This document shows, piece by piece, positions 1-64,000 of a DNA stretch of 64,000 nucleotides. Both the position numbers and the translations under genes were made by a program. Location of the stretch: NCBI GenBank assembly GCA_020630975.1, contig JAHDID010000022.1, positions 1 through 64,000 of the forward strand. Direction: 5' to 3'. Every line of letters begins with the position of its first letter. Position 1 is the stretch's first letter. The stretch comes from Verrucomicrobiota bacterium. GTDB taxonomy: Bacteria; Verrucomicrobiota; Verrucomicrobiia; Verrucomicrobiales; DEV007. Under the pieces are notes generated by a model that saw nothing but the letters and a program-made list of their open reading frames with translations, was not told the DNA's origin and did not search any database.

Positions 1-63
1 ACCCAGTTTGACTCGCTAAAAGCCGCCATCGTCGCCGACATGCAGCAGCGACTGGCGAGCTGA
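1..63 (+). CDS. C-terminal tail of an unrecognised protein (partial)
   Basis: An open frame enters from the left edge and ends at a TGA at 61-63, encoding 20 residues that finish DMQQRLAS. The tail is compatible with an amphipathic helix. It is too short to assign a family. The following 139 bases up to the methyltransferase start are AT-richer and I see no gene in them. Confidence 0.4.
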   Translation, partial: TQFDSLKAAIVADMQQRLAS

Positions 64-202
64 TAAAAACAATGAAAAAATAGGTTTATAATTTTCCAAA
101 CCGAGCTCTTTTGAACAGACTTTTAGAGTCAATAGGAGCTAGGACTGGACAGCCTAATGCTCTGAGGGTGAATTCCATATTTTCAAATTTTGCCTCACGT
201 CA

Positions 203-1192
203 ATGACCCATCAATCTCAATTATTCCCTGATCTAAGAGACCACAAAAACGAGGAATTGTCCTCCATAGAGGTTTGTGCTGGTGCAGGTGGACAGGCTCT
301 TGGCTTAGAACAGGCAGGCTTTCAACACCATTTCACTGTAGACAACGATCCGCACTGCTACAACACCCTCTTCCACAATCGTCCCAAATGGAATCCCATC
401 TGTGGGAGCCTTGAGGACATCTCACCATCAAAGTTTAAGGGCATAGACCTTTTTGCTGGAGGTCTACCTTGCCCGCCTTTCTCCAAAGCAGGCAAACAGC
501 TCGGTGCCGACGATGAGAGAAATCTTTTCCCTGTCGCCGAATCACTGATCGATCAAATAGATCCCAAAGCAGTCATGATCGAAAACGTCCGCGGTATTCT
601 CGATCCCAAATTCATCGATTTCCGTAGCAGCTTTCAACTAGCTCTAGAGAAAATGGGATATCTCGTTCAATGGCAGTTACTACGCGCCTCCGATTATGGC
701 GTCCCACAGCTTCGCCCTCGAGTGATCTTAGTCGCCCTAAAGAGTAGCCATTTCTCTTATTTTCGCTGGCCTACACCAAAACCCGATAAAACACCTACTG
801 TGGGCGAAGCACTACAAAAAATGATGGCCGAACGTGGATGGGCAGGTGCTTCCAAATGGGCTGAAAACGCCGATCAGATAGCCCCTACCATAGTAGGAGG
901 CTCAAAAAAACACGGAGGCCCAGATCTAGGCCCCACCCGCGCAAAGCGCGAATGGGAAAAACTCGGCGTAAACGGCCACACTCTCGCAGCAGAAGCGCCA
1001 GACCCTGACTTTGTCGGTAATCCCCGCCTAACCGTTGCCATGGCAGCTCGTATTCAAGGCTTTCCTAAAAGCTGGGAATTCACTGGAGCCAAAACCCACG
1101 CCTACCGCCAAGTCGGAAATGCTTTCCCGCCACCTGTTGCCAAAGCAGTCGGCAAGCAAATCGCACTAGCTCTTAAAAAGAGTTATAAATAA
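203..1192 (+). CDS. DNA (cytosine-5) methyltransferase of a type II restriction-modification system
   Basis: 329 aa, a normal length for a compact C5 methylase. It transfers a methyl group from S-adenosylmethionine to C5 of cytosine in a specific DNA site, protecting it from the companion endonuclease. Visible motifs in order: motif I EVCAGAGG (about residues 23-30), motif IV with catalytic Cys90 in LPCPPFS, motif VI ENV (127-129), motif VIII QLRPR (169-173) and motif X GNAFPPP near the C-terminus. The short variable region between VIII and X should carry target recognition. The endonuclease gene starts 43 bp downstream on the same strand. Both genes look AT-richer than most of the window, which suggests acquisition by transfer. 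By association the target is probably GCCGGC or close to it; that is inference. Confidence 0.93.
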   Translation: MTHQSQLFPDLRDHKNEELSSIEVCAGAGGQALGLEQAGFQHHFTVDNDPHCYNTLFHNRPKWNPICGSLEDISPSKFKGIDLFAGGLPCPPFSKAGKQLGADDERNLFPVAESLIDQIDPKAVMIENVRGILDPKFIDFRSSFQLALEKMGYLVQWQLLRASDYGVPQLRPRVILVALKSSHFSYFRWPTPKPDKTPTVGEALQKMMAERGWAGASKWAENADQIAPTIVGGSKKHGGPDLGPTRAKREWEKLGVNGHTLAAEAPDPDFVGNPRLTVAMAARIQGFPKSWEFTGAKTHAYRQVGNAFPPPVAKAVGKQIALALKKSYK

Positions 1193-1235
1193 TTTACGAC
1201 CTAAGCATTTAGGAAAATTCCAGCAATCAACATTC

Positions 1236-2099
1236 ATGCCTAGCGCGCTAGCTAATGATCGAAAGGCTTTCCACACAGAAGTCTTCGCCCAATTTCTAAC
1301 GGTCGATTGCAAAGGCGTTCCTAGCTTCGCAGACAGCAGTAATCGAGCCAGCGTCGAAATCGCCAAAAGTATTGTCTCGGCGATAGGAATCACTCCAAGA
1401 GTCACTGAAAAGAAACCTTCAGGCCAGACCACCGGCAACCTGTTCGAAGTAGCCACCAAAAACTACATCGAAAGAGCCTTCGCCAAGCTAGCCCACCTTC
1501 GCCCAGGCAACTGGCAGGTTGAAAAAATCTCCACTAGTAGCGGCCCTGCCATAGCTGAATACGAGCAATACTCCCACTTGCTCCAACTCAGCCAACTAGC
1601 CAAAGAAAATGAAATACTAAAGTCGGCTCTAGGCACAGACTACACCATCGTCCCTGATGTAGTAATACTGCGACTTCCCGAAGAAGACGAGGTGATCAAT
1701 CAGAACAAAACTTTAGTCAGCAAGACCATTGCGACTCACACCAGTCTTCGCAAAACCAACAATCCCCTCCCCATCCTACACGCCAGCCTTTCCTGCAAAT
1801 GGACTATCCGTAGCGACCGCAGCCAAAATGCCCGCTCCGAAGCCCTAAACCTAATTCGCAACCGTAAGGGCCGAACCCCACACATCTGCGTTATAACCGC
1901 CGAACCTACCCCGAGCCGCCTAGCCTCTATAGCCCTAGGAACTGGCGATCTAGACTGCGTCTACCACTTCGCCCTAAACGAACTCTACACAGCTGTAGAA
2001 TCCTTCGACAACTGCGAAGCACTCTCCATGCTAAACACCTTGATCGACGGCAAACGCCTTAAAGATATCTCTGACTTACCACTAGATCTTGCTGTGTAA
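1236..2099 (+). CDS. NgoMIV-family type II restriction endonuclease
   Basis: 287 aa, essentially the length of NgoMIV (286 aa). From memory, the active-site residues of NgoMIV are E70, D140, K187 and E201. Here E71, D141 (in VPDVV), S186-C187-K188 (in SLSCKW) and E202 (in NARSEAL) sit at the same spacing shifted by one. The SCKWTIRSDRSQNAR block is characteristic of the family. NgoMIV cuts GCCGGC as a tetramer. That this protein shares the site is inferred from similarity only. The gene follows the methylase and presumably shares its transcript. Its stop codon lies 8 bp before the first copy of a dispersed direct-repeat pair at 2108. Confidence 0.88.
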   Translation: MPSALANDRKAFHTEVFAQFLTVDCKGVPSFADSSNRASVEIAKSIVSAIGITPRVTEKKPSGQTTGNLFEVATKNYIERAFAKLAHLRPGNWQVEKISTSSGPAIAEYEQYSHLLQLSQLAKENEILKSALGTDYTIVPDVVILRLPEEDEVINQNKTLVSKTIATHTSLRKTNNPLPILHASLSCKWTIRSDRSQNARSEALNLIRNRKGRTPHICVITAEPTPSRLASIALGTGDLDCVYHFALNELYTAVESFDNCEALSMLNTLIDGKRLKDISDLPLDLAV

Positions 2100-2107
2100 C
2101 TCAGGAC

Positions 2108-2143
2108 TGTACCCTATTGAATAAAAATTGTACCCTATTGAAT
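2108..2143 (+). repeat. Direct-repeat pair, locus 1 of 3 (15-bp unit, 21-bp period)
   Basis: Two copies of TGTACCCTATTGAAT at 2108-2122 and 2129-2143. The same pair with the same 21-bp period occurs at 32608-32643 and, inverted, at 60195-60231. Here it sits between the endonuclease stop and lnt, and the second unit contains the TTG that opens the lnt reading frame. No transposase is nearby. Confidence 0.9.
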
Positions 2144-3885
2144 CGTTGAAACCAGCTCTCCTCTCGATCCTCAGCGGAGTACTTTTGGCACTGGCCTTCC
2201 CTCCTTGGGGGCTAGATGTTTTGGTATGGGTGTGGAGCTGGCCCTTGTTGATCGCATTGTGGTTCACTGGCCAGCAGGACGGGTCTCGCAAGCAGCGCAT
2301 CAAACGCGGCTTCTGGCTGGGCTACCTGTGTGGATTCGTGTTTTTCGCGATGAACACGCACTGGATCTTTCACACCGGCAAAGTCGTCGGTATGTGGATC
2401 GCCGGAGTCGGTGCAGTCGTGGGCATGGGTCTGTACCTCGGTCTCTACTTCGGACTTTTTGGCATTTTTTCAGCCACGGCGGGGCGGCTCCAGCTCCCAC
2501 CAGTGACCCAGTGGCAGTCCAAAGGAGAATCATCGTTGCTCGACCCCAAATTTATCAGCGATCTCTTCGGCCACTCGTGGACCGTGATCCGCGTCGCTTT
2601 TCTCAATGGAGCCTGCTGGTGCGGGCTCGAGTGGCTGCGCAGCGTCGCCTTCACCGGCTACAGCTGGAATACTCTAGGCGTCGCATTGGTCGAACGCCTG
2701 ATGCTCGTCCAGTTCGCCGATACCATCGGCCAGCTAGGCTACGGCTTTATCATCATGTTCTGCGGGGTCGTAGGGTTGGCCACTGTGTTTCGTTTTGCCA
2801 AAGAGATCAGACACCACCAAGCGATGCGACCTCACCTCGATTTCGCCGCTGCGATAGCGATCGTGATCGGCATCTTTTTGTATGGTTTCGACAAAGTCGT
2901 CGAGCGGCCGGAGGAAACCGTCGACCTCAAAGTGCGCCTCATCCAAATGCGCACCTCGATCAATGATAAATACTCCTCTGACCAAGCGGTGCTACGCGGC
3001 ATCATCGACGACTATCGGGAGAGCACTCGACTGTGGGTAGACCATGGTGATTACGATCTGGTCATGTGGCCGGAGACCGCTATCCCAGCAGTATTTAGCC
3101 GGCAAGACACTGCTGATTACTTCAATAACGATATCCTAAAAGGCGACGACTTCTACCTGCTCACTGGCATCGAGGAAAACGACATCAACGGCGGCATCTA
3201 CAATACCATCACCCTAATGAAGGGCCACACCGACAGCCACCAGATGTACACCAAAATGCATCTCGTACCATTCGGTGAGTACGTGCCGGGCCGCGACTGG
3301 CCGATCCCGATCTTCGATTGGATCTTTGGCAAGGTGATCGGCTACGACTTCACTCCCGGCACCTCCTATGACAATCTCTACATCGAGAAAGCTGGGCAAA
3401 AAATCGGCCTCATGCCCCTGATCTGCTTTGAGGATACCGTAGCTCGGCATGCCCGAAAATTCGTGCTCGAGGGCCAGCCCCAATTCCTCGCCAACGTCAC
3501 CAACGACGCTTGGTTTTACGACAGTGCTGCGCGCGATCAGCACTTCGCCAATGCGAGATTCCGCTGCATCGAGCTGCGCCGTCCCATGGTCCGAGCGGCC
3601 AATACCGGTGTGAGTGGCTTCGTCGATGAGACCGGCAATATCTACGACCGCGACTCACCAGAAACCGAACCACGGCGCCGTATCATCGAGGATCTCGTGA
3701 CTGGTGACACCTACATTGAGGGCAGCACGGTGGAGACGCTGAAAGTCGATCTCTCGCCACCCACTAGCGTCTACTCACGCATCGGTGATGCCTTTTCCAT
3801 CACCATGGCAGCGATCGCCCTAGCCGTTTGGTTGGGCTGGTTTTTCCTGATTAGTCGGATCAAAAGCGACGAATCACTGAAATGA
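2128..3885 (+). CDS. lnt: Apolipoprotein N-acyltransferase
   Basis: 585 aa inner-membrane enzyme that adds the third acyl chain to the N-terminal diacylglyceryl-cysteine of lipoproteins. The N-terminal half holds several hydrophobic segments, roughly residues 9-45, 62-80, 88-115, 155-225 and 238-254. The C-terminal half is a carbon-nitrogen hydrolase domain with the expected Glu-Lys-Cys triad: E316 in WPETAIP, K376 in TKMHLVPFGEYVP and C433 in LICFED. A final hydrophobic helix lies near residue 560. The start is uncertain. The first in-frame candidate is a TTG at 2128 inside the dispersed repeat; a second TTG at 2146 would give a protein six residues shorter and outside the repeat unit. No ATG precedes the first membrane segment. 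Confidence 0.93.
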   Translation: MYPIESLKPALLSILSGVLLALAFPPWGLDVLVWVWSWPLLIALWFTGQQDGSRKQRIKRGFWLGYLCGFVFFAMNTHWIFHTGKVVGMWIAGVGAVVGMGLYLGLYFGLFGIFSATAGRLQLPPVTQWQSKGESSLLDPKFISDLFGHSWTVIRVAFLNGACWCGLEWLRSVAFTGYSWNTLGVALVERLMLVQFADTIGQLGYGFIIMFCGVVGLATVFRFAKEIRHHQAMRPHLDFAAAIAIVIGIFLYGFDKVVERPEETVDLKVRLIQMRTSINDKYSSDQAVLRGIIDDYRESTRLWVDHGDYDLVMWPETAIPAVFSRQDTADYFNNDILKGDDFYLLTGIEENDINGGIYNTITLMKGHTDSHQMYTKMHLVPFGEYVPGRDWPIPIFDWIFGKVIGYDFTPGTSYDNLYIEKAGQKIGLMPLICFEDTVARHARKFVLEGQPQFLANVTNDAWFYDSAARDQHFANARFRCIELRRPMVRAANTGVSGFVDETGNIYDRDSPETEPRRRIIEDLVTGDTYIEGSTVETLKVDLSPPTSVYSRIGDAFSITMAAIALAVWLGWFFLISRIKSDESLK

Positions 3886-3996
3886 GTAAAAATTTTTGTC
3901 TCTTTTGTGACTGTATGTGGTAGCCTAACGCTCTCATAAAAGACCCGAGGAGTAGCCTGCATCCTTCCCTACACGACTCTTCACTCTCAACAATTT

Positions 3997-6522
3997 ATGA
4001 AGGTGGTATCAGCAGCAAAGGCAAAATGTAGCGGCGTGGTACAGGCGGTAGTCTGTGTCTCTTGCTTAGGTGCCGCCGGCACATCCGACTACATCCTCCG
4101 CCACGAGGTAAAGGGCAAAGCCCGGCGCGCGCTAGTAGCTGCCGATTACCAGCTAGGCGCGGGAGGCATCATCCGCGCCATTCAGGAGGACAACCTCGAG
4201 CTGTTTAAGGAATTCGACACGGCCAAAATCTCTTATGCTAAGCCTGACTCCAATGGCGTGACACCGCTCCACTACGCTGTCGCCTCTCAGAAAGCAGAAG
4301 CGATCGACGAACTCTTGGAGGACCAGAAGCGTCCAGAGGATCAGAAACGTCGCAAGCAGGTTGCCCGGACTATCAATAAAGCTTCTACCAGCGGTAAGTC
4401 CGCTTTCAAACACGCTCTGGAGCAGCGCGACTACGACCTAGCGGATCGCCTGCTAGATCTCGGAGCCGATATCAATCTAGAAAGAGAGCCGGGCCAGCCC
4501 TGGCTGGTCCACGCGATCGAGAGCGAACAGCCAGAGCTGCAGACCTTTTTGATCGATCGGGGGATCGATGTGAACGCTAAAGGTACACAGCCTCACCCTC
4601 CCCTAGCCATGGCCGCCGCGCGCAACGATCTGCCGCTCATGGAGAGCCTCACCTCCAAAGGAGCCGACATATCCATCAATGGCACCAAAGGCAAAACACT
4701 CCTACTAGAGGCCATCTTTGCCGACCAACGCGAGGAGATCGCCTTCCTCCTCGAAAAAGGTGTGGATACCAATGCCAAAGGCAGCCACGACCACCCACCC
4801 CTAGCAGTAGCAGCGGCCAATGATGATCTGCCCCTGATGACCGATCTACAGGCACACGGTGCCGAAGTCGAGATCACCGGTGCCACCGGCGAGCCACTCA
4901 TGCACGAGGCGCTACTCGCCAATCAATACGACGAGGTCGCTTTCCTGCTCGACAAAGGGGCCAATCCAGACACCTCGGCTGACTCTCTGCTCACTGCTCT
5001 CGAGCGCGAAGACGGCTTTCTCCTCGAGCAATTGATCTCTCACGGAGCGAAACTCGATCGAACAGGCCGGTCTGGCGATCACCTGCTGTTCGAAGCTTAC
5101 GACCGCGGCGATATCGACTGGCTCATGCAGCTCGTCGACTCTGGTATCTCAGCCGATCTACCAGACAAGGACGGCCAGACACTCTTCGCTAAGGCGGCTC
5201 AAAACGGAGAGTACGACCTGCTCGACTTCGTCATAGCCAAAGGTGCGGACGTGAACCAAAACGTGACCGATGAACAATCCGCTACTGAGCACGCCGTAGC
5301 ACACGGGGACCTAGCCCTACTCCGTACCATGGCTCAGGCTGGTGCTCACATCGATTTTGCCAACCTCGCGCAAACCGCCTACCAGCGCCGCGATCACCCC
5401 ACCCTGAATCTCCTACTAAATGGAGGTATGCCACCAGAAGTGAAGCTACCTGCATCCGGCAAGCGCCTCTTCGACCTAGCCATGGAGGACCGCTCCATCG
5501 ATACCGCTCGCAGCCTGCTGCGCAAAGGAGCCGACATCAAAGGCAACTTCTGGACAGCCCTGCAAAATGGCATGGAAGACATCGTGGTGCTGTTTCTCAA
5601 AGAAGGCGAAGATCCCACACAGCGCGGCCCCAACGATGAGACACCTCTCGAGTACGCCCTCAATCAAGAGATGTACTCCCTGGTGAAACCCCTCCTCGAT
5701 GCTGGCGCCCACGCCAGCGCCACAACCGATAGCAATGAAACATGGCTGGCCAAATCGATCCGTACAGGAGATTCAAAAATCGCCATGGCCCTACTCAATG
5801 CGCGCGCGGATCTAGGAGACGAGCGCACCATCGATGGCCACTCGATGCTCGGCTGGGCTATCGCCAATGAGATGTCCGATGTCGCACTCGCCCTGATCAA
5901 AGCCGGGGCCGATGTGAACATCATCGAACCCGACAAAGCCAGCTCAGAGCTAATCAAGAAATTCAGCGACAGCTCAAAATTCACCTACTACCTGAAAGTC
6001 GACCGCAAGATCCGTCCTGTCATGATGGCCGCGGCCAAGCGCAACCACGTGGTCGCACGAGCGATGATCAACGCCGGCTGCCGCAATTACCCCTCGGCCA
6101 GATCCCTCTACCCAGTGGCCATCGGTGCCTGGACTGCCGACGTCCGCATGATGCAGATCCTCTTCAACCGCAACCCCGACTACCAGCCTCGGAAACTCGA
6201 AGTCAATCTATCCAGCCAGCGCGTAAAGCTCTACCAAAACGGCAAACTCATTCACTCCTCCGTCTGCTCGACTGGCAAGCGAGGCTACGCCACCAAGACC
6301 GGTTCATTCGTGATCACTCAGAAAAATCGCCACCACGTGTCGAACCTCTACGATGCCGAGATGCCCTATTTCATGCGTCTCAGCTGCGACGACTTTGGCT
6401 TCCACACCGGTGTCTGCCCAGGCTACCCCGCCTCCCACGGCTGCATCCGCCTGCCCAACTCCACCGCCGCCAAGTTTTTCAATATCTGCTCACTCGGCGA
6501 TCTGGTCGTGATCCGTTATTAG
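3997..6522 (+). CDS. Ankyrin-repeat protein with C-terminal L,D-transpeptidase (YkuD) domain
   Basis: 841 aa. A hydrophobic N-terminal segment (about residues 12-30) suggests export or membrane anchoring. Residues 60-720 are a long array of ankyrin-type units, with recurrent phrases such as LLEKGVDTNAKG and LLDLGADINLE. Two neighbouring stretches around residues 190-320 are so similar (HPPLAMAAARNDLPLM, then HPPLAVAAANDDLPLM) that a two-unit block was duplicated fairly recently. Residues 732-841 form a YkuD domain with the catalytic signature SHGCIRL (Cys816) and an upstream His in FGFHTG. YkuD domains cross-link peptidoglycan stem peptides or attach proteins to them. The ankyrin region could position the catalyst on a partner protein. 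The substrate and the partner are unknown. Confidence 0.88.
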   Translation: MKVVSAAKAKCSGVVQAVVCVSCLGAAGTSDYILRHEVKGKARRALVAADYQLGAGGIIRAIQEDNLELFKEFDTAKISYAKPDSNGVTPLHYAVASQKAEAIDELLEDQKRPEDQKRRKQVARTINKASTSGKSAFKHALEQRDYDLADRLLDLGADINLEREPGQPWLVHAIESEQPELQTFLIDRGIDVNAKGTQPHPPLAMAAARNDLPLMESLTSKGADISINGTKGKTLLLEAIFADQREEIAFLLEKGVDTNAKGSHDHPPLAVAAANDDLPLMTDLQAHGAEVEITGATGEPLMHEALLANQYDEVAFLLDKGANPDTSADSLLTALEREDGFLLEQLISHGAKLDRTGRSGDHLLFEAYDRGDIDWLMQLVDSGISADLPDKDGQTLFAKAAQNGEYDLLDFVIAKGADVNQNVTDEQSATEHAVAHGDLALLRTMAQAGAHIDFANLAQTAYQRRDHPTLNLLLNGGMPPEVKLPASGKRLFDLAMEDRSIDTARSLLRKGADIKGNFWTALQNGMEDIVVLFLKEGEDPTQRGPNDETPLEYALNQEMYSLVKPLLDAGAHASATTDSNETWLAKSIRTGDSKIAMALLNARADLGDERTIDGHSMLGWAIANEMSDVALALIKAGADVNIIEPDKASSELIKKFSDSSKFTYYLKVDRKIRPVMMAAAKRNHVVARAMINAGCRNYPSARSLYPVAIGAWTADVRMMQILFNRNPDYQPRKLEVNLSSQRVKLYQNGKLIHSSVCSTGKRGYATKTGSFVITQKNRHHVSNLYDAEMPYFMRLSCDDFGFHTGVCPGYPASHGCIRLPNSTAAKFFNICSLGDLVVIRY

Positions 6523-6537
6523 CAGCAGTGAGAGCCA

Positions 6538-7101
6538 CTACCCTTTATGCTCGATCCCCCAGCTGTCTCGATACACTTCGAGCACCGATAGCAGCGGTGC
6601 TTTGTCTCCCGCGAATCTTTCGAGCAATAGCGCCCCTTGGACACTGGCTAGCAGTGCTAGGGCTTGCTGCTCGGGCTTAGCGATAGCGAGCTGGTCTAGG
6701 CGAAAGCCTAAGGTCGCTTGCCAGGCTTCGCAGGCTTTTTCGAGCTGCTCTTGGATCAGTTCACACACACTACTGGAGGAGAGAACCCCGATCAGGCAGT
6801 AGCTTTTGCCATTGTCGTAGAAAGCCGCTAGACCATTCAAAAAATCGGATACAGCCTGACCAGCTGACACGTCTGCAGCCAAAAACTCGAACACTTCTAT
6901 GACCAGACGATTCACTTTGTGGACGAGAGCCTCTGCGACCATCTCCTTTTTCCCACCAGGAAAGAAATGGTACAGACTACCCTTATCCAGCCCTGTGGCC
7001 TCGGAGAGCATAGCGAGCGAGACCCCGTCGTAATTGGTGACGGAGAAGAGATCGCAAAAGATCTCAATGAGCTCGGATTTCGACTTTTGGGCTGGCTTCA
7101 T
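6538..7101 (-). CDS. TetR-family transcriptional regulator
   Basis: 187 aa. Residues 8-55 form the usual TetR helix-turn-helix (ELIEIFCDLFSVTNYDGVSLAMLSEATGLDKGSLYHFF matches the pattern over its length). The remainder is a helical ligand-binding and dimerisation domain resembling the YxaF/LmrA subgroup. The gene lies downstream of and codirectional with a small monooxygenase gene, separated by a strong hairpin at 7130-7174. The likely operator is the perfect 24-bp palindrome upstream of the monooxygenase at 7586-7609; this is inferred from position and symmetry. The 3' end converges on the ankyrin-YkuD gene with a 15-bp gap. The ligand is unknown. Confidence 0.88.
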   Translation of the reverse strand: MKPAQKSKSELIEIFCDLFSVTNYDGVSLAMLSEATGLDKGSLYHFFPGGKKEMVAEALVHKVNRLVIEVFEFLAADVSAGQAVSDFLNGLAAFYDNGKSYCLIGVLSSSSVCELIQEQLEKACEAWQATLGFRLDQLAIAKPEQQALALLASVQGALLLERFAGDKAPLLSVLEVYRDSWGIEHKG

Positions 7102-7129
7102 GATACCGGACAGACAGAAAACTAAAAAC

Positions 7130-7174
7130 CTGATGCGCTACTCACCACACTCTAGCAGGCGAGTAACGCATCAG
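7130..7174 (-). terminator. Intrinsic terminator between monooxygenase and TetR genes
   Basis: Arms 7130-7143 and 7161-7174 pair over 14 bp with one mismatch. On the minus strand the stem is followed by GGTTTTTAGTTTTC, a T-rich tract. It should stop most transcripts of the monooxygenase gene before tetR, so tetR either depends on read-through or has its own promoter. Confidence 0.75.
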
Positions 7175-7214
7175 ATAGGATAGCCAGTGATCTTAGTCCG
7201 ACACGCTAAGGATA

Positions 7215-7556
7215 CTAGGCTAGATTTGAAGAAAGAATGTCGCCATTGGCGATAGCTGCGAGCACCGCATCCCAGCCCCCCTCTACGAGATCCTCGGCAT
7301 TGTCGTGCAGCAGCTGGGCTACCTGACCTGCAAAGTGAGCCTCGCGCCCCTCCTCGCCATGAAAGGTATCGATGATACCGAAGTGCCCCCCGCCAAAGTC
7401 GACCGCATACCACTGGAGGGTCTGCGGCTCGGTGTCACGAATAACGGCTCCGGCTCCTGTCAGAGCACTCCTGAGAGCGTCTTCGGCGCCAGCCTTAGCC
7501 TTGATAGCGATAGAGGTGATGGTCTGTGGATTCTGTTGTGTGTTGTTGTTCATCAT
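7215..7556 (-). CDS. Antibiotic-biosynthesis-monooxygenase (ABM) domain protein
   Basis: 113 aa, the size of single-domain ABM/YgiN-like quinol monooxygenases. After a polar Asn/Gln-rich start, residues 13-100 show the ferredoxin-like pattern of this superfamily: a beta strand (ITSIAIKAKAG), a helix (AEDALRSALTGAGA), then strands containing LQWYAVDF and FGIIDTFHGEEGREAHFAG, followed by a helix. Such proteins oxidise small aromatic or quinone compounds without a cofactor, or act as stress-linked dimers. The gene sits directly behind a 24-bp palindrome and ahead of a TetR gene, so it is probably induced by the TetR ligand. Its substrate cannot be deduced. ATG occurs twice in succession at the start. 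Confidence 0.75.
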   Translation of the reverse strand: MMNNNTQQNPQTITSIAIKAKAGAEDALRSALTGAGAVIRDTEPQTLQWYAVDFGGGHFGIIDTFHGEEGREAHFAGQVAQLLHDNAEDLVEGGWDAVLAAIANGDILSSNLA

Positions 7557-7585
7557 ATTCCGTTCGTTTTTCTAACGATGAGACT

Positions 7586-7609
7586 ATTTTACCAAACGTT
7601 TGGTAAAAT
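7586..7609. promoter_or_regulatory. Perfect 24-bp palindrome, probable TetR operator
   Basis: ATTTTACCAAAC is followed immediately by its exact reverse complement, centred between 7597 and 7598. It lies 30 bp upstream of the ABM gene (minus strand) and about 105 bp upstream of ridA (plus strand). Length and symmetry fit a TetR dimer or dimer-pair site. The nearby TetR gene is the obvious candidate binder. Confidence 0.75.
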
Positions 7610-7715
7610 ACAAATTGTTTTGTGAATCTTTTTATAATTTCAAAGGCTCAGAGAGCCTGAGAGCCAGCTTCATTGATTCGCTTTACCAATGGCGAATTTC
7701 TGCGAATGTCCCCGC

Positions 7716-8099
7716 ATGTCTGAAGTATCACTTATCAATGCAGCTGGCGCTCCTGAGGCGATCGGTCCTTACTCACACATCGCCAAGATTGGTGGCATGT
7801 ATTTCTGCTCCGGTCAGATCCCTCTCGACCCAGAGACCATGGAGATCGTCGAAGGCGGAGTCGAGGCACAGACTCGCCAGGTGCTAGATAATATCTCAAA
7901 GCTGCTCGAAGAGCTAAAAGTGGAGAAAACTCAGGTCGGCAAAATCACCATCTTCCTCACCGATATGGCTGACTTCCCAGTCGTCAATCCGATCTACGCC
8001 GAGTTCTTTGGCGATCACAAACCGGCTCGCTCCACCATCGCTGTGGCGGCCCTGCCTCTCGGCTCACTGGTCGAGATCGAGTGCATCATCGGCGAGTAG
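7716..8099 (+). CDS. ridA: RidA-family 2-iminobutanoate/2-iminopropanoate deaminase
   Basis: 127 aa from the ATG at 7716, which gives the usual RidA N-terminus (MSEVSLINAAGAPEAIGPYS). An ATG nine codons upstream is open but adds residues not seen in the family. RidA hydrolyses reactive enamine/imine intermediates released by PLP enzymes such as threonine dehydratase. Visible family features are GPYSHIAKIGGMYFCSGQIPLDP at the start and the active-site Arg in ARSTIAVAALPLGSLVEIE near the end. It is the first gene of a tight run: hpt starts 18 bp downstream and moaD 29 bp after that. Confidence 0.93.
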   Translation: MSEVSLINAAGAPEAIGPYSHIAKIGGMYFCSGQIPLDPETMEIVEGGVEAQTRQVLDNISKLLEELKVEKTQVGKITIFLTDMADFPVVNPIYAEFFGDHKPARSTIAVAALPLGSLVEIECIIGE

Positions 8100-8117
8100 A
8101 TCGCAGCTTGTATTACC

Positions 8118-8681
8118 ATGAGTGATCTCCTCGAACAACGCCTCCAACAGCGTCTGGACAGAGTGCTCTTCTCCAAAGAGCAGATCGACCAGCGTATCGA
8201 GTCGATGGGCGCCGAGATCACTCGCGACTACAGCGGCCAGCCGCTGACCGTCATCACCATCCTACAGGGTGGTGCGCTATTCATGGCAGATCTGATCCGC
8301 GAGATCCATCTGCCGCTAAAGCTCGACTCCGTGTCGGTCTCGTCCTATGAAGGCACAGAGAGCACTGGGCGTGTCAACTTTCACCAGAGCAAGCTACCCG
8401 ATATCGACGGGCGCCACGTCATCCTACTAGACGACATACTCGATACCGGGCGCACGCTCAGCGCCATTTCCCAGCGCTTCGCCGAGGAGTGCTCACCACT
8501 CTCCATCAAAGTCGCCGTACTGCTCTCCAAACAAGTCGACCGTGCCGAGCATGTCGATGCCGATTACGTGGGCTTCGAGGTCGGCAATGAATTCGTCGTC
8601 GGCTACGGGCTCGACTACAATGGCGAGTACCGTAATATCCCTCTAATCGGGGTGCTCAAAGACGAATACATCCAGAGCTGA
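8118..8681 (+). CDS. hpt: Hypoxanthine phosphoribosyltransferase
   Basis: 187 aa, typical for bacterial HPRT. It converts hypoxanthine or guanine plus PRPP to IMP or GMP in purine salvage, in the cytoplasm. The PRPP-binding loop VILLDDILDTGRTL is at residues 101-114. The flexible-loop region SSYEGTESTG (75-84) and the purine-binding stretch ADYVGFEVGNEFVVGYGLDYNGEYRNIP are also present. It lies 18 bp after ridA and 29 bp before moaD and is probably cotranscribed with them. It ends with an ordinary TGA, which matters for judging the UGA inside miaB. Confidence 0.95.
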   Translation: MSDLLEQRLQQRLDRVLFSKEQIDQRIESMGAEITRDYSGQPLTVITILQGGALFMADLIREIHLPLKLDSVSVSSYEGTESTGRVNFHQSKLPDIDGRHVILLDDILDTGRTLSAISQRFAEECSPLSIKVAVLLSKQVDRAEHVDADYVGFEVGNEFVVGYGLDYNGEYRNIPLIGVLKDEYIQS

Positions 8682-8710
8682 GCCTCATCCCCATTGCCCA
8701 ACTCTTTCCC

Positions 8711-8956
8711 ATGGCCAAGCTACTGTTCTTTTCCACTCTCACCGACATCGTCGGCGACAGCGAGCTAGAGCACAGCGTAGGCGCTGAGGCCATCACTGTA
8801 GAGACACTTCTGCAGACTCTTTACCAAAAACACCCCGCCCTAGCTGAGTGGGACAAAAGCCTACTGGTAGCGGTAAATTGCGAGTACGCAGACCGTGCCG
8901 ACCTGATCCAAGATGGCGATGAGGTAGCCATCATGCCGCCTGTTCAGGGCGGTTAG
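8711..8956 (+). CDS. moaD: MoaD-like molybdopterin synthase sulfur carrier
   Basis: 81 aa beta-grasp protein that ends in VAIMPPVQGG. The C-terminal Gly-Gly is adenylylated and thiocarboxylated so the protein can donate sulfur to precursor Z in molybdopterin synthesis. The sequence LLFFSTLTDIVGDSELEHSVGAEAITVETLLQTL fits the MoaD/ThiS fold. No moaE, moaA, moaC or moeB is in the window, so its synthase partner must be encoded elsewhere. A role as another small sulfur carrier cannot be excluded. It is the last gene of the ridA-hpt-moaD run and is followed by a hairpin at 9035. Confidence 0.85.
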   Translation: MAKLLFFSTLTDIVGDSELEHSVGAEAITVETLLQTLYQKHPALAEWDKSLLVAVNCEYADRADLIQDGDEVAIMPPVQGG

Positions 8957-9034
8957 CGGCCGCAGTCCGCTCCCTCACTCCATCCTACTCTAGCCCAACG
9001 CTTTACATCACGGCGTATCATCTGTTAGGCTTTA

Positions 9035-9071
9035 TTGATTAAGCTCGCTTCCTGAAAAGCAGCTCAATCAA
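9035..9071 (+). terminator. Probable terminator after moaD
   Basis: Arms TTGATTAAGCT (9035-9045) and AGCTCAATCAA (9061-9071) pair over 11 bp with one mismatch and are followed by TTTTATAAT. The T tract is short and there is an 80-bp gap from the moaD stop, so this is moderately supported. Confidence 0.5.
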
Positions 9072-9193
9072 TTTTATAATATTTATGAAAATTATATTTT
9101 TATTCTATGTTTATGGAGTAGATTAGGTGCGGAGCTGGGAACTTGAAACACACCCAGCGTCTCACGAAACCCCACTAATCCACAAACAGAGCG

Positions 9194-11434
9194 ATGAAAT
9201 CGCATACCAAGAAACACGACAAGAGGTCTACGCTCATCCCCTCGGCTGGCCTTATCACATGCGCCGCGCTGGCTATCGCCAGCTATTCTCTGGGCAATGA
9301 TGCTATCAGCTCATTGCCGACAGCCTATGTCAGCGGTACCGATACAGCCGAGGTCTCAGCAGAAGCCCCACTGCAGATCGTGCAGACCAGTCGCCTGGGC
9401 TTTGCTGATTTCCTGCTAAAGCTGGACCAGCTCACCACCGAGTCATCGATCGAGCAGGATCATCTCTCGAGCCAGTTGGCTAAAAGCTACCAGACCTACC
9501 AGTCCACAGCCGAGCTATCGAAGCATGGCCTGGCTGTACCCATGCGGGTGAAAGCCGCGCAGGTGGAATTCCAGAATCACAGAGACCGTCTGATCGCCCA
9601 CTCGCAGTACCGCCAGCTACTGAGCTCGCTAAATCGAATCGTCGATCGACAGGACTACGATATCCAGCAGCAAGATGAGGGCGAAAATGTAGCGCCACAC
9701 TTTCACTTCCGGATCCCGGGTCTGAGCCTACGAGTCGGCGAGCACGACTACTTCACCGGACATCTAAAAGCCCAGCCGGAGACAGCAGCCCGACTCATCG
9801 ACTACACCAGTGCCAAAGCCTTTGCCTCGTCTCAGGTGCCACATCGTCAGGCGATTCAGGACTACCTAGAGCATCGCAAAGCAGATCTCGATGCCCTAGT
9901 CGTGCAATACCCTGTCGAGCGCCAAAACATCAACTACTACCTGACTAAGATCAAGATCGCTCAGGAAGCAGGCCAGCAAAATTACCTGCGGAACAAGCGG
10001 AACAAGCACCACCTAAACGATTTCCTCAAATTCACCGAGGACCCTTCTCGTGAGGCAGTCGAATTTCCTGAGACTTCTGAAAATATCTGGCTACTCGGCG
10101 ATGGCGCAGCCAAGCCACGCACAACGATTTCTCCAGAAGGTGTCGAGTCTGCCAGGCTACTCTCTCAATCTGCTAGCGATAGCGAGCTCGCCAGCGTCCG
10201 TCTGAATGCGGCCCAAAACAAACTGCAGCGAGTGACTCGCCTGCGCCAGACTGGTGATACTAGCCTAACAGAACTGAGCAATGCCACTCTGGAGCACCGA
10301 CTCGCGCAGATCGCACTGGAGAAAGCCAAACTGCAGGATCACATCTCGAGCCTGAGCCACGCCGTGCTAGCCACAGCGGCCGAAGAGCAGACCGCCTGGA
10401 CGCAGACCGCACGCCTACCACATGAGCTATCCGCTGAAAGCTGGCAATCACTCCTCCATGCAGGCCCTGCCAAAGACCTGGCACAGATCCTCGATTTCCT
10501 CGACATCGCGCACGCGAATTTCGCCTCCGGCGCAGCCACTCAGTCGAGCAAGCGCATCTTCGAGCTTTCATCCGAGAGCAGAGATATCTACGCCTCTCTA
10601 CCAAACCAGATGCCCATCGAAAGAGAGACCCAAAGGGCAAATTTCATCCAAGCCAGAGCCGACTACCTGACCGCTCACACCGTGCAGCAGTGCACCCTGC
10701 TCGATGCCACAGCCTGGGTAGCAGCCTCGCCCGAGTCGGATACCGCCATCCAGCAGCTGGCCACCGAGACTCTCGACCAGATCATCCTAGCCAGCCAAGC
10801 CATGCTCGAAGCACGGATGACTATCGCGACTCTCGACTACGATGCTAAATCTGCCGTCTACGATCACCATCTGGCTCATCTCGATCGCCTGATCGATCTG
10901 CACCAGGCGGGCAAACTACGCCGCTTCGAGCTGGACACTGGCTACCAGCAGGCCAAAGCCCACCGCGGCGCTGCCGAGTCGGCTCACTGGCAGGCTACTC
11001 TGGTCCAGAAAGAGGCCGAAGCTTTCGACAGCCTACTCGAGCACCGCTGTCTCGACTACGACCAGACCTATGGCATGCGAGTGACTCACCTACCCCAGCC
11101 AGTGATCGATCGCCTAGCCGATCTCGCTGCACACCGAGAGGGTAGCGATCCGGGGAAAATCACCGAGCTAGAAGCACGCCACACGATCATCTCAAACCGG
11201 ATCGATCAGGTCAGCCAGCTAGCCCTAGAAGGCTACGCATCGAATGAGGAATACCGCATGGAGACTATGATGCTCCTGCAGGTCGAAAACCTCCTCGCTA
11301 CCGAGCTGGGCAAAGATCTAGTCGCAGACGCTGCCAGCGATGTGGTGAGATCTCTCCGCTTCGATCGCGAGGTAGAGTTTCAAAGCTCTCCTGTGCTAGT
11401 CCGCCTGAGCAAGCCTGACGAGGAAGAGGACTAA
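9194..11434 (+). CDS. Secreted or anchored helical-hairpin repeat protein, function unknown
   Basis: 746 aa. A positively charged start followed by LITCAALAIASYSLG (about residues 19-34) indicates a signal peptide or membrane anchor. The rest is strongly helical and rich in Ala, Leu, Gln and His. I do not recognise a catalytic domain. A recurring phrase of the type L..hxxG..s..eL......l.A...L, like the hairpin turns of TolC and membrane-fusion proteins, occurs near residues 106-130 (ELSKHGLAVPMRVKAAQ), 349-375 (RLRQTGDTSLTELSNA), 567-595 (RLIDLHQAGKLRRFELD) and 675-700 (LALEGYASNEEYRMET), and more weakly near 440. These suggest a long coiled-coil scaffold or periplasmic adaptor. The C-terminus is acidic (PDEEED). 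No transport genes adjoin it. Confidence 0.7.
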   Translation: MKSHTKKHDKRSTLIPSAGLITCAALAIASYSLGNDAISSLPTAYVSGTDTAEVSAEAPLQIVQTSRLGFADFLLKLDQLTTESSIEQDHLSSQLAKSYQTYQSTAELSKHGLAVPMRVKAAQVEFQNHRDRLIAHSQYRQLLSSLNRIVDRQDYDIQQQDEGENVAPHFHFRIPGLSLRVGEHDYFTGHLKAQPETAARLIDYTSAKAFASSQVPHRQAIQDYLEHRKADLDALVVQYPVERQNINYYLTKIKIAQEAGQQNYLRNKRNKHHLNDFLKFTEDPSREAVEFPETSENIWLLGDGAAKPRTTISPEGVESARLLSQSASDSELASVRLNAAQNKLQRVTRLRQTGDTSLTELSNATLEHRLAQIALEKAKLQDHISSLSHAVLATAAEEQTAWTQTARLPHELSAESWQSLLHAGPAKDLAQILDFLDIAHANFASGAATQSSKRIFELSSESRDIYASLPNQMPIERETQRANFIQARADYLTAHTVQQCTLLDATAWVAASPESDTAIQQLATETLDQIILASQAMLEARMTIATLDYDAKSAVYDHHLAHLDRLIDLHQAGKLRRFELDTGYQQAKAHRGAAESAHWQATLVQKEAEAFDSLLEHRCLDYDQTYGMRVTHLPQPVIDRLADLAAHREGSDPGKITELEARHTIISNRIDQVSQLALEGYASNEEYRMETMMLLQVENLLATELGKDLVADAASDVVRSLRFDREVEFQSSPVLVRLSKPDEEED

Positions 11435-11454
11435 GCGCCCCAGCTCCTCCTAGG

Positions 11455-12906
11455 TCACGATGCTAGGCGCCAGCCTGCGTATTCACTGATGCTGTCGCAC
11501 AGCCAATCATCGAGCGCTCCCTTCAGCCGGAGGCGCTCGCTTTCGTACTGCGGATCCTGAGACACATCTTTTATCTCGTCGGGATCGTCCTGTAGGTCGA
11601 ATAGCTGCACTTCTCCGGTGCCACGGTAGTCGATCAGCTTGTAGCGCTGGTCGCGCACCATGTACACATACTTCGCATCCTGCAGCATGAAGTCCGGCGC
11701 ATGCACCGAATAGACATACTCCCTCACTCGGTGTTCTGGATCATCTAGACAAGGGTGCAGCGAGCGGGCCTCCATGTGTTTGGGCTCGACACCAGCGGTC
11801 TCGAGGATCGTCGGCCCGACATCATACCACTGCACCACACCATCGACCTGCTGCTGCCGCTGCTGAGCGGGATCGCTCTGCCAGATGACCAGTGGCACTC
11901 GTACCGAGGAGTCATACATACTCCACTTCTCGATCAGTCCATGGTCGCCGAGACAGTCGCCGTGATCTGAGGTGAAAATGACCATCGCATTGTCGAGCAT
12001 GCCTTTCTCCTCCAGCGCAGCCATGATCTCGCCGATCTGCTCATCGATCATGGTGACATTCGCTAGGTAGTAGGCCCGCTGCCTATGGCGCTGCTCAGGT
12101 GTGGCATGGGGATCAAAAGCCACCGAGTCGGGACACCGCTCGACGAATCTCTCGCGCAGCGAGCGGATCGTGCGTGGCTGGCTATCCATCTCCTCATCGG
12201 TCACTGGTAGGATATCGAGATCCTGCTCTAGGTAGTGCTCCGCATAGCGCTCGATCGGATCGTAGGGTCCATGAGGCCCAGGAAAGCCGATCTGTAGAAA
12301 GACTGGCTCCTCCATCTCGGCAGGCGCCTTAGCGATCCAGCGTTTGGCGAGATCTCCGGTAAAGACATCGGAGTGAAGCTCCTCTGGCAGCTGCCACTCA
12401 TAGCAACCCTGACGATCCTTGGCATCAGGTAGGTTGAGATAGGCAGGCTTCTCCGGCCGGTCGTAGCCATGCGCTGCTAGGGCTTTATCCCAGTCATCGT
12501 CGAAGACATGTGGATTGCCACTCCACAGAGGCTCCGCTAGGCGACGCTGTTTGTTCTCCACGATGAATCGCTCGTGAAACCCATGACTCTGCGTGTAGGG
12601 ATCGGCATGCATTTTTCCGACATTCACACAGTAATAGCCCGCCTCGCGCAGATCCTCAGTCCAGGTCCGCGGCCAGGGATCGTTATTGCGCTGCACCCCA
12701 TTGTTGTGCGGGAAATGCCCGGTGAACAAGCTAGCGCGCGATGGGCAGCAGGAAGGCGAATTCACATGGCACTGGGAAAAAGATGTCCCCTCTCGCACCA
12801 GACGATCCAGATGCGGCGTCTGCATGTGCGGATAGCCGAGAGCCTGGATGGTCTCGTAGCGCTGCTGATCGGTGATGAACAGAAAAATATTCGGCCTTTG
12901 ACTCAT
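11455..12906 (-). CDS. Sulfatase (formylglycine-dependent), apparently cytoplasmic
   Basis: 483 aa alkaline-phosphatase-superfamily sulfatase that hydrolyses sulfate esters, probably of a carbohydrate. The N-terminal metal site is FLFITDQQR (residues 8-16). The formylglycine signature CCPSR is at 53-57, with Cys53 the residue expected to be oxidised. A second metal site is FTSDHGDCLGDHGLIEKWSMYD in the middle. The C-terminal subdomain includes YKLIDYRGTGEVQLFDLQDDPDE, a common sulfatase ending. No signal peptide is present, unlike the double sulfatase at 57255. leuD lies upstream on the same strand, separated by a 24-bp repeat pair. The natural substrate is not predictable from the sequence. 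Confidence 0.92.
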   Translation of the reverse strand: MSQRPNIFLFITDQQRYETIQALGYPHMQTPHLDRLVREGTSFSQCHVNSPSCCPSRASLFTGHFPHNNGVQRNNDPWPRTWTEDLREAGYYCVNVGKMHADPYTQSHGFHERFIVENKQRRLAEPLWSGNPHVFDDDWDKALAAHGYDRPEKPAYLNLPDAKDRQGCYEWQLPEELHSDVFTGDLAKRWIAKAPAEMEEPVFLQIGFPGPHGPYDPIERYAEHYLEQDLDILPVTDEEMDSQPRTIRSLRERFVERCPDSVAFDPHATPEQRHRQRAYYLANVTMIDEQIGEIMAALEEKGMLDNAMVIFTSDHGDCLGDHGLIEKWSMYDSSVRVPLVIWQSDPAQQRQQQVDGVVQWYDVGPTILETAGVEPKHMEARSLHPCLDDPEHRVREYVYSVHAPDFMLQDAKYVYMVRDQRYKLIDYRGTGEVQLFDLQDDPDEIKDVSQDPQYESERLRLKGALDDWLCDSISEYAGWRLAS

Positions 12907-12914
12907 GGCCGAGA

Positions 12915-12962
12915 CCGTAGCGGATTTGGCAGAAATTTCCGTAGCGCAATTGCCGGAAATTT
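12915..12962. repeat. Tandem pair of a 24-bp REP-like unit
   Basis: Two head-to-tail units at 12915-12938 and 12939-12962, both starting CCGTAGCG and ending GAAATTT, with four differences. The unit resembles the inverted arms at 45741-45764 and 45822-45845 (core GTAGCGGAATTTGCC). It lies between leuD and the sulfatase gene. Confidence 0.65.
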
Positions 12963-13021
12963 TTAACGGCAGATAGGCCGTAGCTCTGAAAAGACTACAG
13001 CCCTAATCGCCGGAAGAGAGC

Positions 13022-13624
13022 CTAGCTCTCGATGTATGGCAGCGCCTCGGCGGTAGCAGAGATGTCGCTATCGCCATCGAGCAGCTCGCCGATCGGATCC
13101 CAGCGAGCTGAAAGCAGCGCATCGCGAGCTGTGTCAGGAATGTGCACAGTGCAGTTTTCCTCACCGTAGAAGATGCGGCATTTTTCCACATCGACAGTGA
13201 TCTCTAGGCTAGGATCGGCCTCGATCGCAGCTGCTATCTTCTCGATGTCCTCAGCCGTGGCAGCCACACATGGGATACCTAGGGTGCAGCAATTGCCGAA
13301 GAAAATCTCCGCGAAGCTCTGTGCGATCACAGTGCGGAATCCGGCCCGGTAGAGGGCCTGTGGCGCATGCTCACGCGAGCTACCGCAGCCAAAATTGATG
13401 CCAGACAGCAGGACGCTAGCGCCTGAATACTTCTCGTCATTCAGAGGATGCACGGTCTTGTTATCGTCGGAATCGTGACGGACATCGTAGAAAAAATACT
13501 CTCCGAGACCATCGAAGGTCACACACTTCATAAACCGTGCTGGAATGATCCGGTCGGTGTCGATATCCGATCCCGGTACATACACTCCAGTGCCGCTGAC
13601 TCGCTCTATTTTTTCTAGTGCCAT
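13022..13624 (-). CDS. leuD: 3-isopropylmalate dehydratase small subunit
   Basis: 200 aa. With LeuC it interconverts 2- and 3-isopropylmalate in leucine synthesis. Typical LeuD elements are GSDIDTDRIIPARFMKCVTFDGLGEYFF near the N-terminus and the substrate-loop region GINFGCGSSREHAPQAL around residues 76-92, followed by IAQSFAEIFFGNCCTLGIP. The swivelling domain is complete. leuC and other leucine genes are not in the window, so the dehydratase genes are split. The 5' flank holds a 15-bp perfect inverted repeat at 13694-13754. Confidence 0.95.
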   Translation of the reverse strand: MALEKIERVSGTGVYVPGSDIDTDRIIPARFMKCVTFDGLGEYFFYDVRHDSDDNKTVHPLNDEKYSGASVLLSGINFGCGSSREHAPQALYRAGFRTVIAQSFAEIFFGNCCTLGIPCVAATAEDIEKIAAAIEADPSLEITVDVEKCRIFYGEENCTVHIPDTARDALLSARWDPIGELLDGDSDISATAEALPYIES

Positions 13625-13693
13625 GTTATTGTCCTATCTCCGCCACTCTAGGCCATCTGCAAGAGAAAATCCAACTCCCCCTGACGTTCTTGT

Positions 13694-13754
13694 TCTTAAT
13701 CTTAATCCTAGCAAAGCTCATCAGCCGTATAGGCGTGAGGGATTAAGATTAAGA
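13694..13754. repeat. 15-bp perfect inverted repeat upstream of leuD
   Basis: Left arm TCTTAATCTTAATCC (13694-13708) is the exact complement of 13740-13754, with a 31-nt loop. A third partial copy (GGATTAAGAG) follows at about 13763. It lies between two divergently oriented genes. It could be a repeat element or a regulatory hairpin; the sequence does not decide. Confidence 0.7.
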
Positions 13755-13859
13755 GCAAGAGCAGGATTAAGAGTCCGGATGGAAGGCCTGTCACACTCAT
13801 GCCCCTAGGCGACAATCATGATTGTGACCGGTCCTGATTTGTGTCAGTCTTATTTTATC

Positions 13860-14609
13860 GTGAAAACTGTCCGCACCATCCTCTGTCTTTTTCTCGCCTT
13901 CAGCTTTTCTGCAGAGCTAGCGCTGCACGCCCAGCAGAGCCAAGAGATCCAGTTTCGCTCCGGCTACATTTACCAGGGTGGACGCAAAAAAGGCCTGAAA
14001 CAGACGACCAGTATGATCCAGCTGCCCGATCTGAATGAGATCCTGGCGCCCACACCGGCCGAGCCACAGCCCACCACGGCGAAAACCAAGCCCTCTCCTA
14101 CTCCGAGCCCCAAGCCCTCTACAGCTCCAGAAACCAAAGGCGCCAATACCGATCAAACCTTTCACCACCGTAGCACTATCGCAGTGCAGCCAGATACCTC
14201 TAGCCAGAGTCCTGAGCTCGAGATTCCCCGATTCGGTTACGGCTCGGAGGGTATCGATCTCGATCGGCCGCATCTGTTCCAAGCCCCCCCGATCGACCTA
14301 GATGTCGATGAAGATGAGCTGGAGCACTTGGAGACGGTTGAGTTAGACGACGACCATCCCGTAGCTTTGTCCGGTCCGGTGGTGCAGTTGGTCAGGCCGA
14401 CGACTTTCTCTCACCAGTACTACCCCCGCAGTTACCTCTACAGAGTCCCCTACGCCCTGCCACCTACCACCACCTACTACTCCCATGGCTGCGGCGGCTA
14501 CGCCCACCCGATCTATAGCAGTCGCGCCCCACTACGTGGCACCTTCACCAGCAGCCGATACTACCTCGGCCTAGATCGCCCATCCTTTTCGGTGAATCTC
14601 AGTTTCTAG
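13860..14609 (+). CDS. Secreted Pro/Tyr-rich protein of unknown function
   Basis: About 249 aa from the GTG at 13860, chosen because it places a clean signal peptide at the N-terminus (VKTVRTILCLFLAFSFSAE, cleavage near LHAQQ). An ATG at 13818 would add 14 polar residues before the signal. The mature protein has a Pro/Thr/Lys-rich stretch (PTPSPKPSTAPETK), an acidic block (DLDVDEDELEHLETVELDDD) and a Tyr/Pro/Ser-rich C-terminus with YYSHGCGGYAHP. I do not recognise a domain. The DUF5685 gene begins 9 bp downstream, so the two are probably cotranscribed. A cell-surface role is likely but unproven. Confidence 0.65.
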   Translation: MKTVRTILCLFLAFSFSAELALHAQQSQEIQFRSGYIYQGGRKKGLKQTTSMIQLPDLNEILAPTPAEPQPTTAKTKPSPTPSPKPSTAPETKGANTDQTFHHRSTIAVQPDTSSQSPELEIPRFGYGSEGIDLDRPHLFQAPPIDLDVDEDELEHLETVELDDDHPVALSGPVVQLVRPTTFSHQYYPRSYLYRVPYALPPTTTYYSHGCGGYAHPIYSSRAPLRGTFTSSRYYLGLDRPSFSVNLSF

Positions 14610-14618
14610 CCACCTGCT

Positions 14619-15599
14619 ATGTTCGGCTTTCTACCGGCGCCCTGCGGCACTTGCCACTCGGCAGAGCACAGCACTTACCGCGCCTACTTCTGCGGCCTGT
14701 CATCAACTCTCGCCAGAGAGTACGGCCCAGCTGCGCGGTTTTTTACCAATCGAGATGGGACATTTTTCTCCATTCTGGCTGCGGCCTGGTCCGAGGCTCC
14801 TCCTACTTCCTCCACCACGACTTGCTGCAATCCGCTCGGCCGCCCGCGCCTACTTTACGATCAGAGCCCTCATGCCAGCTACGCAGCAGCTGTATCGGTG
14901 TGCGGTGTGCACACCAAACTCGCTGATGATGCCGAAGACGAAGCTGGCCTGCGCAGACTCGTATCCTCACTAGGCTCTCGCTCACTCCATTCCTGGGTGA
15001 ATCGAGCCAGCACAATGCTCGACCAGTTTGGCTTTCCCACCGAAAAAACCGCCGCCTCTCTCAAATCTCAAAGAGACTATGAACTGGCAGCCACCGATGA
15101 CTGGCGCCACGCAGCGATCCCGAGCCAACAGGCTTACGGAAACATCTTTGAGCACACCAGTAGACTCGACACCGCGAGTCACGAGATATCAGCACAGACC
15201 AGCGGCCTACTGCAATCACTCGGCAGCCATATCGGACGGCTCATCTATCTGGCCGATGCCTACGAAGACAAAGCCGAGGACAAGGCCAAAGGCCGCTTCA
15301 ATCCCCTATGCGACTCGCCGAAACAGAAGGTGATCGACTCTTTCGAAGAAGAATTTCAGCAAATACGCGATGGGATGGAGCAGCTCCAGCCAGTGCGGCA
15401 CGAAAGCTTATTGCGCAGCATCCTAGTCGATCAGCTCTACCAAAAGTGTGCGCTCACTTTTGATTTGTCGGTCGCTGGAAGAAAAAGCAAAACAAGGCTC
15501 GTTGGGAAAGAACGGAAAAAGAAGCACTGGTGGGACGACTGCTGTGATACCTGCTACTGTTGTGATTGCTCTTCAGGATGTTGTAATGTGGATTGCTAG
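14619..15599 (+). CDS. DUF5685-like protein with Cys-rich C-terminal tail
   Basis: 326 aa. The start MFGFLPAPCGTC....YRAYFCGLSSTLAREYG and the following FFTNRDGTFFSIL match what I know of DUF5685 proteins, whose function is undetermined. The middle is mostly helical with conserved-looking His and Asp (LADDAEDEAG, GSHIGRLIYLADAYEDKAED), compatible with a metal or polyprenyl-type site, though this is speculative. The tail WWDDCCDTCYCCDC plus seven more residues holds nine cysteines in its last 21 residues. Such a tail could bind metal, be lipidated or form disulfides. It follows the secreted Pro/Tyr-rich gene by 9 bp and converges with a small membrane-protein gene. Confidence 0.75.
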   Translation: MFGFLPAPCGTCHSAEHSTYRAYFCGLSSTLAREYGPAARFFTNRDGTFFSILAAAWSEAPPTSSTTTCCNPLGRPRLLYDQSPHASYAAAVSVCGVHTKLADDAEDEAGLRRLVSSLGSRSLHSWVNRASTMLDQFGFPTEKTAASLKSQRDYELAATDDWRHAAIPSQQAYGNIFEHTSRLDTASHEISAQTSGLLQSLGSHIGRLIYLADAYEDKAEDKAKGRFNPLCDSPKQKVIDSFEEEFQQIRDGMEQLQPVRHESLLRSILVDQLYQKCALTFDLSVAGRKSKTRLVGKERKKKHWWDDCCDTCYCCDCSSGCCNVDC

Positions 15600-15601
15600 C
15601 C

Positions 15602-16207
15602 CTACTTCTTCAAAGTCTTGCCGGTCAATTCACCGCGCACATCAGCGTCTTCATTGACGAAATCCAGCGTGTAGACATCCAGATTCTTCAGAAAACGAGC
15701 ACCAGACTCGACTTTGGTCTGCTTTATACCACACAGATAGACATTCTCCGTGTAGTCTCCGGAGATTCTTACCTCAGTAGCGACGATCGCGATCGGCACA
15801 TCGGTCCGAGGGGCAGAATAAGTCACCGAGCCGCCACTGAAGTAAAGAGTCGCCTCACTTGGAGCCTCAGAGATTGTTGTAGTCGCCTCATCCAACCGAA
15901 CACGAGCAAAGTCTTTCACTGGCTCGATGACCGGGTAAGCAAAGAACCCCGCCACACCCAGTATCACTACGACGATCAGGCCTAGGCACCCGATACCCGC
16001 GCAGCATCCCCCAGCGCCCTTCCTCTTTTTGCGTACATCTTTGTACCCATCCGTAGGATGCTTGCGGTCTTTGTTCTTTTTGCGCTTTTCCTTGGCTCGC
16101 TTTTCAAAGTCCAAATCACGTGCATTGAACTGGTCTGGCTCCGGCACCTTGATCGGCGGTAGATTTACCTTGTCCGAATCATTGCCCTGTGGTTTGTCAT
16201 CTGCCAT
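15602..16207 (-). CDS. Single-span membrane protein of unknown function
   Basis: 201 aa from the ATG at 16207 (MADDKPQGNDSDKVNLPP). An upstream start at 16264 is open but adds a less likely leader. Residues 30-65 are very basic (KRAKEKRKKNKDRKHP, KDVRKKRKGAGG). A CCAGIGCLGLIVVVILGVAGFFAYP membrane segment spans about residues 66-90. About 110 residues of beta-rich extracytoplasmic domain follow (ATLYFSGGSVTYSAPRTDVPIAIV). No family is recognised. It runs divergently from the glycosyltransferase at 16279. Confidence 0.65.
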   Translation of the reverse strand: MADDKPQGNDSDKVNLPPIKVPEPDQFNARDLDFEKRAKEKRKKNKDRKHPTDGYKDVRKKRKGAGGCCAGIGCLGLIVVVILGVAGFFAYPVIEPVKDFARVRLDEATTTISEAPSEATLYFSGGSVTYSAPRTDVPIAIVATEVRISGDYTENVYLCGIKQTKVESGARFLKNLDVYTLDFVNEDADVRGELTGKTLKK

Positions 16208-16278
16208 TTTTCTTGGGGAATGTGTGTTTAATATTTTAAAATTCGCCGCCAACAAACCTAACAAATTTCAAAATTCAA

Positions 16279-17157
16279 ATAAAAACCGTCACCATTATTA
16301 TACCCGCCTACCAGCGGCCCGATATGCTACTTCGTGCTATACGATCTGTCCTCAACCAGACCTGCACCGATTACCATCTGATCGTAGTGGACGATGCCTC
16401 CTCGGAAGACCTTTCCACCAGTCGAGAGCTGGTAGAGCCAGACCACACCTGGCTGACACTACCTCGGAATCAAGGACCTGCTGCAGCGCGTAATGCCGGA
16501 GCAGCTGCGCATCCTCAGAGCGAGTGGATCACCTTTCTCGACTCTGACGACATCTGGCATCCCGACAAACTCGAACAGCAGCTCACCTGGCATCAAGAAC
16601 ACGAAGAATACCGCATCTCGCAAGTCACGGAACAGTGGATTCGCCATGGCGAACCGATCCACAAACCCAAACACCTCGTGCAGCCAGATGGCGATCTCTT
16701 CTCCATAGCCGTGGACCGCTGCGCCATCGGCCCCTCCTGCGTGATGATACGCCGCGATCTGTGGGATGAGACTGGCGGCTTTCGCCCAGACTACCGCGTC
16801 TGCGAGGACTACGAGCTATGGCTACGCATCTGCCACCGAGAGCAGATCGGCTTGGTTTCCGATCAGCCTCTAGTCGACAAACATGCCGGACACGATGATC
16901 AATTATCCTTCACCACACCTGCACTCGACCGCTGGCGATTGATGGCCTTACTGCAACTGCATAGTGAAAACAGTGCTAAGCTAAATCAGACCCAACTCAA
17001 CCTAGTCCAACAAGCGATCCAGCGAAAAGCTACGGTACTCGCAAAAGGCGCTAGCAAGAGAAGCAATACCGAATGGGCAGAGCAATTGGCCGCAATAAAA
17101 CCAGAGTCATACCCAGCAACACTTCATTCGCTCCAAAAAATATGTCGCAACTCTTAG
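16279..17157 (+). CDS. Family 2 glycosyltransferase with non-canonical start
   Basis: GT-A fold transferase moving a sugar from a nucleotide-sugar donor, probably for surface polysaccharide. From the first ATG (16324) the protein is 277 aa, but the same frame upstream encodes the conserved first strand TVTIIIPAYQRPD, which belongs to the fold. No ATG, GTG or TTG exists between the in-frame stop at 16237 and 16324, so initiation must use ATA (16279), ATT (16273) or similar, or the true start codon has been lost. I give 16279. Other motifs are VVDDAS, NQGPAAARNAG, the metal-binding DSDD in ITFLDSDDIWHP, and ED in VCEDYELWLRI. The gene end overlaps the next gene by 16 bp. Confidence 0.8.
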   Translation: MKTVTIIIPAYQRPDMLLRAIRSVLNQTCTDYHLIVVDDASSEDLSTSRELVEPDHTWLTLPRNQGPAAARNAGAAAHPQSEWITFLDSDDIWHPDKLEQQLTWHQEHEEYRISQVTEQWIRHGEPIHKPKHLVQPDGDLFSIAVDRCAIGPSCVMIRRDLWDETGGFRPDYRVCEDYELWLRICHREQIGLVSDQPLVDKHAGHDDQLSFTTPALDRWRLMALLQLHSENSAKLNQTQLNLVQQAIQRKATVLAKGASKRSNTEWAEQLAAIKPESYPATLHSLQKICRNS

Positions 17158-17486
17158 CCCTAAAATTCTCCGTAACCACTTTTGGTCTATTGACTGCCAT
17201 CGCATTCAAATGGGCTAATCCGATGCAAATGATTCCCTCAATCATATTCATCGCCCTCATGACCTATTACCTTTTCAGAAAAACAGCCCCTCGCCCGAAA
17301 TGCTCGTTCGCAGGGACCTGCATTGCCGTTTTGATTATATCCACTGTAGTAATTTGGGTTTGGCACTTCTACTCTCTCCCCCCTTTTTCACCTTTGGAGA
17401 TATTCCTAATGTCTGGGTGGGTCATCTCAAGCCTTGCGCTCATCCGCACACTAGAAAAAAACGCTCCCCAAAACAACACTGATTGA
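17142..17486 (+). CDS. Small multi-span membrane protein
   Basis: 114 aa from the ATG at 17142, overlapping the end of the glycosyltransferase by 16 bp, which suggests coupled translation. Four hydrophobic stretches are visible: LLALKFSVTTFGLLTAIAF, MIPSIIFIALMTYYLF, CIAVLIISTVVIWVWHFY and IFLMSGWVISSLALI. No motif or family is recognised. It may assist the glycosyltransferase, but only proximity supports that. Confidence 0.55.
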   Translation: MSQLLALKFSVTTFGLLTAIAFKWANPMQMIPSIIFIALMTYYLFRKTAPRPKCSFAGTCIAVLIISTVVIWVWHFYSLPPFSPLEIFLMSGWVISSLALIRTLEKNAPQNNTD

Positions 17487-17498
17487 AACACTCACCCT

Positions 17499-17924
17499 AT
17501 GTCTCGATACCTCACCAACATCGGCAACGAGCTCTGCTTCGTTCTACAGCAAGCTTGCAAAGCTCAGCCCGAGCAATTTGCGGGCTATTGTGCCAATCTA
17601 GACTTTTGGGTGGCAGAGTATCGCCATCTAAAATCCATCATCGAGGGCTACGAAACTCGCCTTTGCCGAATGCAAGATGCCCGAGATGCCTATCTAGCAG
17701 CAGGCAACACGCGCCCCCAGAATTTCGATGACTACGGAAATGCCTACCAACATCCTCGACAGACTAGCAAGCAAACCGATCGCAACCAAATCTTAGAAAG
17801 CGCGAGAGAGCATATGCTTCAATTCTGTGATCGCGGGCTTCAACTTGGAACGATCTCAACTGACGATTACGACACCATCACACGGGAGCTCACAGCTCAG
17901 CACATACCCCACAAGTCGATTTGA
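17499..17924 (+). CDS. Hypothetical soluble protein
   Basis: 141 aa with no membrane segment or signal. It is predominantly helical and contains several Cys (LCFVLQQAC, GYCANLD, RLCRMQD, LQFCDRG). I do not recognise it. It starts 12 bp after the preceding small membrane-protein gene, in the same direction, so it is probably in the same transcript. The coding bias looks genuine. Confidence 0.55.
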   Translation: MSRYLTNIGNELCFVLQQACKAQPEQFAGYCANLDFWVAEYRHLKSIIEGYETRLCRMQDARDAYLAAGNTRPQNFDDYGNAYQHPRQTSKQTDRNQILESAREHMLQFCDRGLQLGTISTDDYDTITRELTAQHIPHKSI

Positions 17925-18072
17925 TCTAACCAACTCCCTTCGAACCTAAATACCAATCTCGCCCATGAAGACCTTTCGCTGTTGGACTACGCCTGACCGA
18001 GCCTAATAATCACAGGCCTAAGAAAAATGGCGCATGCTCGTCAGCTCTCAAAGGTGTAATGCCCACTGAACT

Positions 18073-18501
18073 ATGAAGTGGATCATTCTTGGTCTATTCC
18101 CAGCACTTGTGCTCTACCTGTTAACTGCCGTGTGCAGCTCTAGGCTAAAAACGCGACTTTTAATCACCCCCAACGACCAAAAGGTATTCCGGCTCGAAGC
18201 AGCAACTGGCTCGATCCTACTCGAAAAACATGAGTATAATGATATCGCCAACACCACAATTAGGCGTCCCATCGACCTAGAATTTCAGCTATTCCTACCC
18301 AACGATCCCTTTTGGTATGTCACCCTCAAAAATATCCCACCTCTGACGAAAGAAGAAATACCGAGCGTCCTTTTGGGAAACTACTACGTGGGTAAAAACT
18401 CACTAAGTTTGCCCTTCTGGCTCGTTTTTACCGTTCTGTGGAGCCCCGCTGCCCTCCTCATACTTCGGTCGCGACATAAAAAAGCGAAACCCCAGACCTG
18501 A
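18073..18501 (+). CDS. Hypothetical membrane protein
   Basis: 142 aa with an N-terminal hydrophobic segment (IILGLFPALVLYLLTAVC) and another near the C-terminus (LPFWLVFTVLWSPAALLIL) before a basic tail (RSRHKKAK). The roughly 85 residues between them are polar and beta-rich, probably extracytoplasmic. No family is recognised. The stop codon lies inside a bidirectional terminator hairpin shared with aqpZ. Confidence 0.55.
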   Translation: MKWIILGLFPALVLYLLTAVCSSRLKTRLLITPNDQKVFRLEAATGSILLEKHEYNDIANTTIRRPIDLEFQLFLPNDPFWYVTLKNIPPLTKEEIPSVLLGNYYVGKNSLSLPFWLVFTVLWSPAALLILRSRHKKAKPQT

Positions 18502-18516
18502 GGTTTCGCTCTTTTT
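18483..18516. terminator. Bidirectional intrinsic terminator
   Basis: Arms AGCGAAACC (18483-18491) and GGTTTCGCT (18502-18510) pair perfectly. CTTTTT follows on the plus strand, and the A run before the left arm gives a T run on the minus strand. It sits between the convergent 142-aa gene and aqpZ and can serve both. Confidence 0.85.
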
Positions 18517-18551
18517 GAAACTTGATTAGCGATTTGCTTCGCTTTCTACGC

Positions 18552-19271
18552 TCAACCCACCTTCTTGGATCGACCGCAGGTGATGTTGTAAAGGATCGCT
18601 CCGATAGCAGCACCTACGATAGGCGCTACCCAAAACATCCAAACCTGTCCCAAGTGACCGCCGCTAGAGAAAACAGCGGTCGCCAGACTGCGCGCAGGAT
18701 TCACTGAGGTATTAGACACCGGGATACTGATCAGGTGAATAAGCGTCAGACACAGACCGATAGCCACAGGAGCTAGCCCTGCAGGCGCACGATCATCTGT
18801 AGAGCCCATGATCACAAAAAGGAACACCGCAGTGAGCACGATCTCGCAGACCAGAACCGATACCATGCTGTATTTGCCCGGAGATAGCTCACCAAAGCCA
18901 TTAGCGGCGAAGCCTGCCTCCGTGCTGAATCCAGACTGCCCCGATGCGATCAGGTACAAAATCGCAGCGCCAATGAGACCACCGATAACCTGAGCGATGA
19001 TGTAGGGGATCAACTCTTTGGAGGAGAATCGTCCGCCCAGCATGAGACCGATAGACACGGCGGGATTGAGGTGACAGCCAGAGATGTGGCCGATGGCAAA
19101 CGCCATGGTTAGCACAGTCAGACCGAAGGCGAGTGATACGCCCACAAATCCGATTCCGAGATGTGTTTGGCCATCCATAAAGCCAGCCGCTAGCAGCGCG
19201 CTACCGCAGCCACCTAGCACCAGCCACATCGTGCCGACGCATTCAGCGATGAGTTTGTTTGTTAAGCTCAT
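18552..19271 (-). CDS. aqpZ: Aquaporin Z
   Basis: 239 aa water channel of the MIP family with six membrane helices and two half-helices. Both pore signatures are present: HLNPAVSIG (NPA at 69-71) and SVNPARSLA (NPA at 191-193). The selectivity filter of AqpZ (Phe, His, Cys/Thr, Arg) is consistent here, with His174-type LIHLISIP, Thr188 and Arg194. Small aromatic-site residues argue for water rather than glycerol. It is transcribed alone from the long intergenic region at 19272 and ends at the bidirectional hairpin. Confidence 0.95.
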
Positions 19272-19952
19272 AATTAGTTATTCGTTAAGTCGTTGGTATT
19301 GATAATGTTCGGGCCATCCCCTGACGGGATCACGCCCACTAAAGAAACGGAGCCACAAGCCGACTCAAAAAGTCACTCCAAGATCAGCACACCCAATTCC
19401 CCCCTACCAGCAGCAGCGAAAACAACACTCTAAAAACGTTAATAATTAACGAGTTACAATAACCCTGAAACACGACACAAGATTCCGCGCAGTAAATGCG
19501 TGCCCTAGCCCGCATTTTTCATACAAAATCTACTACGACTTGCTGTGGTAGATTCTGCCTGTGTTGCGCTCGATTTGTCTTTGGACAGTGTGTACTCACA
19601 CAGCCCTGCAGACAAATCGTCGCGCGCCTTGCCAGAATCTATCCTCGCGGCGTCTCGTTACTCTTTTGTAAATCGAAACAAGAGCGCCCAAATCAAATTC
19701 TGCGGAGGCCTATCGAATTCGTGTTTATCTGTGTTCATTCGTGTTCATCTGTGTAGAAAAAATGCCTCACCTAAGTCTCGTAATTCAATTTAGTCAGTCC
19801 CTTGCTGATTGCTCTTATTTTTCTAACACGAATGGACACAGATGAACACGAATGAACGCAAATGGGTTGAAGGCTGCGTCTCGTTACGATTTTGTATGAA
19901 AAATGCGGCCTAGGACTCTATCTACTAGCCGCCTCTCGTAACCTCTCGACTT
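19272..19952. other. 681-bp gene-free region between aqpZ and the photolyase
   Basis: No convincing gene in six frames. The first 230 bp should hold the aqpZ promoter and show nothing notable. From 19511 to 19907 the region is filled by a nested inverted-repeat structure listed separately. Confidence 0.7.
19511..19907. repeat. Nested inverted-repeat (MITE-like) element
   Basis: Outer arms CGCATTTTTCATACAAAATC (19511-19530) and their exact complement (19888-19907) enclose 22-bp perfect inner arms at 19733-19754 and 19836-19857, with core GTGTTCATCTGTGT. Within the left half are further pairs at 19549-19557/19633-19641 and 19571-19580/19610-19619. A 21-bp segment at 19650-19670 (GCGTCTCGTTAC..TTTTGTA) recurs directly at 19876-19896. 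No open frame is present. This looks like a non-autonomous mobile element, or two of them nested, ending about 45 bp before the photolyase start. Confidence 0.7.
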
Positions 19953-21401
19953 ATGCCAGCTACCACTTACAGCACCGTTATCCATTGGTTTCGCAGGGAC
20001 TTACGCCTGTCGGACAATACGGCCCTCTACCAGGCCAAACAGCTGTCGGAGAATGTGGTCCCAGCCTACGTCCTCAGCTCGTGGAAAGGCAGCCACCACT
20101 GGACCGGAGCTGGCAGGCAGGCCTATCTGCTGGGCTGCCTAGACTCGCTGAGTAAAAATCTGGAAGCCATCGACACTCGTCTGATCCTACGCAGTGGTGC
20201 CGCTGTCACTCAGCTCGAGCGCTTGATCAAAGAAACCAAGGCCGAAGCCGTCTTCTACAATCGCGATCCCGACCCCTACGGGCAAGAGGTGGAAAAGCAG
20301 CTGCAGGAGCTGTGCCGTAGTATCGGCATCGAGTGCCATGGCTACAAAGATGCCGTGATGCATGAGCCCGACGAAGTGCTGACCAAAACAGGAACTTTCT
20401 ACCGAGTCTACACCCCCTACTCTCGGTGCTGGATGGCACAGGATAAACCTGCCCTCTCGCCCCGTGTGAAACGCCTCGGCACTGTGCCCGCCTCAATCGA
20501 CTCGCTCCCCCTACCCGGCATCGAGCACTGGGGTATGACAGACATGGATATCGACCTCCCGACTCCAGGGGAGAAAGCGGCTCGCTCCCGCCTAAAATCG
20601 GCCGTGGAATCGACTGTGATGACTCGCTACAGCGAAGATCGCAATGGCCCCAGCCTAGATGCGACCAGCGGTCTCGGCCCTGACCTACGCTACGGCACGA
20701 TATCCCCCCGCACCGTCTTCGCTGCTAGCCAGAAGCTGATGGATGAGATCCGCGGCAAAGCCGATCGCGAGTCGATCTTTGCCTTCCAAAAACAACTGGC
20801 GTGGCGCGAGTTCTTCATGGCCATTTTGGGCAACCACCCCGAAGTGCTCGAGACCGACTTCAATCCCCAATGGCGAGGCCTGCACTGGGATGATCCCGGC
20901 GATTGCGATAAATTCGAACGCTGGCAACAAGGACTAACCGGTTTCCCTATCGTGGATGCCGGGATGCGCCAGCTCGCAGCCTCAGGCACGATGCACAACC
21001 GCGTGCGCATGATCACCGCCATGTTTTTGACCAAAGACCTGCACATCCACTGGCGCCATGGCGAGGCGCACTTCATGCGTCACCTACTGGATGGCGAGAT
21101 CGCCAACAACAACGGTGGCTGGCAGTGGTCCTCTGGCACAGGTGCCGATGCCGCCCCCTACTTCCGCATCCAAAACCCCTGGACCCAGACCGAGCGCTAT
21201 GATCCAGAGGGCACCTACATCAAACGCTGGCTCCCCGAGCTCGCCGCAGTCGATCCCAAAAGATTCCGCAAAGCACCTGAGCCACTCGACCCGCTCGCAG
21301 CGGACTACCCTCTGCCCGTAGTCGATCACTCCGCCGAGCGAGATGAGACGCTAGATCGCTTCAAACAACACAAAGCAAAGCTCGACAACCAAGTAGCCTA
21401 A
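19953..21401 (+). CDS. phrB: Deoxyribodipyrimidine photolyase
   Basis: 482 aa class I CPD photolyase. It uses FADH- and blue light to split cyclobutane pyrimidine dimers. The N-terminal alpha/beta antenna domain begins VIHWFRRDLRLSDNTAL, the standard opening. The C-terminal FAD domain shows GPDLRYGTISPR, QLAWREFFMAIL, GFPIVDAGMRQLAASGTMHNRVRMITAMFL and HWRHGEAHFMRHLLDGEIANNNGGWQWSSGTGADAAPYFRI. These contain the conserved Trp, Asn and Asp residues around the flavin. Length and motifs point to a repair enzyme rather than a cryptochrome. It is preceded by the repeat element and has no obvious operon partner. Confidence 0.95.
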   Translation: MPATTYSTVIHWFRRDLRLSDNTALYQAKQLSENVVPAYVLSSWKGSHHWTGAGRQAYLLGCLDSLSKNLEAIDTRLILRSGAAVTQLERLIKETKAEAVFYNRDPDPYGQEVEKQLQELCRSIGIECHGYKDAVMHEPDEVLTKTGTFYRVYTPYSRCWMAQDKPALSPRVKRLGTVPASIDSLPLPGIEHWGMTDMDIDLPTPGEKAARSRLKSAVESTVMTRYSEDRNGPSLDATSGLGPDLRYGTISPRTVFAASQKLMDEIRGKADRESIFAFQKQLAWREFFMAILGNHPEVLETDFNPQWRGLHWDDPGDCDKFERWQQGLTGFPIVDAGMRQLAASGTMHNRVRMITAMFLTKDLHIHWRHGEAHFMRHLLDGEIANNNGGWQWSSGTGADAAPYFRIQNPWTQTERYDPEGTYIKRWLPELAAVDPKRFRKAPEPLDPLAADYPLPVVDHSAERDETLDRFKQHKAKLDNQVA

Positions 21402-21498
21402 AGGCCTGTAGTTTGACAGAAATGGCAAATGCGCCAGTTTGATAGGTAGTCGACAGTCTACCAACTGTCTATTGGACAGCCTCAACCCAAACTGAACC

Positions 21499-21996
21499 AT
21501 GCTCGCCACCATCTTGTTTTCCCTAGCCGGCATCTGCTGTCTCCTGCCGATACTCAATTTCATCAGCTATCGGGTGATGGGTGGCAGCATACGCAAGCGC
21601 CGCGAGAGATGGGATCTCAATATCTGCTGTGGTAAGACTGATGGCGGCGGTGTGAATGTCGACATCGTCGATCATGCCAATGTGCCCAACCTAGTCGTGG
21701 TGGACGATATCTACCACCTACCTTTCTCGACCAACCAATTCGACAATGTGCTCTGCTCGCACACCATCGAGCATGTCGAGGATCCCACGGCTTTCTTTGA
21801 GGAATTGGAGCGAGTGTCCAAAGAGGTCACTCTCGTCATCCCACCACTCTGGGACCTGAGCGCCGTGCTAAACATCGTGGAGCACCGCTGGATCTTTCTG
21901 ACGTTTCGCAAAGAGCACAACACCCTACCCAAGCATATCGAGCTACCCTTTGCCCGTGCCTACCAGTCGCGCAAAGGGCAGAAAATCCGTGCCTAA
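21499..21996 (+). CDS. Membrane-anchored class I methyltransferase-like protein
   Basis: 165 aa. An N-terminal hydrophobic segment (LATILFSLAGICCLLPILNFISY) is followed by a short Rossmann-type methyltransferase core: LNICCGKTDGGGVNVDIVD in place of the glycine-rich SAM loop, LVVVDDIYHLPFSTNQFDNVLCSHTIEHVEDPTAFFEELERVSK, the usual Methyltransf_11 pattern with D, P and HxIEH, then VTLVIPPLWD. It lacks the last strands of a full domain, so it may be a reduced or inactive form. The downstream O-antigen-ligase-like gene is convergent. A role in surface glycan modification is possible but not shown. Confidence 0.7.
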   Translation: MLATILFSLAGICCLLPILNFISYRVMGGSIRKRRERWDLNICCGKTDGGGVNVDIVDHANVPNLVVVDDIYHLPFSTNQFDNVLCSHTIEHVEDPTAFFEELERVSKEVTLVIPPLWDLSAVLNIVEHRWIFLTFRKEHNTLPKHIELPFARAYQSRKGQKIRA

Positions 21997-22011
21997 AGAA
22001 TTAATTCGATA

Positions 22012-24111
22012 CTACTGCTGAGAGCGGTTTTCGGCGATTTCAGCCTCTAGCCGGGCCTCTAGCCTACGGATCGACTCATCGAGTGTCGGCTCGATATCGA
22101 AGATCCCTCTACCACTCAGAAGCACTTCATCCACCTTGGCAGTTTTCATCCGGCGCACAGCTTGGTTCTGAGTGGCACCTCGACTAGCTAGTAATGTGCT
22201 TTTATTACTTGGCGATAGTTTAGCGATCAACTCTAGCCCTAGCTTGGCGCCATTCTTATTGGGAAATACCGGAGCATCCATCGCCTCCTCAAAAGCGACC
22301 AACGCAGCTCTATACTCCTCTGTGCGCAGGTAGTGCTCGCCCTGTGCGACCATCAGATTGCCATGCAGTGGAGCCCACTCGCGAGCGGCAGCCAGCTTGG
22401 CGCCAGCCTCATCTGAGCGGCCTAGCGCATCTAGGACCACACTGTGTGCCATAGCGCTGTTCACATCCTGTGGATAGATCTCATGCGCTTGCTGGAAGAA
22501 TTGGTCTGCTCTCTCGAGATAGGCGATCCGCTCTGCTGGCGACATATCTGGAGTGATCGCCTTCACATAAGAGTGCGCCGTGAGAGTTACCACAAATGGG
22601 TTGTGAGGATCGATAGAGCGAGCCTCCTCTAGGTGATTGAAATGACGATTATCCACCGCGCCAGCGTTGTAATAATGGCGAGCCACTTCTCCATGCCACT
22701 CACTACGGCTGAACATGAGGCTGAATAAAGAAAGCGCTACCCCGCAGCCAAAAGCCACACCACGACCTGCCATGAGCATCGAGCCACCCGGCACGATAGG
22801 TTGCTTACCGCGGTTATTTAGCGCATTGGCCATCGGATCTGGACAGGCGAGCACACCCATAAGCACCGCAGAGAGCACGGCGATCGCTGGCACGTGCATG
22901 ACAAAGTCGAAAAAAGCGAGAAATGCCAGTGTACCGATACTCGTCACCGCACCAGCTACTAGCCCCAGGTGCCCGGACTTGGGCAGTAGAGCACCATTTG
23001 CCGTCTGCACCTTGGCATACGCCATGACGAATCTGGCACCACCTGCGAGATGGACGATGAGCAGCGCCAACATCAGCAGCAGTCCGATGATGCCATAGTC
23101 TGCCAACATCTGAAAATACTCATTGTGGACAAACTCAGTCTCGTAGTTTGCCGGTCCCTCCTGCTCTGGACGATACTTGCGACTAAAGAAATAGAATGTG
23201 CGGCTACCAGTGCCCACCCATGGCGACTCGGAATACTGTGCTTTGCTGGCATTCCAGATACCAGCCAGCTGGATCTCACCCTCGCGGGTCATCAGTTGCT
23301 CCTCCACCAGAGTGCCTACCTTTTCAGAATTGAATGAGACCATGATGGCGAAGACCACCAGCACCCCCGCTGTGCCAAAGATGATCGCCTTTCGCGTGAG
23401 CTGCTCCATACGGCTCCACCCGATGCACACCACCAGAGCCGCCAGCAAGATCAGGCCTACAGTCAGCGCAAGCACACCGAGCAGACTTTTGGCCAGCAGG
23501 ATCGCCACGATCGCCGGTAGACTGACTCCGATGATAGCCAGCTGAGTCCCCAGCGGCGGCCGAGAGAAGATGAGATAAGCGAACAAGAACGGCACCGCCA
23601 TCGCTAGGAAACCCGCAAAGTGCTCAGGATGATTGAACAAACCTCCGATCCGATCGGCGAATGTGCGCTGATACTCAGACAGTATCCATAGCTCCGCACC
23701 AAAACAGATCTGCACAGTAGCCATCAGTAGATTAAAGACGACCAACGAGAAAAAGCCCCAAAACACAGCACGACGCGAGCGAGGATCTTCCATCAGCGAG
23801 ATAAATACCGCGTAAGCGATAAAGCAGGTGATGATCAAAGCGCCATCCTCACGAGCAAAGTATGCGACTGGCGAATTCATCGCTCGCAGCAACAGATAAG
23901 CCACAGCTGCCAGAGTCAGTCCCACGCACCAGTTCGGTACTAAAAATTTTGTTTTTCCAAAAATTGCGACGATCGAAGCGACCCCAGCGAAGCCCAATGC
24001 TAGGTAGCCAGGCCAGACAAATGTCATCGAAGTGGACGTGCCGAGCACTCCTACGGCGATAACACCCGCAAAAAATATAGTAATAACACAGAGTCTGAGC
24101 AGTGAATTCAT
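22012..24111 (-). CDS. O-antigen ligase/polymerase-like membrane protein with TPR tail
   Basis: 699 aa. Roughly twelve hydrophobic segments occupy the first 450 residues, with a Wzy_C/WaaL-type loop containing GGLFNHPEHFAGFLAMAVP and GTGSRTFYFFSRKYRPEQ....THEYFQML-like sequence (actual VHNEYFQMLADYG), the usual signature of the O-antigen ligase superfamily. From about residue 470 the protein is hydrophilic and contains TPR-like helical pairs (YYNAGAVDNRHFNHLEEARSIDPHNPF; LERADQFFQQAHEIYPQDVNSAMAHSVVLDALGR). These proteins transfer or polymerise lipid-linked oligosaccharides at the periplasmic face. The divergent 24266 gene shares an AT-rich intergenic region with a palindromic hairpin. Confidence 0.82.
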   Translation of the reverse strand: MNSLLRLCVITIFFAGVIAVGVLGTSTSMTFVWPGYLALGFAGVASIVAIFGKTKFLVPNWCVGLTLAAVAYLLLRAMNSPVAYFAREDGALIITCFIAYAVFISLMEDPRSRRAVFWGFFSLVVFNLLMATVQICFGAELWILSEYQRTFADRIGGLFNHPEHFAGFLAMAVPFLFAYLIFSRPPLGTQLAIIGVSLPAIVAILLAKSLLGVLALTVGLILLAALVVCIGWSRMEQLTRKAIIFGTAGVLVVFAIMVSFNSEKVGTLVEEQLMTREGEIQLAGIWNASKAQYSESPWVGTGSRTFYFFSRKYRPEQEGPANYETEFVHNEYFQMLADYGIIGLLLMLALLIVHLAGGARFVMAYAKVQTANGALLPKSGHLGLVAGAVTSIGTLAFLAFFDFVMHVPAIAVLSAVLMGVLACPDPMANALNNRGKQPIVPGGSMLMAGRGVAFGCGVALSLFSLMFSRSEWHGEVARHYYNAGAVDNRHFNHLEEARSIDPHNPFVVTLTAHSYVKAITPDMSPAERIAYLERADQFFQQAHEIYPQDVNSAMAHSVVLDALGRSDEAGAKLAAAREWAPLHGNLMVAQGEHYLRTEEYRAALVAFEEAMDAPVFPNKNGAKLGLELIAKLSPSNKSTLLASRGATQNQAVRRMKTAKVDEVLLSGRGIFDIEPTLDESIRRLEARLEAEIAENRSQQ

Positions 24112-24173
24112 CGATCTTTTTTAGTAAAAGGGTTATTTCCTGTAATTTAGGGTTAATTTTATATAAATTCTAC

Positions 24174-24201
24174 AAAATATTTAACTTTTATTAAATATTT
24201 T
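24174..24201. promoter_or_regulatory. 11-bp AT-rich palindrome in a divergent promoter region
   Basis: AAAATATTTAA (24174-24184) and its exact complement (24191-24201) flank a 6-nt loop between two divergently transcribed genes, followed by GGTATTTTTTTT. It could be an operator or a terminator for upstream read-through. The very high AT content lowers the significance. Confidence 0.4.
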
Positions 24202-24265
24202 GGTATTTTTTTTAACTTCACAGGCGATATGGCTTCGGATAAGGTGTGGGATTAGCCAAAAAAGG

Positions 24266-25183
24266 ATGAGCCTCCATAAAAATTTTATTCCCACCTTTTG
24301 CCTCTCAGGTCTGATAGTCTGGGTATGCTCCTTTGCTTGCTCCAGCCTACAGGCTCAGATCCGCGTGGATCTGCAGCTCGATCGGCAAGTGTACATCGCT
24401 CACGAGGCCATCACGGGTAAGCTCTCTGTGGTGAACAACTCCGGTCGCGATCTGATCTTTGGCGAATCCAATGGCCGTCCGTGGCTAGACTTTGCGATCC
24501 ACGACGCACGCGGAAACATCATATCCCCAATCCAAGCCACCCCTAATGTACCTGCGATCCGAGTCGGCTCCGGCCAGACTCACACCATGCGGGTCATCGT
24601 GAATGATGTGTATCCCATGTCGCAGATCGGTACCTACCGGATCAAAGCCTCGGTAAACTTCCCACAGATCCGACAGGCGTTTCGCAGCCGCGAGCACCGC
24701 GTTCAGGTGACCGAGGGCCAAGTGCTAGGCGAGCCTCATATCGTAGGCGTGCCTCCGGGCTATCCTGGTGCTGGCACCTACCGCATCTACGAGCTACTCA
24801 CCTACTACCATGGCCAACGCCAAAAGGCCCTCTACTTCCGCCTGAAAGACCAGCGGAGCGGGCGCGTGCGAAAAACTTTCTCGATAGGCGATTACTTGGC
24901 AGTGCGCCCCCCCCAACACAAGCTAGATAGGAGCAACCAGCTGCACATCGTGCACATGGCGGCACCCCAGCTATACTTCTACACCGTCATCGATCTCGAT
25001 GGCGAGGTGGTCATCCGCGAGAAACGCTTCGAAAAAAATGGCAACCGCCCCATGCTGGTCAGCACCGACTTTGGTGAAGTACAGCTACGCGGAGGTATCA
25101 GCGAAGACGAAGCACAAACTCCCTACGAACGCCGCGAGTTTCGCCTTATCTCCGAACGGCCTCCTGGCATGCCCCAGTTTTAA
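24266..25183 (+). CDS. Secreted beta-rich protein of unknown function
   Basis: 305 aa from the ATG at 24266; an upstream ATG at 24200 would add a basic leader and looks less natural. The N-terminus (MSLHKNFIPTFCLSGLIVWVCSFACSSLQAQ) is a signal peptide with a probable AQ cleavage. The first 130 mature residues (IRVDLQLDRQVYIAHEAITGKLSVVNNSGRDLIF) look like a beta-sandwich domain resembling those that bind or buttress surface proteins. Mid-region residues YHGQRQKALYFRLKD may form a second sandwich. No catalytic motif is visible. Short distance to hisI (54 bp) is compatible with cotranscription. Confidence 0.65.
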   Translation: MSLHKNFIPTFCLSGLIVWVCSFACSSLQAQIRVDLQLDRQVYIAHEAITGKLSVVNNSGRDLIFGESNGRPWLDFAIHDARGNIISPIQATPNVPAIRVGSGQTHTMRVIVNDVYPMSQIGTYRIKASVNFPQIRQAFRSREHRVQVTEGQVLGEPHIVGVPPGYPGAGTYRIYELLTYYHGQRQKALYFRLKDQRSGRVRKTFSIGDYLAVRPPQHKLDRSNQLHIVHMAAPQLYFYTVIDLDGEVVIREKRFEKNGNRPMLVSTDFGEVQLRGGISEDEAQTPYERREFRLISERPPGMPQF

Positions 25184-25237
25184 AAAAGCTGGGCCAACTT
25201 GCAAAGTGGCTGGGACCGTGGCAATGCATCTGCCATC

Positions 25238-25657
25238 ATGTCTAAGGAAAAAGAAGAAGGCCTCGAGCTGAATCTGGATTTCACCAAGCTAGAGAAAATC
25301 GCCGCCACAGGATCCGATGTGGTCCCCGCCATCGCTCAAGATGTCGAGACCGGCGAGGTACTCATCGTCGGCTACGCCAATGAGCTGGCCCTAAAGACAG
25401 CTCTGGAGGAAAAGATGGCTACCTTTTGGAGCACTAGCCGCAATGAGCTCTGGATCAAAGGCAAGACCTCTGGCGACTACCTCGAGCTAGTCGAAGCACG
25501 GGTCAACTGCGAGCAAAACTCGATCCTCTACAAAGTCCGCCTAGCCGGCGCAGGCTCCTGCCACACCAAAGGCGCCGACGGAGCCTCTCGCCTAGGCTGC
25601 TACTACCGCCGAATCGCAGACGATGGGAAGCTCGAGTTTGTCGAGGGGATGGAGTAA
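25238..25657 (+). CDS. hisI: Phosphoribosyl-AMP cyclohydrolase
   Basis: 139 aa from the ATG at 25238. It opens the purine ring of phosphoribosyl-AMP in histidine synthesis. Family blocks are DVVPAIAQDVETGEVLIVGYANELAL, FWSTSRNELWIKGKTSGDYLELVEARVNCEQNSILYKVRL and GAGSCHTKGADGASRLGCYYRR. The metal/zinc site is of the variant type: NCEQN replaces the DCDxD seen in classical HisI, while SCHT and a distal CYYR cysteine are kept. No fused HisE domain is present. The last 55 bp overlap the 3' end of the convergent J-protein gene. Confidence 0.9.
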   Translation: MSKEKEEGLELNLDFTKLEKIAATGSDVVPAIAQDVETGEVLIVGYANELALKTALEEKMATFWSTSRNELWIKGKTSGDYLELVEARVNCEQNSILYKVRLAGAGSCHTKGADGASRLGCYYRRIADDGKLEFVEGME

Positions 25658-27231
25658 CCGGTAGCCGGAGGCTCCTCCAGCTCAGGAAAAGAAAACTGAT
25701 ACTCTCCCCCTACCCCTGCCAATCTCTGACTGGCATACCTGACAATCTCAGGATCTATCCCTCGTGGCACTAGTGTGATCGAGGTCAGCCAAAGCTGAAC
25801 TTCCTTGGTAGAATGAGTCAGATGCGCATCGTCGATCATCGATTTGCCAATCCCATAAGACACACCCTGGAGGCTCCGCCTAGTCAGCGGTATTCGTCCT
25901 TGAGATGTCAACTCATCACCAGTCGACATAACTGGGCTAGGGATGGGGTGGCGCTTGTAGACATACTTGGGCTTGAGATCTAACCGATCTTTCACAAAGC
26001 TACCAATAAAGAACAGCACAACAAGGCCGCCGATGATGAACGGAATGTAGTTTGTCTTAGGCTCCGCGGGTCGGATCGGCTCTACTGGCTCATCGAGTAG
26101 GTGTCGCTCCGGCGGTTCCACATTCAGTTTTAGCTGTTTGTAGAACTCTTCGCGCATCTCTGGAGGCAGTACTGTGCTAATCACATCCTTCATCGGACGG
26201 TCCAGATAATTTTCCCTACGCCGCAGAGCCAGTTCCTCCTGGGCAGCTTCATCGCTCCAATCAAACTCCAGCCCTCTACGCTGATCCCGAAAGCGCTCGC
26301 TCCAAAACTGCAGACTCTCGCGATTCATACACGGTCGTAGAATCTGGCCAGAATGGATCAGGTACTGCACAGACTGGGCCATCGCATCGCGCTGCCGGAC
26401 CGGCAGGTGTGGGTAAGCTATGTCCAATAGTCGGGGAGCAATTTCATGGGAGTACGCTATGGCTAGCCACTGCGCTAGTGTCCATGCGGTGAAAGCACCT
26501 GCTGTCGTTTCGATAGGCGGCTTGCTCTCAGCCAGAGCTTTACCTATGTGCCCGAGTGAAATCAGGCGCCCGTTCTGATCAAAGAACTCACATACAAACT
26601 GAGTCTGTACCGATACATCCTGACGCAGCTCAAACAAAATATCCTCGATCGATAGAATATCGGAGAACTCATCTTCATAACCTGCGAACAAATGCACGAC
26701 AGCAGCCCCCCAACTAGCCAGATACCGAGGAAAATCACGGCAGTAGTTTTGACCCTTGATATAAGCTGACTCCACAGATCCCTCTCCACCATACCAAGTA
26801 TCAGTCGATATCGCTTTCTCCATCTCCGTCAATCGCTCCCGCAATGGATTGGGAAGATCAATCGACTCCTGGACCACACTGACGGCATCGTACTTCGAGC
26901 GATCTAGCGCGGGCTGGGCCTCTTCCTTTGGCTCAAGCTCAGCTTCAGAATCAGAATCATTTTTCGCCTCTTCGACTTCCTGCTGATCAGTAGTCTGGGC
27001 AGGTTCTTCCACAGTAGCCATTGGCAATGGCTCGCCCATCTCCACTGGGATGTAGGTGCTCGGTGGCACAGACAGCCAGTCCCGAGTCATTTCGTAAGCC
27101 TCGCGAATTTCTTGAAACTTCTCAGGATCGGTATCCGGACGATGTATTTTCAGCAGCTTCGCGTAAGCTCGCTTCACCTCTTTCGCCGTAGCTTCGCTCG
27201 GATCGAGTCCCAATACCTCCCATGGATTCAT
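25603..27231 (-). CDS. J-domain protein, DjlB/DjlC type (membrane-anchored cochaperone)
   Basis: 542 aa. Residues 1-60 form a J domain (MNPWEVLGLDPSEATAKEVKRAYAKLLKIHRPDTDPEKFQEIREAYE). The HPD tripeptide that stimulates Hsp70 ATPase appears as RPD, as in E. coli DjlB/DjlC. A long acidic region follows, then a helical domain, a membrane segment (YIPFIIGGLVVLFFIGSFV, about residues 390-408) and about 130 residues beyond it, so it resembles the type III, tail-anchored J proteins. It is the last gene of the J-hscC-J operon, 21 bp after hscC. Its 3' end overlaps hisI by 55 bp in the opposite direction. Confidence 0.85.
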   Translation of the reverse strand: MNPWEVLGLDPSEATAKEVKRAYAKLLKIHRPDTDPEKFQEIREAYEMTRDWLSVPPSTYIPVEMGEPLPMATVEEPAQTTDQQEVEEAKNDSDSEAELEPKEEAQPALDRSKYDAVSVVQESIDLPNPLRERLTEMEKAISTDTWYGGEGSVESAYIKGQNYCRDFPRYLASWGAAVVHLFAGYEDEFSDILSIEDILFELRQDVSVQTQFVCEFFDQNGRLISLGHIGKALAESKPPIETTAGAFTAWTLAQWLAIAYSHEIAPRLLDIAYPHLPVRQRDAMAQSVQYLIHSGQILRPCMNRESLQFWSERFRDQRRGLEFDWSDEAAQEELALRRRENYLDRPMKDVISTVLPPEMREEFYKQLKLNVEPPERHLLDEPVEPIRPAEPKTNYIPFIIGGLVVLFFIGSFVKDRLDLKPKYVYKRHPIPSPVMSTGDELTSQGRIPLTRRSLQGVSYGIGKSMIDDAHLTHSTKEVQLWLTSITLVPRGIDPEIVRYASQRLAGVGGEYQFSFPELEEPPATGYSIPSTNSSFPSSAIRR

Positions 27232-27252
27232 AGCTCCGCCTATTCCTGCAGT

Positions 27253-28953
27253 TTAATCAAAAGACTCAAGAGATAACCCTTTGGGCGTAAAAAATGGCTC
27301 CATGAAACGATCCAAAAACTCACCCGCCCCATCTATTTCCTCCTGATCCTGCGTCTCCAGAGCCGTCTCAAAGCGACTCGCTATCATGGAGAGCTGATCT
27401 CGCTCACTACCCACCAACTCTTCAAACAAACGATTCGCACGCTCCAATCGAGCGCGATTGACCATTTGATCGCGTGGGTGAGTTTTCAGAGGCTGCAATT
27501 TCTTGATAGCTGCCGCGATTTCTTTCTTCGACATGGTGCCCGGTTTCTCTTCAAACACCTTAGTCACCGTCTTACCCGTCACCAGAGGCGTGGCCTCTAC
27601 CTCCAGTATACCATTCATATCGTAGGTGAAACGTACATCCACCTGACCCGAGTTAAAATCGCCGGAAGCCCCCTTCACATCGCGCACCACGACTTCACCT
27701 ATCTTGTGGTTGTCCTGTACTTTCCTACCCTCCCCCTGATAGATACGCAGATTGATCTGGGTCTGCTGGGGATGAAGCGTACTATAGATGTGAGACCGAC
27801 TGACGGGCACCGTGGTATTCCTATCGATCAAAGGGCTGAAATACCCATCATCAAACCGACCTGGCCCTACTTGATGAGAGACCTCCACACCGAGAGTATG
27901 AGAGCATACATCCGTCAGCACGATATCCTCCACCGCCGTGTCGCCATCTAGCAGGGCACTCTGCACCGCCGCACCCAATGCCACTGCCTGATCAGGATCC
28001 AGTTTTTGGTTCGGTATCCGATTTAGCTCCTCAGTCGCCGTCTTCACCACTAGCGGCATACGAGTCGCCCCACCGACCAGCAGCACATCGTCTATGCTAT
28101 CCGCACTCATCCCAGCATCGCGCAGGCAGCGTTGCAACACTGGGCGCACTCTCGCAGTCAGCTCTCGAGATGCTTTCTCAAAATCATCCCGATTGATGTC
28201 GATGGTGTTACCATTCAATGACACGGTAGTCGAATCGGTCTCAGTGAGCCGGCGTTTGATCGTCTCGATCTCTTGCCGCCAGCGTAGACGATTTTCCGCA
28301 CTCGGCGAATCATTAGCCTTCTCGATGATATAGTCGACCAGAGCATCGGTGTAGTCTTCCCCTCCCAGCCGGCTCACACCTCCAGAAGCCTTGACCTCAA
28401 TGATCCCGTCGAAAATCTCAAGCAGAGTCACATCGAAAGTACCGCCCCCCAGATCAAAGATGAATAGATTCTTCTCCTCATCAGAAGCCCGATACCCATA
28501 GGCCAAAGCAGCTGCAGTCGGCTCGTTGATAAGTCGACATACCTTCAATTCAGCAATCTCAGCGGCCTCCATAGTGGCTTGCCGTTGTTCGTCCCGGAAA
28601 TAGGCCGGCACAGTGATCACCGCCTGATCGATCTCCCGGCCTAAATGATTTTGAGCAATACGCTTCATCTCTCGTAGGATCACAGCTGAACACTCCGCAG
28701 GGGTCCAAGTTTGCCCGCCGAATCGATACTTCTTTTCGAGACCCATATCGCGCTTAAAACACGCGACACCGGCATCCGGCTCCACCACGACTCGGTCCTT
28801 TGCGGCGCGGCCAACCAGAAGAGTCCCATCCTCTGCTGTAGCTACGACTGAGGGTGTGAGCTTTTCGTTTAGCTCATTCGCGAGCACACGAGGGTGCCCA
28901 CCCTCCATCACAGCGACGAGACTGTTCGTTGTTCCTAAATCGATACCTATCAT
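27253..28953 (-). CDS. hscC: HscC-type Hsp70 chaperone
   Basis: 566 aa from the ATG at 28953 (MIGIDLGTTNSLVAV); an in-frame upstream start at 29016 overlaps the preceding gene and is unlikely. Hsp70 nucleotide-binding motifs are complete: DLGTTNS, VPAYFRDEQRQAT, INEPTAAALAYG, FDLGGGTFDVTLLE and LLVGGATRMPLV. The C-terminal part (GVEVSHQVGPGRF, LIDRNTTVPVSRSHIYSTLHPQQ, FTYDMNGILEVEA, HPRDQMVNRARL) is close to E. coli HscC (Hsc62) and shorter than DnaK, lacking the long lid and EEVD-like tail. It lies between two J-protein genes with gaps of 10 and 21 bp, so it is presumably their dedicated partner. Confidence 0.92.
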   Translation of the reverse strand: MIGIDLGTTNSLVAVMEGGHPRVLANELNEKLTPSVVATAEDGTLLVGRAAKDRVVVEPDAGVACFKRDMGLEKKYRFGGQTWTPAECSAVILREMKRIAQNHLGREIDQAVITVPAYFRDEQRQATMEAAEIAELKVCRLINEPTAAALAYGYRASDEEKNLFIFDLGGGTFDVTLLEIFDGIIEVKASGGVSRLGGEDYTDALVDYIIEKANDSPSAENRLRWRQEIETIKRRLTETDSTTVSLNGNTIDINRDDFEKASRELTARVRPVLQRCLRDAGMSADSIDDVLLVGGATRMPLVVKTATEELNRIPNQKLDPDQAVALGAAVQSALLDGDTAVEDIVLTDVCSHTLGVEVSHQVGPGRFDDGYFSPLIDRNTTVPVSRSHIYSTLHPQQTQINLRIYQGEGRKVQDNHKIGEVVVRDVKGASGDFNSGQVDVRFTYDMNGILEVEATPLVTGKTVTKVFEEKPGTMSKKEIAAAIKKLQPLKTHPRDQMVNRARLERANRLFEELVGSERDQLSMIASRFETALETQDQEEIDGAGEFLDRFMEPFFTPKGLSLESFD

Positions 28954-28963
28954 AAAAATATAA

Positions 28964-30556
28964 TTACTGAGACAGAGATTGGGGTGATTTGTGCTTACTG
29001 ATTGCTTCAAACGCACGAGCCAACCCTCGAGCGCTTTCTGCCCATTCTGGCGACTTCTTGTTCAAACTCACCGCCCACCTGTCGACTCTCTCGCTGATAC
29101 CTCTGGCAGCCCCAGACTTCAAATCAGAACGAGCAACAACTTCTGTCAGCCAAATAATTGCCTCACTTTCACTCTTCTCTTCAATCACATGAGATACCAT
29201 GGCTTTTGCGTTCAGCTCTGAGACTTCACCTATTCGTTCCTGTAACTCATCAAAAGCCTGGTCACTCCCCAATTCTACACCATCAGACAAGTAAAATTGA
29301 AGAAAGGATTGCTTATTATAATAGCCTTCCAATTTCTCAAGCTGCACCGGTGGGATCACAGCCTCTGATCTCTGAAAAGACGAAGAAGAGCCCCCAGAAC
29401 ACCCGCCAAATCTAATGACGACATACAGGACCGCTATCACGATCCAGAAAATAGCAGTTAACGAACACCCGCCCTCTTCTTCCTCCTGAGAAGACATCTC
29501 TTCATCGAAATGCTGACTCTGTTCCCATTCCTCGTAAGCCTTGACTGCCTGAGCGTGTACATCATCTGGCACCACGTATTGGATCACTTCCAAAATCTGA
29601 CGCGAAGTCGTAGCAGGTTTTACCAATAGTTTGATCTCCTTCTGCCCTTCTTCGCAGGACCAATCATATTCAACACCACTCTCATTTTCCCGTAAACGCT
29701 GGCGCCAAAACATGATTCGCGGAGTGCTCACCGTATTCCGAAAAATGCGACCATAGTTACTTTGCTGCTCAGCACGACTCAACATATAATCACGCTCACT
29801 GATCGGCAGTGCAGGATAGGCCAGATTCATTAGCCGATCGCAGTAATTTCCATCAGTGAACCCGACGACCTCTGCCAGCTTGATATAGGCATGAGCAGCC
29901 GAAAAGGTATCACTTGGCTCACGCTGAGCTAGATACACTACCGCCAACTCTCCGAGACGCTGCAGATCATCTGCTTCATCTAAACTATCGATCCAAAACA
30001 AAGTTTGTTGCGCACAATCAGCCTTCAACTCGAGTAAAGAATCCTTCGGCTGAAACCATTCAACGAAATCTTGAGTGAACTCGCCATTAAACCGATCCAC
30101 CACAGCTTTCCCCCAAGTGAGATACTGTGAAGGGAAATCACGACAATACTCAGCCCCCGCCTGATAAGCATCATATAGATTATCTTTCGACTCTGCACCC
30201 TCCAGGCAGTCTATAATCGCCTGTAATTCCGCAGGGCAATCCTTTCCACGAAAAGCCGTCGCCGAATACTTATCGACTGCCACTTCTCCATCACTATCAT
30301 CAGATGACTCAAAGCCAGCAGCGGGCCCATTCTCGCCAGATCGACCGTCTTCAACCACAACAAGCTCATGAAAACGCTCCCCATTGTCTCCAGACTCCAA
30401 CCACTGCCTACAAATCTCGTAGGCTTCACGAACTTGCTGAAAGGTCTCCGCATCCCGATCAGGCCGATGCTTCTTGAGCAAACGAGCATAAGCACGCTTC
30501 AGCTCCGCCTTGGTAGCTGTCTCGCTGTCTAGATCAAACCAGTCCCATGGATTCAT
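28964..30556 (-). CDS. J-domain protein, DjlB/DjlC type (membrane-anchored cochaperone)
   Basis: 530 aa. The J domain (MNPWDWFDLDSETATKAELKRAYARLLKKHRPDRDAETFQQVREAYE, residues 1-58) again has RPD in place of HPD. An acidic linker and a helical middle domain follow, with a membrane segment CSLTAIFWIVIAVLYVVIRFGGC near residue 365-385 and a Ser/Gly-rich stretch after it. It is first in the operon with hscC (10-bp gap) and the second J gene. The two J proteins are paralogues that share organisation throughout but have diverged strongly after the J domain, so each may serve a different location or client. Confidence 0.85.
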   Translation of the reverse strand: MNPWDWFDLDSETATKAELKRAYARLLKKHRPDRDAETFQQVREAYEICRQWLESGDNGERFHELVVVEDGRSGENGPAAGFESSDDSDGEVAVDKYSATAFRGKDCPAELQAIIDCLEGAESKDNLYDAYQAGAEYCRDFPSQYLTWGKAVVDRFNGEFTQDFVEWFQPKDSLLELKADCAQQTLFWIDSLDEADDLQRLGELAVVYLAQREPSDTFSAAHAYIKLAEVVGFTDGNYCDRLMNLAYPALPISERDYMLSRAEQQSNYGRIFRNTVSTPRIMFWRQRLRENESGVEYDWSCEEGQKEIKLLVKPATTSRQILEVIQYVVPDDVHAQAVKAYEEWEQSQHFDEEMSSQEEEEGGCSLTAIFWIVIAVLYVVIRFGGCSGGSSSSFQRSEAVIPPVQLEKLEGYYNKQSFLQFYLSDGVELGSDQAFDELQERIGEVSELNAKAMVSHVIEEKSESEAIIWLTEVVARSDLKSGAARGISERVDRWAVSLNKKSPEWAESARGLARAFEAISKHKSPQSLSQ

Positions 30557-30591
30557 TGTTTTGAGGAGGGTCTCTCAACAAAAGGTAAGTC

Positions 30592-30877
30592 CTAAAAATT
30601 TCAAACTGTGATTCACATCGGGCTCAGCTTTATCTCACTCATAGTGGCCACCATTATCTCCGTGTTGGACCTTATCATCCGGCTTAGTATAGCTGTCGAG
30701 GGTCTGCACCTCATAGCGCCCCAGAAAGTAGATCCCTGAGTTGGAGCCCTTGGGCACCATGTACTCCATCTGCAGCCGACAATCGCCATGCAGCATCTGA
30801 CTAACGATATTTTTGCCTTTCTTGCCTTCATCAGCAGCGGCATTCACCATCAAGATAATTACCCCACATGCAGCCAA
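30592..30877 (-). pseudogene. Remnant of a DUF1080 (3-keto-disaccharide hydrolase-like) gene
   Basis: An 80-codon frame begins with a signal-like segment (ACGVIILMVNAAADEG) and continues as HGDCRLQMEYMVPKGSNSGIYFLGRYEVQTLDSY, unmistakably the core of the secreted DUF1080 family. It stops at TGA after GDNGGHYE. The next codons read DKAEPDVNHSLK, which is still family-like, so the TGA probably replaced an Arg codon (CGA). After that the frame is lost. Both the region between the leader and the core and the C-terminal half are missing (full proteins are over 200 aa). It overlaps the sugar phosphorylase end by 19 bp. Confidence 0.75.
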
Positions 30878-32601
30878 TACGCCCCATAAGGCAGCACTTC
30901 CATAGCTTTACCTTTCGGTAGGGGCTGGGTAGCGCCATGCAGTACATCTGGTGTCGATCGGACTGTCTCCAGATAAGGATGAATGCTGGATAGCTTTATC
31001 TTGAGGGCCCGGTCCGAAAAGTTGTAGAGACAGGCGATCTCATCGCCCTCTGCCCCGGTTCGGATAAAACCAAATAACGCCGGATCATCGAAGTCGAGAA
31101 AACGAATCGCAGCACTGGGGTGAAAAGCAGTGATGCCAGTACGACGCCGGAGCATGCCCAAATAACGGGCAAAGATGTCGGCCTGTTTGCCAGTGGCCTC
31201 CGCATCGATCAGCGGCTCGAGATCCTCGAGTTGCCACTTCTTTCGGTTGATGGCTCGATTGTAGCCTAGCTGCTCAAATCCTTCGGTATCATTCGGCGTG
31301 CCGAGCAGACTGTGGATGTATATAGCCGGCACTCCAGGTAGCGAGAGCATGAGCGCCTGGGAGCAGAGAAATCGACGCATGCTGAGCACCTCGTCACCCT
31401 CGACAGCTAGCGCATCCACATAGGCGATATTCATCTCATACGGAGCCTCGGAGCCGTCGGGTAGCGAGCGAGTCGATACTTGCCCGCCTTTGTCCCGTAC
31501 CTGACGGATCAGCCAGCCTTGCTCGTCCTCATCGATCAGGCCCTGCAGGGGACGCACACCAATACCATCGTGAGAGGCAGTGAAGTTGAGAAAAGTCTCC
31601 GTAGGCGGCAGCTCAGGCAGTTCTTTGGCCCAGCCTTTTAGCAGAGTCGCATCGCCCCGCAGCAGTCCGTGTAGCAGCAGCGGAGGGAGGGAAAAATTGT
31701 ACACCATGTGCGCCTCGTCGCCCTTGCCAAAGTAGCTGATATTCTCCGCGTGCGGCACATTGGTCTCGGTGAGCAAGATCGTGCGCGGCGAGACGATCTC
31801 GAGGACATCGCGAAATAGCTTCACCACCTCGTGTGTCTCGGGCAGGTGTAGGCAGTCAGTGCCGATCTTTTTCCAGAGGAAAGCCACGGCATCGAGCCGC
31901 AGGATGCGGGCGTGCTTCGACAGATAAAGAAACAAGATATCGAGAAACTCGAACAGTAGATCGGGCTCCTGCCAATTCAGGTCCACCTGATCGCTACTGA
32001 ATGTGGCCCATACCCACTTATCGCCCTCGCGAGTAGCGGTTTTGGTGAGTAGAGGTGTGGCACGCGGTCGCACCACATCCGATAGGTCGGCATCCGGATC
32101 GGTAGGTAGAAAGAAGTTTCTCCCCGGCTCGACACCCATGACAAAGTCGCGAAACCACTGGCTCTTGCGCGAGCAGTGATTCAGCACAAAGTCGAACATC
32201 AAATCAAACTCCTGACCCAGCTCCTCGATATCGCGCCAGTTACCGTAGTCTTTCTCTACCGCCCGGTAGTCGACCACGCTAAAGCCATCGTCCGAGGTCC
32301 AGGGATAGAAAGGCAGCAAGTGAACAATGCGGATCGCGCCTTTGGCATGCCGACAGAGAAAGTGCCGGAGTGTCTGCAGCGGGCTACCATCCTCCTCGCT
32401 CTGGATCGAGTCTGCATAGGTGATCAGCACGGTATCGTGCTCGGACCACAGCTCCTCGGCAGGCACGACCTCGTCGCCCACTCCGTAGCGCCCGATCATC
32501 ATTTCCAGTCGCTCGAGCAGCCGCGGGGCTCGCTCGGCCCCGTAGAGCAGTGAAAAACGACGGCGTAGATTGTCAGCTTGTTCTTTGGAGATATGGCTCA
32601 T
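30859..32601 (-). CDS. GH13 subfamily 18 sugar phosphorylase (sucrose/glucosylglycerate type)
   Basis: 580 aa. Glycoside hydrolase family 13 enzyme that phosphorolyses an alpha-glucoside to glucose-1-phosphate. Conserved regions: VHLLPFYPWTSDDGFSVVDY, MFDFVLNHCSRKSQWF, RILRLDAVAFLWKKIGTDC with the nucleophile Asp in RLDA, TILLTETNVPH with the acid/base Glu, and NFTASHDGIG with the third carboxylate. Overall it resembles the glucosylglycerate/glucosylglycerol phosphorylases (E. coli YcjM group) as much as sucrose phosphorylase, so the acceptor is uncertain. No transporter or kinase adjoins it. The 21-bp-period repeat pair lies just upstream of its ATG. Confidence 0.88.
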   Translation of the reverse strand: MSHISKEQADNLRRRFSLLYGAERAPRLLERLEMMIGRYGVGDEVVPAEELWSEHDTVLITYADSIQSEEDGSPLQTLRHFLCRHAKGAIRIVHLLPFYPWTSDDGFSVVDYRAVEKDYGNWRDIEELGQEFDLMFDFVLNHCSRKSQWFRDFVMGVEPGRNFFLPTDPDADLSDVVRPRATPLLTKTATREGDKWVWATFSSDQVDLNWQEPDLLFEFLDILFLYLSKHARILRLDAVAFLWKKIGTDCLHLPETHEVVKLFRDVLEIVSPRTILLTETNVPHAENISYFGKGDEAHMVYNFSLPPLLLHGLLRGDATLLKGWAKELPELPPTETFLNFTASHDGIGVRPLQGLIDEDEQGWLIRQVRDKGGQVSTRSLPDGSEAPYEMNIAYVDALAVEGDEVLSMRRFLCSQALMLSLPGVPAIYIHSLLGTPNDTEGFEQLGYNRAINRKKWQLEDLEPLIDAEATGKQADIFARYLGMLRRRTGITAFHPSAAIRFLDFDDPALFGFIRTGAEGDEIACLYNFSDRALKIKLSSIHPYLETVRSTPDVLHGATQPLPKGKAMEVLPYGAYWLHVG

Positions 32602-32607
32602 GGAGAT

Positions 32608-32643
32608 TGTACCCTATTGAGTGAAAATTGTACCCTATTGAAT
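32608..32643 (+). repeat. Direct-repeat pair, locus 2 of 3
   Basis: TGTACCCTATTGAGT at 32608-32622 and TGTACCCTATTGAAT at 32629-32643, again with a 21-bp period and an A-rich spacer (GAAAAT before the second unit, as in locus 1). It lies 6 bp upstream of the sugar phosphorylase ATG, pointing away from that gene. An imperfect hairpin (GGGATGTGT/ACACATTCC) follows at 32644-32671. Confidence 0.9.
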
Positions 32644-32709
32644 GGGATGTGTCCTCTACTGAAACACATTCCATGCCAACCTCCGTGGCCGTTTTTGTGG
32701 AGCTCTACC

Positions 32710-33297
32710 CTATGCCCCGCCCCACTGAGCTAGGGCAAAGACCAAGATGAGCACCCCATAGGCCAGTCCGCCCATAGCTCCGAGCTTCAGACGCTTCAGA
32801 TCCGCGGTGACCCAGGCGATCTGCTCACGCATCAGGTAGGGCATCCCCACCCAAAACATCCCCACTAGAGCTCCCGCATAAGCCAATCCGACTAGCAGCA
32901 GTCTGGATTCTGGCTCTTTGAGAAAGGCTGATACCAACATAGGACCAGCCGCCAAAATCAGCAAAAAACCGATCGAACGCACCGCCAAAAATTCTTTCAC
33001 ATAAGTGATGACTCCATAGCACCCCGCGATGAGCACGATGGATACCAGCATCTCCAGCTTGTAAAACTCACCCAGATCCATCTCGCGCCAAACGACGAAG
33101 GTCCAGGCAAAACCGATAATGCACAGCACTGTGCCGATGCGCTCGTGGCGAGGCAGCTTTTTCAGAAAATCTGCAGTGATCTCGGGTTTGAGCAGGGCAA
33201 ACAGATGACTGACCACCAGCCATAGTCCTACCAAGATCCCCATGATCTGCAGTGGGATGCCGGGGCGATAGAGAAACTCGTAGATAGGTGCTAGCAT
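32710..33297 (-). CDS. Integral membrane protein of unknown function
   Basis: 195 aa with about six hydrophobic segments: LQIMGILVGLWLVVSHLFALL, RIGTVLCIIGFAWTFVVW, MLVSIVLIAGCYGVITYV, SIGFLLILAAGPMLVSAFL, LLLVGLAYAGALVGMFWVGMPYLM and AMGGLAYGVLILVFALAQW. The conserved-looking charged positions are RHER after the first span and REQIAW near the end. No transporter or enzyme signature is recognised. It follows miaB in the same direction with a 32-bp gap, so it may share its transcript. Confidence 0.65.
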   Translation of the reverse strand: MLAPIYEFLYRPGIPLQIMGILVGLWLVVSHLFALLKPEITADFLKKLPRHERIGTVLCIIGFAWTFVVWREMDLGEFYKLEMLVSIVLIAGCYGVITYVKEFLAVRSIGFLLILAAGPMLVSAFLKEPESRLLLVGLAYAGALVGMFWVGMPYLMREQIAWVTADLKRLKLGAMGGLAYGVLILVFALAQWGGA

Positions 33298-33329
33298 ACG
33301 GTAGGCCGGACTGTGGCTTGATTCGCCGA

Positions 33330-34691
33330 TTAATTCAAGACTGGATCGCCATATAGCGTGTGCCCGGTTGTCTCATTGATCTTCACATCAAAGAGTTCAC
33401 CCGCCATACGATCGGCGTCGCCTTCAAAGATCACGATGCGATTGGTGCGCGTGCGGCCCGAGAGTCTTTCCTTGTTATTCTTACTCGGCCCCTCGCAGAG
33501 GATCTCCTGTGTGGTGCCGACCATGGCCTCGTTTTTGCGGATCACAATAGAATTTACCAGTTCCAGAAGATCCTGATTTCGCTCTTCCTTCACTCGCTCG
33601 GGGAGCTGCCCCTCCATCTCGGCGGCAGGTGTGTCCTTGCGCTTCGAGTAGCGGAAGACAAATGCCTGGTCGAACTGGACCTGCTCGACAGCCTTTTTGG
33701 TCTCCAGATAGTCCTCCTCGGTCTCCCCAGGGAAGCCGACGATGATATCCGTAGAGATGGCGATATCTGGGCGCACGGCTTTCATCTTCTCGCAGATATC
33801 GAGAAATTTCTGCGCTTTGTAAGGCCGGCGCATCGCCTTCAGGATACGATCCGAGCCCGACTGCATCGGGAAGTGGACATGATCGACCAGCTTCGGCAGG
33901 TAGCCAAATGCCTGGATCAAATCATCGCGATAGCCGATCGGGTGCGGCGAGGTAAAGCGGATTCGCTTGATCCCATCGATCTCATGCACCGCCTCCAGCA
34001 GCTGGGTGAAGGGACTCTTACCATCGACTCTAGGAAATTCTTTGATGCCGTACTGGTTTACGATCTGGCCCAGCAGCGTCACCTCGCGCACGCCCTGGTC
34101 GGCCAGGCGCTTGCACTCATCGACGATGTCTGGGATCGGGCGCCCCCTCTCTGGACCTCGTGTGTAGGGCACGATGCAGAAGGAGCACTTCATATTGCAC
34201 CCCTGCATGATGCTGACAAACTCGCTGATACCATGCTCCTTGTCCATATGGTCGCGGATGGTATTCTGCGAATCGACCTCCTCATCGATATCGACGATCG
34301 GCAGGCGCAGATCGTCCATACGCGCCTGATCTTTTTGCTCCATCAGCTCCACACAGTGATCGACCACCTTGTGGTATTTCTGCGTACCAGCGACGAGATC
34401 GACATTGGGCAGTAACTTGGTCAGCTCATCGCCACGGCTCTGTGCCATGCAGCCGAGAAAGCCATGCACCATGCGCGGGTTCTTCTTTTTGTGCTTACTC
34501 ATCTGGCCCATCATGCCGAGAGCTTTCTGCTCGGCCTGATCGCGCACGGAGCAGGTGTTTACCAGCAGAACGTCGGCCTCGGCCGCTTCTTTCGTGACGG
34601 TGAAGCCACGCTCGATGAACATCTGAGCAACCTGCTCAGAATCACGCTCGTTCATCTGTCATCCGTAGGTTTTGAGATATACCTTGGGCAT
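33330..34691 (-). CDS. miaB: MiaB tRNA methylthiotransferase with in-frame UGA, candidate selenoprotein
   Basis: Radical-SAM enzyme that converts i6A37 to ms2i6A37 in tRNAs reading UNN codons. From the ATG at 34691 the frame reads MPKVYLKTYG, then TGA (34661-34659), then QMNERDSEQVAQM and an uninterrupted body to 33330: 453 codons in all. In MiaB the TGA position is the first auxiliary-cluster Cys of TYGCQMN. The other two cluster Cys are present as C47 (NTCSVR) and C81 (LGCMAQ), and the radical-SAM triad is C165, C169 and C172 (GCNMKCSFC). Spacing matches E. coli Cys10/46/80 shifted by one. A TRAM-like domain closes the protein. Without read-through, initiation at ATG 34655 would give 441 aa lacking the first cluster ligand. 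A fresh nonsense mutation or a base-call error is the main alternative. Confidence 0.9.
34622..34640 (-). promoter_or_regulatory. SECIS-like hairpin downstream of the miaB UGA
   Basis: On the coding strand TCTGAGCA, loop GGT, TGCTCAGA: a perfect 8-bp stem with a 3-nt loop that starts 18 nt after the UGA, placing the loop Gs at +27 and +28. Bacterial SECIS elements are described as a short hairpin with a small apical loop having G in its first two positions, about 16-37 nt from the UGA. All of these conditions are met. Confidence 0.6.
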
Positions 34692-34777
34692 CGTTCTAAA
34701 ATGGTCGTAAAAAGGGGCTGAACTTACGCAGAATATTCGATGGAAACAACCCTAGGGCTGCGTATTTTCAAAGCGCT

Positions 34778-35404
34778 ATGTCCGACGAGCCAAAAGAAGA
34801 CGAAACACCAGAGGTAGAGGAGCAGACTGCTCCCACTGCCGAGAAGCCTGAGCAGAGTGCTCCCGATCCAGCCGATCCTCTAGGCATCAAGAAGACTATG
34901 ACCAGCATCGGGCTGCTCATCATCGTCGGCGGTGTGCTGGTGGGTATCTCGGTCGTTGGCCCCGGTTTCAGTGAAATGCTCGGCGACACCGTCAATGAAC
35001 TCGTCGGCAATGACATCAGCAAAGAAGAAAAAGACGAAGAAGACTCCGCTGAAGACACAGATGAGCCCGCACCGACAGATGAGCCCGAGCCCACTGCCGA
35101 AAAACCAGCACCCACAAAAGCCGCAGCGCCAGAAACAACCGCAGCCGCCCCAGCCCTAGCGCCGAAGAAAGTAACCGACCCCGTGATAGCCAATGCTCGG
35201 CCCCAGCTCGAGCGCGAGATGGATAGTGCCAAAATACTCCACGTGGCCATATCTTCGGATAAAAACACCATGCTAGTCGCCTACCTCCCAAAGGGTGAGT
35301 CAAAGCGACAGGAAGTGATCCTGAAAAAAGACGAGTGGAACTGCTATGTATCGGCTGAAGACGGCCCATTCGAGCCTCCGATCAAAATCTTTCCACCCGA
35401 GTAG
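34778..35404 (+). CDS. Acidic single-span membrane protein of unknown function
   Basis: 208 aa. A Glu/Pro/Ala-rich N-terminus (about 35 residues) precedes one membrane segment (MTSIGLLIIVGGVLVGISVVG, residues 41-61). A low-complexity Asp/Glu/Pro/Thr/Ala linker runs to about residue 130. The C-terminal 70 residues (VIANARPQLEREMDSAKILHVAISSDKNTMLVAYLP) look folded. No family is recognised. It is divergent from miaB and followed by sufE 30 bp downstream. Confidence 0.6.
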   Translation: MSDEPKEDETPEVEEQTAPTAEKPEQSAPDPADPLGIKKTMTSIGLLIIVGGVLVGISVVGPGFSEMLGDTVNELVGNDISKEEKDEEDSAEDTDEPAPTDEPEPTAEKPAPTKAAAPETTAAAPALAPKKVTDPVIANARPQLEREMDSAKILHVAISSDKNTMLVAYLPKGESKRQEVILKKDEWNCYVSAEDGPFEPPIKIFPPE

Positions 35405-35434
35405 AAATCATACTTTAATAAAGAGTCCCGCCAT

Positions 35435-35857
35435 ATGAGCGCACCTATAGCTGACTTTCCTGAGATCGTAGAGACCTTCGACCTGCTGGGCGATTGGGAG
35501 GAGCGATACCGCTACCTGATCGGCCTCGGTCGCAAACTCGACCTCCTGTCTGCCGACGAAAAATGCGAGACCAACCTCGTCCGCGGCTGCCAGTCCCAGG
35601 TCTGGCTGATCCCCGAGATCGACGCCGACGGTAAATTTCGCTTCCGCGGCGAGAGCGATGCCTCGATCGTCAGCGGTCTGATCGTGGTGATCCTCGCTCT
35701 ACACTGGGACAAGACGGCCAAAGAAATCCTCGAGATCGATGCCCAGAAAGAGCTCGAGCAGCTCCAGCTAGACAGCCATCTCACCGCCAGTCGTCGCAAT
35801 GGTCTCTATGCCATGGCTCAAAAGATCCAATCCTGGGCCCAAGAGGCTGCCGCCTAG
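35435..35857 (+). CDS. sufE: SufE sulfur-acceptor protein
   Basis: 140 aa. SufE accepts persulfide sulfur from the cysteine desulfurase SufS and passes it to the SufBCD scaffold for iron-sulfur cluster assembly. The acceptor Cys is C52 in LVRGCQSQVWL, the family signature. Other recognised parts are FDLLGDWEERYRYLIGLGRKL at the start and SRRNGLYAMAQKI near the end. No sufS or sufBCD lies in the window. It is followed 23 bp later by a PhyH-family gene in the same direction. Confidence 0.93.
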   Translation: MSAPIADFPEIVETFDLLGDWEERYRYLIGLGRKLDLLSADEKCETNLVRGCQSQVWLIPEIDADGKFRFRGESDASIVSGLIVVILALHWDKTAKEILEIDAQKELEQLQLDSHLTASRRNGLYAMAQKIQSWAQEAAA

Positions 35858-35880
35858 CCAAGTAACGGACCTCGCTGCTG

Positions 35881-36552
35881 ATGGCTGGGGCAGACACCTC
35901 TCTCGCTGCCGATGGATATGAGATCCATCGGCAAGTCTTGCCCTATGACCTCGTCCAGGAGCTGCGAGCAGAGGCCGACCGAGTCGCCGCTGCAGTCGGC
36001 AGCGCCTGCGTGCGACACCTGCGCAGCCAGTCTTCCATTTTTCAGGCATTGGCTCTGTGCGACAGCTTTCTCGCACTCATCCCCGACGGATCTCGCCCCG
36101 TCCGCAGCATCCTTTTCGACAAAACTCCTAGCGAAAACTGGCCAGTGCTATGGCATCAGGACCTAACCATAGCGGTGATAAAAGAGCACTCCATACCCGG
36201 CTACGGACCCTGGTCAAACAAAGCCGGCAGCCCCCATGTGCAGCCACCTCTCTCGCTCCTCGAAAATATGGCGACCATCCGCCTGCACCTCGATGACACC
36301 CCTGCCAGCAATGGCGCCCTCCAAATCATACCCGGCAGCCATAGGCATGGCAAAATAAGCGAATCAGCCCTCGAAACCTTCGACAAAAGCCAAGCGATCA
36401 CCTGCGAATGCAACGCAGGCGACGCTTTGATCATGTCCCCACTCATCCTACATTCTTCCCGTCGATCAGAGATCCCCCAACGCCGCAGAGTGATTCATTT
36501 CGAATATGCCCAAGAAGACGACCTTGCCTCTGAACTGGACTGGTTTGAGTAA
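35881..36552 (+). CDS. Phytanoyl-CoA dioxygenase (PhyH)-family protein
   Basis: 223 aa double-stranded beta-helix, Fe(II)/2-oxoglutarate-dependent oxygenase family. The iron ligands are visible as HQD in VLWHQDLTIAV (His and Asp) and the distal His in MSPLILHSSRRSEIPQRRRVIHFEY, where an Arg for 2-oxoglutarate also lies. The conserved NGALQIIPGSHRHG turn is present. Substrates of bacterial members vary widely and the neighbourhood (sufE, Fic pseudogene) does not suggest one. Confidence 0.88.
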   Translation: MAGADTSLAADGYEIHRQVLPYDLVQELRAEADRVAAAVGSACVRHLRSQSSIFQALALCDSFLALIPDGSRPVRSILFDKTPSENWPVLWHQDLTIAVIKEHSIPGYGPWSNKAGSPHVQPPLSLLENMATIRLHLDDTPASNGALQIIPGSHRHGKISESALETFDKSQAITCECNAGDALIMSPLILHSSRRSEIPQRRRVIHFEYAQEDDLASELDWFE

Positions 36553-36574
36553 ATAAAACTCTTAATATCGTAAG

Positions 36575-37616
36575 ATGGCTCTTAAACTAGATGAGATCGC
36601 CCGAATTATTGGTCGAAACCCTAGTGGAGTACCGATTCGGGATATCATCGCTGTCCTTTCGACACCCATGTCTCACCGAATGGTCCAGTCTCGCTTGTCG
36701 AGACTGGAGGAGATGGGGAGCATCCTATCTTTTGGGGAAAAGTCCGCCACTCGCTATTACCCTGTCATCCCTCCTGAACCTAAAGATGGAAAGAAGAAAG
36801 AGATCATTCTTTCTGCACTCGGTCGAGAGGTGAAAGAACTCATAAGCTCCCCAACCAACAGCAGAAAACCTGTCGGATACGACTCTGACTTTCTCGGCGA
36901 GTATGTCCCCAATCAAACGAAATACCTTCCTGAAGATTTGGTTCAGGAACTTCATGAAGTCGGCCAAGTCGAACTGATAGACCTACCAGCCGGCACCTAC
37001 GTCCGAAAAGTATTAGATCGCCTCCTGATCGATCTCGCTTGGAACTCCAGCCGCCTAGAGGGCAATATCTACTCTCTCCTGGAGACAGAGCGACTACTCG
37101 AGATCGGTAGAGGAACCCGTGGCCGAGAGTCTCGTGAGACCCAGATGATCATAAAGAGTTTCGCGCCTGGCAGCGAATATTCCCTTCATTCGCAAAAATC
37201 CGTGCCCTCTTTCGTTTATTGATGTCGACGCCGATGACTACCTCAGAGCGATCATCGGCGTCTATGAGCTAAATCGAATCGATTATCTGCGAGATGTCTA
37301 TGCCTGGGCATACAAAAGATCTGCCGCTAAGTACTCAGCCGTCGTCCAGTCGCTGGGCGAGCCCGATCCCTTTAGAATAAAGTATCGAGATCTCATCCGC
37401 GAATTCATCCAATACGTCGTTCTGACCCCTATGGACCGAGTCGAGGCTCCCAAATGGATCGCCTCCGAAGCCGCAAAACTCGATCTAGCAGATGATGAAC
37501 GTAAATTCGTCGAAGTGGTAGAAATCGAACTCATGAGCCTTCATGAAGGCAATTTCGCCCGCTATAGGATTCGCCCGAGCCAATTTGATCGTTGGAAGAA
37601 AGACTGGAAGAAGTAG
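36575..37616 (+). pseudogene. Fic-family gene inactivated by an internal deletion
   Basis: The first 647 bp encode a winged-helix-like N-terminus and the start of a Fic protein, including the inhibitory-helix signature SSRLEGN, up to ETQMII. The frame then shifts near 37155 and runs to a TGA at 37220. In a second frame the gene resumes with RVSRLAANIPFIRKNPCPLSFIDVDADDYLRAIIGVYELNR and continues to a natural end at 37616. Related proteins have HPFxDGNKR directly before VSRLAANIP, so the whole catalytic Fic core has been removed and the join is out of frame. The product cannot be an active AMP transferase. Confidence 0.82.
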
Positions 37617-37656
37617 AAGCGAAAGTTCTGACACTCTCTCTTTATCCAAAATTCGC

Positions 37657-38802
37657 TTAGGCTTGGTAGACCACCTCGCCGCCCTTCACCACAGCCACGA
37701 CTTCACACTCTCCATCAAGCAGCACCACATCGGCCAGCATGCCAGGCCGTAGAGCGCCACGATCGATCAGCCCTAGAGATTGCGCTTGGTTCCAGCTGGT
37801 CGTCTGGACGAGCTGCTCTAGGGGTAATCCCGTGACTCGGGCGACATGGGCCAAGCCATGGTGATACTGCAGCGCAGATCCGGCTAGCTGCCCACCTGGC
37901 AGACGAGCAGCGCCATCTTTTACGATGATAGTCGATCCCCCCTGCTGATACTCTCCATCACCTAAATGAGAGGCCGCTACCGAGTCGGTGATCAGCATCA
38001 GACGGTCGAGCGGTTTGGTCGCAAAGATCAGCTGCAACATATCCTCGCAGAGGTGAATGGTATCGCAGATCAACTCCAGACGGATATCTGCATCGAGCAG
38101 CCCCGCCCCTACCAGACCGATCTCGCGATGATGCAGAGGCGACATCTGATTGCAGAAATGAGTGAGATGCCGCAACCCCGCCGCCTTTGCTCGACGAAAA
38201 TCAGACATCGTAGCAGCACTATGAGCTGCCGAAGTGATCACCCCACTATCAGACATCGCTGAAAGGAAAGGTATAGCTCCCTCCATCTCCACAGCCAGTG
38301 AAACCAGCGATACAGGACAGACGGCGGCGATATCAAAGATCTCAGCCGTATCCGGCAAGCGCATATGCTCTAGGCTCTGCGCACCTGCCTGCTCAGGATT
38401 CAGATAGGGCCCCTCGATGTGCAGCCCTGGTGTGCGGGCAAACTTCTCATCCTCACGATAGGTAGCGGCAGCGTGCGCCATCTCCTGCAGATGCTCGGCA
38501 GATGTCGTCCAAGTAGTGGGCAGAAAAGTCGTGACCCCCTCGCGTAGCTTAGCCTCAGCGATATGCGCTACAGCCTCCGGCGTCGCATCTGCCAGATCTC
38601 GACCTGCCGCCCCATGGGTGTGGATATCGATAAACCCTGGGAGCGCATAGAGCGCGTCGTCGCCATCTATACAGGCAGTCGCACCCACCTGTGGCGCCAC
38701 CTCGGTGATCAGCCCTCGATCATCCCAAGCAATAGAAAAGCCGCTCTGCAGCGGCTCGCCAGGGCTGACCAGCTGGATACCTGTGATCGCTCCAGCTGGC
38801 AT
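37657..38802 (-). CDS. nagA: N-acetylglucosamine-6-phosphate deacetylase
   Basis: 381 aa amidohydrolase that removes acetate from GlcNAc-6-phosphate, feeding amino-sugar and cell-wall recycling. Metal-binding and substrate elements include GFIDIHTHGAAGRD, LHIEGPYLNPEQAGAQ (catalytic-site Glu), TSAAHSAATM, LRHLTHFCNQMSPLHHREIG and MLITDSVAASHLGDG with the catalytic Asp. No nagB or GlcNAc transporter adjoins. The TPR-protein gene starts upstream, 9 bp away, on the same strand, suggesting cotranscription. Confidence 0.93.
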   Translation of the reverse strand: MPAGAITGIQLVSPGEPLQSGFSIAWDDRGLITEVAPQVGATACIDGDDALYALPGFIDIHTHGAAGRDLADATPEAVAHIAEAKLREGVTTFLPTTWTTSAEHLQEMAHAAATYREDEKFARTPGLHIEGPYLNPEQAGAQSLEHMRLPDTAEIFDIAAVCPVSLVSLAVEMEGAIPFLSAMSDSGVITSAAHSAATMSDFRRAKAAGLRHLTHFCNQMSPLHHREIGLVGAGLLDADIRLELICDTIHLCEDMLQLIFATKPLDRLMLITDSVAASHLGDGEYQQGGSTIIVKDGAARLPGGQLAGSALQYHHGLAHVARVTGLPLEQLVQTTSWNQAQSLGLIDRGALRPGMLADVVLLDGECEVVAVVKGGEVVYQA

Positions 38803-38811
38803 TTTTCGAAA

Positions 38812-39777
38812 TTAGTTTTGAGGCGCTGCAGCTGCTTCCTCTGGCTCGGTAGCTCCAGCCTCTGCAGGCTGACCTTTTCCTTTGCCCTTACCCTTGTTGC
38901 CTTTCGACTTAGCTTTGGCTTTCCCCTTGCCTTTGCCTTCGCCTTTAGCTTTACCACCCTCTTTAAGTGCAGCTACCTCGGGCTCTTCCTCAGCCTCGGA
39001 TGCGGCAGGTGCCTCACTCTCAGCCGGAGTCTCGACTTCAGCTTCCACCGTCTCTGGCTCAGCCGGCTCTTCCTTTACGACAGGACGATCGATCTCGGCA
39101 GGAGTGCCGACTTTGAGCTGCGCAATACGCTCCTCGGCAGTGGATACAAATGGACTACCAGGGTGCAGCGTGTAGGACTCCTGATACAGTTGCTCAGCTT
39201 TATCAGCATTTCCCTGGGCCACCTCGATATCACCGAGACGGATCTTGGTGATCGGGCTGAGCTCCCCATCCTCTTGCAGAGCTAGCACCTGCTCATAGTA
39301 TTTCTTAGCCTCAGAAAAGCCCTTCTGCTTATGATAGACGTTGGCCAGCATGAAGTTAGCCTGTGCAGTGAGCGGGTGATCCGCATAGCCACTGATCATC
39401 GCCTCGAGAGTCTTAATCGCCTCATCATTGTTTTTCTGATTTAGCTGGATGTCGGCTTTTTTGATCAAAGCATTGCCAGCAGACACCGAGCCCGCGTGAC
39501 TAGCGATGACGCCATCGAGCTCGCTGATACTACCGCTAGTGGCTGCAGCTGAGTAGGCTCTGGCCGCTGCTAGGTGCTTCTGCTTGCCCAACTGGCTAAA
39601 CAGTAGATACCCAAATACACCGACCAAAACGACCAGCCCCACCAGGATGATGATCACTCGGTTTTTCTCGATCGCATCGATGATGCCCTCTGCCTGACTG
39701 TCCGATGCGGCATTGACTGCCTCGTTCATATCGGTGTTTTCAGGAATGTCGTCGTTGGATTGAGGCTTCTTCGCCAT
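38812..39777 (-). CDS. Membrane-anchored TPR protein with Lys/Gly/Ala-rich tail
   Basis: 321 aa. After an acidic N-terminus, a membrane segment (VIIILVGLVVLVGVFGYLLFSQLG, residues 40-63) precedes TPR-like repeats (IKTLEAMISGYADHPLTAQANFMLANVYHKQKGFSEAKKYYEQVL; GDIEVAQGNADKAEQLYQESYTLHPG), an arrangement like the YfgM ancillary chaperone. The last 90 residues are low complexity: first Glu/Pro/Ala, then Lys/Gly/Ala (GKGKGKAKAKSKGNKGKG), a strongly basic region that could bind acidic polymers. It ends 9 bp before nagA. The function is inferred only from architecture. Confidence 0.72.
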   Translation of the reverse strand: MAKKPQSNDDIPENTDMNEAVNAASDSQAEGIIDAIEKNRVIIILVGLVVLVGVFGYLLFSQLGKQKHLAAARAYSAAATSGSISELDGVIASHAGSVSAGNALIKKADIQLNQKNNDEAIKTLEAMISGYADHPLTAQANFMLANVYHKQKGFSEAKKYYEQVLALQEDGELSPITKIRLGDIEVAQGNADKAEQLYQESYTLHPGSPFVSTAEERIAQLKVGTPAEIDRPVVKEEPAEPETVEAEVETPAESEAPAASEAEEEPEVAALKEGGKAKGEGKGKGKAKAKSKGNKGKGKGKGQPAEAGATEPEEAAAAPQN

Positions 39778-39826
39778 GGTATAATCAGATCAGCAGATCA
39801 GTTCGTGTTTAGTCGATTGTGGAATG

Positions 39827-39869
39827 AAAAAACAGCCGCCCGAGCCACCATCAGTGGCGAGAGCGGCGG
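39827..39869 (-). terminator. Intrinsic terminator of cysK
   Basis: CCGCC/GGCGG outer pairs and GCCAC/GTGGC inner pairs form a GC-rich stem between 39836 and 39869, with an internal mismatch. On the minus strand a run of six T follows (A run at 39827-39832 on the plus strand). It begins 25 bp after the cysK stop. Confidence 0.8.
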
Positions 39870-39894
39870 AAAGTTAATCGGTTTTTTCGGTTTG

Positions 39895-40884
39895 TCAGCT
39901 ACCAACCTTCTCCCGGGCTGCATCAGCCAGTGGAGTGGAGAGGTAGCGCTCACCTGTGGAGCAGCCGATAGTGACGATAAGTTTGCCTTTGTTCTCGGCA
40001 CGCTTGGCGATCTCGATAGCCGCACAGACGTTGGCCCCAGTGGAAATACCTACGAGGATACCCTCCTCCTCTGCGATACGGCGAGCCATAGCGAAAGCGT
40101 CATCATTGCTCACTTTGACACATTCGGTGATCTGCGCATCGCCACCGTCGCTGTTGAGGTGCAAGTTATCAGGAACGAAACCTGCGCCGGTGCCCTGAAT
40201 TTTGTGTGGTCCAGGAGTCACATCCTCGCCCGCCAGAGTTTGGCTAATGACCGGAGAATCCTCTGGCTCAGCGGTAATGACCTGGATATCAGCATTCTTC
40301 TGCTTGAGCGTCTCCACGCAGCCAGTCGCAGTGCCGCCAGTGCCTACTGCAGATACGACGATGTCGACTTTGCCATCGGTGTCTGCCCAGATCTCTTCAG
40401 CAGTGGTGTTGCGGTGGACCTCTGGGTTAGCAGGATTGGAGAACTGCTGTGGGATGTAAGAGTTAGGCGTCTCGGCAGCGAGCTCTTCAGCCTTGGCGAT
40501 AGCGCCTTTCATGCCTTTGGCACCCTCAGTCAGGACAAGCTCTGCACCTAGCAGAGCAAGTAGCGTGCGACGCTCCTTACTCATAGTCTCTGGCATAGTC
40601 AGGACTAGGCGGTAGCCTTTGGCCGCACAGACAAAAGCGAGTGCGATACCAGTATTACCACTAGTCGGCTCGATGATCACAGTGTCTGCAGTGATCTGGC
40701 CCGATGCCTCGCCAGCCTCGATCATGGCGCGACCGATACGGTCTTTCACCGATCCGAGGGGATTGAAAAATTCGCACTTCAGCGCGATGTCGGCCTCTAG
40801 GCCTTCCGTCACTCGGTTGAGCCGCACTAGCGGTGTATTGCCGATGGTATCTAGGATCGAATCGTAAACTTTTCCGTGAGCCAT
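39895..40884 (-). CDS. cysK: Cysteine synthase A (O-acetylserine sulfhydrylase)
   Basis: 329 aa PLP enzyme that makes cysteine from O-acetylserine and sulfide. The PLP lysine is K47 in [21 protein letters not shown] (74-84) contacts the substrate carboxylate. The phosphate loop is GTGGTATG, and the C-terminal [13 protein letters not shown] is typical of CysK. It is transcribed alone and ends in a strong terminator. The serine acetyltransferase that supplies its substrate is encoded at 52157. Confidence 0.96.
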
Positions 40885-41089
40885 AGTGAAATATTGGTGT
40901 GTAGAAACGGGGTTAGGTCGGCTACAGGCCCCTGCCTGTCAAGCGTTGGGGCAAGCACGGAGCCTCAGTTCGGCAAAAAAACCCACTTTGGGACTTGCGC
41001 ATTTGCATTTGGCCTCTAGCTCTATCGGAGAATTAGGGGCTGAGTCCCTAAACCACCGGCGACAACATTTTTTACCCGCACCAGTAACT

Positions 41090-41374
41090 ATGTCAGATCT
41101 GATCGAAGAAGACGAAGTAGAGAAGCTCCTCAGAAAAATCCCAGAGTGGGATCACGAGGGGAAAAAGATCACTCGTGTCCTAGAGTTCGATGAATTCATG
41201 GATGGCATCGACTTTGTCGACGGTGTCGCTGAGATCGCCGAGGAAGCTGGGCATCACCCAGACATCGATATCCGCTGGTGCACGGTCACTCTCAATCTGA
41301 CCACCCACGAGCAGGGCGGCCTGACTGAGGCAGACTTCGAGCTGGCCAAGCGCATCGACAATCTCGTCGACTAA
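41090..41374 (+). CDS. phhB: Pterin-4a-carbinolamine dehydratase
   Basis: 94 aa from the ATG at 41090, a normal length for the family; an open frame extends upstream but has no family similarity. It dehydrates the 4a-hydroxytetrahydropterin made by aromatic amino acid hydroxylases. The signature is EEAGHHPDIDIRWCTVTLNLTTHEQGGLTEADF, with paired His and the distal Trp, His and Asp. No aromatic hydroxylase is nearby, and stand-alone copies may have another role. The 205 bp between cysK and this start hold two short GC-rich hairpins but no gene. Confidence 0.9.
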   Translation: MSDLIEEDEVEKLLRKIPEWDHEGKKITRVLEFDEFMDGIDFVDGVAEIAEEAGHHPDIDIRWCTVTLNLTTHEQGGLTEADFELAKRIDNLVD

Positions 41375-41386
41375 CCAGCCTCCATC

Positions 41387-42085
41387 GTGTCGGCGTCCCC
41401 CCCTATCCCCCTCATCTTACTACCCGGCATGGCGGCCGATGGTCGCCTGTTCGCCGAGCAGAAAAAAGCTATCCCCCACCTATCGGTCCCTGACTGGATC
41501 GATCCCATCCCAGGCGAATCGCTCACCGAGTATGCCGCTCGGTTTGCCCAGCATATCGACCCAGGGGAACCATGCATTATCGGTGGTGCCTCACTAGGCG
41601 GTTTCATCGCTGTCGAGCTGGCTCGTCACCTCGATGCAGAGGCCTGCGTTTTGATCGGCAGCGCACCACACCCACGTCACCTCAGAGCGATCGTGCGCTG
41701 GCTCAGACACACCCCATGGGTGGTCGATCTCTTTCCAGTCTGGCTGTTTCAGTGGGACTGCCGCTGGACCCGGCGAGCTCACGGCCGCTGGATGCCAGCC
41801 TGCTACCGCAGCCTGATGGAGCAGGGCGCCGATACAGACCCGGCATTTTTCCGCTGGGCAGCCAAAGCTACCTCTGCCTGGCAAGCTCCCGAGCCACTCA
41901 GTGATGACACTCCCGTCTACCAGATCCATGGCAAGCGCGACTGGATCATCCCCCTCGGCGATCTCGAGCCAGATACCGTGGTCCCTCGAGGCGGTCACGC
42001 GCTGACTCTCTTCCACCCCGAGGCGGTCACCGACTTCCTCCTAGATGTGCTCGACAAGGTCACTACAGGGCGTGATGACAGTTGA
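41387..42085 (+). CDS. Alpha/beta hydrolase
   Basis: 232 aa, GTG start at 41387, 12 bp after the pterin dehydratase gene, so probably cotranscribed with it. The catalytic triad is visible: Ser69 in the nucleophile elbow IIGGASLGG, an Asp in YQIHGKRDWIIP and a His in RGGHALTLFHPE. The oxyanion-side LLPGMAADGRLF is near the N-terminus. Most similar in layout to small carboxylesterases/thioesterases; substrate unknown. Confidence 0.85.
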   Translation: MSASPPIPLILLPGMAADGRLFAEQKKAIPHLSVPDWIDPIPGESLTEYAARFAQHIDPGEPCIIGGASLGGFIAVELARHLDAEACVLIGSAPHPRHLRAIVRWLRHTPWVVDLFPVWLFQWDCRWTRRAHGRWMPACYRSLMEQGADTDPAFFRWAAKATSAWQAPEPLSDDTPVYQIHGKRDWIIPLGDLEPDTVVPRGGHALTLFHPEAVTDFLLDVLDKVTTGRDDS

Positions 42086-42131
42086 AAAAGGGCTTTCCTC
42101 ACGGGCATGACTTTGTGTAGCCTCTGGAGCT

Positions 42132-43139
42132 ATGAGAAAAGCTTTTCTACTCCTGTTTTCGCTAGGGCTAGTGCTCACCGTATCGCTACTGACGTCGTGC
42201 AATAGTGGCCCTGCTAAGCCGCGCTACGCATTCGTCACCAATGGCGTGGCAGACTTTTGGACCATCGCCGAGGCCGGCGCCAATGCTGCTGCCAAAGACC
42301 TCGATGTGGAGGCTCAGGTGCTCATGCCCGCTGGAGGCCTATCAGAGCAAAAGCAAATGCTCGAAGATCTGCTGTCTCGCGGTATCGATGGCATCGCCGT
42401 GAGCCCCATCGATCCGGGTAACCAAGGGGAGATCATCAACAAAGTGGCCGCCATCACCCCACTGGTCACGCACGACTCCGATGCACCCGAGTCCGATCGA
42501 CTCGTCTACATAGGCATGGACAACTACACCGCCGGTCGCATGTGCGGCAAGCTAGTGAAAGAAGCCATACCCGATGGTGGCTCTGTGATGCTGATGATCG
42601 GCCGCATGGACCAAGACAACTCCAAGCGCCGTCGCCAAGGCGTAATCGATGAGCTAATGGACCGCGATGAAAATCCCAATCGCTATGATCCTCCAGGTTC
42701 CGCTATCGCAGGCCCTAAATATACGGTGCTCGACACGCTCACCGACAACTTTGATCGCGCCAAAGCCAAAGCCAACGCAGAGGACACCCTCTCTCGCTAC
42801 CCTGATGTGACCGCCATGGTCGGTCTTTTTGCCTACAATCCACCAGCCATCCTCCAAGCTCTCGAGCAGTCGGGCAATTTAAACAAGATCAAAGTCATCG
42901 CATTCGACGAAGAGCCAGAGACGCTCGCCGGCATCCAAGCTGGCACCATCCATGGCACAGTCGTACAAAATCCCTACATGTATGGCTACAAGTCGGTAGA
43001 GATGCTCCATACCATAGCCAATGGCGACAAGAGCGGTATCCCTGACAATGAATTCATCAACTTCCCTGGCCGGCAGATCCGCACAGATAATGTCGACGAC
43101 TTCTGGGCGAAGATGAAAGAGATCCTGGGACAGGAGTAG
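42132..43139 (+). CDS. Sugar-binding lipoprotein of an ABC transporter (periplasmic-binding family 4)
   Basis: 335 aa. The N-terminus is a lipoprotein signal (RKAFLLLFSLGLVLTVSLLTSC) with the lipid-bearing Cys about residue 23. The remainder is a ribose-binding-protein fold: YAFVTNGVADFWTIAEAGANAAAKDL, QKQMLEDLLSRGIDGIAVSPID, SVMLMIGRMDQDNSKRRRQGVIDEL, MVGLFAYNPPAILQAL and IHGTVVQNPYMYGYKSVEML. It binds a sugar outside the membrane for import or sensing. No permease or ATPase adjoins, so it is an orphan in this window. A sensory role is possible. Confidence 0.87.
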   Translation: MRKAFLLLFSLGLVLTVSLLTSCNSGPAKPRYAFVTNGVADFWTIAEAGANAAAKDLDVEAQVLMPAGGLSEQKQMLEDLLSRGIDGIAVSPIDPGNQGEIINKVAAITPLVTHDSDAPESDRLVYIGMDNYTAGRMCGKLVKEAIPDGGSVMLMIGRMDQDNSKRRRQGVIDELMDRDENPNRYDPPGSAIAGPKYTVLDTLTDNFDRAKAKANAEDTLSRYPDVTAMVGLFAYNPPAILQALEQSGNLNKIKVIAFDEEPETLAGIQAGTIHGTVVQNPYMYGYKSVEMLHTIANGDKSGIPDNEFINFPGRQIRTDNVDDFWAKMKEILGQE

Positions 43140-43223
43140 GCTGATTGCCTCTCCTGATTCACAAATCCACAACCTGCCTTATTACTTCCATTTTCCTGGA
43201 TCGTTACTTCGATTGCTTGAATG

Positions 43224-43346
43224 CCTCTTATCCTACTCCATTTTAGGAATGCATGCCTGCGATGTAACCGACTCCGGCTCTAGCCGACACAAAATAAGTG
43301 AAAACTCCGATTCCCCCACCTCGAACTCAACTTGTCCATCGCTAGC
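43224..43346 (-). pseudogene. Second copy of the 3' end of the 44434 gene (123 bp)
   Basis: These 123 bp match 44386-44508 without a gap and with 11 differences (about 91% identity). On the minus strand they still read SDGQVEFEVGESEFSLILCRLEP, recognisably the tail of the 259-aa protein (EQVEFEVGETEFSLILSRLER), but with its stop codon changed so the frame runs on to a TAG 16 codons later. No upstream part of the gene is present. The two copies flank the Fic gene in direct orientation. Confidence 0.85.
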
Positions 43347-43386
43347 TAGAGGCAAGAAAACGAAACAGAATGCGAGCTATTGCTGA

Positions 43387-44373
43387 CTATCGAATTCGAT
43401 ACTTCTGTAGCCGGCTGTTCGGTTTATCTGGGATCGTTCGCTCGACTAGCCCGCTATCGAGAGCAGGCTTCAGGTAATTGGCGCGGAAAGTTGGTCGGTG
43501 CGAGAGCCCCAGTGCAGCCATGCACTCCGAAGTACTCAATGGCCCACCATTTAGGACCCTGAGCAGCGATTTGACTTGGTCGGTGACTTGGTCGGTGACT
43601 TGGTCGGTCAGACCATCTGGGACAGTTTCTTTTAGTGCTGTTAGCAAAGCCGCTAAGATAAATTCGATAAATGCCGATGAGTTGGCTGTGTTATCGCAGA
43701 GGGCTAGTACTTCGTAATATTCCTGCTGACGTTGGCCAATGACCTCCTCCACAGGCAGATAGGCGAGCTGAGGTTTCCATTGACTCAATATCAGAGTTTG
43801 CCAAAGCCGACCGATGCGGCCGTTTCCGTCGGCAAACGGATGGATAAACTCCAACTCATAGTGAACCACACTACTGGATATCAGAGGATGTGAGTCGGTA
43901 TCTCGCAACCAGTTGAACAAGCCTTTCACTTGATCAGGAACCAGGTGAGCTGGAGGTGCGATGTGGACTACTTCCGCGCCTTTGGCTATCCCTACGCTGC
44001 CCCTGCGAAACTCCCCCGGTCGATCAATTAATCCGGCCATCAACAGGCGATGGGCAGCTAAGAGATGCCCCACATTATCGGCCCGCCAGTCTAGCAGCGC
44101 CTCATAAGCCGCAAAAGCATTCTTCACCTCTAAAATCTCAGAAGCTGGCCCCAACACCCGTTTACCTTCGATTAGCGCAGTAACCTGGTCCAGGCTCAGA
44201 GAATTATTTTCAATAGCCAGCGAGGCATGGATTGTTTTGATCCGGTTCGCCCGACGGAGTGTAGGCGTGAGTAGCTGGTGGTCATCTGCCAGTCCTAGCC
44301 GCCCAATCTGCTCACCGATCTGAGCAACCAGGTCGAGAATGGAGGATGTGATGGTGAATGACGGTTCAGACAT
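43387..44373 (-). CDS. Fic-family protein (AMP/nucleotide transferase) with winged-helix C-terminus
   Basis: 328 aa. The Fic core is intact: IHPFADGNGRIGRLW, the HPFxDGNGRxxR signature in which His is catalytic and the acidic residue binds Mg2+. Near residue 55 is ASLAIENN, the (S/T)xxxE(G/N) inhibitory helix of the self-inhibited class. The C-terminal 60 residues form a winged-helix-like module (VKSLLRVLNGGPLSTSECMAALGLSHRPTFRANYLKPAL). Between them TDQV is repeated three times, encoded by 12-bp tandem units near 43572-43612. Such proteins AMPylate targets, sometimes their own cell's gyrase or tRNA-synthetase-like proteins. The gene lies between two 123-bp direct repeats. Confidence 0.92.
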   Translation of the reverse strand: MSEPSFTITSSILDLVAQIGEQIGRLGLADDHQLLTPTLRRANRIKTIHASLAIENNSLSLDQVTALIEGKRVLGPASEILEVKNAFAAYEALLDWRADNVGHLLAAHRLLMAGLIDRPGEFRRGSVGIAKGAEVVHIAPPAHLVPDQVKGLFNWLRDTDSHPLISSSVVHYELEFIHPFADGNGRIGRLWQTLILSQWKPQLAYLPVEEVIGQRQQEYYEVLALCDNTANSSAFIEFILAALLTALKETVPDGLTDQVTDQVTDQVKSLLRVLNGGPLSTSECMAALGLSHRPTFRANYLKPALDSGLVERTIPDKPNSRLQKYRIR

Positions 44374-44433
44374 GATCGATGATGACCTCTTATCCTACTC
44401 CATTTTAGGAACGCATGCCTGCGATGAAACCGA

Positions 44434-45213
44434 CTACCGCTCTAGCCGAGACAAAATAAGTGAAAACTCTGTTTCCCCGACCTCAAACTCAACTTGTTCA
44501 TCGTTAGCGATAGTGAACTCGATAAGATTCGACTCTCTCCTATCGGGCCGATTCACTTCATAGTCCCGAACAATCAGCGTGTGAGTTCCCGGTTCCAAAG
44601 TGATGTACTCTCCGTAATCCGGCTTGAGATCATTATCATAGGGGGCTGTGACCATAATGTATCGGTCGAGGTAAATTTTCAGCCTTTCTCTCAACTCACC
44701 TTTGGGATCCTTCTGAGTCACCACGATGGCAGCAGTCTCTCGCCTCTGCCTTTCCTGTTCTAGTCTGTCGAACAATCCTCGCGAGCCAAAGTCAAACAAA
44801 GCGACTGAGCAACCGTTCGGGCAATGCCCCCCTGGATGAATCCAATATTTCCCATACACGAGAAAATCAGGTGCATGAAGTGCGGGAGCCGCTTCTAAAA
44901 AATCACCTAGCTCCTTTTGGCTCAAGCTCCCAGGAATCGCGACCAAGACTTCGGCCCCACACCTGTTGCAGAATCCTGGTTGTACATCTTCTCTATGTGT
45001 AGGGTCGTATCGGTGGCCCTTGGTGGCCGCTAAGACCTTTTTCATCAGAGATCTAGGAGGCCCCGCATCCATTTCTCTAAAAGCTTGGTAAATGAGCCCT
45101 AGTGACGCCCCTCGAAAAAACAAGTCAGCAATGATGCTCTCGTCATGCGAACCGCTATCTCGCTCCGACCGAATAACCTCTATCAGCTTGTTCTTATTCG
45201 TAGTATCAAACAT
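44434..45213 (-). CDS. Zinc-ribbon-like protein of unknown function
   Basis: 259 aa. The first 75 residues are helical. FCNRCGAEVL (about residues 81-90) and HCPNGCS (about residues 133-139) supply four Cys in two pairs, a plausible zinc-binding site. The C-terminal half is beta-rich (LKIYLDRYIMVTAPYDNDLKPDYGEYITLEPGTHTLIVRDYEV), looking like a small immunoglobulin-like or PEGA-type domain. No family is recognised with confidence. Its last 25 codons plus downstream DNA are duplicated at 43224-43346 on the other side of the Fic gene, so the 3' end here was involved in the insertion. Confidence 0.65.
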   Translation of the reverse strand: MFDTTNKNKLIEVIRSERDSGSHDESIIADLFFRGASLGLIYQAFREMDAGPPRSLMKKVLAATKGHRYDPTHREDVQPGFCNRCGAEVLVAIPGSLSQKELGDFLEAAPALHAPDFLVYGKYWIHPGGHCPNGCSVALFDFGSRGLFDRLEQERQRRETAAIVVTQKDPKGELRERLKIYLDRYIMVTAPYDNDLKPDYGEYITLEPGTHTLIVRDYEVNRPDRRESNLIEFTIANDEQVEFEVGETEFSLILSRLER

Positions 45214-45458
45214 ATTTGATTTTTGGCGTAGCGAGAGTTGCCATCATTCCGCCGGACGGGGTCTGGCCCATTCTTTACCACTCCCACATTGGCCATATTG
45301 GCTTAGTATATCTTAACAAAGGGTCCATATTGACTTTCAAATCAGGTTTTTGAGATTTAAGCGACTCAAACTCACAATCCTGAAAGCCCCACGATTGTGA
45401 CAAATCACAATATACCAAATCACTTCGTCTAAACTAGGTGCACCAATTACTAATTTAG

Positions 45459-45698
45459 TTATCCCTGGGTACGGTCCCTCTTTTGGTTTCTCCACCAATC
45501 TTCGAGTTGAGCACTTTTATTCAGTTCTGAGTAGTCAAAAAGCCTCAGCCCGGTCAACTGACTCAAAGGCAATTTTTCGATTGGTATGTCGCGCCCAAAA
45601 ACCAAGTGGTCAACAGTATCGCAAGAGCCAAACTCAAATAAAATATCCGCCGCCTGTTCACCTAGAATGAGATAACCTCTGCCACTGACAGAGTCAAT
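45459..45698 (-). pseudogene. Remnant of a small gene (80 codons, no start)
   Basis: A minus-strand frame reads SGRGYLILGEQAADILFEFG, then DTVDHLVFGRDIPIEKLPLSQL and SELNKSAQLEDWW, ending in TAA at 45459. It has a protein-like composition and hydrophobic periodicity, but an in-frame TAG lies just upstream of 45698 and no ATG, GTG or well-placed TTG opens it. It looks like the C-terminal end of a degraded gene. I do not recognise the family. Confidence 0.45.
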
Positions 45699-45740
45699 CT
45701 AACGAGAATATGTTAGCTCAACGCAGCCCAGATCTAGCAC

Positions 45741-45845
45741 GTAGCGGAATTTGCCAAAATTCCGAGTTCCATTGCCTATGCCACCTAGCCAGGCCCATCG
45801 CTCCTCCAAAGGCTCCGCTGCCGGAATGTTGGCAAATTCCGCTAC
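45741..45845. repeat. REP-like inverted pair
   Basis: The arms 45741-45764 (beginning GTAGCGGAATTTGCC) and 45822-45845 are complementary over 24 bp with one mismatch, separated by 57 bp. The unit is related to the tandem pair at 12915-12962. The structure could fold into a long hairpin just upstream of the large esterase gene. Confidence 0.8.
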
Positions 45846-45971
45846 GGATGGAGTTCTCTGTCTGGCGCAAATTTGCCTAAATTTTCCTCACCCACTGACC
45901 TTGACTCGATCGTTAAGAGGTTAGACAGATTGCGCCTCCATTTTTTTCGGGGGAGCACGACCACATTTTCT

Positions 45972-48900
45972 ATGAGACACACCGCTATCGCCCTAGCACT
46001 AGGGCTATCTTGCATCGTATCGACGTCGCAGGCAGAGACTCTGCAGCCGATTACTGATCCTGCTCAGGCTCCGCAGACCCACGCCGCCATTTGGCAGGGC
46101 TACGATCCACAGGCTGAGCCACTGGACACCGAGGTGCTGCACGAGTGGGAGGAGGATGGAGTGGTGCTGCGAGTGGTGCGCTACCGAGTCGGTATCTTCA
46201 AAGGTAAAAAGTCGATGATCGCGGGAGTCTACGGCTTTCCAAAAGGCGGCAGCAAGCTACCTGGTCTGGTGAATATCCACGGCGGTGGCCAGTATGCGGA
46301 CCACAAGGCAGCGCTGACCAATGCCAAGCGCGGCTACGCGACTATCAGCATCGCCTGGGCGGGGCGGATCTCTGCGCCCAACTACCGGGTGAGCCCAAAA
46401 GAGGTGAAACTTTTCTGGGAGGGCAAGACCGACGACCCACACCACAAAGTGACCACCGACTGGGCTGCGCTCGATGCCTACCACGCGCCAAGCCGCGAAG
46501 GGAAAGATGCCTTTACCACCATCCGCGATGGCTCCGAAGACTGGACGCTCGACTCGGTGAAGTCGCCGCGCAATAACTCTTGGTTCCTGTGCGCGATGGC
46601 GGCACGCCGGGCGCTGACTTTTCTAGAAAGACAACCCGAGGTGGACGGCGAGAAACTCGGCGTCTACGGCCACTCGATGGGAGGCAAGCTGACCGTAGCC
46701 ACTGCGGGCAGTGACTCGCGGGTAAAAGCTGCCGCTCCAAGCTGCGGCGGCGTGAGCGATCGCTTCAATGATGATCCGCTACACCGAAACACCGTGGGCG
46801 ACTCCCCTGCACTAAAAAACATCAAGTGCCCGACAGTGTTCCTGAAACCCGCCAACGACTTCCACGGTCGCATCAATGATCTCGTCACAGCGACTCAGGA
46901 GCTCGGCCAGACACCTTGGCGCGTGACCTGCTCGCCACATCTCAACCACCGCGACGATCCCGAATACGAAGTGGCGTCGCAGCTGTGGTTCGACCAGCAT
47001 CTGAAAGGTTCCTTCACATGGGCGAATACTCCTACCGTGCACCTGCACCTCAACCGCCCCAGTGGCACGCCCGAGGCGACGGTGCATGTCGACACCAGTC
47101 AGCCGATCGAGTCAGTAGACTTTTTCTACACCCAGCAGGGTATCGGTGGAGGCGATCGCAGCCTGCACAATCATCACCAAAACCGCTTTTGGCACCACGC
47201 CACCACTACCCCACGCGGGGCCAATGGCCACCACGCCAACATACCCGTATCGACCACCGATAAGCCACTGTGGCTCTATGCCAATGTGACCTACCGCCTG
47301 CCAGCCCCAGTCTCTGGTGCGGGCTACTACTACGGCGACTACACCAGCGACACCTATGTGGTATCGTCGCTAATCCAGCTGATCCACCCCGATCAGCTAA
47401 AGGGGGCTAATGTGAAGCCAGCCCTACACCCGACTACGATGATCGAGACCTTTGCCGGAGACTGGAAAAAGCAGTGGTACAGCCACTCCACCAGCCAGTG
47501 GGAGTATCGCAGCCACAAAGTATACCACCCACTCTGGCAGGCCCCAGAGGGTGCCTCGCTAGCCCTCGAGGTGCGCGCCCCTCAGGCCAGCAAGCTCGTG
47601 ATCGGCCTCGACAAGCACGCCGCCGAGGTCACTCTCGCTCAGCCTGGTGCCTGGCAGTCGATCGTGCTCAAGCCTAGCGACTTCACCGGTGTCGATGGCA
47701 CTGCTCTGGCGGCATTCAAAGACCTAAAAGAGCTACGCCTGTCGCCCTCTGAGACTCAGCGCAGCAAAGACAAAGATGGCAAGTCGATCACCCGCAAGCT
47801 AGGTGGAGCCTGGCAGGGCGCGGAGCCAGAGTTTCGCAGCCTGCGCTGGCACACACCAGTGGCCGTGGGCGCTGCGAACCTAAAACCGATGATGCCGCAG
47901 CCCAAAGACTTCACCTCCATGTGGTGGCGCGATGGCTTCCCAGGCAAGACTGAAAATGCCGACTGGAGACGCATCATCCAGACCGGCAACTATTGGTTCA
48001 TGTTCGACACCGACACCATGGGCATCGCCCGACTCGGTGCGCCGCTAGCGGGCAATACGCTACCCACTGGTGCCAATCTACAGCTCGCCATGGAGATCGA
48101 TGGCACCACCTACCGCTGCAAGGCAGGCGGCAGCTGGTCGCGCTGGGATGGCCCACGCCTGATCGAATCAGGCAAATTCCTCCAGCGCGCCGATGTGACT
48201 GGCCTAGTCTTTGAGTCGGACGATGGCAAAAAGCTCAATGTAGAGGCCCGCTTCGAGACAGCAGCCTGGCCCGACCAGCTGAGCATGAAGCTCTCTGCCC
48301 GCCCTGGAGTAAAGCCGATCTACGCAGGCGAGGGCACCTTTGGGCGAGCAGCCGGTGGTGGCTATGGGCTGGGAGGAAAGAATCAATTCGTGATCCCTGA
48401 GGCCGACTGCGCGACGCAGCAGAATTTTGCCCTCGATTTTTGGGCCTATCTGCCCAAGGACTATCAGGCAGGCAAGGCCTGGCCTTGGCTGGTCTGTAAA
48501 AACCAGCACGAACAAATCGAAGGCAACTACGGTATCCAGCTGCGTAACGAGGCCGTGCCCGAGGCAATCATAAACATCGGCGGCGGCCGGGACAACAGTC
48601 ACCGCCAAGTCGCCGAAAAGCGCCACGCCCTGCGCGTGGATCAGTGGAATCACCTATCGCTCAGCTACGATGGCCAGCACCTGCGCCTGTGGGTGAATGG
48701 CCAAAAGGCGATCGAAAAACACATCGGCAAACCTTTCACCCCCAAGGCCGGAACCCTCACCATCGGCAATCGTGGCGATCTAGGCGGCGGCACCGACACC
48801 TTTCGCTACTACGGGGCCATCGATCAGGTGCGTCTTTACGACCAAAGTCTCGCGGCCAATCAAGTCGCTCACCTTGTCCGCCACCCTGCCGAGGGCTTAC

Positions 48901-50867
48901 CCTCTCTCAAGCCAATGCGCGAGTGGGCATTTGACCTCAATGGCCAGACAGCCAAGCAGCAGCCACGCGAGACATGGACTGCCGCCGCTATCGATGTCTG
49001 GCTGAAAAAGGATGACCATGAGCCTCTACACGCCCGCTGGGAGAATGAAAAAGGCAAAGCCTGGCACGATGGCGAGACCTGGCAGGAAGCCAGCATTCGG
49101 TTCGACCCGACCACCTTTGCGCCGCGCCCAGCAGCTAGCCCGATCTCGATCGCCGCTACCGAGGTAGCCACCGGCGAGCCTCGCGAAGTGACATTCGACC
49201 CCGCAGTGGGCTGCCACCGGATCGATTTGGACAATATCATCCCCATCGCGCCTCCAGGTGGCGAAAATCCCAGCAACGACGCTCTGGAGCGGGTGCGCAT
49301 CGATCTAAAAAACTCCAGCGCCACCGAGCAGGTCGCGCACCTGATGTTCGCCAAAGGCTGGCACGGCATCAAACAAAAGATCGGCACACCGATCACTGGT
49401 ATCTCCGCTATCCTACGCGATGCCGATGGCCAGCCCACCGGTATACCCGTGCAGCTCAGTAAGAACTGGCACTTTCACCGCGAGGACGCCAGCGTGCACT
49501 CGGGCCAGTGGTTTCACGGCATCAGCCAGGTGCGCCTGCCAGCGCAGAGCGATCTGCAGCTAGAGCTGGTCATCGCCTACGGTCACTGGGGCGGGGTAGC
49601 CGCTGCCTCTCACGCCCAGCTCAGCCTGATCGGCTGGGGTGGCAACCAGCGCTGGGACCAGAGCGCTCTCGGCTCGTGGGGCGAGAGTATCTGCTACTCG
49701 CCCGAGCAAAATGAGGCCAGCTGTACCATCACCGACGTGCGGCCACTCATGGTCACTGGCATGAGCGACGATCCCAAGCGCCAGAAGTGGAACTGGACAC
49801 ACAATGTCGGCGGGGGCGATTTTTTCCGCCTCTTCGATCCTGAGGGCGAGCGGTACCAGCGCTCCGGCATCGTCGTCGACTACCGCCGCCAGTCTCCCTG
49901 CCTCACCGAGGTAATGTACAGCGGCGGCATGCGCCGGGCGCATATCCACCACGCGCAGTTTGTCAGCCTATCGCGCAGCGACGATCTGGTCTGCGGTACC
50001 TACCGCATCAATATGAAGGTGATCGATCCCGTCTATTTCTCGCGCTTCGCCATCTTTCACATCGGCTCGGATAACTATGCCATGACCAAGGAGCGCAAAG
50101 TCGCAGTAGGCAATTCCAAAGGTCTAACCGCCGAGTGGGACGCCCGCTGGGGAGGCGACGCCTACAAGGGCGAACCTATCGAAATGGTAGGACCAAATCC
50201 CTGGGCCTCGCTCCACCAAAGCGAGGGCAATGGCACCGACGCACCCGGTGCCTGGGCCACGAGAGGTTTCATCATCCGCGAGTGGAAAGCGGTGCTAGGC
50301 GGCAAAGAAGTGAAGCACCCTTGGATCGCCGAGTACGGTCGCGACCGCCACGCCAAGCTACAGACCACACTGATGGAGATCGTCCCACCTCCAGGCCTGA
50401 AGCGCCTGGAACCCGGCGACTACATCGAGGCGACCATCGAGCACATCATCGCCCCCCAGTATGCCAAAGACTACTATGGCCCCAATACCGCCCTACAGCA
50501 GCTACTCGCCAAGCACGAGAACAGCTGGCAAGTCATCCATCATCAGGCAGCTGGCGACGAGCTGACTGTCGAGGCAAAGGTCGGCAACATCGTCCGCAGC
50601 TACCCGAGTGTGAATGTCGTCACGATGAACGACCGCGCCGAGCTGACCCTCAGCGGCGGTGTCGGTTACACTGCTTTGACATTCGACGGCCTATCCGACT
50701 ACCGCGGCTACCGCCTACTAGTCGATGGTGTCGAGGTGGACCAGAGCGTGCACGGCAATGACTACTGGCAGACGGATTACAATGCCCATACCCAGCGCTG
50801 GGCACAGACTTACAATGTGCGGACTGTGCCAGGGAAAGTGCACCAAGTGGTGTTTGAGAAGAGGTGA
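45972..50867 (+). CDS. Giant secreted multidomain esterase with LamG-like domain
   Basis: 1631 aa from the ATG at 45972, chosen because it opens a signal peptide (MRHTAIALALGLSCIVSTSQAE); the frame is open 99 bp further upstream. Residues 20-350 form an alpha/beta hydrolase of the acetylxylan-esterase/dipeptidyl-peptidase-like group, with the nucleophile Ser235 in YGHSMGGKL and a candidate His in SPHLNHRDDPEYE. Residues about 790-975 are a concanavalin-like LamG domain (NFALDFWAYLPKDY, DQWNHLSLSYDGQHLRLWVNGQKA, GAIDQVRLYDQSL). The remaining 900 residues are beta-rich with no recognised family. It probably removes acetyl or other ester groups from polysaccharide, with the extra domains binding it. 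It ends convergently with the 50969 gene. Confidence 0.82.
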   Translation: MRHTAIALALGLSCIVSTSQAETLQPITDPAQAPQTHAAIWQGYDPQAEPLDTEVLHEWEEDGVVLRVVRYRVGIFKGKKSMIAGVYGFPKGGSKLPGLVNIHGGGQYADHKAALTNAKRGYATISIAWAGRISAPNYRVSPKEVKLFWEGKTDDPHHKVTTDWAALDAYHAPSREGKDAFTTIRDGSEDWTLDSVKSPRNNSWFLCAMAARRALTFLERQPEVDGEKLGVYGHSMGGKLTVATAGSDSRVKAAAPSCGGVSDRFNDDPLHRNTVGDSPALKNIKCPTVFLKPANDFHGRINDLVTATQELGQTPWRVTCSPHLNHRDDPEYEVASQLWFDQHLKGSFTWANTPTVHLHLNRPSGTPEATVHVDTSQPIESVDFFYTQQGIGGGDRSLHNHHQNRFWHHATTTPRGANGHHANIPVSTTDKPLWLYANVTYRLPAPVSGAGYYYGDYTSDTYVVSSLIQLIHPDQLKGANVKPALHPTTMIETFAGDWKKQWYSHSTSQWEYRSHKVYHPLWQAPEGASLALEVRAPQASKLVIGLDKHAAEVTLAQPGAWQSIVLKPSDFTGVDGTALAAFKDLKELRLSPSETQRSKDKDGKSITRKLGGAWQGAEPEFRSLRWHTPVAVGAANLKPMMPQPKDFTSMWWRDGFPGKTENADWRRIIQTGNYWFMFDTDTMGIARLGAPLAGNTLPTGANLQLAMEIDGTTYRCKAGGSWSRWDGPRLIESGKFLQRADVTGLVFESDDGKKLNVEARFETAAWPDQLSMKLSARPGVKPIYAGEGTFGRAAGGGYGLGGKNQFVIPEADCATQQNFALDFWAYLPKDYQAGKAWPWLVCKNQHEQIEGNYGIQLRNEAVPEAIINIGGGRDNSHRQVAEKRHALRVDQWNHLSLSYDGQHLRLWVNGQKAIEKHIGKPFTPKAGTLTIGNRGDLGGGTDTFRYYGAIDQVRLYDQSLAANQVAHLVRHPAEGLPSLKPMREWAFDLNGQTAKQQPRETWTAAAIDVWLKKDDHEPLHARWENEKGKAWHDGETWQEASIRFDPTTFAPRPAASPISIAATEVATGEPREVTFDPAVGCHRIDLDNIIPIAPPGGENPSNDALERVRIDLKNSSATEQVAHLMFAKGWHGIKQKIGTPITGISAILRDADGQPTGIPVQLSKNWHFHREDASVHSGQWFHGISQVRLPAQSDLQLELVIAYGHWGGVAAASHAQLSLIGWGGNQRWDQSALGSWGESICYSPEQNEASCTITDVRPLMVTGMSDDPKRQKWNWTHNVGGGDFFRLFDPEGERYQRSGIVVDYRRQSPCLTEVMYSGGMRRAHIHHAQFVSLSRSDDLVCGTYRINMKVIDPVYFSRFAIFHIGSDNYAMTKERKVAVGNSKGLTAEWDARWGGDAYKGEPIEMVGPNPWASLHQSEGNGTDAPGAWATRGFIIREWKAVLGGKEVKHPWIAEYGRDRHAKLQTTLMEIVPPPGLKRLEPGDYIEATIEHIIAPQYAKDYYGPNTALQQLLAKHENSWQVIHHQAAGDELTVEAKVGNIVRSYPSVNVVTMNDRAELTLSGGVGYTALTFDGLSDYRGYRLLVDGVEVDQSVHGNDYWQTDYNAHTQRWAQTYNVRTVPGKVHQVVFEKR

Positions 50868-50968
50868 TCCTAAAATCGGCCCTTGCTGAGAACCTACCAA
50901 AGGCTCGAAAGATAGTATCCGGTGAAGAAGCGTAGCGAATAGCAAAACCATCGGGGCTACCTTGCAAT

Positions 50969-51535
50969 CTACTTCTCAGCCTGCCCTACACTCACGATCC
51001 AGTAGTTCACTCGATCAACTAGCGGCGCACCTCGCTGCGGCTGATCAATCAATCCTAAATTCATCAAAGTCTGCAGACCGATACTAGCCTTTACCTTCAC
51101 CGGAATGATCTCTTTTTCAGGACCATAAGAAAAGACATTCCAAACCAAGTATCCAGAATCCTCGGTAGCGACCAGAGGCATCTTGAGTAACTCTCGGAAT
51201 TCCGCTTCCTCATCAGCAGCCAATAATTTCTCCAAGACATCATAGGTGACGAATGTAAACTCTGTCGCGGCAGAAGCCTTCTTGCCTAGTGGCTTATGGT
51301 AAACCGCTACAGGATGCCCCTTCCGATGGGCCAGTCGATTGAAGGTTAGCGAGCCCTTACTGAGCAGAGCGACCACCTCAGCTTTATCACCCAGCGCCGT
51401 ATCGACGAGATTCACCGTACCTACAGGAAACACAAATGCAGCCTTGGGAATCACCTTGGTACTAACGCCTTTCATGGAAAGACAGCTAGGGCCGTAGATG
51501 GAAGCAAAAACAAAGAACAGTGCCAACAACTTCAT
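50969..51535 (-). CDS. Secreted protein of unknown function
   Basis: 188 aa with an N-terminal signal peptide (MKLLALFFVFASIYGPSCLS). The mature part has no recognised domain. The phrases AAFVFPVGTVNLVDTALGDKAEVVALLSKGSLTFNRLAHRKGHPVAVY and GYLVWNVFSYGPEKEIIPVKV suggest a compact beta-rich fold. The gene lies 46 bp downstream of the SprT-like gene in the same direction, so it may share the cysE-sprT transcript. Confidence 0.6.
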   Translation of the reverse strand: MKLLALFFVFASIYGPSCLSMKGVSTKVIPKAAFVFPVGTVNLVDTALGDKAEVVALLSKGSLTFNRLAHRKGHPVAVYHKPLGKKASAATEFTFVTYDVLEKLLAADEEAEFRELLKMPLVATEDSGYLVWNVFSYGPEKEIIPVKVKASIGLQTLMNLGLIDQPQRGAPLVDRVNYWIVSVGQAEK

Positions 51536-51581
51536 AAACAGAAAGAAGAGAAGACGAGTCTACTCAAAATCTAGTCACTAG

Positions 51582-52148
51582 CTAGCGTAGCCTCTTCTCG
51601 ATCAACTTAAAGCGAGGATCATACTTACCATTACTGTGTGCTTTACAACACTTGTAGCAAGCCACCATACGCTTCATTCGCTTCACTCGGTAGATGACCT
51701 CCTCGCAAGCAGGGCAGATGTAAGCAAAATTCTTCCGCATCGTCGTGCGCCCTAAGTTGAGGTCATGACAGCGCTCCTCCCCAGGAATCCCTAAGTCCGC
51801 ACAGGCCTGCTTCCACTCTGGGCCATGCGGTTGTATACGCCGGTCAGCATGACGCGAGTAAGCCACCACATGTGCCAGCTCATGAAGAAAAGTCTGCGAG
51901 ATCTCATGCTCCTTTTTCTCATCCGGCAGTACCTGGAGACGCGGGTTTAGCTCGATCCGCGCCTGCGCTGAGTAGGCGCGCCCTGCAGTCGTCCGCAAGC
52001 GCTTATTCCACGACACGTGCACCTTTTCTGCCAGCTCGGGCAACCCCAGATCCTGCAGCAATGATACGGCACGCCGAGTCAACGCATCATCGTAGCCGAT
52101 GAGCACCATCACCTTCTGATCTGTCGCATCTGTTGGCAGTTCGGACAT
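51582..52148 (-). CDS. SprT-like zinc metalloprotease-domain protein
   Basis: 188 aa. The SprT core carries the zinc-binding HELAH at residues 89-93 (FLHELAHVVAY) with a downstream His-rich stretch (HGPEWKQACADLG). A C-terminal zinc ribbon is formed by CPAC and CYKC pairs (YICPACEEVIYRVKRMKRMVACYKCC). This is the arrangement of E. coli SprT and of the protease domain of eukaryotic Spartan, which acts on DNA-protein crosslinks; the role of the bacterial proteins is unsettled. It ends 8 bp after the cysE stop region, same strand. Confidence 0.88.
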   Translation of the reverse strand: MSELPTDATDQKVMVLIGYDDALTRRAVSLLQDLGLPELAEKVHVSWNKRLRTTAGRAYSAQARIELNPRLQVLPDEKKEHEISQTFLHELAHVVAYSRHADRRIQPHGPEWKQACADLGIPGEERCHDLNLGRTTMRKNFAYICPACEEVIYRVKRMKRMVACYKCCKAHSNGKYDPRFKLIEKRLR

Positions 52149-52156
52149 GGGGCGGT

Positions 52157-53086
52157 TTAGCTGGACCGTGCGATAGGTTCCTTCGTAGTTTTATTCACGA
52201 TTATCAACTCTTCTCCCTTGGTATTGACGAAAGAATTCTCAGGGACACTCTCGTGGAGAAACACATTAGCCGCTATCGTCGAGCCAGCACCAAGCGTCGT
52301 CTGCCCCCCAAGTACTGTCGCATGGGGATAGATCACCACATTATCCTCCACATCGGGATGGCGCTTATTGCCTTTTATGATGTTTCCCTCCTCATCCTTA
52401 GGAAAATTACGAGCACCGAGAGTGACGCCGTGGAATAGCTTCACATGAGCCCCAATCACACAAGTCTCACCAATCACGACTCCAGTACCGTGGTCGATGA
52501 AAAAATGACTACCTATGGTGGCTCCAGGGTGAATATCGATGCCTGTCAGACTGTGAGCATACTCAGTCATGATCCGCGGAATCAGAGGCACATCCATCTG
52601 ATAGAGGAGATGAGCACAACGCTGAATAGCGATCGCCGTGATGCACGGGTAAGCGAGGATGATCTCATCAAAATTGCGCGCCGCTGGATCGCCCTCGTAG
52701 GCAGCCTCCACGTCGGTATGCAAAAGTCTCCGCACCTCAGACAATCGCCCTAAAAACTCCGATGTGATCTGTAGAGAGGTCGCACTATAGTCCGTGTTCT
52801 CATCGCCATTTTCCTCACGATCCCGAAAGCGTAAAACCCCTGCGATCTCGTCCGACAAGGCCTCCATCAGAGTCGCCAGCCTCTCGCTAGTGATGATCTC
52901 CAGTTCCTCGGCCGGCAGAGGCTCCTCGTCCAAATAACCAGGAAATAACACCTGCAGCAAACGATCACAAGTCGCTCGTATACGACGATTTGACGGCAGA
53001 TTGCCACACTCGATACGGTTGATACCACCTATGTCGCGGTATGAACCGACCAACTGATCGACGAGGTCTCGTAGCTTGTTTTCCAT
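52157..53086 (-). CDS. cysE: Serine O-acetyltransferase
   Basis: About 309 aa from the ATG at 53086; a GTG at 53104 would add six residues. It acetylates serine with acetyl-CoA, supplying CysK. An unusually long N-terminal helical region (about 120 residues, with ECGNLPSNRRIRATCDRLLQVLFPGYLDEEPL) precedes the SAT core. The left-handed beta-helix is clear: TGIDIHPGATIGSHFFIDHGTGVVIGETCVIGAHVKLFHGVTLGA, with the catalytic His pair in this block, then KRHPDVEDNVVIYPHATVLGG. The long N-terminal type occurs in several bacterial groups and plants. Whether it also has the CysK-binding C-terminal Ile is doubtful, since the protein ends ARSS. Confidence 0.93.
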   Translation of the reverse strand: MENKLRDLVDQLVGSYRDIGGINRIECGNLPSNRRIRATCDRLLQVLFPGYLDEEPLPAEELEIITSERLATLMEALSDEIAGVLRFRDREENGDENTDYSATSLQITSEFLGRLSEVRRLLHTDVEAAYEGDPAARNFDEIILAYPCITAIAIQRCAHLLYQMDVPLIPRIMTEYAHSLTGIDIHPGATIGSHFFIDHGTGVVIGETCVIGAHVKLFHGVTLGARNFPKDEEGNIIKGNKRHPDVEDNVVIYPHATVLGGQTTLGAGSTIAANVFLHESVPENSFVNTKGEELIIVNKTTKEPIARSS

Positions 53087-53243
53087 CTGACTCCCGCAGC
53101 CCACGCTGCAGGTCGGATATAAGGGGGGATTAAGCTAAATTTCCACCAATTTTTGATGAAGCACACACCTAAGCCCTCCTAATTTTCCTATTTAACAGTG
53201 CTTGATTTTCTGTTCCAAAGCCACGATTCTACCGAGCTGCAAT

Positions 53244-53327
53244 GCCGATGTGGTGGAATTGGTAGACACAACGGACTTAAAATCCGTTGGCCTTTTGGCC
53301 GTGCGGGTTCAAGTCCCGCCGTCGGTA
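53244..53327 (+). tRNA. tRNA-Leu (anticodon UAA)
   Basis: GCCGATG pairs with CGTCGGT (two G-U pairs) as the acceptor stem, with discriminator A at 53327. The D region has TGGAATTGGTAGACAC. The anticodon stem-loop ACGGA-CTTAAAA-TCCGT gives anticodon TAA. A long variable arm (TGGCCTTTTGGCCG) makes it a type II tRNA, and GGTTCAAGTCC is the T loop. No CCA is encoded. UAA-leucine tRNA carries A37 followed by A-rich loop bases and is a classical MiaB substrate. Confidence 0.97.
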
Positions 53328-53363
53328 TCTTTTAGCTCTCTAGCCTCCACTTACCTGCGCTCT

Positions 53364-56300
53364 CTAAAGTTGGACGGTTCTCAGCCTAAAGAACTTCTTA
53401 ACATCCGAAGCCGTATCTTCGATGACTACCTGTCGGTTCCCTCCTAGGAAAGTCTGTCGATACGTTGCTGTGCCTAATGGAGCCCCATCATTCGTGATCG
53501 ATAAAATCTGCGTCCATGTCACCATATCTGGTGAACTCTCGAAAATAACCACCAAGCCAAACACACCTCTGCGGAGGTTTGTGTTAACTTCGACCCCTGC
53601 TCCAACTTTAGTGATCGCTAAAGCACTGGTCTCGCCAACAGCCAGCGCCGTCTCAGTAAGATCCCCAATGCCATTACCATCTAGGTCTGAAGAGCTGTCC
53701 ACCACTGAGAAGCTCCCCTTGTAGGAGATCGGCAAATCCCCCACCTGTGGTCCCCATGGCTTTATCCACCACTCATAGAGACCCAGCTCAAGCCTATCCG
53801 AAGGCATCCAAGTCACCTGCCCATCAATCCATTGATTGAGGAAAGACTGCCCATCTTTATTGATCAGGAGTTGATATCGAGTCGCCTGACTATGCGCTGT
53901 CCATGAAAACTGGGGACGCACTTCGAAAGTATCTTCTACCGGACTGACCAAAGCCACAGAACCAAGCATATGCTGAGGAGTCGCATCTGACTCAGAGCTA
54001 CCCGAGTTGTTAATAGCCTCGACCTTATACGAGTAAGCATTGTTACTAGATACAGTAAAGTCGCTATAGGACGTCCCATTAAGAGTTGCTATCTCTTCGT
54101 AACTACCGTCATTAACCTTCCTGTAGAGCTTATAGGTCTCAGCATATAAAACACTGCCCCAACTCACATTGATATAACCACCACCCAAGTTAGTCTGAGT
54201 CAGTGCATACTCACGAGTACTTACCGGCCCCACATTCGCTGGCGGAGGCTCACTACCCTCCCCCTGCACCATAAATGTGTAACCCCCCTCATCCTGATCA
54301 CTACTCCTGATTGTAATAGTAGCCGTCTGAACCTCAAAAACAGAAGGATTAAACAAAACCTGAAACTGATCAGAACTATTAGCAGCTATAGAAGTCACAA
54401 GACCTGATACTGTAAAATCAGCCACATTAGACGACACATTGGTAATAAGCAGAGGGTCCGCCCCCTGATTAAAAACAATGAAGTTTCGTAACACATTTCC
54501 ACCAGCCAGAAGGGAACCAAAATCCGTGCCTAGCCCCGCATCTATTGTCGTCGAACCACTTGGGATCGCAGAAGTCCCATCAACTGCTGTAAGATGTATC
54601 TCCGCTGTAGTATTGGCATTACCTTGAATTTCAAACGTATAAGGATTCTCATCACTGTCGGAATTATTAATCGTGACCGTAGCAGTATCACTCCCATTAG
54701 TTTGCGGTCGATAAGCTATCGTTAAATTAGCACTCGAGCCAACCGCAATCGTCCCTGTAGCCGATGCGGTAATTGCGAACTCAGCATTATCAACAGTGAT
54801 CGAGCCAATATCTAGCGGCCATGAACCCGTATTTTGGATTCGATAAGTTCGTGATGCGCTAGCCAATGGAGAAATTGTTCCAAAATCCGTTCCGAAGGCA
54901 CTAGAAATCGTCGTAGACCCATCTGGAATATTATTCACACCGTCCGATGACGTTACATTGATCTCTGGGGCGGAATTGGCATCTCCCTGTATTGTAAATG
55001 TGTAAGGACTCCGATCTGAGTCATTACTATTAATAGTAACGATGGCCGTATCGCCTCCGGATGCTTGCGGACTATAAGTGATATTAAAGGAACCACCACC
55101 GTCTGCAGCTATCGAACTAGGGGGATTAACACTCACAGCGAATTCTGGGTTGCTTATTGTGATCGACGTAATATTCAACACTGTTAAGCCACTGTTTGTT
55201 ATCCGGAATGTATTCGTCGATGTCGTCAGAGGTGCGATTGATCCAAAATCGGTACCTAGCCCAGTAGAGATCGTAGTAGAACCATTGGGAATATCACTAG
55301 ATCCGTCAGAATTGGATACCTCTATTTCAGGTTGAAACGGGAGGTCCCCCGATAAATTATACCGACCAAGACTACCGTAATTCGAGAAACCATCTGTGGC
55401 TGGGTCATTTCTTCCAGCACCAGTCACCCTTAGGTAGTATGTGGCATTACTAGGCGAAGTGTATGTGATTTCAGCGTCTGTAGTATTCGAAGGGTTATCG
55501 GACACTAAAACAGTCCCGGATGAATCAAGAAGTTCTAGCTGAACAGCTACATTTGAAGCGATAGAATCCACCCCTTCAGCATCAATTGTAGCAGCAGAAA
55601 TAGTGAACGCCCCTGGTCCTGAAGTAACCGCGAAAACATCCACGTCACCACTCGTTTCGATGATTCCATTCTGATTAACTCCTCCGCCTACCGGTGCTAT
55701 ATTCGTAGCTCCTGACGTCGTGCCAACATAATCATCCGACAAACGGCTGATAAAAGAATCGATCGTTACAAGATCATCTTGTGTGTTTGGGTCTGATTCT
55801 CCTTGTCGCGCCCCGTCGTACTCACCTCGAGAAAACTGAGTGACATTTCGATAATAGCCTACTCCCATGATAGATGCCCAACCAACATCACCAGAACCAT
55901 GCCCCCTGTAGTACTCACCGTCACCTGTATGGCCATCGTGCCTTAGGCCGAGGGTATGCCCAAACTCGTGACTGCCTACTTCACCAAGACCTTTTCCCGA
56001 GCCGAAACTAGAAGTAAACGCCCAACACACCTTGTCACCCTCAACACCGAAACTATTCAACCAAGCGACCCCTCCAGCGTCATCGCCGTACCACTCCTCA
56101 GTTGGAGTGTAGATACACATCATCCGCTTATCTGGGTCTGCAGCGTCATACGCGGCACGATCTGTTGTCACGTTTACATCCCAAACGGCGTAATCTGAGG
56201 CGATATGATTCCATGCACCTGTCATCAATGACTCAGATAGATCTGCAGGTGCAGCTACAATAGAAGTCCCGCCAGTGAATACAGTATTCCACCGAGTCGA

Positions 56301-57044
56301 AGTAACTGTCTCACCATCAAAATCCAGATATAGCACATTCTCCGAACTCGGCCTGCTACTTAGAAGAGGCGGAGTCGCCGGCGGGGGAGGAGGATCAGCA
56401 GAAACTGATTCACCAGCAGACTCAGGAGTTGGAGGTTTGGCACAAACCGAAATCACATACTCGCGACGCAGTTTAGTAATCATAATAACCTCATCAAATT
56501 TACCGCTAATAGCAAACGCGATATCACTCCCCTGCTTCATAATACGGCCTGAGATCCGCCCTGCTCCATTATCACTCAGATGGAAAAAGACATCTGAGTG
56601 TCCGATGATCCCCAACGAAACGACTCGGGCCTTCCCCTCTAACTTCTGATTCCCAATGATTTCTAACGGCAGTACTACCGAGCCAACTTGCCAATTTAAT
56701 TTCTCTCCCACTTCACGAGTAAACAGAGCTTCTACATCACTCGAAAGTATCGAAAAATCCTGATTGAGCAGTGATGGGCCCAGTAAATTCTCAAATTCCC
56801 GAATCTTGTGGTCTGCCGTGTATTCAGCTATTGCGGTGAGAGTTTGAGTCTTTGCTCGGGATCTTTCTTGGGAACCGTCTGATCCCTCGCCATCAGAAAG
56901 ATAAGCATCGCTCGGGCCATTTCCAGACACATCGACAGATTTGCCTTGGTTCGTAGAACTAGGAAGTTTCTGATTCTTATAGCCAAAAACAAAGACAATG
57001 CAGAAGACTAACATAGCCCCTAAAATAGATAGATAATATTTCAT
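53364..57044 (-). CDS. Secreted metzincin-type metalloprotease with choice-of-anchor-D repeats
   Basis: 1226 aa. An N-terminal hydrophobic anchor (YYLSILGAMLVFCIVFVFGY) is followed by a Pro/Ser linker and a zinc protease domain with HEFGHTLGLRHDG at residues 359-371 (HExxHxxGxxH). A prepeptidase-like beta domain (about 430-580) follows. Then come three tandem choice-of-anchor-D modules of about 115 residues each (about 590-940), all containing (G/A)FGTDFG or GLGTDFGS and ending YTF.IQG. A fibronectin-III-like domain and a C-terminal module close the protein, ending KKFFRLRTVQL, a common ending in secreted proteins of this phylum. It is probably exported and cell-surface retained. The target is unknown. 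Confidence 0.85.
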   Translation of the reverse strand: MKYYLSILGAMLVFCIVFVFGYKNQKLPSSTNQGKSVDVSGNGPSDAYLSDGEGSDGSQERSRAKTQTLTAIAEYTADHKIREFENLLGPSLLNQDFSILSSDVEALFTREVGEKLNWQVGSVVLPLEIIGNQKLEGKARVVSLGIIGHSDVFFHLSDNGAGRISGRIMKQGSDIAFAISGKFDEVIMITKLRREYVISVCAKPPTPESAGESVSADPPPPPATPPLLSSRPSSENVLYLDFDGETVTSTRWNTVFTGGTSIVAAPADLSESLMTGAWNHIASDYAVWDVNVTTDRAAYDAADPDKRMMCIYTPTEEWYGDDAGGVAWLNSFGVEGDKVCWAFTSSFGSGKGLGEVGSHEFGHTLGLRHDGHTGDGEYYRGHGSGDVGWASIMGVGYYRNVTQFSRGEYDGARQGESDPNTQDDLVTIDSFISRLSDDYVGTTSGATNIAPVGGGVNQNGIIETSGDVDVFAVTSGPGAFTISAATIDAEGVDSIASNVAVQLELLDSSGTVLVSDNPSNTTDAEITYTSPSNATYYLRVTGAGRNDPATDGFSNYGSLGRYNLSGDLPFQPEIEVSNSDGSSDIPNGSTTISTGLGTDFGSIAPLTTSTNTFRITNSGLTVLNITSITISNPEFAVSVNPPSSIAADGGGSFNITYSPQASGGDTAIVTINSNDSDRSPYTFTIQGDANSAPEINVTSSDGVNNIPDGSTTISSAFGTDFGTISPLASASRTYRIQNTGSWPLDIGSITVDNAEFAITASATGTIAVGSSANLTIAYRPQTNGSDTATVTINNSDSDENPYTFEIQGNANTTAEIHLTAVDGTSAIPSGSTTIDAGLGTDFGSLLAGGNVLRNFIVFNQGADPLLITNVSSNVADFTVSGLVTSIAANSSDQFQVLFNPSVFEVQTATITIRSSDQDEGGYTFMVQGEGSEPPPANVGPVSTREYALTQTNLGGGYINVSWGSVLYAETYKLYRKVNDGSYEEIATLNGTSYSDFTVSSNNAYSYKVEAINNSGSSESDATPQHMLGSVALVSPVEDTFEVRPQFSWTAHSQATRYQLLINKDGQSFLNQWIDGQVTWMPSDRLELGLYEWWIKPWGPQVGDLPISYKGSFSVVDSSSDLDGNGIGDLTETALAVGETSALAITKVGAGVEVNTNLRRGVFGLVVIFESSPDMVTWTQILSITNDGAPLGTATYRQTFLGGNRQVVIEDTASDVKKFFRLRTVQL

Positions 57045-57254
57045 GCTGGGGAAGGGGAAATTCGAATTTTGTTAGTGTGAAGTGGTTGGTTTAATGAGTT
57101 TCAGCGCGTTGAATAACAGAATAGAAACGCTATTTCAACGTTTTTTTGGCCACTAGCTTGTAAAGTCAACAAACAAAGCTCAAAAAATAAGTCTCAGATC
57201 AAATTCTTAAAATAATCCAAGGATTGAGTGCCCCATTGAGTCAAGCCACCCTCT

Positions 57255-60164
57255 TCACCCCCCGCCCGGCTGGTCCCACAGCCGATAGGGATCGCCATAC
57301 TGCTTCATCTTCTGCAGTAGCAGCGCTTCCATCTCCTTTAACTTCTCTGCATGCTTGGGATCTGCCGCTAAGTTGCGCTGATTAGCCTTCGGCTTATTGC
57401 CCGTGAGCGAGGCGATAGCTTCCGCTTGGTGTTGGTCGAGAAACTCGTGAGGATTGTCTTTCAGATTAAACAACTGCGTCTCACGCACCTCGCCATCGAG
57501 TACATCGTATTTGATCAGCTTCCAGTCGCCTTTGCGGACCGCGCGCATACCGGGCTTGGTGCCGCCGCAGTAGACGCCATAGGTGATCTGGCGAATTTGC
57601 TTGGTACGGCCTTCGAGCACCCGGCGAAAGCTATGACTCTCGACTGATGATGGGGGCTCGATACCAGCCAGATCGCAAAGCGTTCCCATGACATCGAACA
57701 GGTAAAAGTTGCCCTGAGCCCGGCTGCCAGCTGCGATTCCCGGGCCTTTTACGATAAAAGGCACCCGCCAAGTGTGCTCGTAGAGGTTCTGCTTGCCCTG
57801 GAGGCCGTGACGCCCGATCGCCATACCATGGTCGGCGGTGTAGATGATGTAGGTGTTGTCCATCTCACCCATATCCTCCAGCTTATCTAGCACGCGGCCG
57901 ATCTGAATATCGACATTCTCACTGCAGGCATACTGCCGACCTATCTCATTGCGGATCGTCGCCTCGTCTCGCCAGCTCCAGACACCTGCTACCTTCTCTT
58001 CGTCGCGCAGGCCGGGATGCCCGTGGTGAAAAGGGTGGGCATTCAGATAATTGATGGGCAGCGCTGGCGCCCCAGTATTGAGCGGCACAGGGTTTTCCTT
58101 ATCCGTAGGATTGATGGCAGCGTATTTGTCCATGAGCTGTGGCGGCCCCGGACGAGGATCGTGAGGATGGGAAAATCCGTAATAAATCAGAAACGGATCC
58201 TCATCTTTGCTCTGCTCCCGCTCGCTCAGGTAGTCCAGCACCCGCTCCGCATGCCAGGCAGAGCCACTTTCTGCATCGGGGCCTCGCTTAGTCGCATCGT
58301 GCACCACCGTGAAGCTCTCGTTCGCCCCGCGAAAGCTATTGCCCTTTTTGCAGGTGCGCATGGTGTCGTAGCCCGCTTCATTGAATACCACCGGCAGGCT
58401 GTGATCGATCTGCTTCTGGATCTCAGGCATCATTTTATTCCCCTTATGCAGGTGTAGATTCCACAGCGTGCGGCCAGTCATCACCATATTACGAGACGGG
58501 GTGCATACCGCCCCCGACATAGAGCCCATGTGATAGGCCCCATCGATCACCATCCCCTCAGCCGCGAGCTGCTCCAGCACCGGTGCATTCAGAGTCGAGC
58601 GCGGGTTGTAAAATTTGAAATCAAAAGGCGACTGATCATCGGCAATGATAAACAGGAAATTGGGCCTTTTCCCTCCAGCCTTCTCCGCTTTTGGCGCCGG
58701 AGCAGCAGCCTTTTGCTTGTTATTTTTCCACAGACGGATGTCGGGCACATCATTGGCAGACGCAGGTCCCTCAGTGCTACGGCCCGACTCGACGTAGTCT
58801 GTGAGCTGCTGGAGGAGGCGCTCAGCTATCTCCGGCTTGTCCGCATAGAGATTCACCGTCTCGCCGACGTCGTCACCCATATGGTAGAGCTGTGCTGGGG
58901 CCGCATCTTTGGCCGCTTCATTTTCTTTCGGGCTGGTCCAGCCACCAGATGCCTTGGCCAGAGCCAGTTTCCACGGCCCCTCTCGATAGGCGAAATGCCC
59001 CGAGATCGAGTGATGGATGATACCTTTGCGGCTCGACTCGATAGCCTCCCCCTGCAGGGCTGGAAGAAAACTGATGCTATCCTCGCAGCTCTTGGCAGGC
59101 GGATCGACTCCCAGCAGATCCCCTGCTGTGGCGAAAAGATCCGTCAGACAGATGAGCGCATCGCTAGTCGAGCCCGGCTCGATGTGGCCTGGCCACTTGG
59201 CTATGAAAGGCACCCGGTGACCACCCTCCCAGATATCCGCTTTGGAGCCACGGAGGTGAGCACTCACGATATGCCCCTGCTCGGCTAGACTAGAGATATC
59301 CGCCGCCTTCGAGCAGCCATTGTCGCTGGTAAAAATGATCAGCGTATCCTCAGCCATACCATTCTTGGCCAGCGCCCGCTCGATCTCGCCCACGACGTGA
59401 TCGGTCTGCATCACGAAATCTCCATAGTCCCCCAGACCACTTTTGCCCTGCCACTCTGGAGTCGGCACGATCGGCGTATGCGGCGAGCCCAGCGGCACGT
59501 AGAGAAAAAATGGCTGATCACTACCAGCTCGCGAGTCGATATAGGCTACCGACTTCTCCGTGAGACGCGGCAGCATATTGATGACCGGATCGTGCGCGAT
59601 CACCCGATCATCCTCGATGACAGCCTCCATATTCCGCGCATGATGAAAGCCGTGGTAGTAGTCAAATCCACGGTGGATCGGGCCATCTGGGATGAGCGCC
59701 CCTACAGGTGGCGTCTTGTGATCCTTTTTGCTATACGGCTTCTGTGTCTCGGGATCGAGATAGAGAAAGTCTAGGTGCCACTTACCGACGATAGCGGTGT
59801 GATAGCCCTGCTCTTTGAGAAAGGTCCCCACAGTCGGCCGATCTTCGGCGATCAGACACGGCGCAAAGCCCTGCACTACGCCACTCTGCAGGCGCGTGCG
59901 CCAGGAGTAGCGCCCCGTCAGCACACCATAGCGAGTCGGCGTACAGACCGATGAGCCAGAGTGCGCATCGGTAAAAATCATCCCTCCCGCAGCCAGCTCA
60001 TCGGTATGCGGAGTCGGTATCTTCGATGTCTCCGGCGCTAGGCACTGGATATCGCCATAGCCCAGATCATCACAGATGATGTAGACGATATTGGGTTTCT
60101 TCTCCGCGGCAGTGGTGATCAGTGCGAGCAGGCAAACGCAAAGACAAAGGTAGATAGACTTCAT
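57255..60164 (-). CDS. Tandem double sulfatase
   Basis: 969 aa with a signal peptide (MKSIYLCLCVCLLALITTAA) and two complete sulfatase domains in one chain. Domain 1 (about 22-460) has metal residues in IICDDLGYGD and the site CTPTR at C74, with Thr for the usual Ser. Domain 2 (about 497-969) has FIIADDQSPFD and the site CTPSR at C554; each also has a TSDNGCSK- or TADHGMAIGRHG-type second metal motif. The Lys/Ala linker (KAEKAGGKRPN) resembles the start of a separate gene, suggesting fusion of two adjacent sulfatase genes. Both Cys require formylglycine-generating enzyme, which is not in the window. Likely substrate: a sulfated polysaccharide outside the cell. Confidence 0.92.
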   Translation of the reverse strand: MKSIYLCLCVCLLALITTAAEKKPNIVYIICDDLGYGDIQCLAPETSKIPTPHTDELAAGGMIFTDAHSGSSVCTPTRYGVLTGRYSWRTRLQSGVVQGFAPCLIAEDRPTVGTFLKEQGYHTAIVGKWHLDFLYLDPETQKPYSKKDHKTPPVGALIPDGPIHRGFDYYHGFHHARNMEAVIEDDRVIAHDPVINMLPRLTEKSVAYIDSRAGSDQPFFLYVPLGSPHTPIVPTPEWQGKSGLGDYGDFVMQTDHVVGEIERALAKNGMAEDTLIIFTSDNGCSKAADISSLAEQGHIVSAHLRGSKADIWEGGHRVPFIAKWPGHIEPGSTSDALICLTDLFATAGDLLGVDPPAKSCEDSISFLPALQGEAIESSRKGIIHHSISGHFAYREGPWKLALAKASGGWTSPKENEAAKDAAPAQLYHMGDDVGETVNLYADKPEIAERLLQQLTDYVESGRSTEGPASANDVPDIRLWKNNKQKAAAPAPKAEKAGGKRPNFLFIIADDQSPFDFKFYNPRSTLNAPVLEQLAAEGMVIDGAYHMGSMSGAVCTPSRNMVMTGRTLWNLHLHKGNKMMPEIQKQIDHSLPVVFNEAGYDTMRTCKKGNSFRGANESFTVVHDATKRGPDAESGSAWHAERVLDYLSEREQSKDEDPFLIYYGFSHPHDPRPGPPQLMDKYAAINPTDKENPVPLNTGAPALPINYLNAHPFHHGHPGLRDEEKVAGVWSWRDEATIRNEIGRQYACSENVDIQIGRVLDKLEDMGEMDNTYIIYTADHGMAIGRHGLQGKQNLYEHTWRVPFIVKGPGIAAGSRAQGNFYLFDVMGTLCDLAGIEPPSSVESHSFRRVLEGRTKQIRQITYGVYCGGTKPGMRAVRKGDWKLIKYDVLDGEVRETQLFNLKDNPHEFLDQHQAEAIASLTGNKPKANQRNLAADPKHAEKLKEMEALLLQKMKQYGDPYRLWDQPGGG

Positions 60165-60194
60165 GGTAAAGATCGAACAGCGATAGCGACCCGA

Positions 60195-60231
60195 TTCAAT
60201 AGGGTACAGAAAATCCTCAATAGGGTACAGT
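60195..60231 (-). repeat. Direct-repeat pair, locus 3 of 3
   Basis: On the minus strand TGTACCCTATTGAGG then TGTACCCTATTGAAT, starting 21 bp apart, the same period as at 2108 and 32608. It lies about 32 bp upstream of the double sulfatase start and reads in the direction of that gene. Confidence 0.9.
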
Positions 60232-60254
60232 CGCGATCGTGTAAAAAAATGCCG

Positions 60255-61061
60255 CTACTCGTCCGCCCCCTCATCCGCCATCTTCATCTCTGGCAGGCCA
60301 TTCACGGTTATATTTTTCGCCGCAGGCACACACAGCAGATTGATCGACACGATACGATCAAAGACATTCTCCTCGTTCTGCTTGTGGTTATCGGGATTGT
60401 ACAGCGGCGGATGGTGAGCATACATCCGATAGCCCAGAGAGACCAGATATCGACACAGGCTCACCGATTTTTCCTTCCGATCGTTCTCCACATACAGCGT
60501 CGGCAGGTGCTTTTTGATCGTCTCCTCGCCACCACGTAGCGCGACTTCCTCCATACCCTCGACATCTGCTTTGATGAAATGACAAGCCGGCAACTCGAGC
60601 GAATCAATAGTCACCACCGGCACTTCGGTCCCCTGCTCAAAGCCGCCGAGAGCCAAGCCTCCGAAGTTATTATTAGCCTGTGGATCGAGCTCTGGGACGG
60701 TCAGAGAGCCAGGCTGATCTCCTGCGGCCGCATAGTGGGTGTGCACATTGGTCAGTTGATTGAGCGCGATATTCGCACACAGCGTCTGAAACACCAGACG
60801 CTGCGGCTCGAATGCATGCACCCTCCCTCGCGGCCCCACCCGCCTAGCTATAGGCACCGTGTGAGCCCCGATGTTGGCCCCCACTTCGATCGCCACCATC
60901 CCCGGCTGCAGGATCGACTCAAATATCAGGCTCTCGAATGATGAAAACTCCCCGTACAGCTCCATCGATTTGCCGATATACTGATCGTTCTCATTGTAGA
61001 GCATACGTCCATAGCGAGCATCGGTGAGCTGATTAAAATCGGGGAAATCGGGGTCGGCCAT
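60255..61061 (-). CDS. FkbM-family methyltransferase
   Basis: 268 aa. SAM-binding core: GMVAIEVGANIGAHTVPIARRVGPRGRVHAFEPQRLVFQTLCANIALN, the typical motif I and post-I of FkbM proteins, then VPVVTIDSLELPACHFIKADVEGMEEVALRGGEETI with the conserved DVEG. These enzymes O-methylate sugars or other small hydroxylated compounds. It has no signal or membrane segment. The next gene on this strand, the double sulfatase, begins 91 bp downstream beyond the repeat pair, so the two need not share a promoter. Confidence 0.9.
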   Translation of the reverse strand: MADPDFPDFNQLTDARYGRMLYNENDQYIGKSMELYGEFSSFESLIFESILQPGMVAIEVGANIGAHTVPIARRVGPRGRVHAFEPQRLVFQTLCANIALNQLTNVHTHYAAAGDQPGSLTVPELDPQANNNFGGLALGGFEQGTEVPVVTIDSLELPACHFIKADVEGMEEVALRGGEETIKKHLPTLYVENDRKEKSVSLCRYLVSLGYRMYAHHPPLYNPDNHKQNEENVFDRIVSINLLCVPAAKNITVNGLPEMKMADEGADE

Positions 61062-61164
61062 GAAATCGACAATTCATTCAGATAGAAGGAAAATCAACAT
61101 CCATAAACTTAATGGTTTTTATGGCGATCTGATCATTCTTGGTAAATACTGCCGGTGAGATCTC

Positions 61165-62772
61165 ATGCAGCGCCGTCATTTCCTCTCACTATCCCTCGGT
61201 TCGTCATTCCCCATCGTGGCCTCATCTGCCGATGAAGCAGCTCGTGCGGCCTACGACCCACCGAGTGACGAGCAGGTCACTATATCGCTCCTACACACCA
61301 CCGATCTACACGGCCACATCCGCCCTACGACCTCCTACGGAGGCATGACTAATGTCGGCGGCATAGCCCGCTGCATGACTCAGCTGCGCAAATGGCGAAA
61401 GTCCAGCCCCCACCACCTCACCCTAGACATCGGCGATCTCTACCAGGGCACTCACGCCTCGCTAGCCACCAAAGGCGAGCTGATGGTACAATTGCTCAAT
61501 CAGTGCCAATACGATGCCTGGGTAGCGGGAAATCACGACTTCGACTGGGGCGAGGATGTCTTTCGCCGTGCGGTGGAGCTATCCGGCATGCCCGTGCTCT
61601 CGGCCAATCTACAGGCCGATGGTTTTCTAGCAGGTCACCAGAGCCACCGGGGCAGTGCCTATGCCGGTCTGCTCCCGACTATGGTGCGGGAGAAAGCTGG
61701 TATCCGGATCGGCATCATCGGCTTGACCACACCAGGGCTCCCCTTCTGGCTAAATCCCAGCCAGCTCGGCTCCATCGCCACCATCGCCCCTCTAGTAGCA
61801 CTCGAGCAAAGCATCGCCCAGCTTTATTCACAGGATGTACATAGCATCGTACTAGCTGGCCACATGGGCCTAAAACGCGGCGACGGCGACGACTATGCCA
61901 ACCAGGTAAATCGCCTTCTGCAGGCCTTTCCCGAGATCGATGTCTACATCGGCGGGCACACTCATCGCGACCGGCCATCGACAGTGATCGGACACACTCT
62001 CTTCACCCAGGCGGGCTATCACGGTATCTGGGCAGGCCGAGTGGATCTGACCTTTCGCGCCGATGATAAAAGACTGATCCGACGCGATGCCGAGACCCTA
62101 CTGATGGACGACCGCATCGATGAAGATCCGATGGTACTAGCCACCGCCAAGGAGGCCCTCGATCTCTCTGATAGCGAGATGAACAAGCCCATGGGCAAGC
62201 TAGCACTAGACCTGAAAGAAGGACGCTACGGCGACGTGGGCCCCGACTCCCAGTCTCTGATCTGCGCTGGCATCCGGCATGCGCTGGGCAAGCGAGGCGA
62301 GAAGATAGACGGCGTGCTACACGGCTCGTTTTCCGACGATACCATCTCGGCAGGCCAAAAGACTCTGGCCGACCTGTGGGAGATCATCCCCTACGAAAAT
62401 CGCATCGTCAGCGCCGACATCACCGGCGAGCAGCTCATGGCCATCATCAAAGAGGCGTTCAATAGCGGCTTTGGCAAAAAACTATTCGGGTTCCACGTCG
62501 AGTCCCGCTGGGATGGCTTAAAACGCGAACGCGAGATCTCACAGATACGCCGTGCCGACGGCAAGCCCATCGATCGTTCCACCACTTATCGCATCGCATT
62601 CAATTCCTACGACGCGCAGTCTGGCGGGCGAAAGCTGATGGTCCTCCGCGATGTATTGCTGAAGTTTTCCAGTAATACAGTCTACCACCCCATCGACACG
62701 CGAGCCGCACTGGCAGACTGGTTTCTCGATCAGGGCGAGATCACCGCCGAGCATCTTCAGGCAGCTCGATAG
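61165..62772 (+). CDS. 5'-nucleotidase/UDP-sugar hydrolase family metallophosphoesterase
   Basis: 535 aa. The start MQRRHFLSLSLGSSF carries a twin-arginine-like signal, so export is probable. The N-terminal metallophosphoesterase domain shows DLHGH (about 46-50), DIGDLYQG, GNHDFDWG and VLAGHMG, GGHTHRD, which bind two metal ions. The C-terminal 5_nucleotid_C domain contains GDVGPDSQSLICAGIRH, IPYENRIVSADITGEQL and TYRIAFNSYDAQSGG. It hydrolyses extracytoplasmic nucleotides or UDP-sugars for salvage. It stands alone, divergent from the FkbM gene. Confidence 0.9.
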   Translation: MQRRHFLSLSLGSSFPIVASSADEAARAAYDPPSDEQVTISLLHTTDLHGHIRPTTSYGGMTNVGGIARCMTQLRKWRKSSPHHLTLDIGDLYQGTHASLATKGELMVQLLNQCQYDAWVAGNHDFDWGEDVFRRAVELSGMPVLSANLQADGFLAGHQSHRGSAYAGLLPTMVREKAGIRIGIIGLTTPGLPFWLNPSQLGSIATIAPLVALEQSIAQLYSQDVHSIVLAGHMGLKRGDGDDYANQVNRLLQAFPEIDVYIGGHTHRDRPSTVIGHTLFTQAGYHGIWAGRVDLTFRADDKRLIRRDAETLLMDDRIDEDPMVLATAKEALDLSDSEMNKPMGKLALDLKEGRYGDVGPDSQSLICAGIRHALGKRGEKIDGVLHGSFSDDTISAGQKTLADLWEIIPYENRIVSADITGEQLMAIIKEAFNSGFGKKLFGFHVESRWDGLKREREISQIRRADGKPIDRSTTYRIAFNSYDAQSGGRKLMVLRDVLLKFSSNTVYHPIDTRAALADWFLDQGEITAEHLQAAR

Positions 62773-62813
62773 GCGTGCCGCCACTACCAAGAGCGGAAAT
62801 AGTTAGGAACAAT

Positions 62814-63791
62814 CTAGTACGTTACAGTTATTTCCACACGACGATCGTTACGGTCTAGCCCCTGAGAGCCTAATGATAGAGATGACGAGCTAGGCGTGAC
62901 TGAGCCTCCTTGCTCGATGGCATCCTCGCTGACGCCTTGACCGATTAGGTTCTCGACCACTTTGGCCGCTCTCAGCTCACTCAGAGCCTGATTAATCGAT
63001 CTATCGCCTTGAGAATCTAGGACTCCGGATATAGACAGCTTGGGCTCTGTGTCGGACAAACCAAAGGCCTCTGCCACCTCATTGAGCACACACTGATTCT
63101 TCGGGCTGATCCACAAGCTACCAGGAGCGAAGTGGATGAGAAAAGTCTTTGAGCTGCCTGCCTGCTCCTGCTCCGCTATGGGCTCTGATGCTGTAGCTGG
63201 CGATAAAGCCACTGGTATCTCCTGCTGCTGCATGACGGGCTGCTCAGCTATGACTGCTGAGTTTAAAGCTACCGCCGCGGCTAGATCCGCTTTTTCTTCT
63301 GATTCCACAACGGCTGACTCTTCGACACACTGGTCACAAAGATCTAGCTCCTCACCTGTCACATCGTGCGAGACCGGAATAGACTCTCCCGACCTGTCTC
63401 GGGCCTGTCCCTGGCAACCGTCATCAAAGGACTCACGTTTCGATAAATCATCGATCGATACAGAAGACAGCGCGACAGGCACTTCATCCGCCTGAACCAG
63501 CCGAGCCGAATCCGCACCATTGGCTGCAAGAGAGCTCATCTCAGGCAGGTATGACCTCACTCGAGAAGGTACCACCTCACAATGAATCGCGTCATACTCG
63601 GTGGCTCGACTCATCAATACGGAAGAATCAAATCCGGCCTCTTTGTCCAGATCTATCGGCTCGCACTCCAGCTCCGGATGCTGAGCTCCATAGGTTTTGA
63701 CCGTTATCTTTCCCGGGCGGATCAGTTGAGCTTGGGCACAGATCGAGCCTAAGATGGCACTCACTGCCAAAGTAATTGTGATGTGTTTCAT
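62814..63791 (-). CDS. OmpA-family (peptidoglycan-binding) protein
   Basis: 325 aa with a signal peptide (MKHITITLAVSAILGSICAQAQ). Residues about 22-215 are low in recognisable structure, contain several Cys (DGCQGQ, LDLCDQCVEE) and Ala/Val/Glu-rich stretches, and may form an extended spacer. The C-terminal 105 residues form an OmpA C-like domain: FLIHFAPGSLWISPKNQCVLNEVAEAFG, LSISGVLDSQGDRSINQALSELRAAKVVENLIGQGVSEDAIEQGG and LDRNDRRVEITVTY, the normal end of these domains, which bind diaminopimelate in peptidoglycan. The DGSG-type contact residues are partly altered (LDSQGD). The promoter region upstream is very AT-rich with TATTTATTATAAATAT. Confidence 0.82.
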   Translation of the reverse strand: MKHITITLAVSAILGSICAQAQLIRPGKITVKTYGAQHPELECEPIDLDKEAGFDSSVLMSRATEYDAIHCEVVPSRVRSYLPEMSSLAANGADSARLVQADEVPVALSSVSIDDLSKRESFDDGCQGQARDRSGESIPVSHDVTGEELDLCDQCVEESAVVESEEKADLAAAVALNSAVIAEQPVMQQQEIPVALSPATASEPIAEQEQAGSSKTFLIHFAPGSLWISPKNQCVLNEVAEAFGLSDTEPKLSISGVLDSQGDRSINQALSELRAAKVVENLIGQGVSEDAIEQGGSVTPSSSSLSLGSQGLDRNDRRVEITVTY

Positions 63792-64000
63792 GTGTGTGCG
63801 ATGGAAATACCTTAATAATATTTATTATAAATATAATATTTATAAAACATTCCTTCAACACCTATTTCAGACCACACGCGAACTCCACCACTGTTCCAAG
63901 CCCGCCGTGAGGATGGCAACAGCCAAGGTGCGCGAAGATCTTCCTGAAGCCACCGCAGCAAGTCGGAGTCGATTTTAGTATGATAAATACCGGCTAGACG

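Follow-up and report, generated by a model that had tools for sequence, protein, structure and literature searches.

We identified a gene in which a long array of ankyrin repeats and a YkuD-family L,D-transpeptidase (LDT) domain, complete with its active-site residues, are joined in a single open reading frame, and we found that this fusion recurs in related genomes. The gene occupies positions 3997-6522 of the forward strand of the window, by which we mean the whole 64,000-nucleotide stretch analysed here (Verrucomicrobiota bacterium, assembly GCA_020630975.1, contig JAHDID010000022.1). With middling confidence, we propose that its product is a membrane-tethered LDT carried on a stiff periplasmic ankyrin arm with a docking site. 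The parts of this protein are known, but a conserved verrucomicrobial family built on their fusion is apparently undescribed; our searches of the open-licence PMC literature yielded no report of ankyrin units fused to an LDT, and the main text of a 2025 LDT review contains neither "ankyrin" nor "Verrucomicrob". The features of the gene are as follows.

3997..6522, + strand: whole gene, for a putatively membrane-anchored L,D-transpeptidase with an ankyrin array, 841 aa and a stop codon (ORF, Pfam, AlphaFold2 model)
4000..4140, + strand: hydrophobic N-terminal helix and stalk, residues 2-48, a putative signal anchor; DYxLRHE motif common to the genus
4159..5349, + strand: membrane-side ankyrin units, residues 55-451; core conserved in genus orthologs, exposed positions not
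4561..4758, + strand: two-unit duplication, copy 1, residues 189-254
4759..4956, + strand: two-unit duplication, copy 2, residues 255-320
5350..5682, + strand: candidate docking site, residues 452-562, surface conserved in genus orthologs
5683..6189, + strand: last ankyrin units, residues 563-731, up to the LDT domain
6190..6516, + strand: YkuD L,D-transpeptidase catalytic domain, residues 732-840
6403..6405, + strand: His803, catalytic His (alignment)
6442..6444, + strand: Cys816, catalytic Cys of SHGC (YPASHGC)

The open frame begins with ATG and encodes 841 aa. A Pfam search of the protein returned six stretches of Ank_2 (E 5.2e-48) as well as YkuD (PF03734) at residues 732-839 (E 1.2e-18; 68.5 bits against a curated cut-off of 23.4), and both the Ank_2 stretches and the helix pairs of the structural model display the tandem 33-residue units of ankyrin-repeat proteins (PF12796 and kin). 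Matches in PADLOC were to ankyrin models, and those in VIA-align were to ankyrin chains and are uninformative on the LDT part. The nearest solved sequence is the L,D-transpeptidase 5bmq (E 2.2e-9), with which the catalytic His and Cys both align; H803 and C816 are likewise aligned with YkuD. Across a 58-row alignment, H803, S813, H814, G815, C816, and R818 are invariant. Among NCBIfam models the nearest is NF004785 (PRK06132), against which the protein scored 124.5 bits, below the cut-off of 169. Besides the catalytic cysteine, the window copy has four others in its LDT domain (757, 797, 807, and 831; window:6265-6489), which are common to the related copies C9, C56, and G24a, are mostly absent from other members, and could possibly form disulfides or provide redox control.

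In the full-length AlphaFold2 model (pLDDT 90.4, pTM 0.58), a helix at residues 2-48 is followed by about 20 helix pairs, or ankyrin units, over residues 55-722 (manual count) and by a beta-rich domain at residues 732-840. The block at 452-562 has a shortened finger loop in two of its units, and the last units carry a conserved helical insert at about residues 640-668. A low-confidence stretch at residues 292-304 falls inside the duplicated region, and the pTM of 0.58 leaves the overall shape and the reach of the arm uncertain. The YkuD fold of residues 732-840 is a prediction, based on the predicted strands and on Foldseek matches of the model of a short homolog (L122, 401 aa; pLDDT 81.9, pTM 0.72) to the LDTs 5bmq, 4k73, and 4jmn, the last two at an rmsd of 2.3. 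The earlier note had read the gene as some 660 ankyrin residues ahead of a YkuD domain with catalytic Cys816, and the single frame, the Pfam match, the SHGC motif, and the predicted fold all bear this out. In the L122 model, the head consisting of ankyrin units and LDT domain mostly exceeds a pLDDT of 90, and residues 21-101 are predicted to be disordered (pLDDT <50 at all but one); in the Verrucomicrobiaceae a disordered, proline-containing tether of this kind, as modelled for L122, would stand in place of most ankyrin units. Because the same head is predicted on a different tether, the models suggest a modular build in which anchor, spacer, and head can be separated.

The same architecture was found across Verrucomicrobiia, with a TM-like helix at the N terminus of some proteins and a lipobox at that of others. 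In the genus orthologs, the N-terminal TM-like helix ends in DYYLRHEVTRKAKRFL or similar. Among 61 further proteins, a lipobox is credible in 10, with a near-lipobox in about five more; the regular expression used had flagged 13, of which three within the first eight residues were discarded. The charge rule gives an ambiguous topology, as the stretch RHEVTRKAKR, which follows the TM helix, is basic as well. From these N termini we infer that the protein is exported and retained in the envelope membrane, in keeping with the periplasmic placement suggested earlier. A second ankyrin lipoprotein family of the genus (L165:1363-2520; G000:C15) has a similar-looking anchor and N-cap and was detected in 23 of 33 genus genomes at E <= 1e-30; its C-terminal part has no Pfam match, and it has no LDT domain.

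The source genome (7.1 Mb) contains 20 YkuD matches and three ankyrin-YkuD genes, namely that of the window, C9 (773 aa), and C56 (about 484 aa). Among relatives, 44 of 56 genomes, the source genome included, had a match at E <= 1e-30, comprising 31 of 33 in the genus, one of two in the rest of the family, and 12 of 21 in the rest of the order; two genus loci each contain one in-frame stop. A draw of 288 genomes from the phylum, in which eight candidates were scored per genome and misses are therefore possible, gave at least 21 matching genomes at E <= 1e-35, with ankyrin and LDT in one frame in 18 of these 21 and the LDT part only in the other three. In one set of 36 sequences (7 whole and 29 cut to the C-terminal part), Ank_2 and YkuD were both matched in every one. 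Given three copies in one genome, together with matches in 44 of 56 genomes and the fusion in 18 genomes of the phylum draw, we conclude that the gene is not an assembly artefact of two separate genes, as the earlier note had allowed.

A scan of named organisms covered the best 80 loci of 570 relatives. Among these 80, L067-L131 are verrucomicrobial, mostly from MAGs but including the cultured strain Roseibacillus ishigakijimensis, and L132-L146 are proteobacterial LDTs in which the match is confined to the LDT part; the named fusion matches belong to Verrucomicrobiales and Chthoniobacterales. One of the MAGs (L130) is labelled Akkermansia muciniphila, has a genome of 5.8 Mb, and is probably misnamed. 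We also considered a viral origin and rejected it: in the best 80 viral loci, matches start at query residue 146 or later, within the LDT part, and the ankyrin part is matched in none. Two proteins from a genus of the same order with genomes of 2.2-3.5 Mb (L147:2970-3803 and L148:2925-3758) carry a related LDT domain behind an ankyrin-free stretch, and the fusion was found in none of the 21 genomes listed for that genus in the phylum draw, at eight candidates per genome. Thus, the arm is dispensable for some LDTs.

Family members span about 283 to 841 aa (leaving out the fragment L123, and with some starts guessed), and the sequence before the enzyme corresponds to roughly 4 to 22 units' worth. 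Within the genus, 24 loci were entered, of which six were dropped on ORF length or motif; 14 of the remaining 18 orthologs are exactly 772 aa long and all fall within 770-774 aa, which shows that array length does not evolve freely. The earlier note had taken the array length to be evolving on account of a recent two-unit duplication in the window copy. That duplication is genuine, with 36 of 66 residues identical between 189-254 and 255-320 at an offset of 66, and 121 of 198 bases identical at the DNA level. It is old rather than recent, however, given that identity at third codon positions is just 23 of 66. None of the three nearest copies (C9, G24a, and G24b) has it, and among the copies compared it is found in the window copy alone. 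A strict "ruler" with a fixed reach is likewise not supported, since the second ankyrin lipoprotein is equally constant in length (repeat stretches of 243 vs 242, 245 vs 242, and 248 vs 247 aa in three rows) and lengths vary across the family; the constancy of the genus orthologs is thus no evidence for a ruler.

To describe conservation along the array, we used the chance that two rows agree among the 18 genus orthologs (mean identity 65%), with positions divided into binding face, convex side, and core by DARPin numbering; the alignment of the orthologs does not extend over residues 323-384. In the membrane-side units, agreement is 0.33 on the binding face, 0.35 on the convex side, and 0.73 in the core. 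The corresponding values are 0.61, 0.75, and 0.78 for the units at 456-550, 0.63, 0.39, and 0.75 for those at 583-616, and 0.78, 0.65, and 0.79 for the last two units, and the LDT domain reaches 0.82. As the membrane-side units conserve their core and not their surface, they look like a spacer-like scaffold in which only the fold matters, whereas later stretches conserve the surface too, such that the 452-562 block and the LDT-adjacent units look like docking surfaces and are candidate interaction sites. The window copy keeps 34 of the 63 fixed genus positions of the 452-562 block. We rejected this block as a family-wide feature, because four other lineage groups (8, 10, 6, and 10 sequences) have no such peak and only a conservation gradient that rises towards the LDT.

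We reconstructed phylogenies of the LDT domain. The tree of 125 rows required five changes of label and had long branches; after removal of nine long, short, or distant rows, a single branch (SH-aLRT about 91, unstarred) split 98 ankyrin rows from 18 others. We then added eleven rows, one with ankyrin units and ten without, to give 127 in all. The quick tree of these rows had two changes, and a tree that held the 99 ankyrin rows together was better by 2.9 log units (p-AU 0.66). A single origin of the fusion is thus not rejected by these sequences, and not proven. The nearest LDT rows to the window copy are G24a and C56, on starred branches. A lipA gene adjoins the C9 copy and 20 of the 28 genus loci L022-L049, several of the others being cut off too early to judge, and the window contains no lipA; the window gene is a derived paralog, and C9 keeps the genus' lipA-adjacent place.

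The short paralog C56 (L011:1495-2949), whose LDT domain is close to that of the window copy, has lost most membrane-side units; it has a cleavable-looking signal sequence, and SKGC replaces SHGC, as also in B. subtilis YkuD. A stand-alone LDT of about 200 aa (L298; G000:C135:64911-65237) lies about 58 kb from the window gene. Of six ankyrin-free LDT rows, five read SAGC, among them L298, and the sixth reads SSGC, compared to SHGC in the ankyrin family.

Comparison of neighbouring genes, which left out six loci, revealed no partner that recurs across all lineages, with lipA found at genus loci only; an HtrA-like protease, an aminotransferase, an IF-2B-like protein, and others are unrelated neighbours confined to single lineages. 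Directly upstream of the ankyrin-LDT gene, on the same strand, lies an apolipoprotein N-acyltransferase gene (window:2128-3885; LNT_N, CN_hydrolase). Many homologs are likely lipoproteins, but the adjacency is perhaps a coincidence, given that the window copy sits away from the genus' lipA place. Further upstream, a DNA cytosine methyltransferase followed by an NgoMIV-like protein (Pfam E 1.5e-109; PADLOC REase_II E 3e-96) forms a type II restriction-modification pair (window:203-2099). Downstream, window:9194-11434 encodes a 746-aa protein that has no Pfam match at E <= 0.001; its start is signal-like, and it has long helical-looking sequence.

In the mechanism we propose, the hydrophobic helix, or a lipobox in its place, would hold the exported protein in the envelope membrane, and the membrane-side units would serve as a stiff spacer. 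Units around 452-562 would dock an envelope partner or wall component, while the last units and the LDT would together make a rigid head working on peptidoglycan stems close by, either to form 3-3 cross-links or to attach protein to the wall. A further idea, which we regard as improbable, is that the solenoid works as a spring-like gauge between a membrane anchor and a wall-docked end, stretching with turgor or periplasm width; if true, the LDT would act only at the right gap and cross-linking would follow mechanical load.

Other explanations assign the array a different role. By analogy, it could act in cis, blocking or opening the LDT active site upon partner binding, like the ankyrin inhibitors of wall enzymes in Bdellovibrio but fused to its enzyme. 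The LDT-adjacent units are the most surface-conserved of the array in genus orthologs, and PMC4686830 describes an exported ankyrin protein, Bd3460, that blocks DD-endopeptidases, and an ankyrin protein, Bd1180, in one operon with the LDT Bd1181; yet a fused inhibitor would have no need of 20 units, and we consider this explanation rather unlikely. Alternatively, the array could bind one or more envelope proteins that the LDT links covalently to peptidoglycan, as LDTs are reported to do with Lpp (PMC12274547). The surface-conserved block in genus orthologs would suit such a client, but the lack of any partner gene recurring across all lineages, with only lipA beside the genus copies, makes it unlikely.

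It is also conceivable, though quite unlikely, that the LDT domain is a hydrolase or carboxypeptidase of stems or wall-protein links: YkuD-fold enzymes include hydrolases, among them presumably DpaA, but the motif and predicted fold match ordinary LDTs. Detachment of Lpp by DpaA is reported in PMC8263019. Finally, ankyrin repeats and LD-peptidase domains both occur in toxin systems according to PMC3482391, so one could envisage a toxin secreted against other bacteria, similar to polymorphic toxins, in which an ankyrin stalk carries an LD-peptidase head. This is highly improbable given the near-universal presence of the gene in the genus (31 of 33), its conserved place beside lipA (20 of 28 genus loci), and its putative membrane anchor. 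Moreover, the LDT head is constant, no immunity-like neighbour recurs among genes of 100 aa or more, and the ankyrin part occurs in none of the best 80 viral-contig loci.

The usual picture of LDTs is one of small enzymes on short anchors, and we found little on wall building in Verrucomicrobia in the open-licence PMC literature. A phylum-specific LDT on a long ankyrin arm, as proposed here, would offer a handle on the placement of a wall enzyme in the envelope. Its lengths are typical of lineages and a candidate docking block is surface-conserved in one genus, and the natural length variants can serve as tests of the spacer, docking, and regulation ideas.

Compared to known systems, the protein resembles YkuD-family L,D-transpeptidases (PF03734; 5bmq, NF004785) in its catalytic domain, its His and SHGC Cys, and its predicted beta fold, and differs from them in the roughly 20 ankyrin units and putative membrane anchor in front and in the 13 residues from His to Cys. 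In array length and repeat type it is similar to the long ankyrin solenoids of eukaryotes (AnkB 4rlv, AnkR), although it is bacterial, probably exported, and ends in an enzyme, and global superposition on these solenoids is poor (TM 0.19-0.20). The second ankyrin lipoprotein of the genus is alike in its anchor, N-cap, and ankyrin units and differs in its C-terminal part. The Bdellovibrio ankyrin/LDT operon comes closest as a precedent: Bd3460, and Bd1180 beside the LDT Bd1181, likewise tie exported ankyrin proteins to peptidoglycan enzymes (PMC4686830). Bd3460, however, is described there as a separate, short inhibitor of six repeats, whereas here and in relatives the array and the enzyme are fused in one frame and form one chain.
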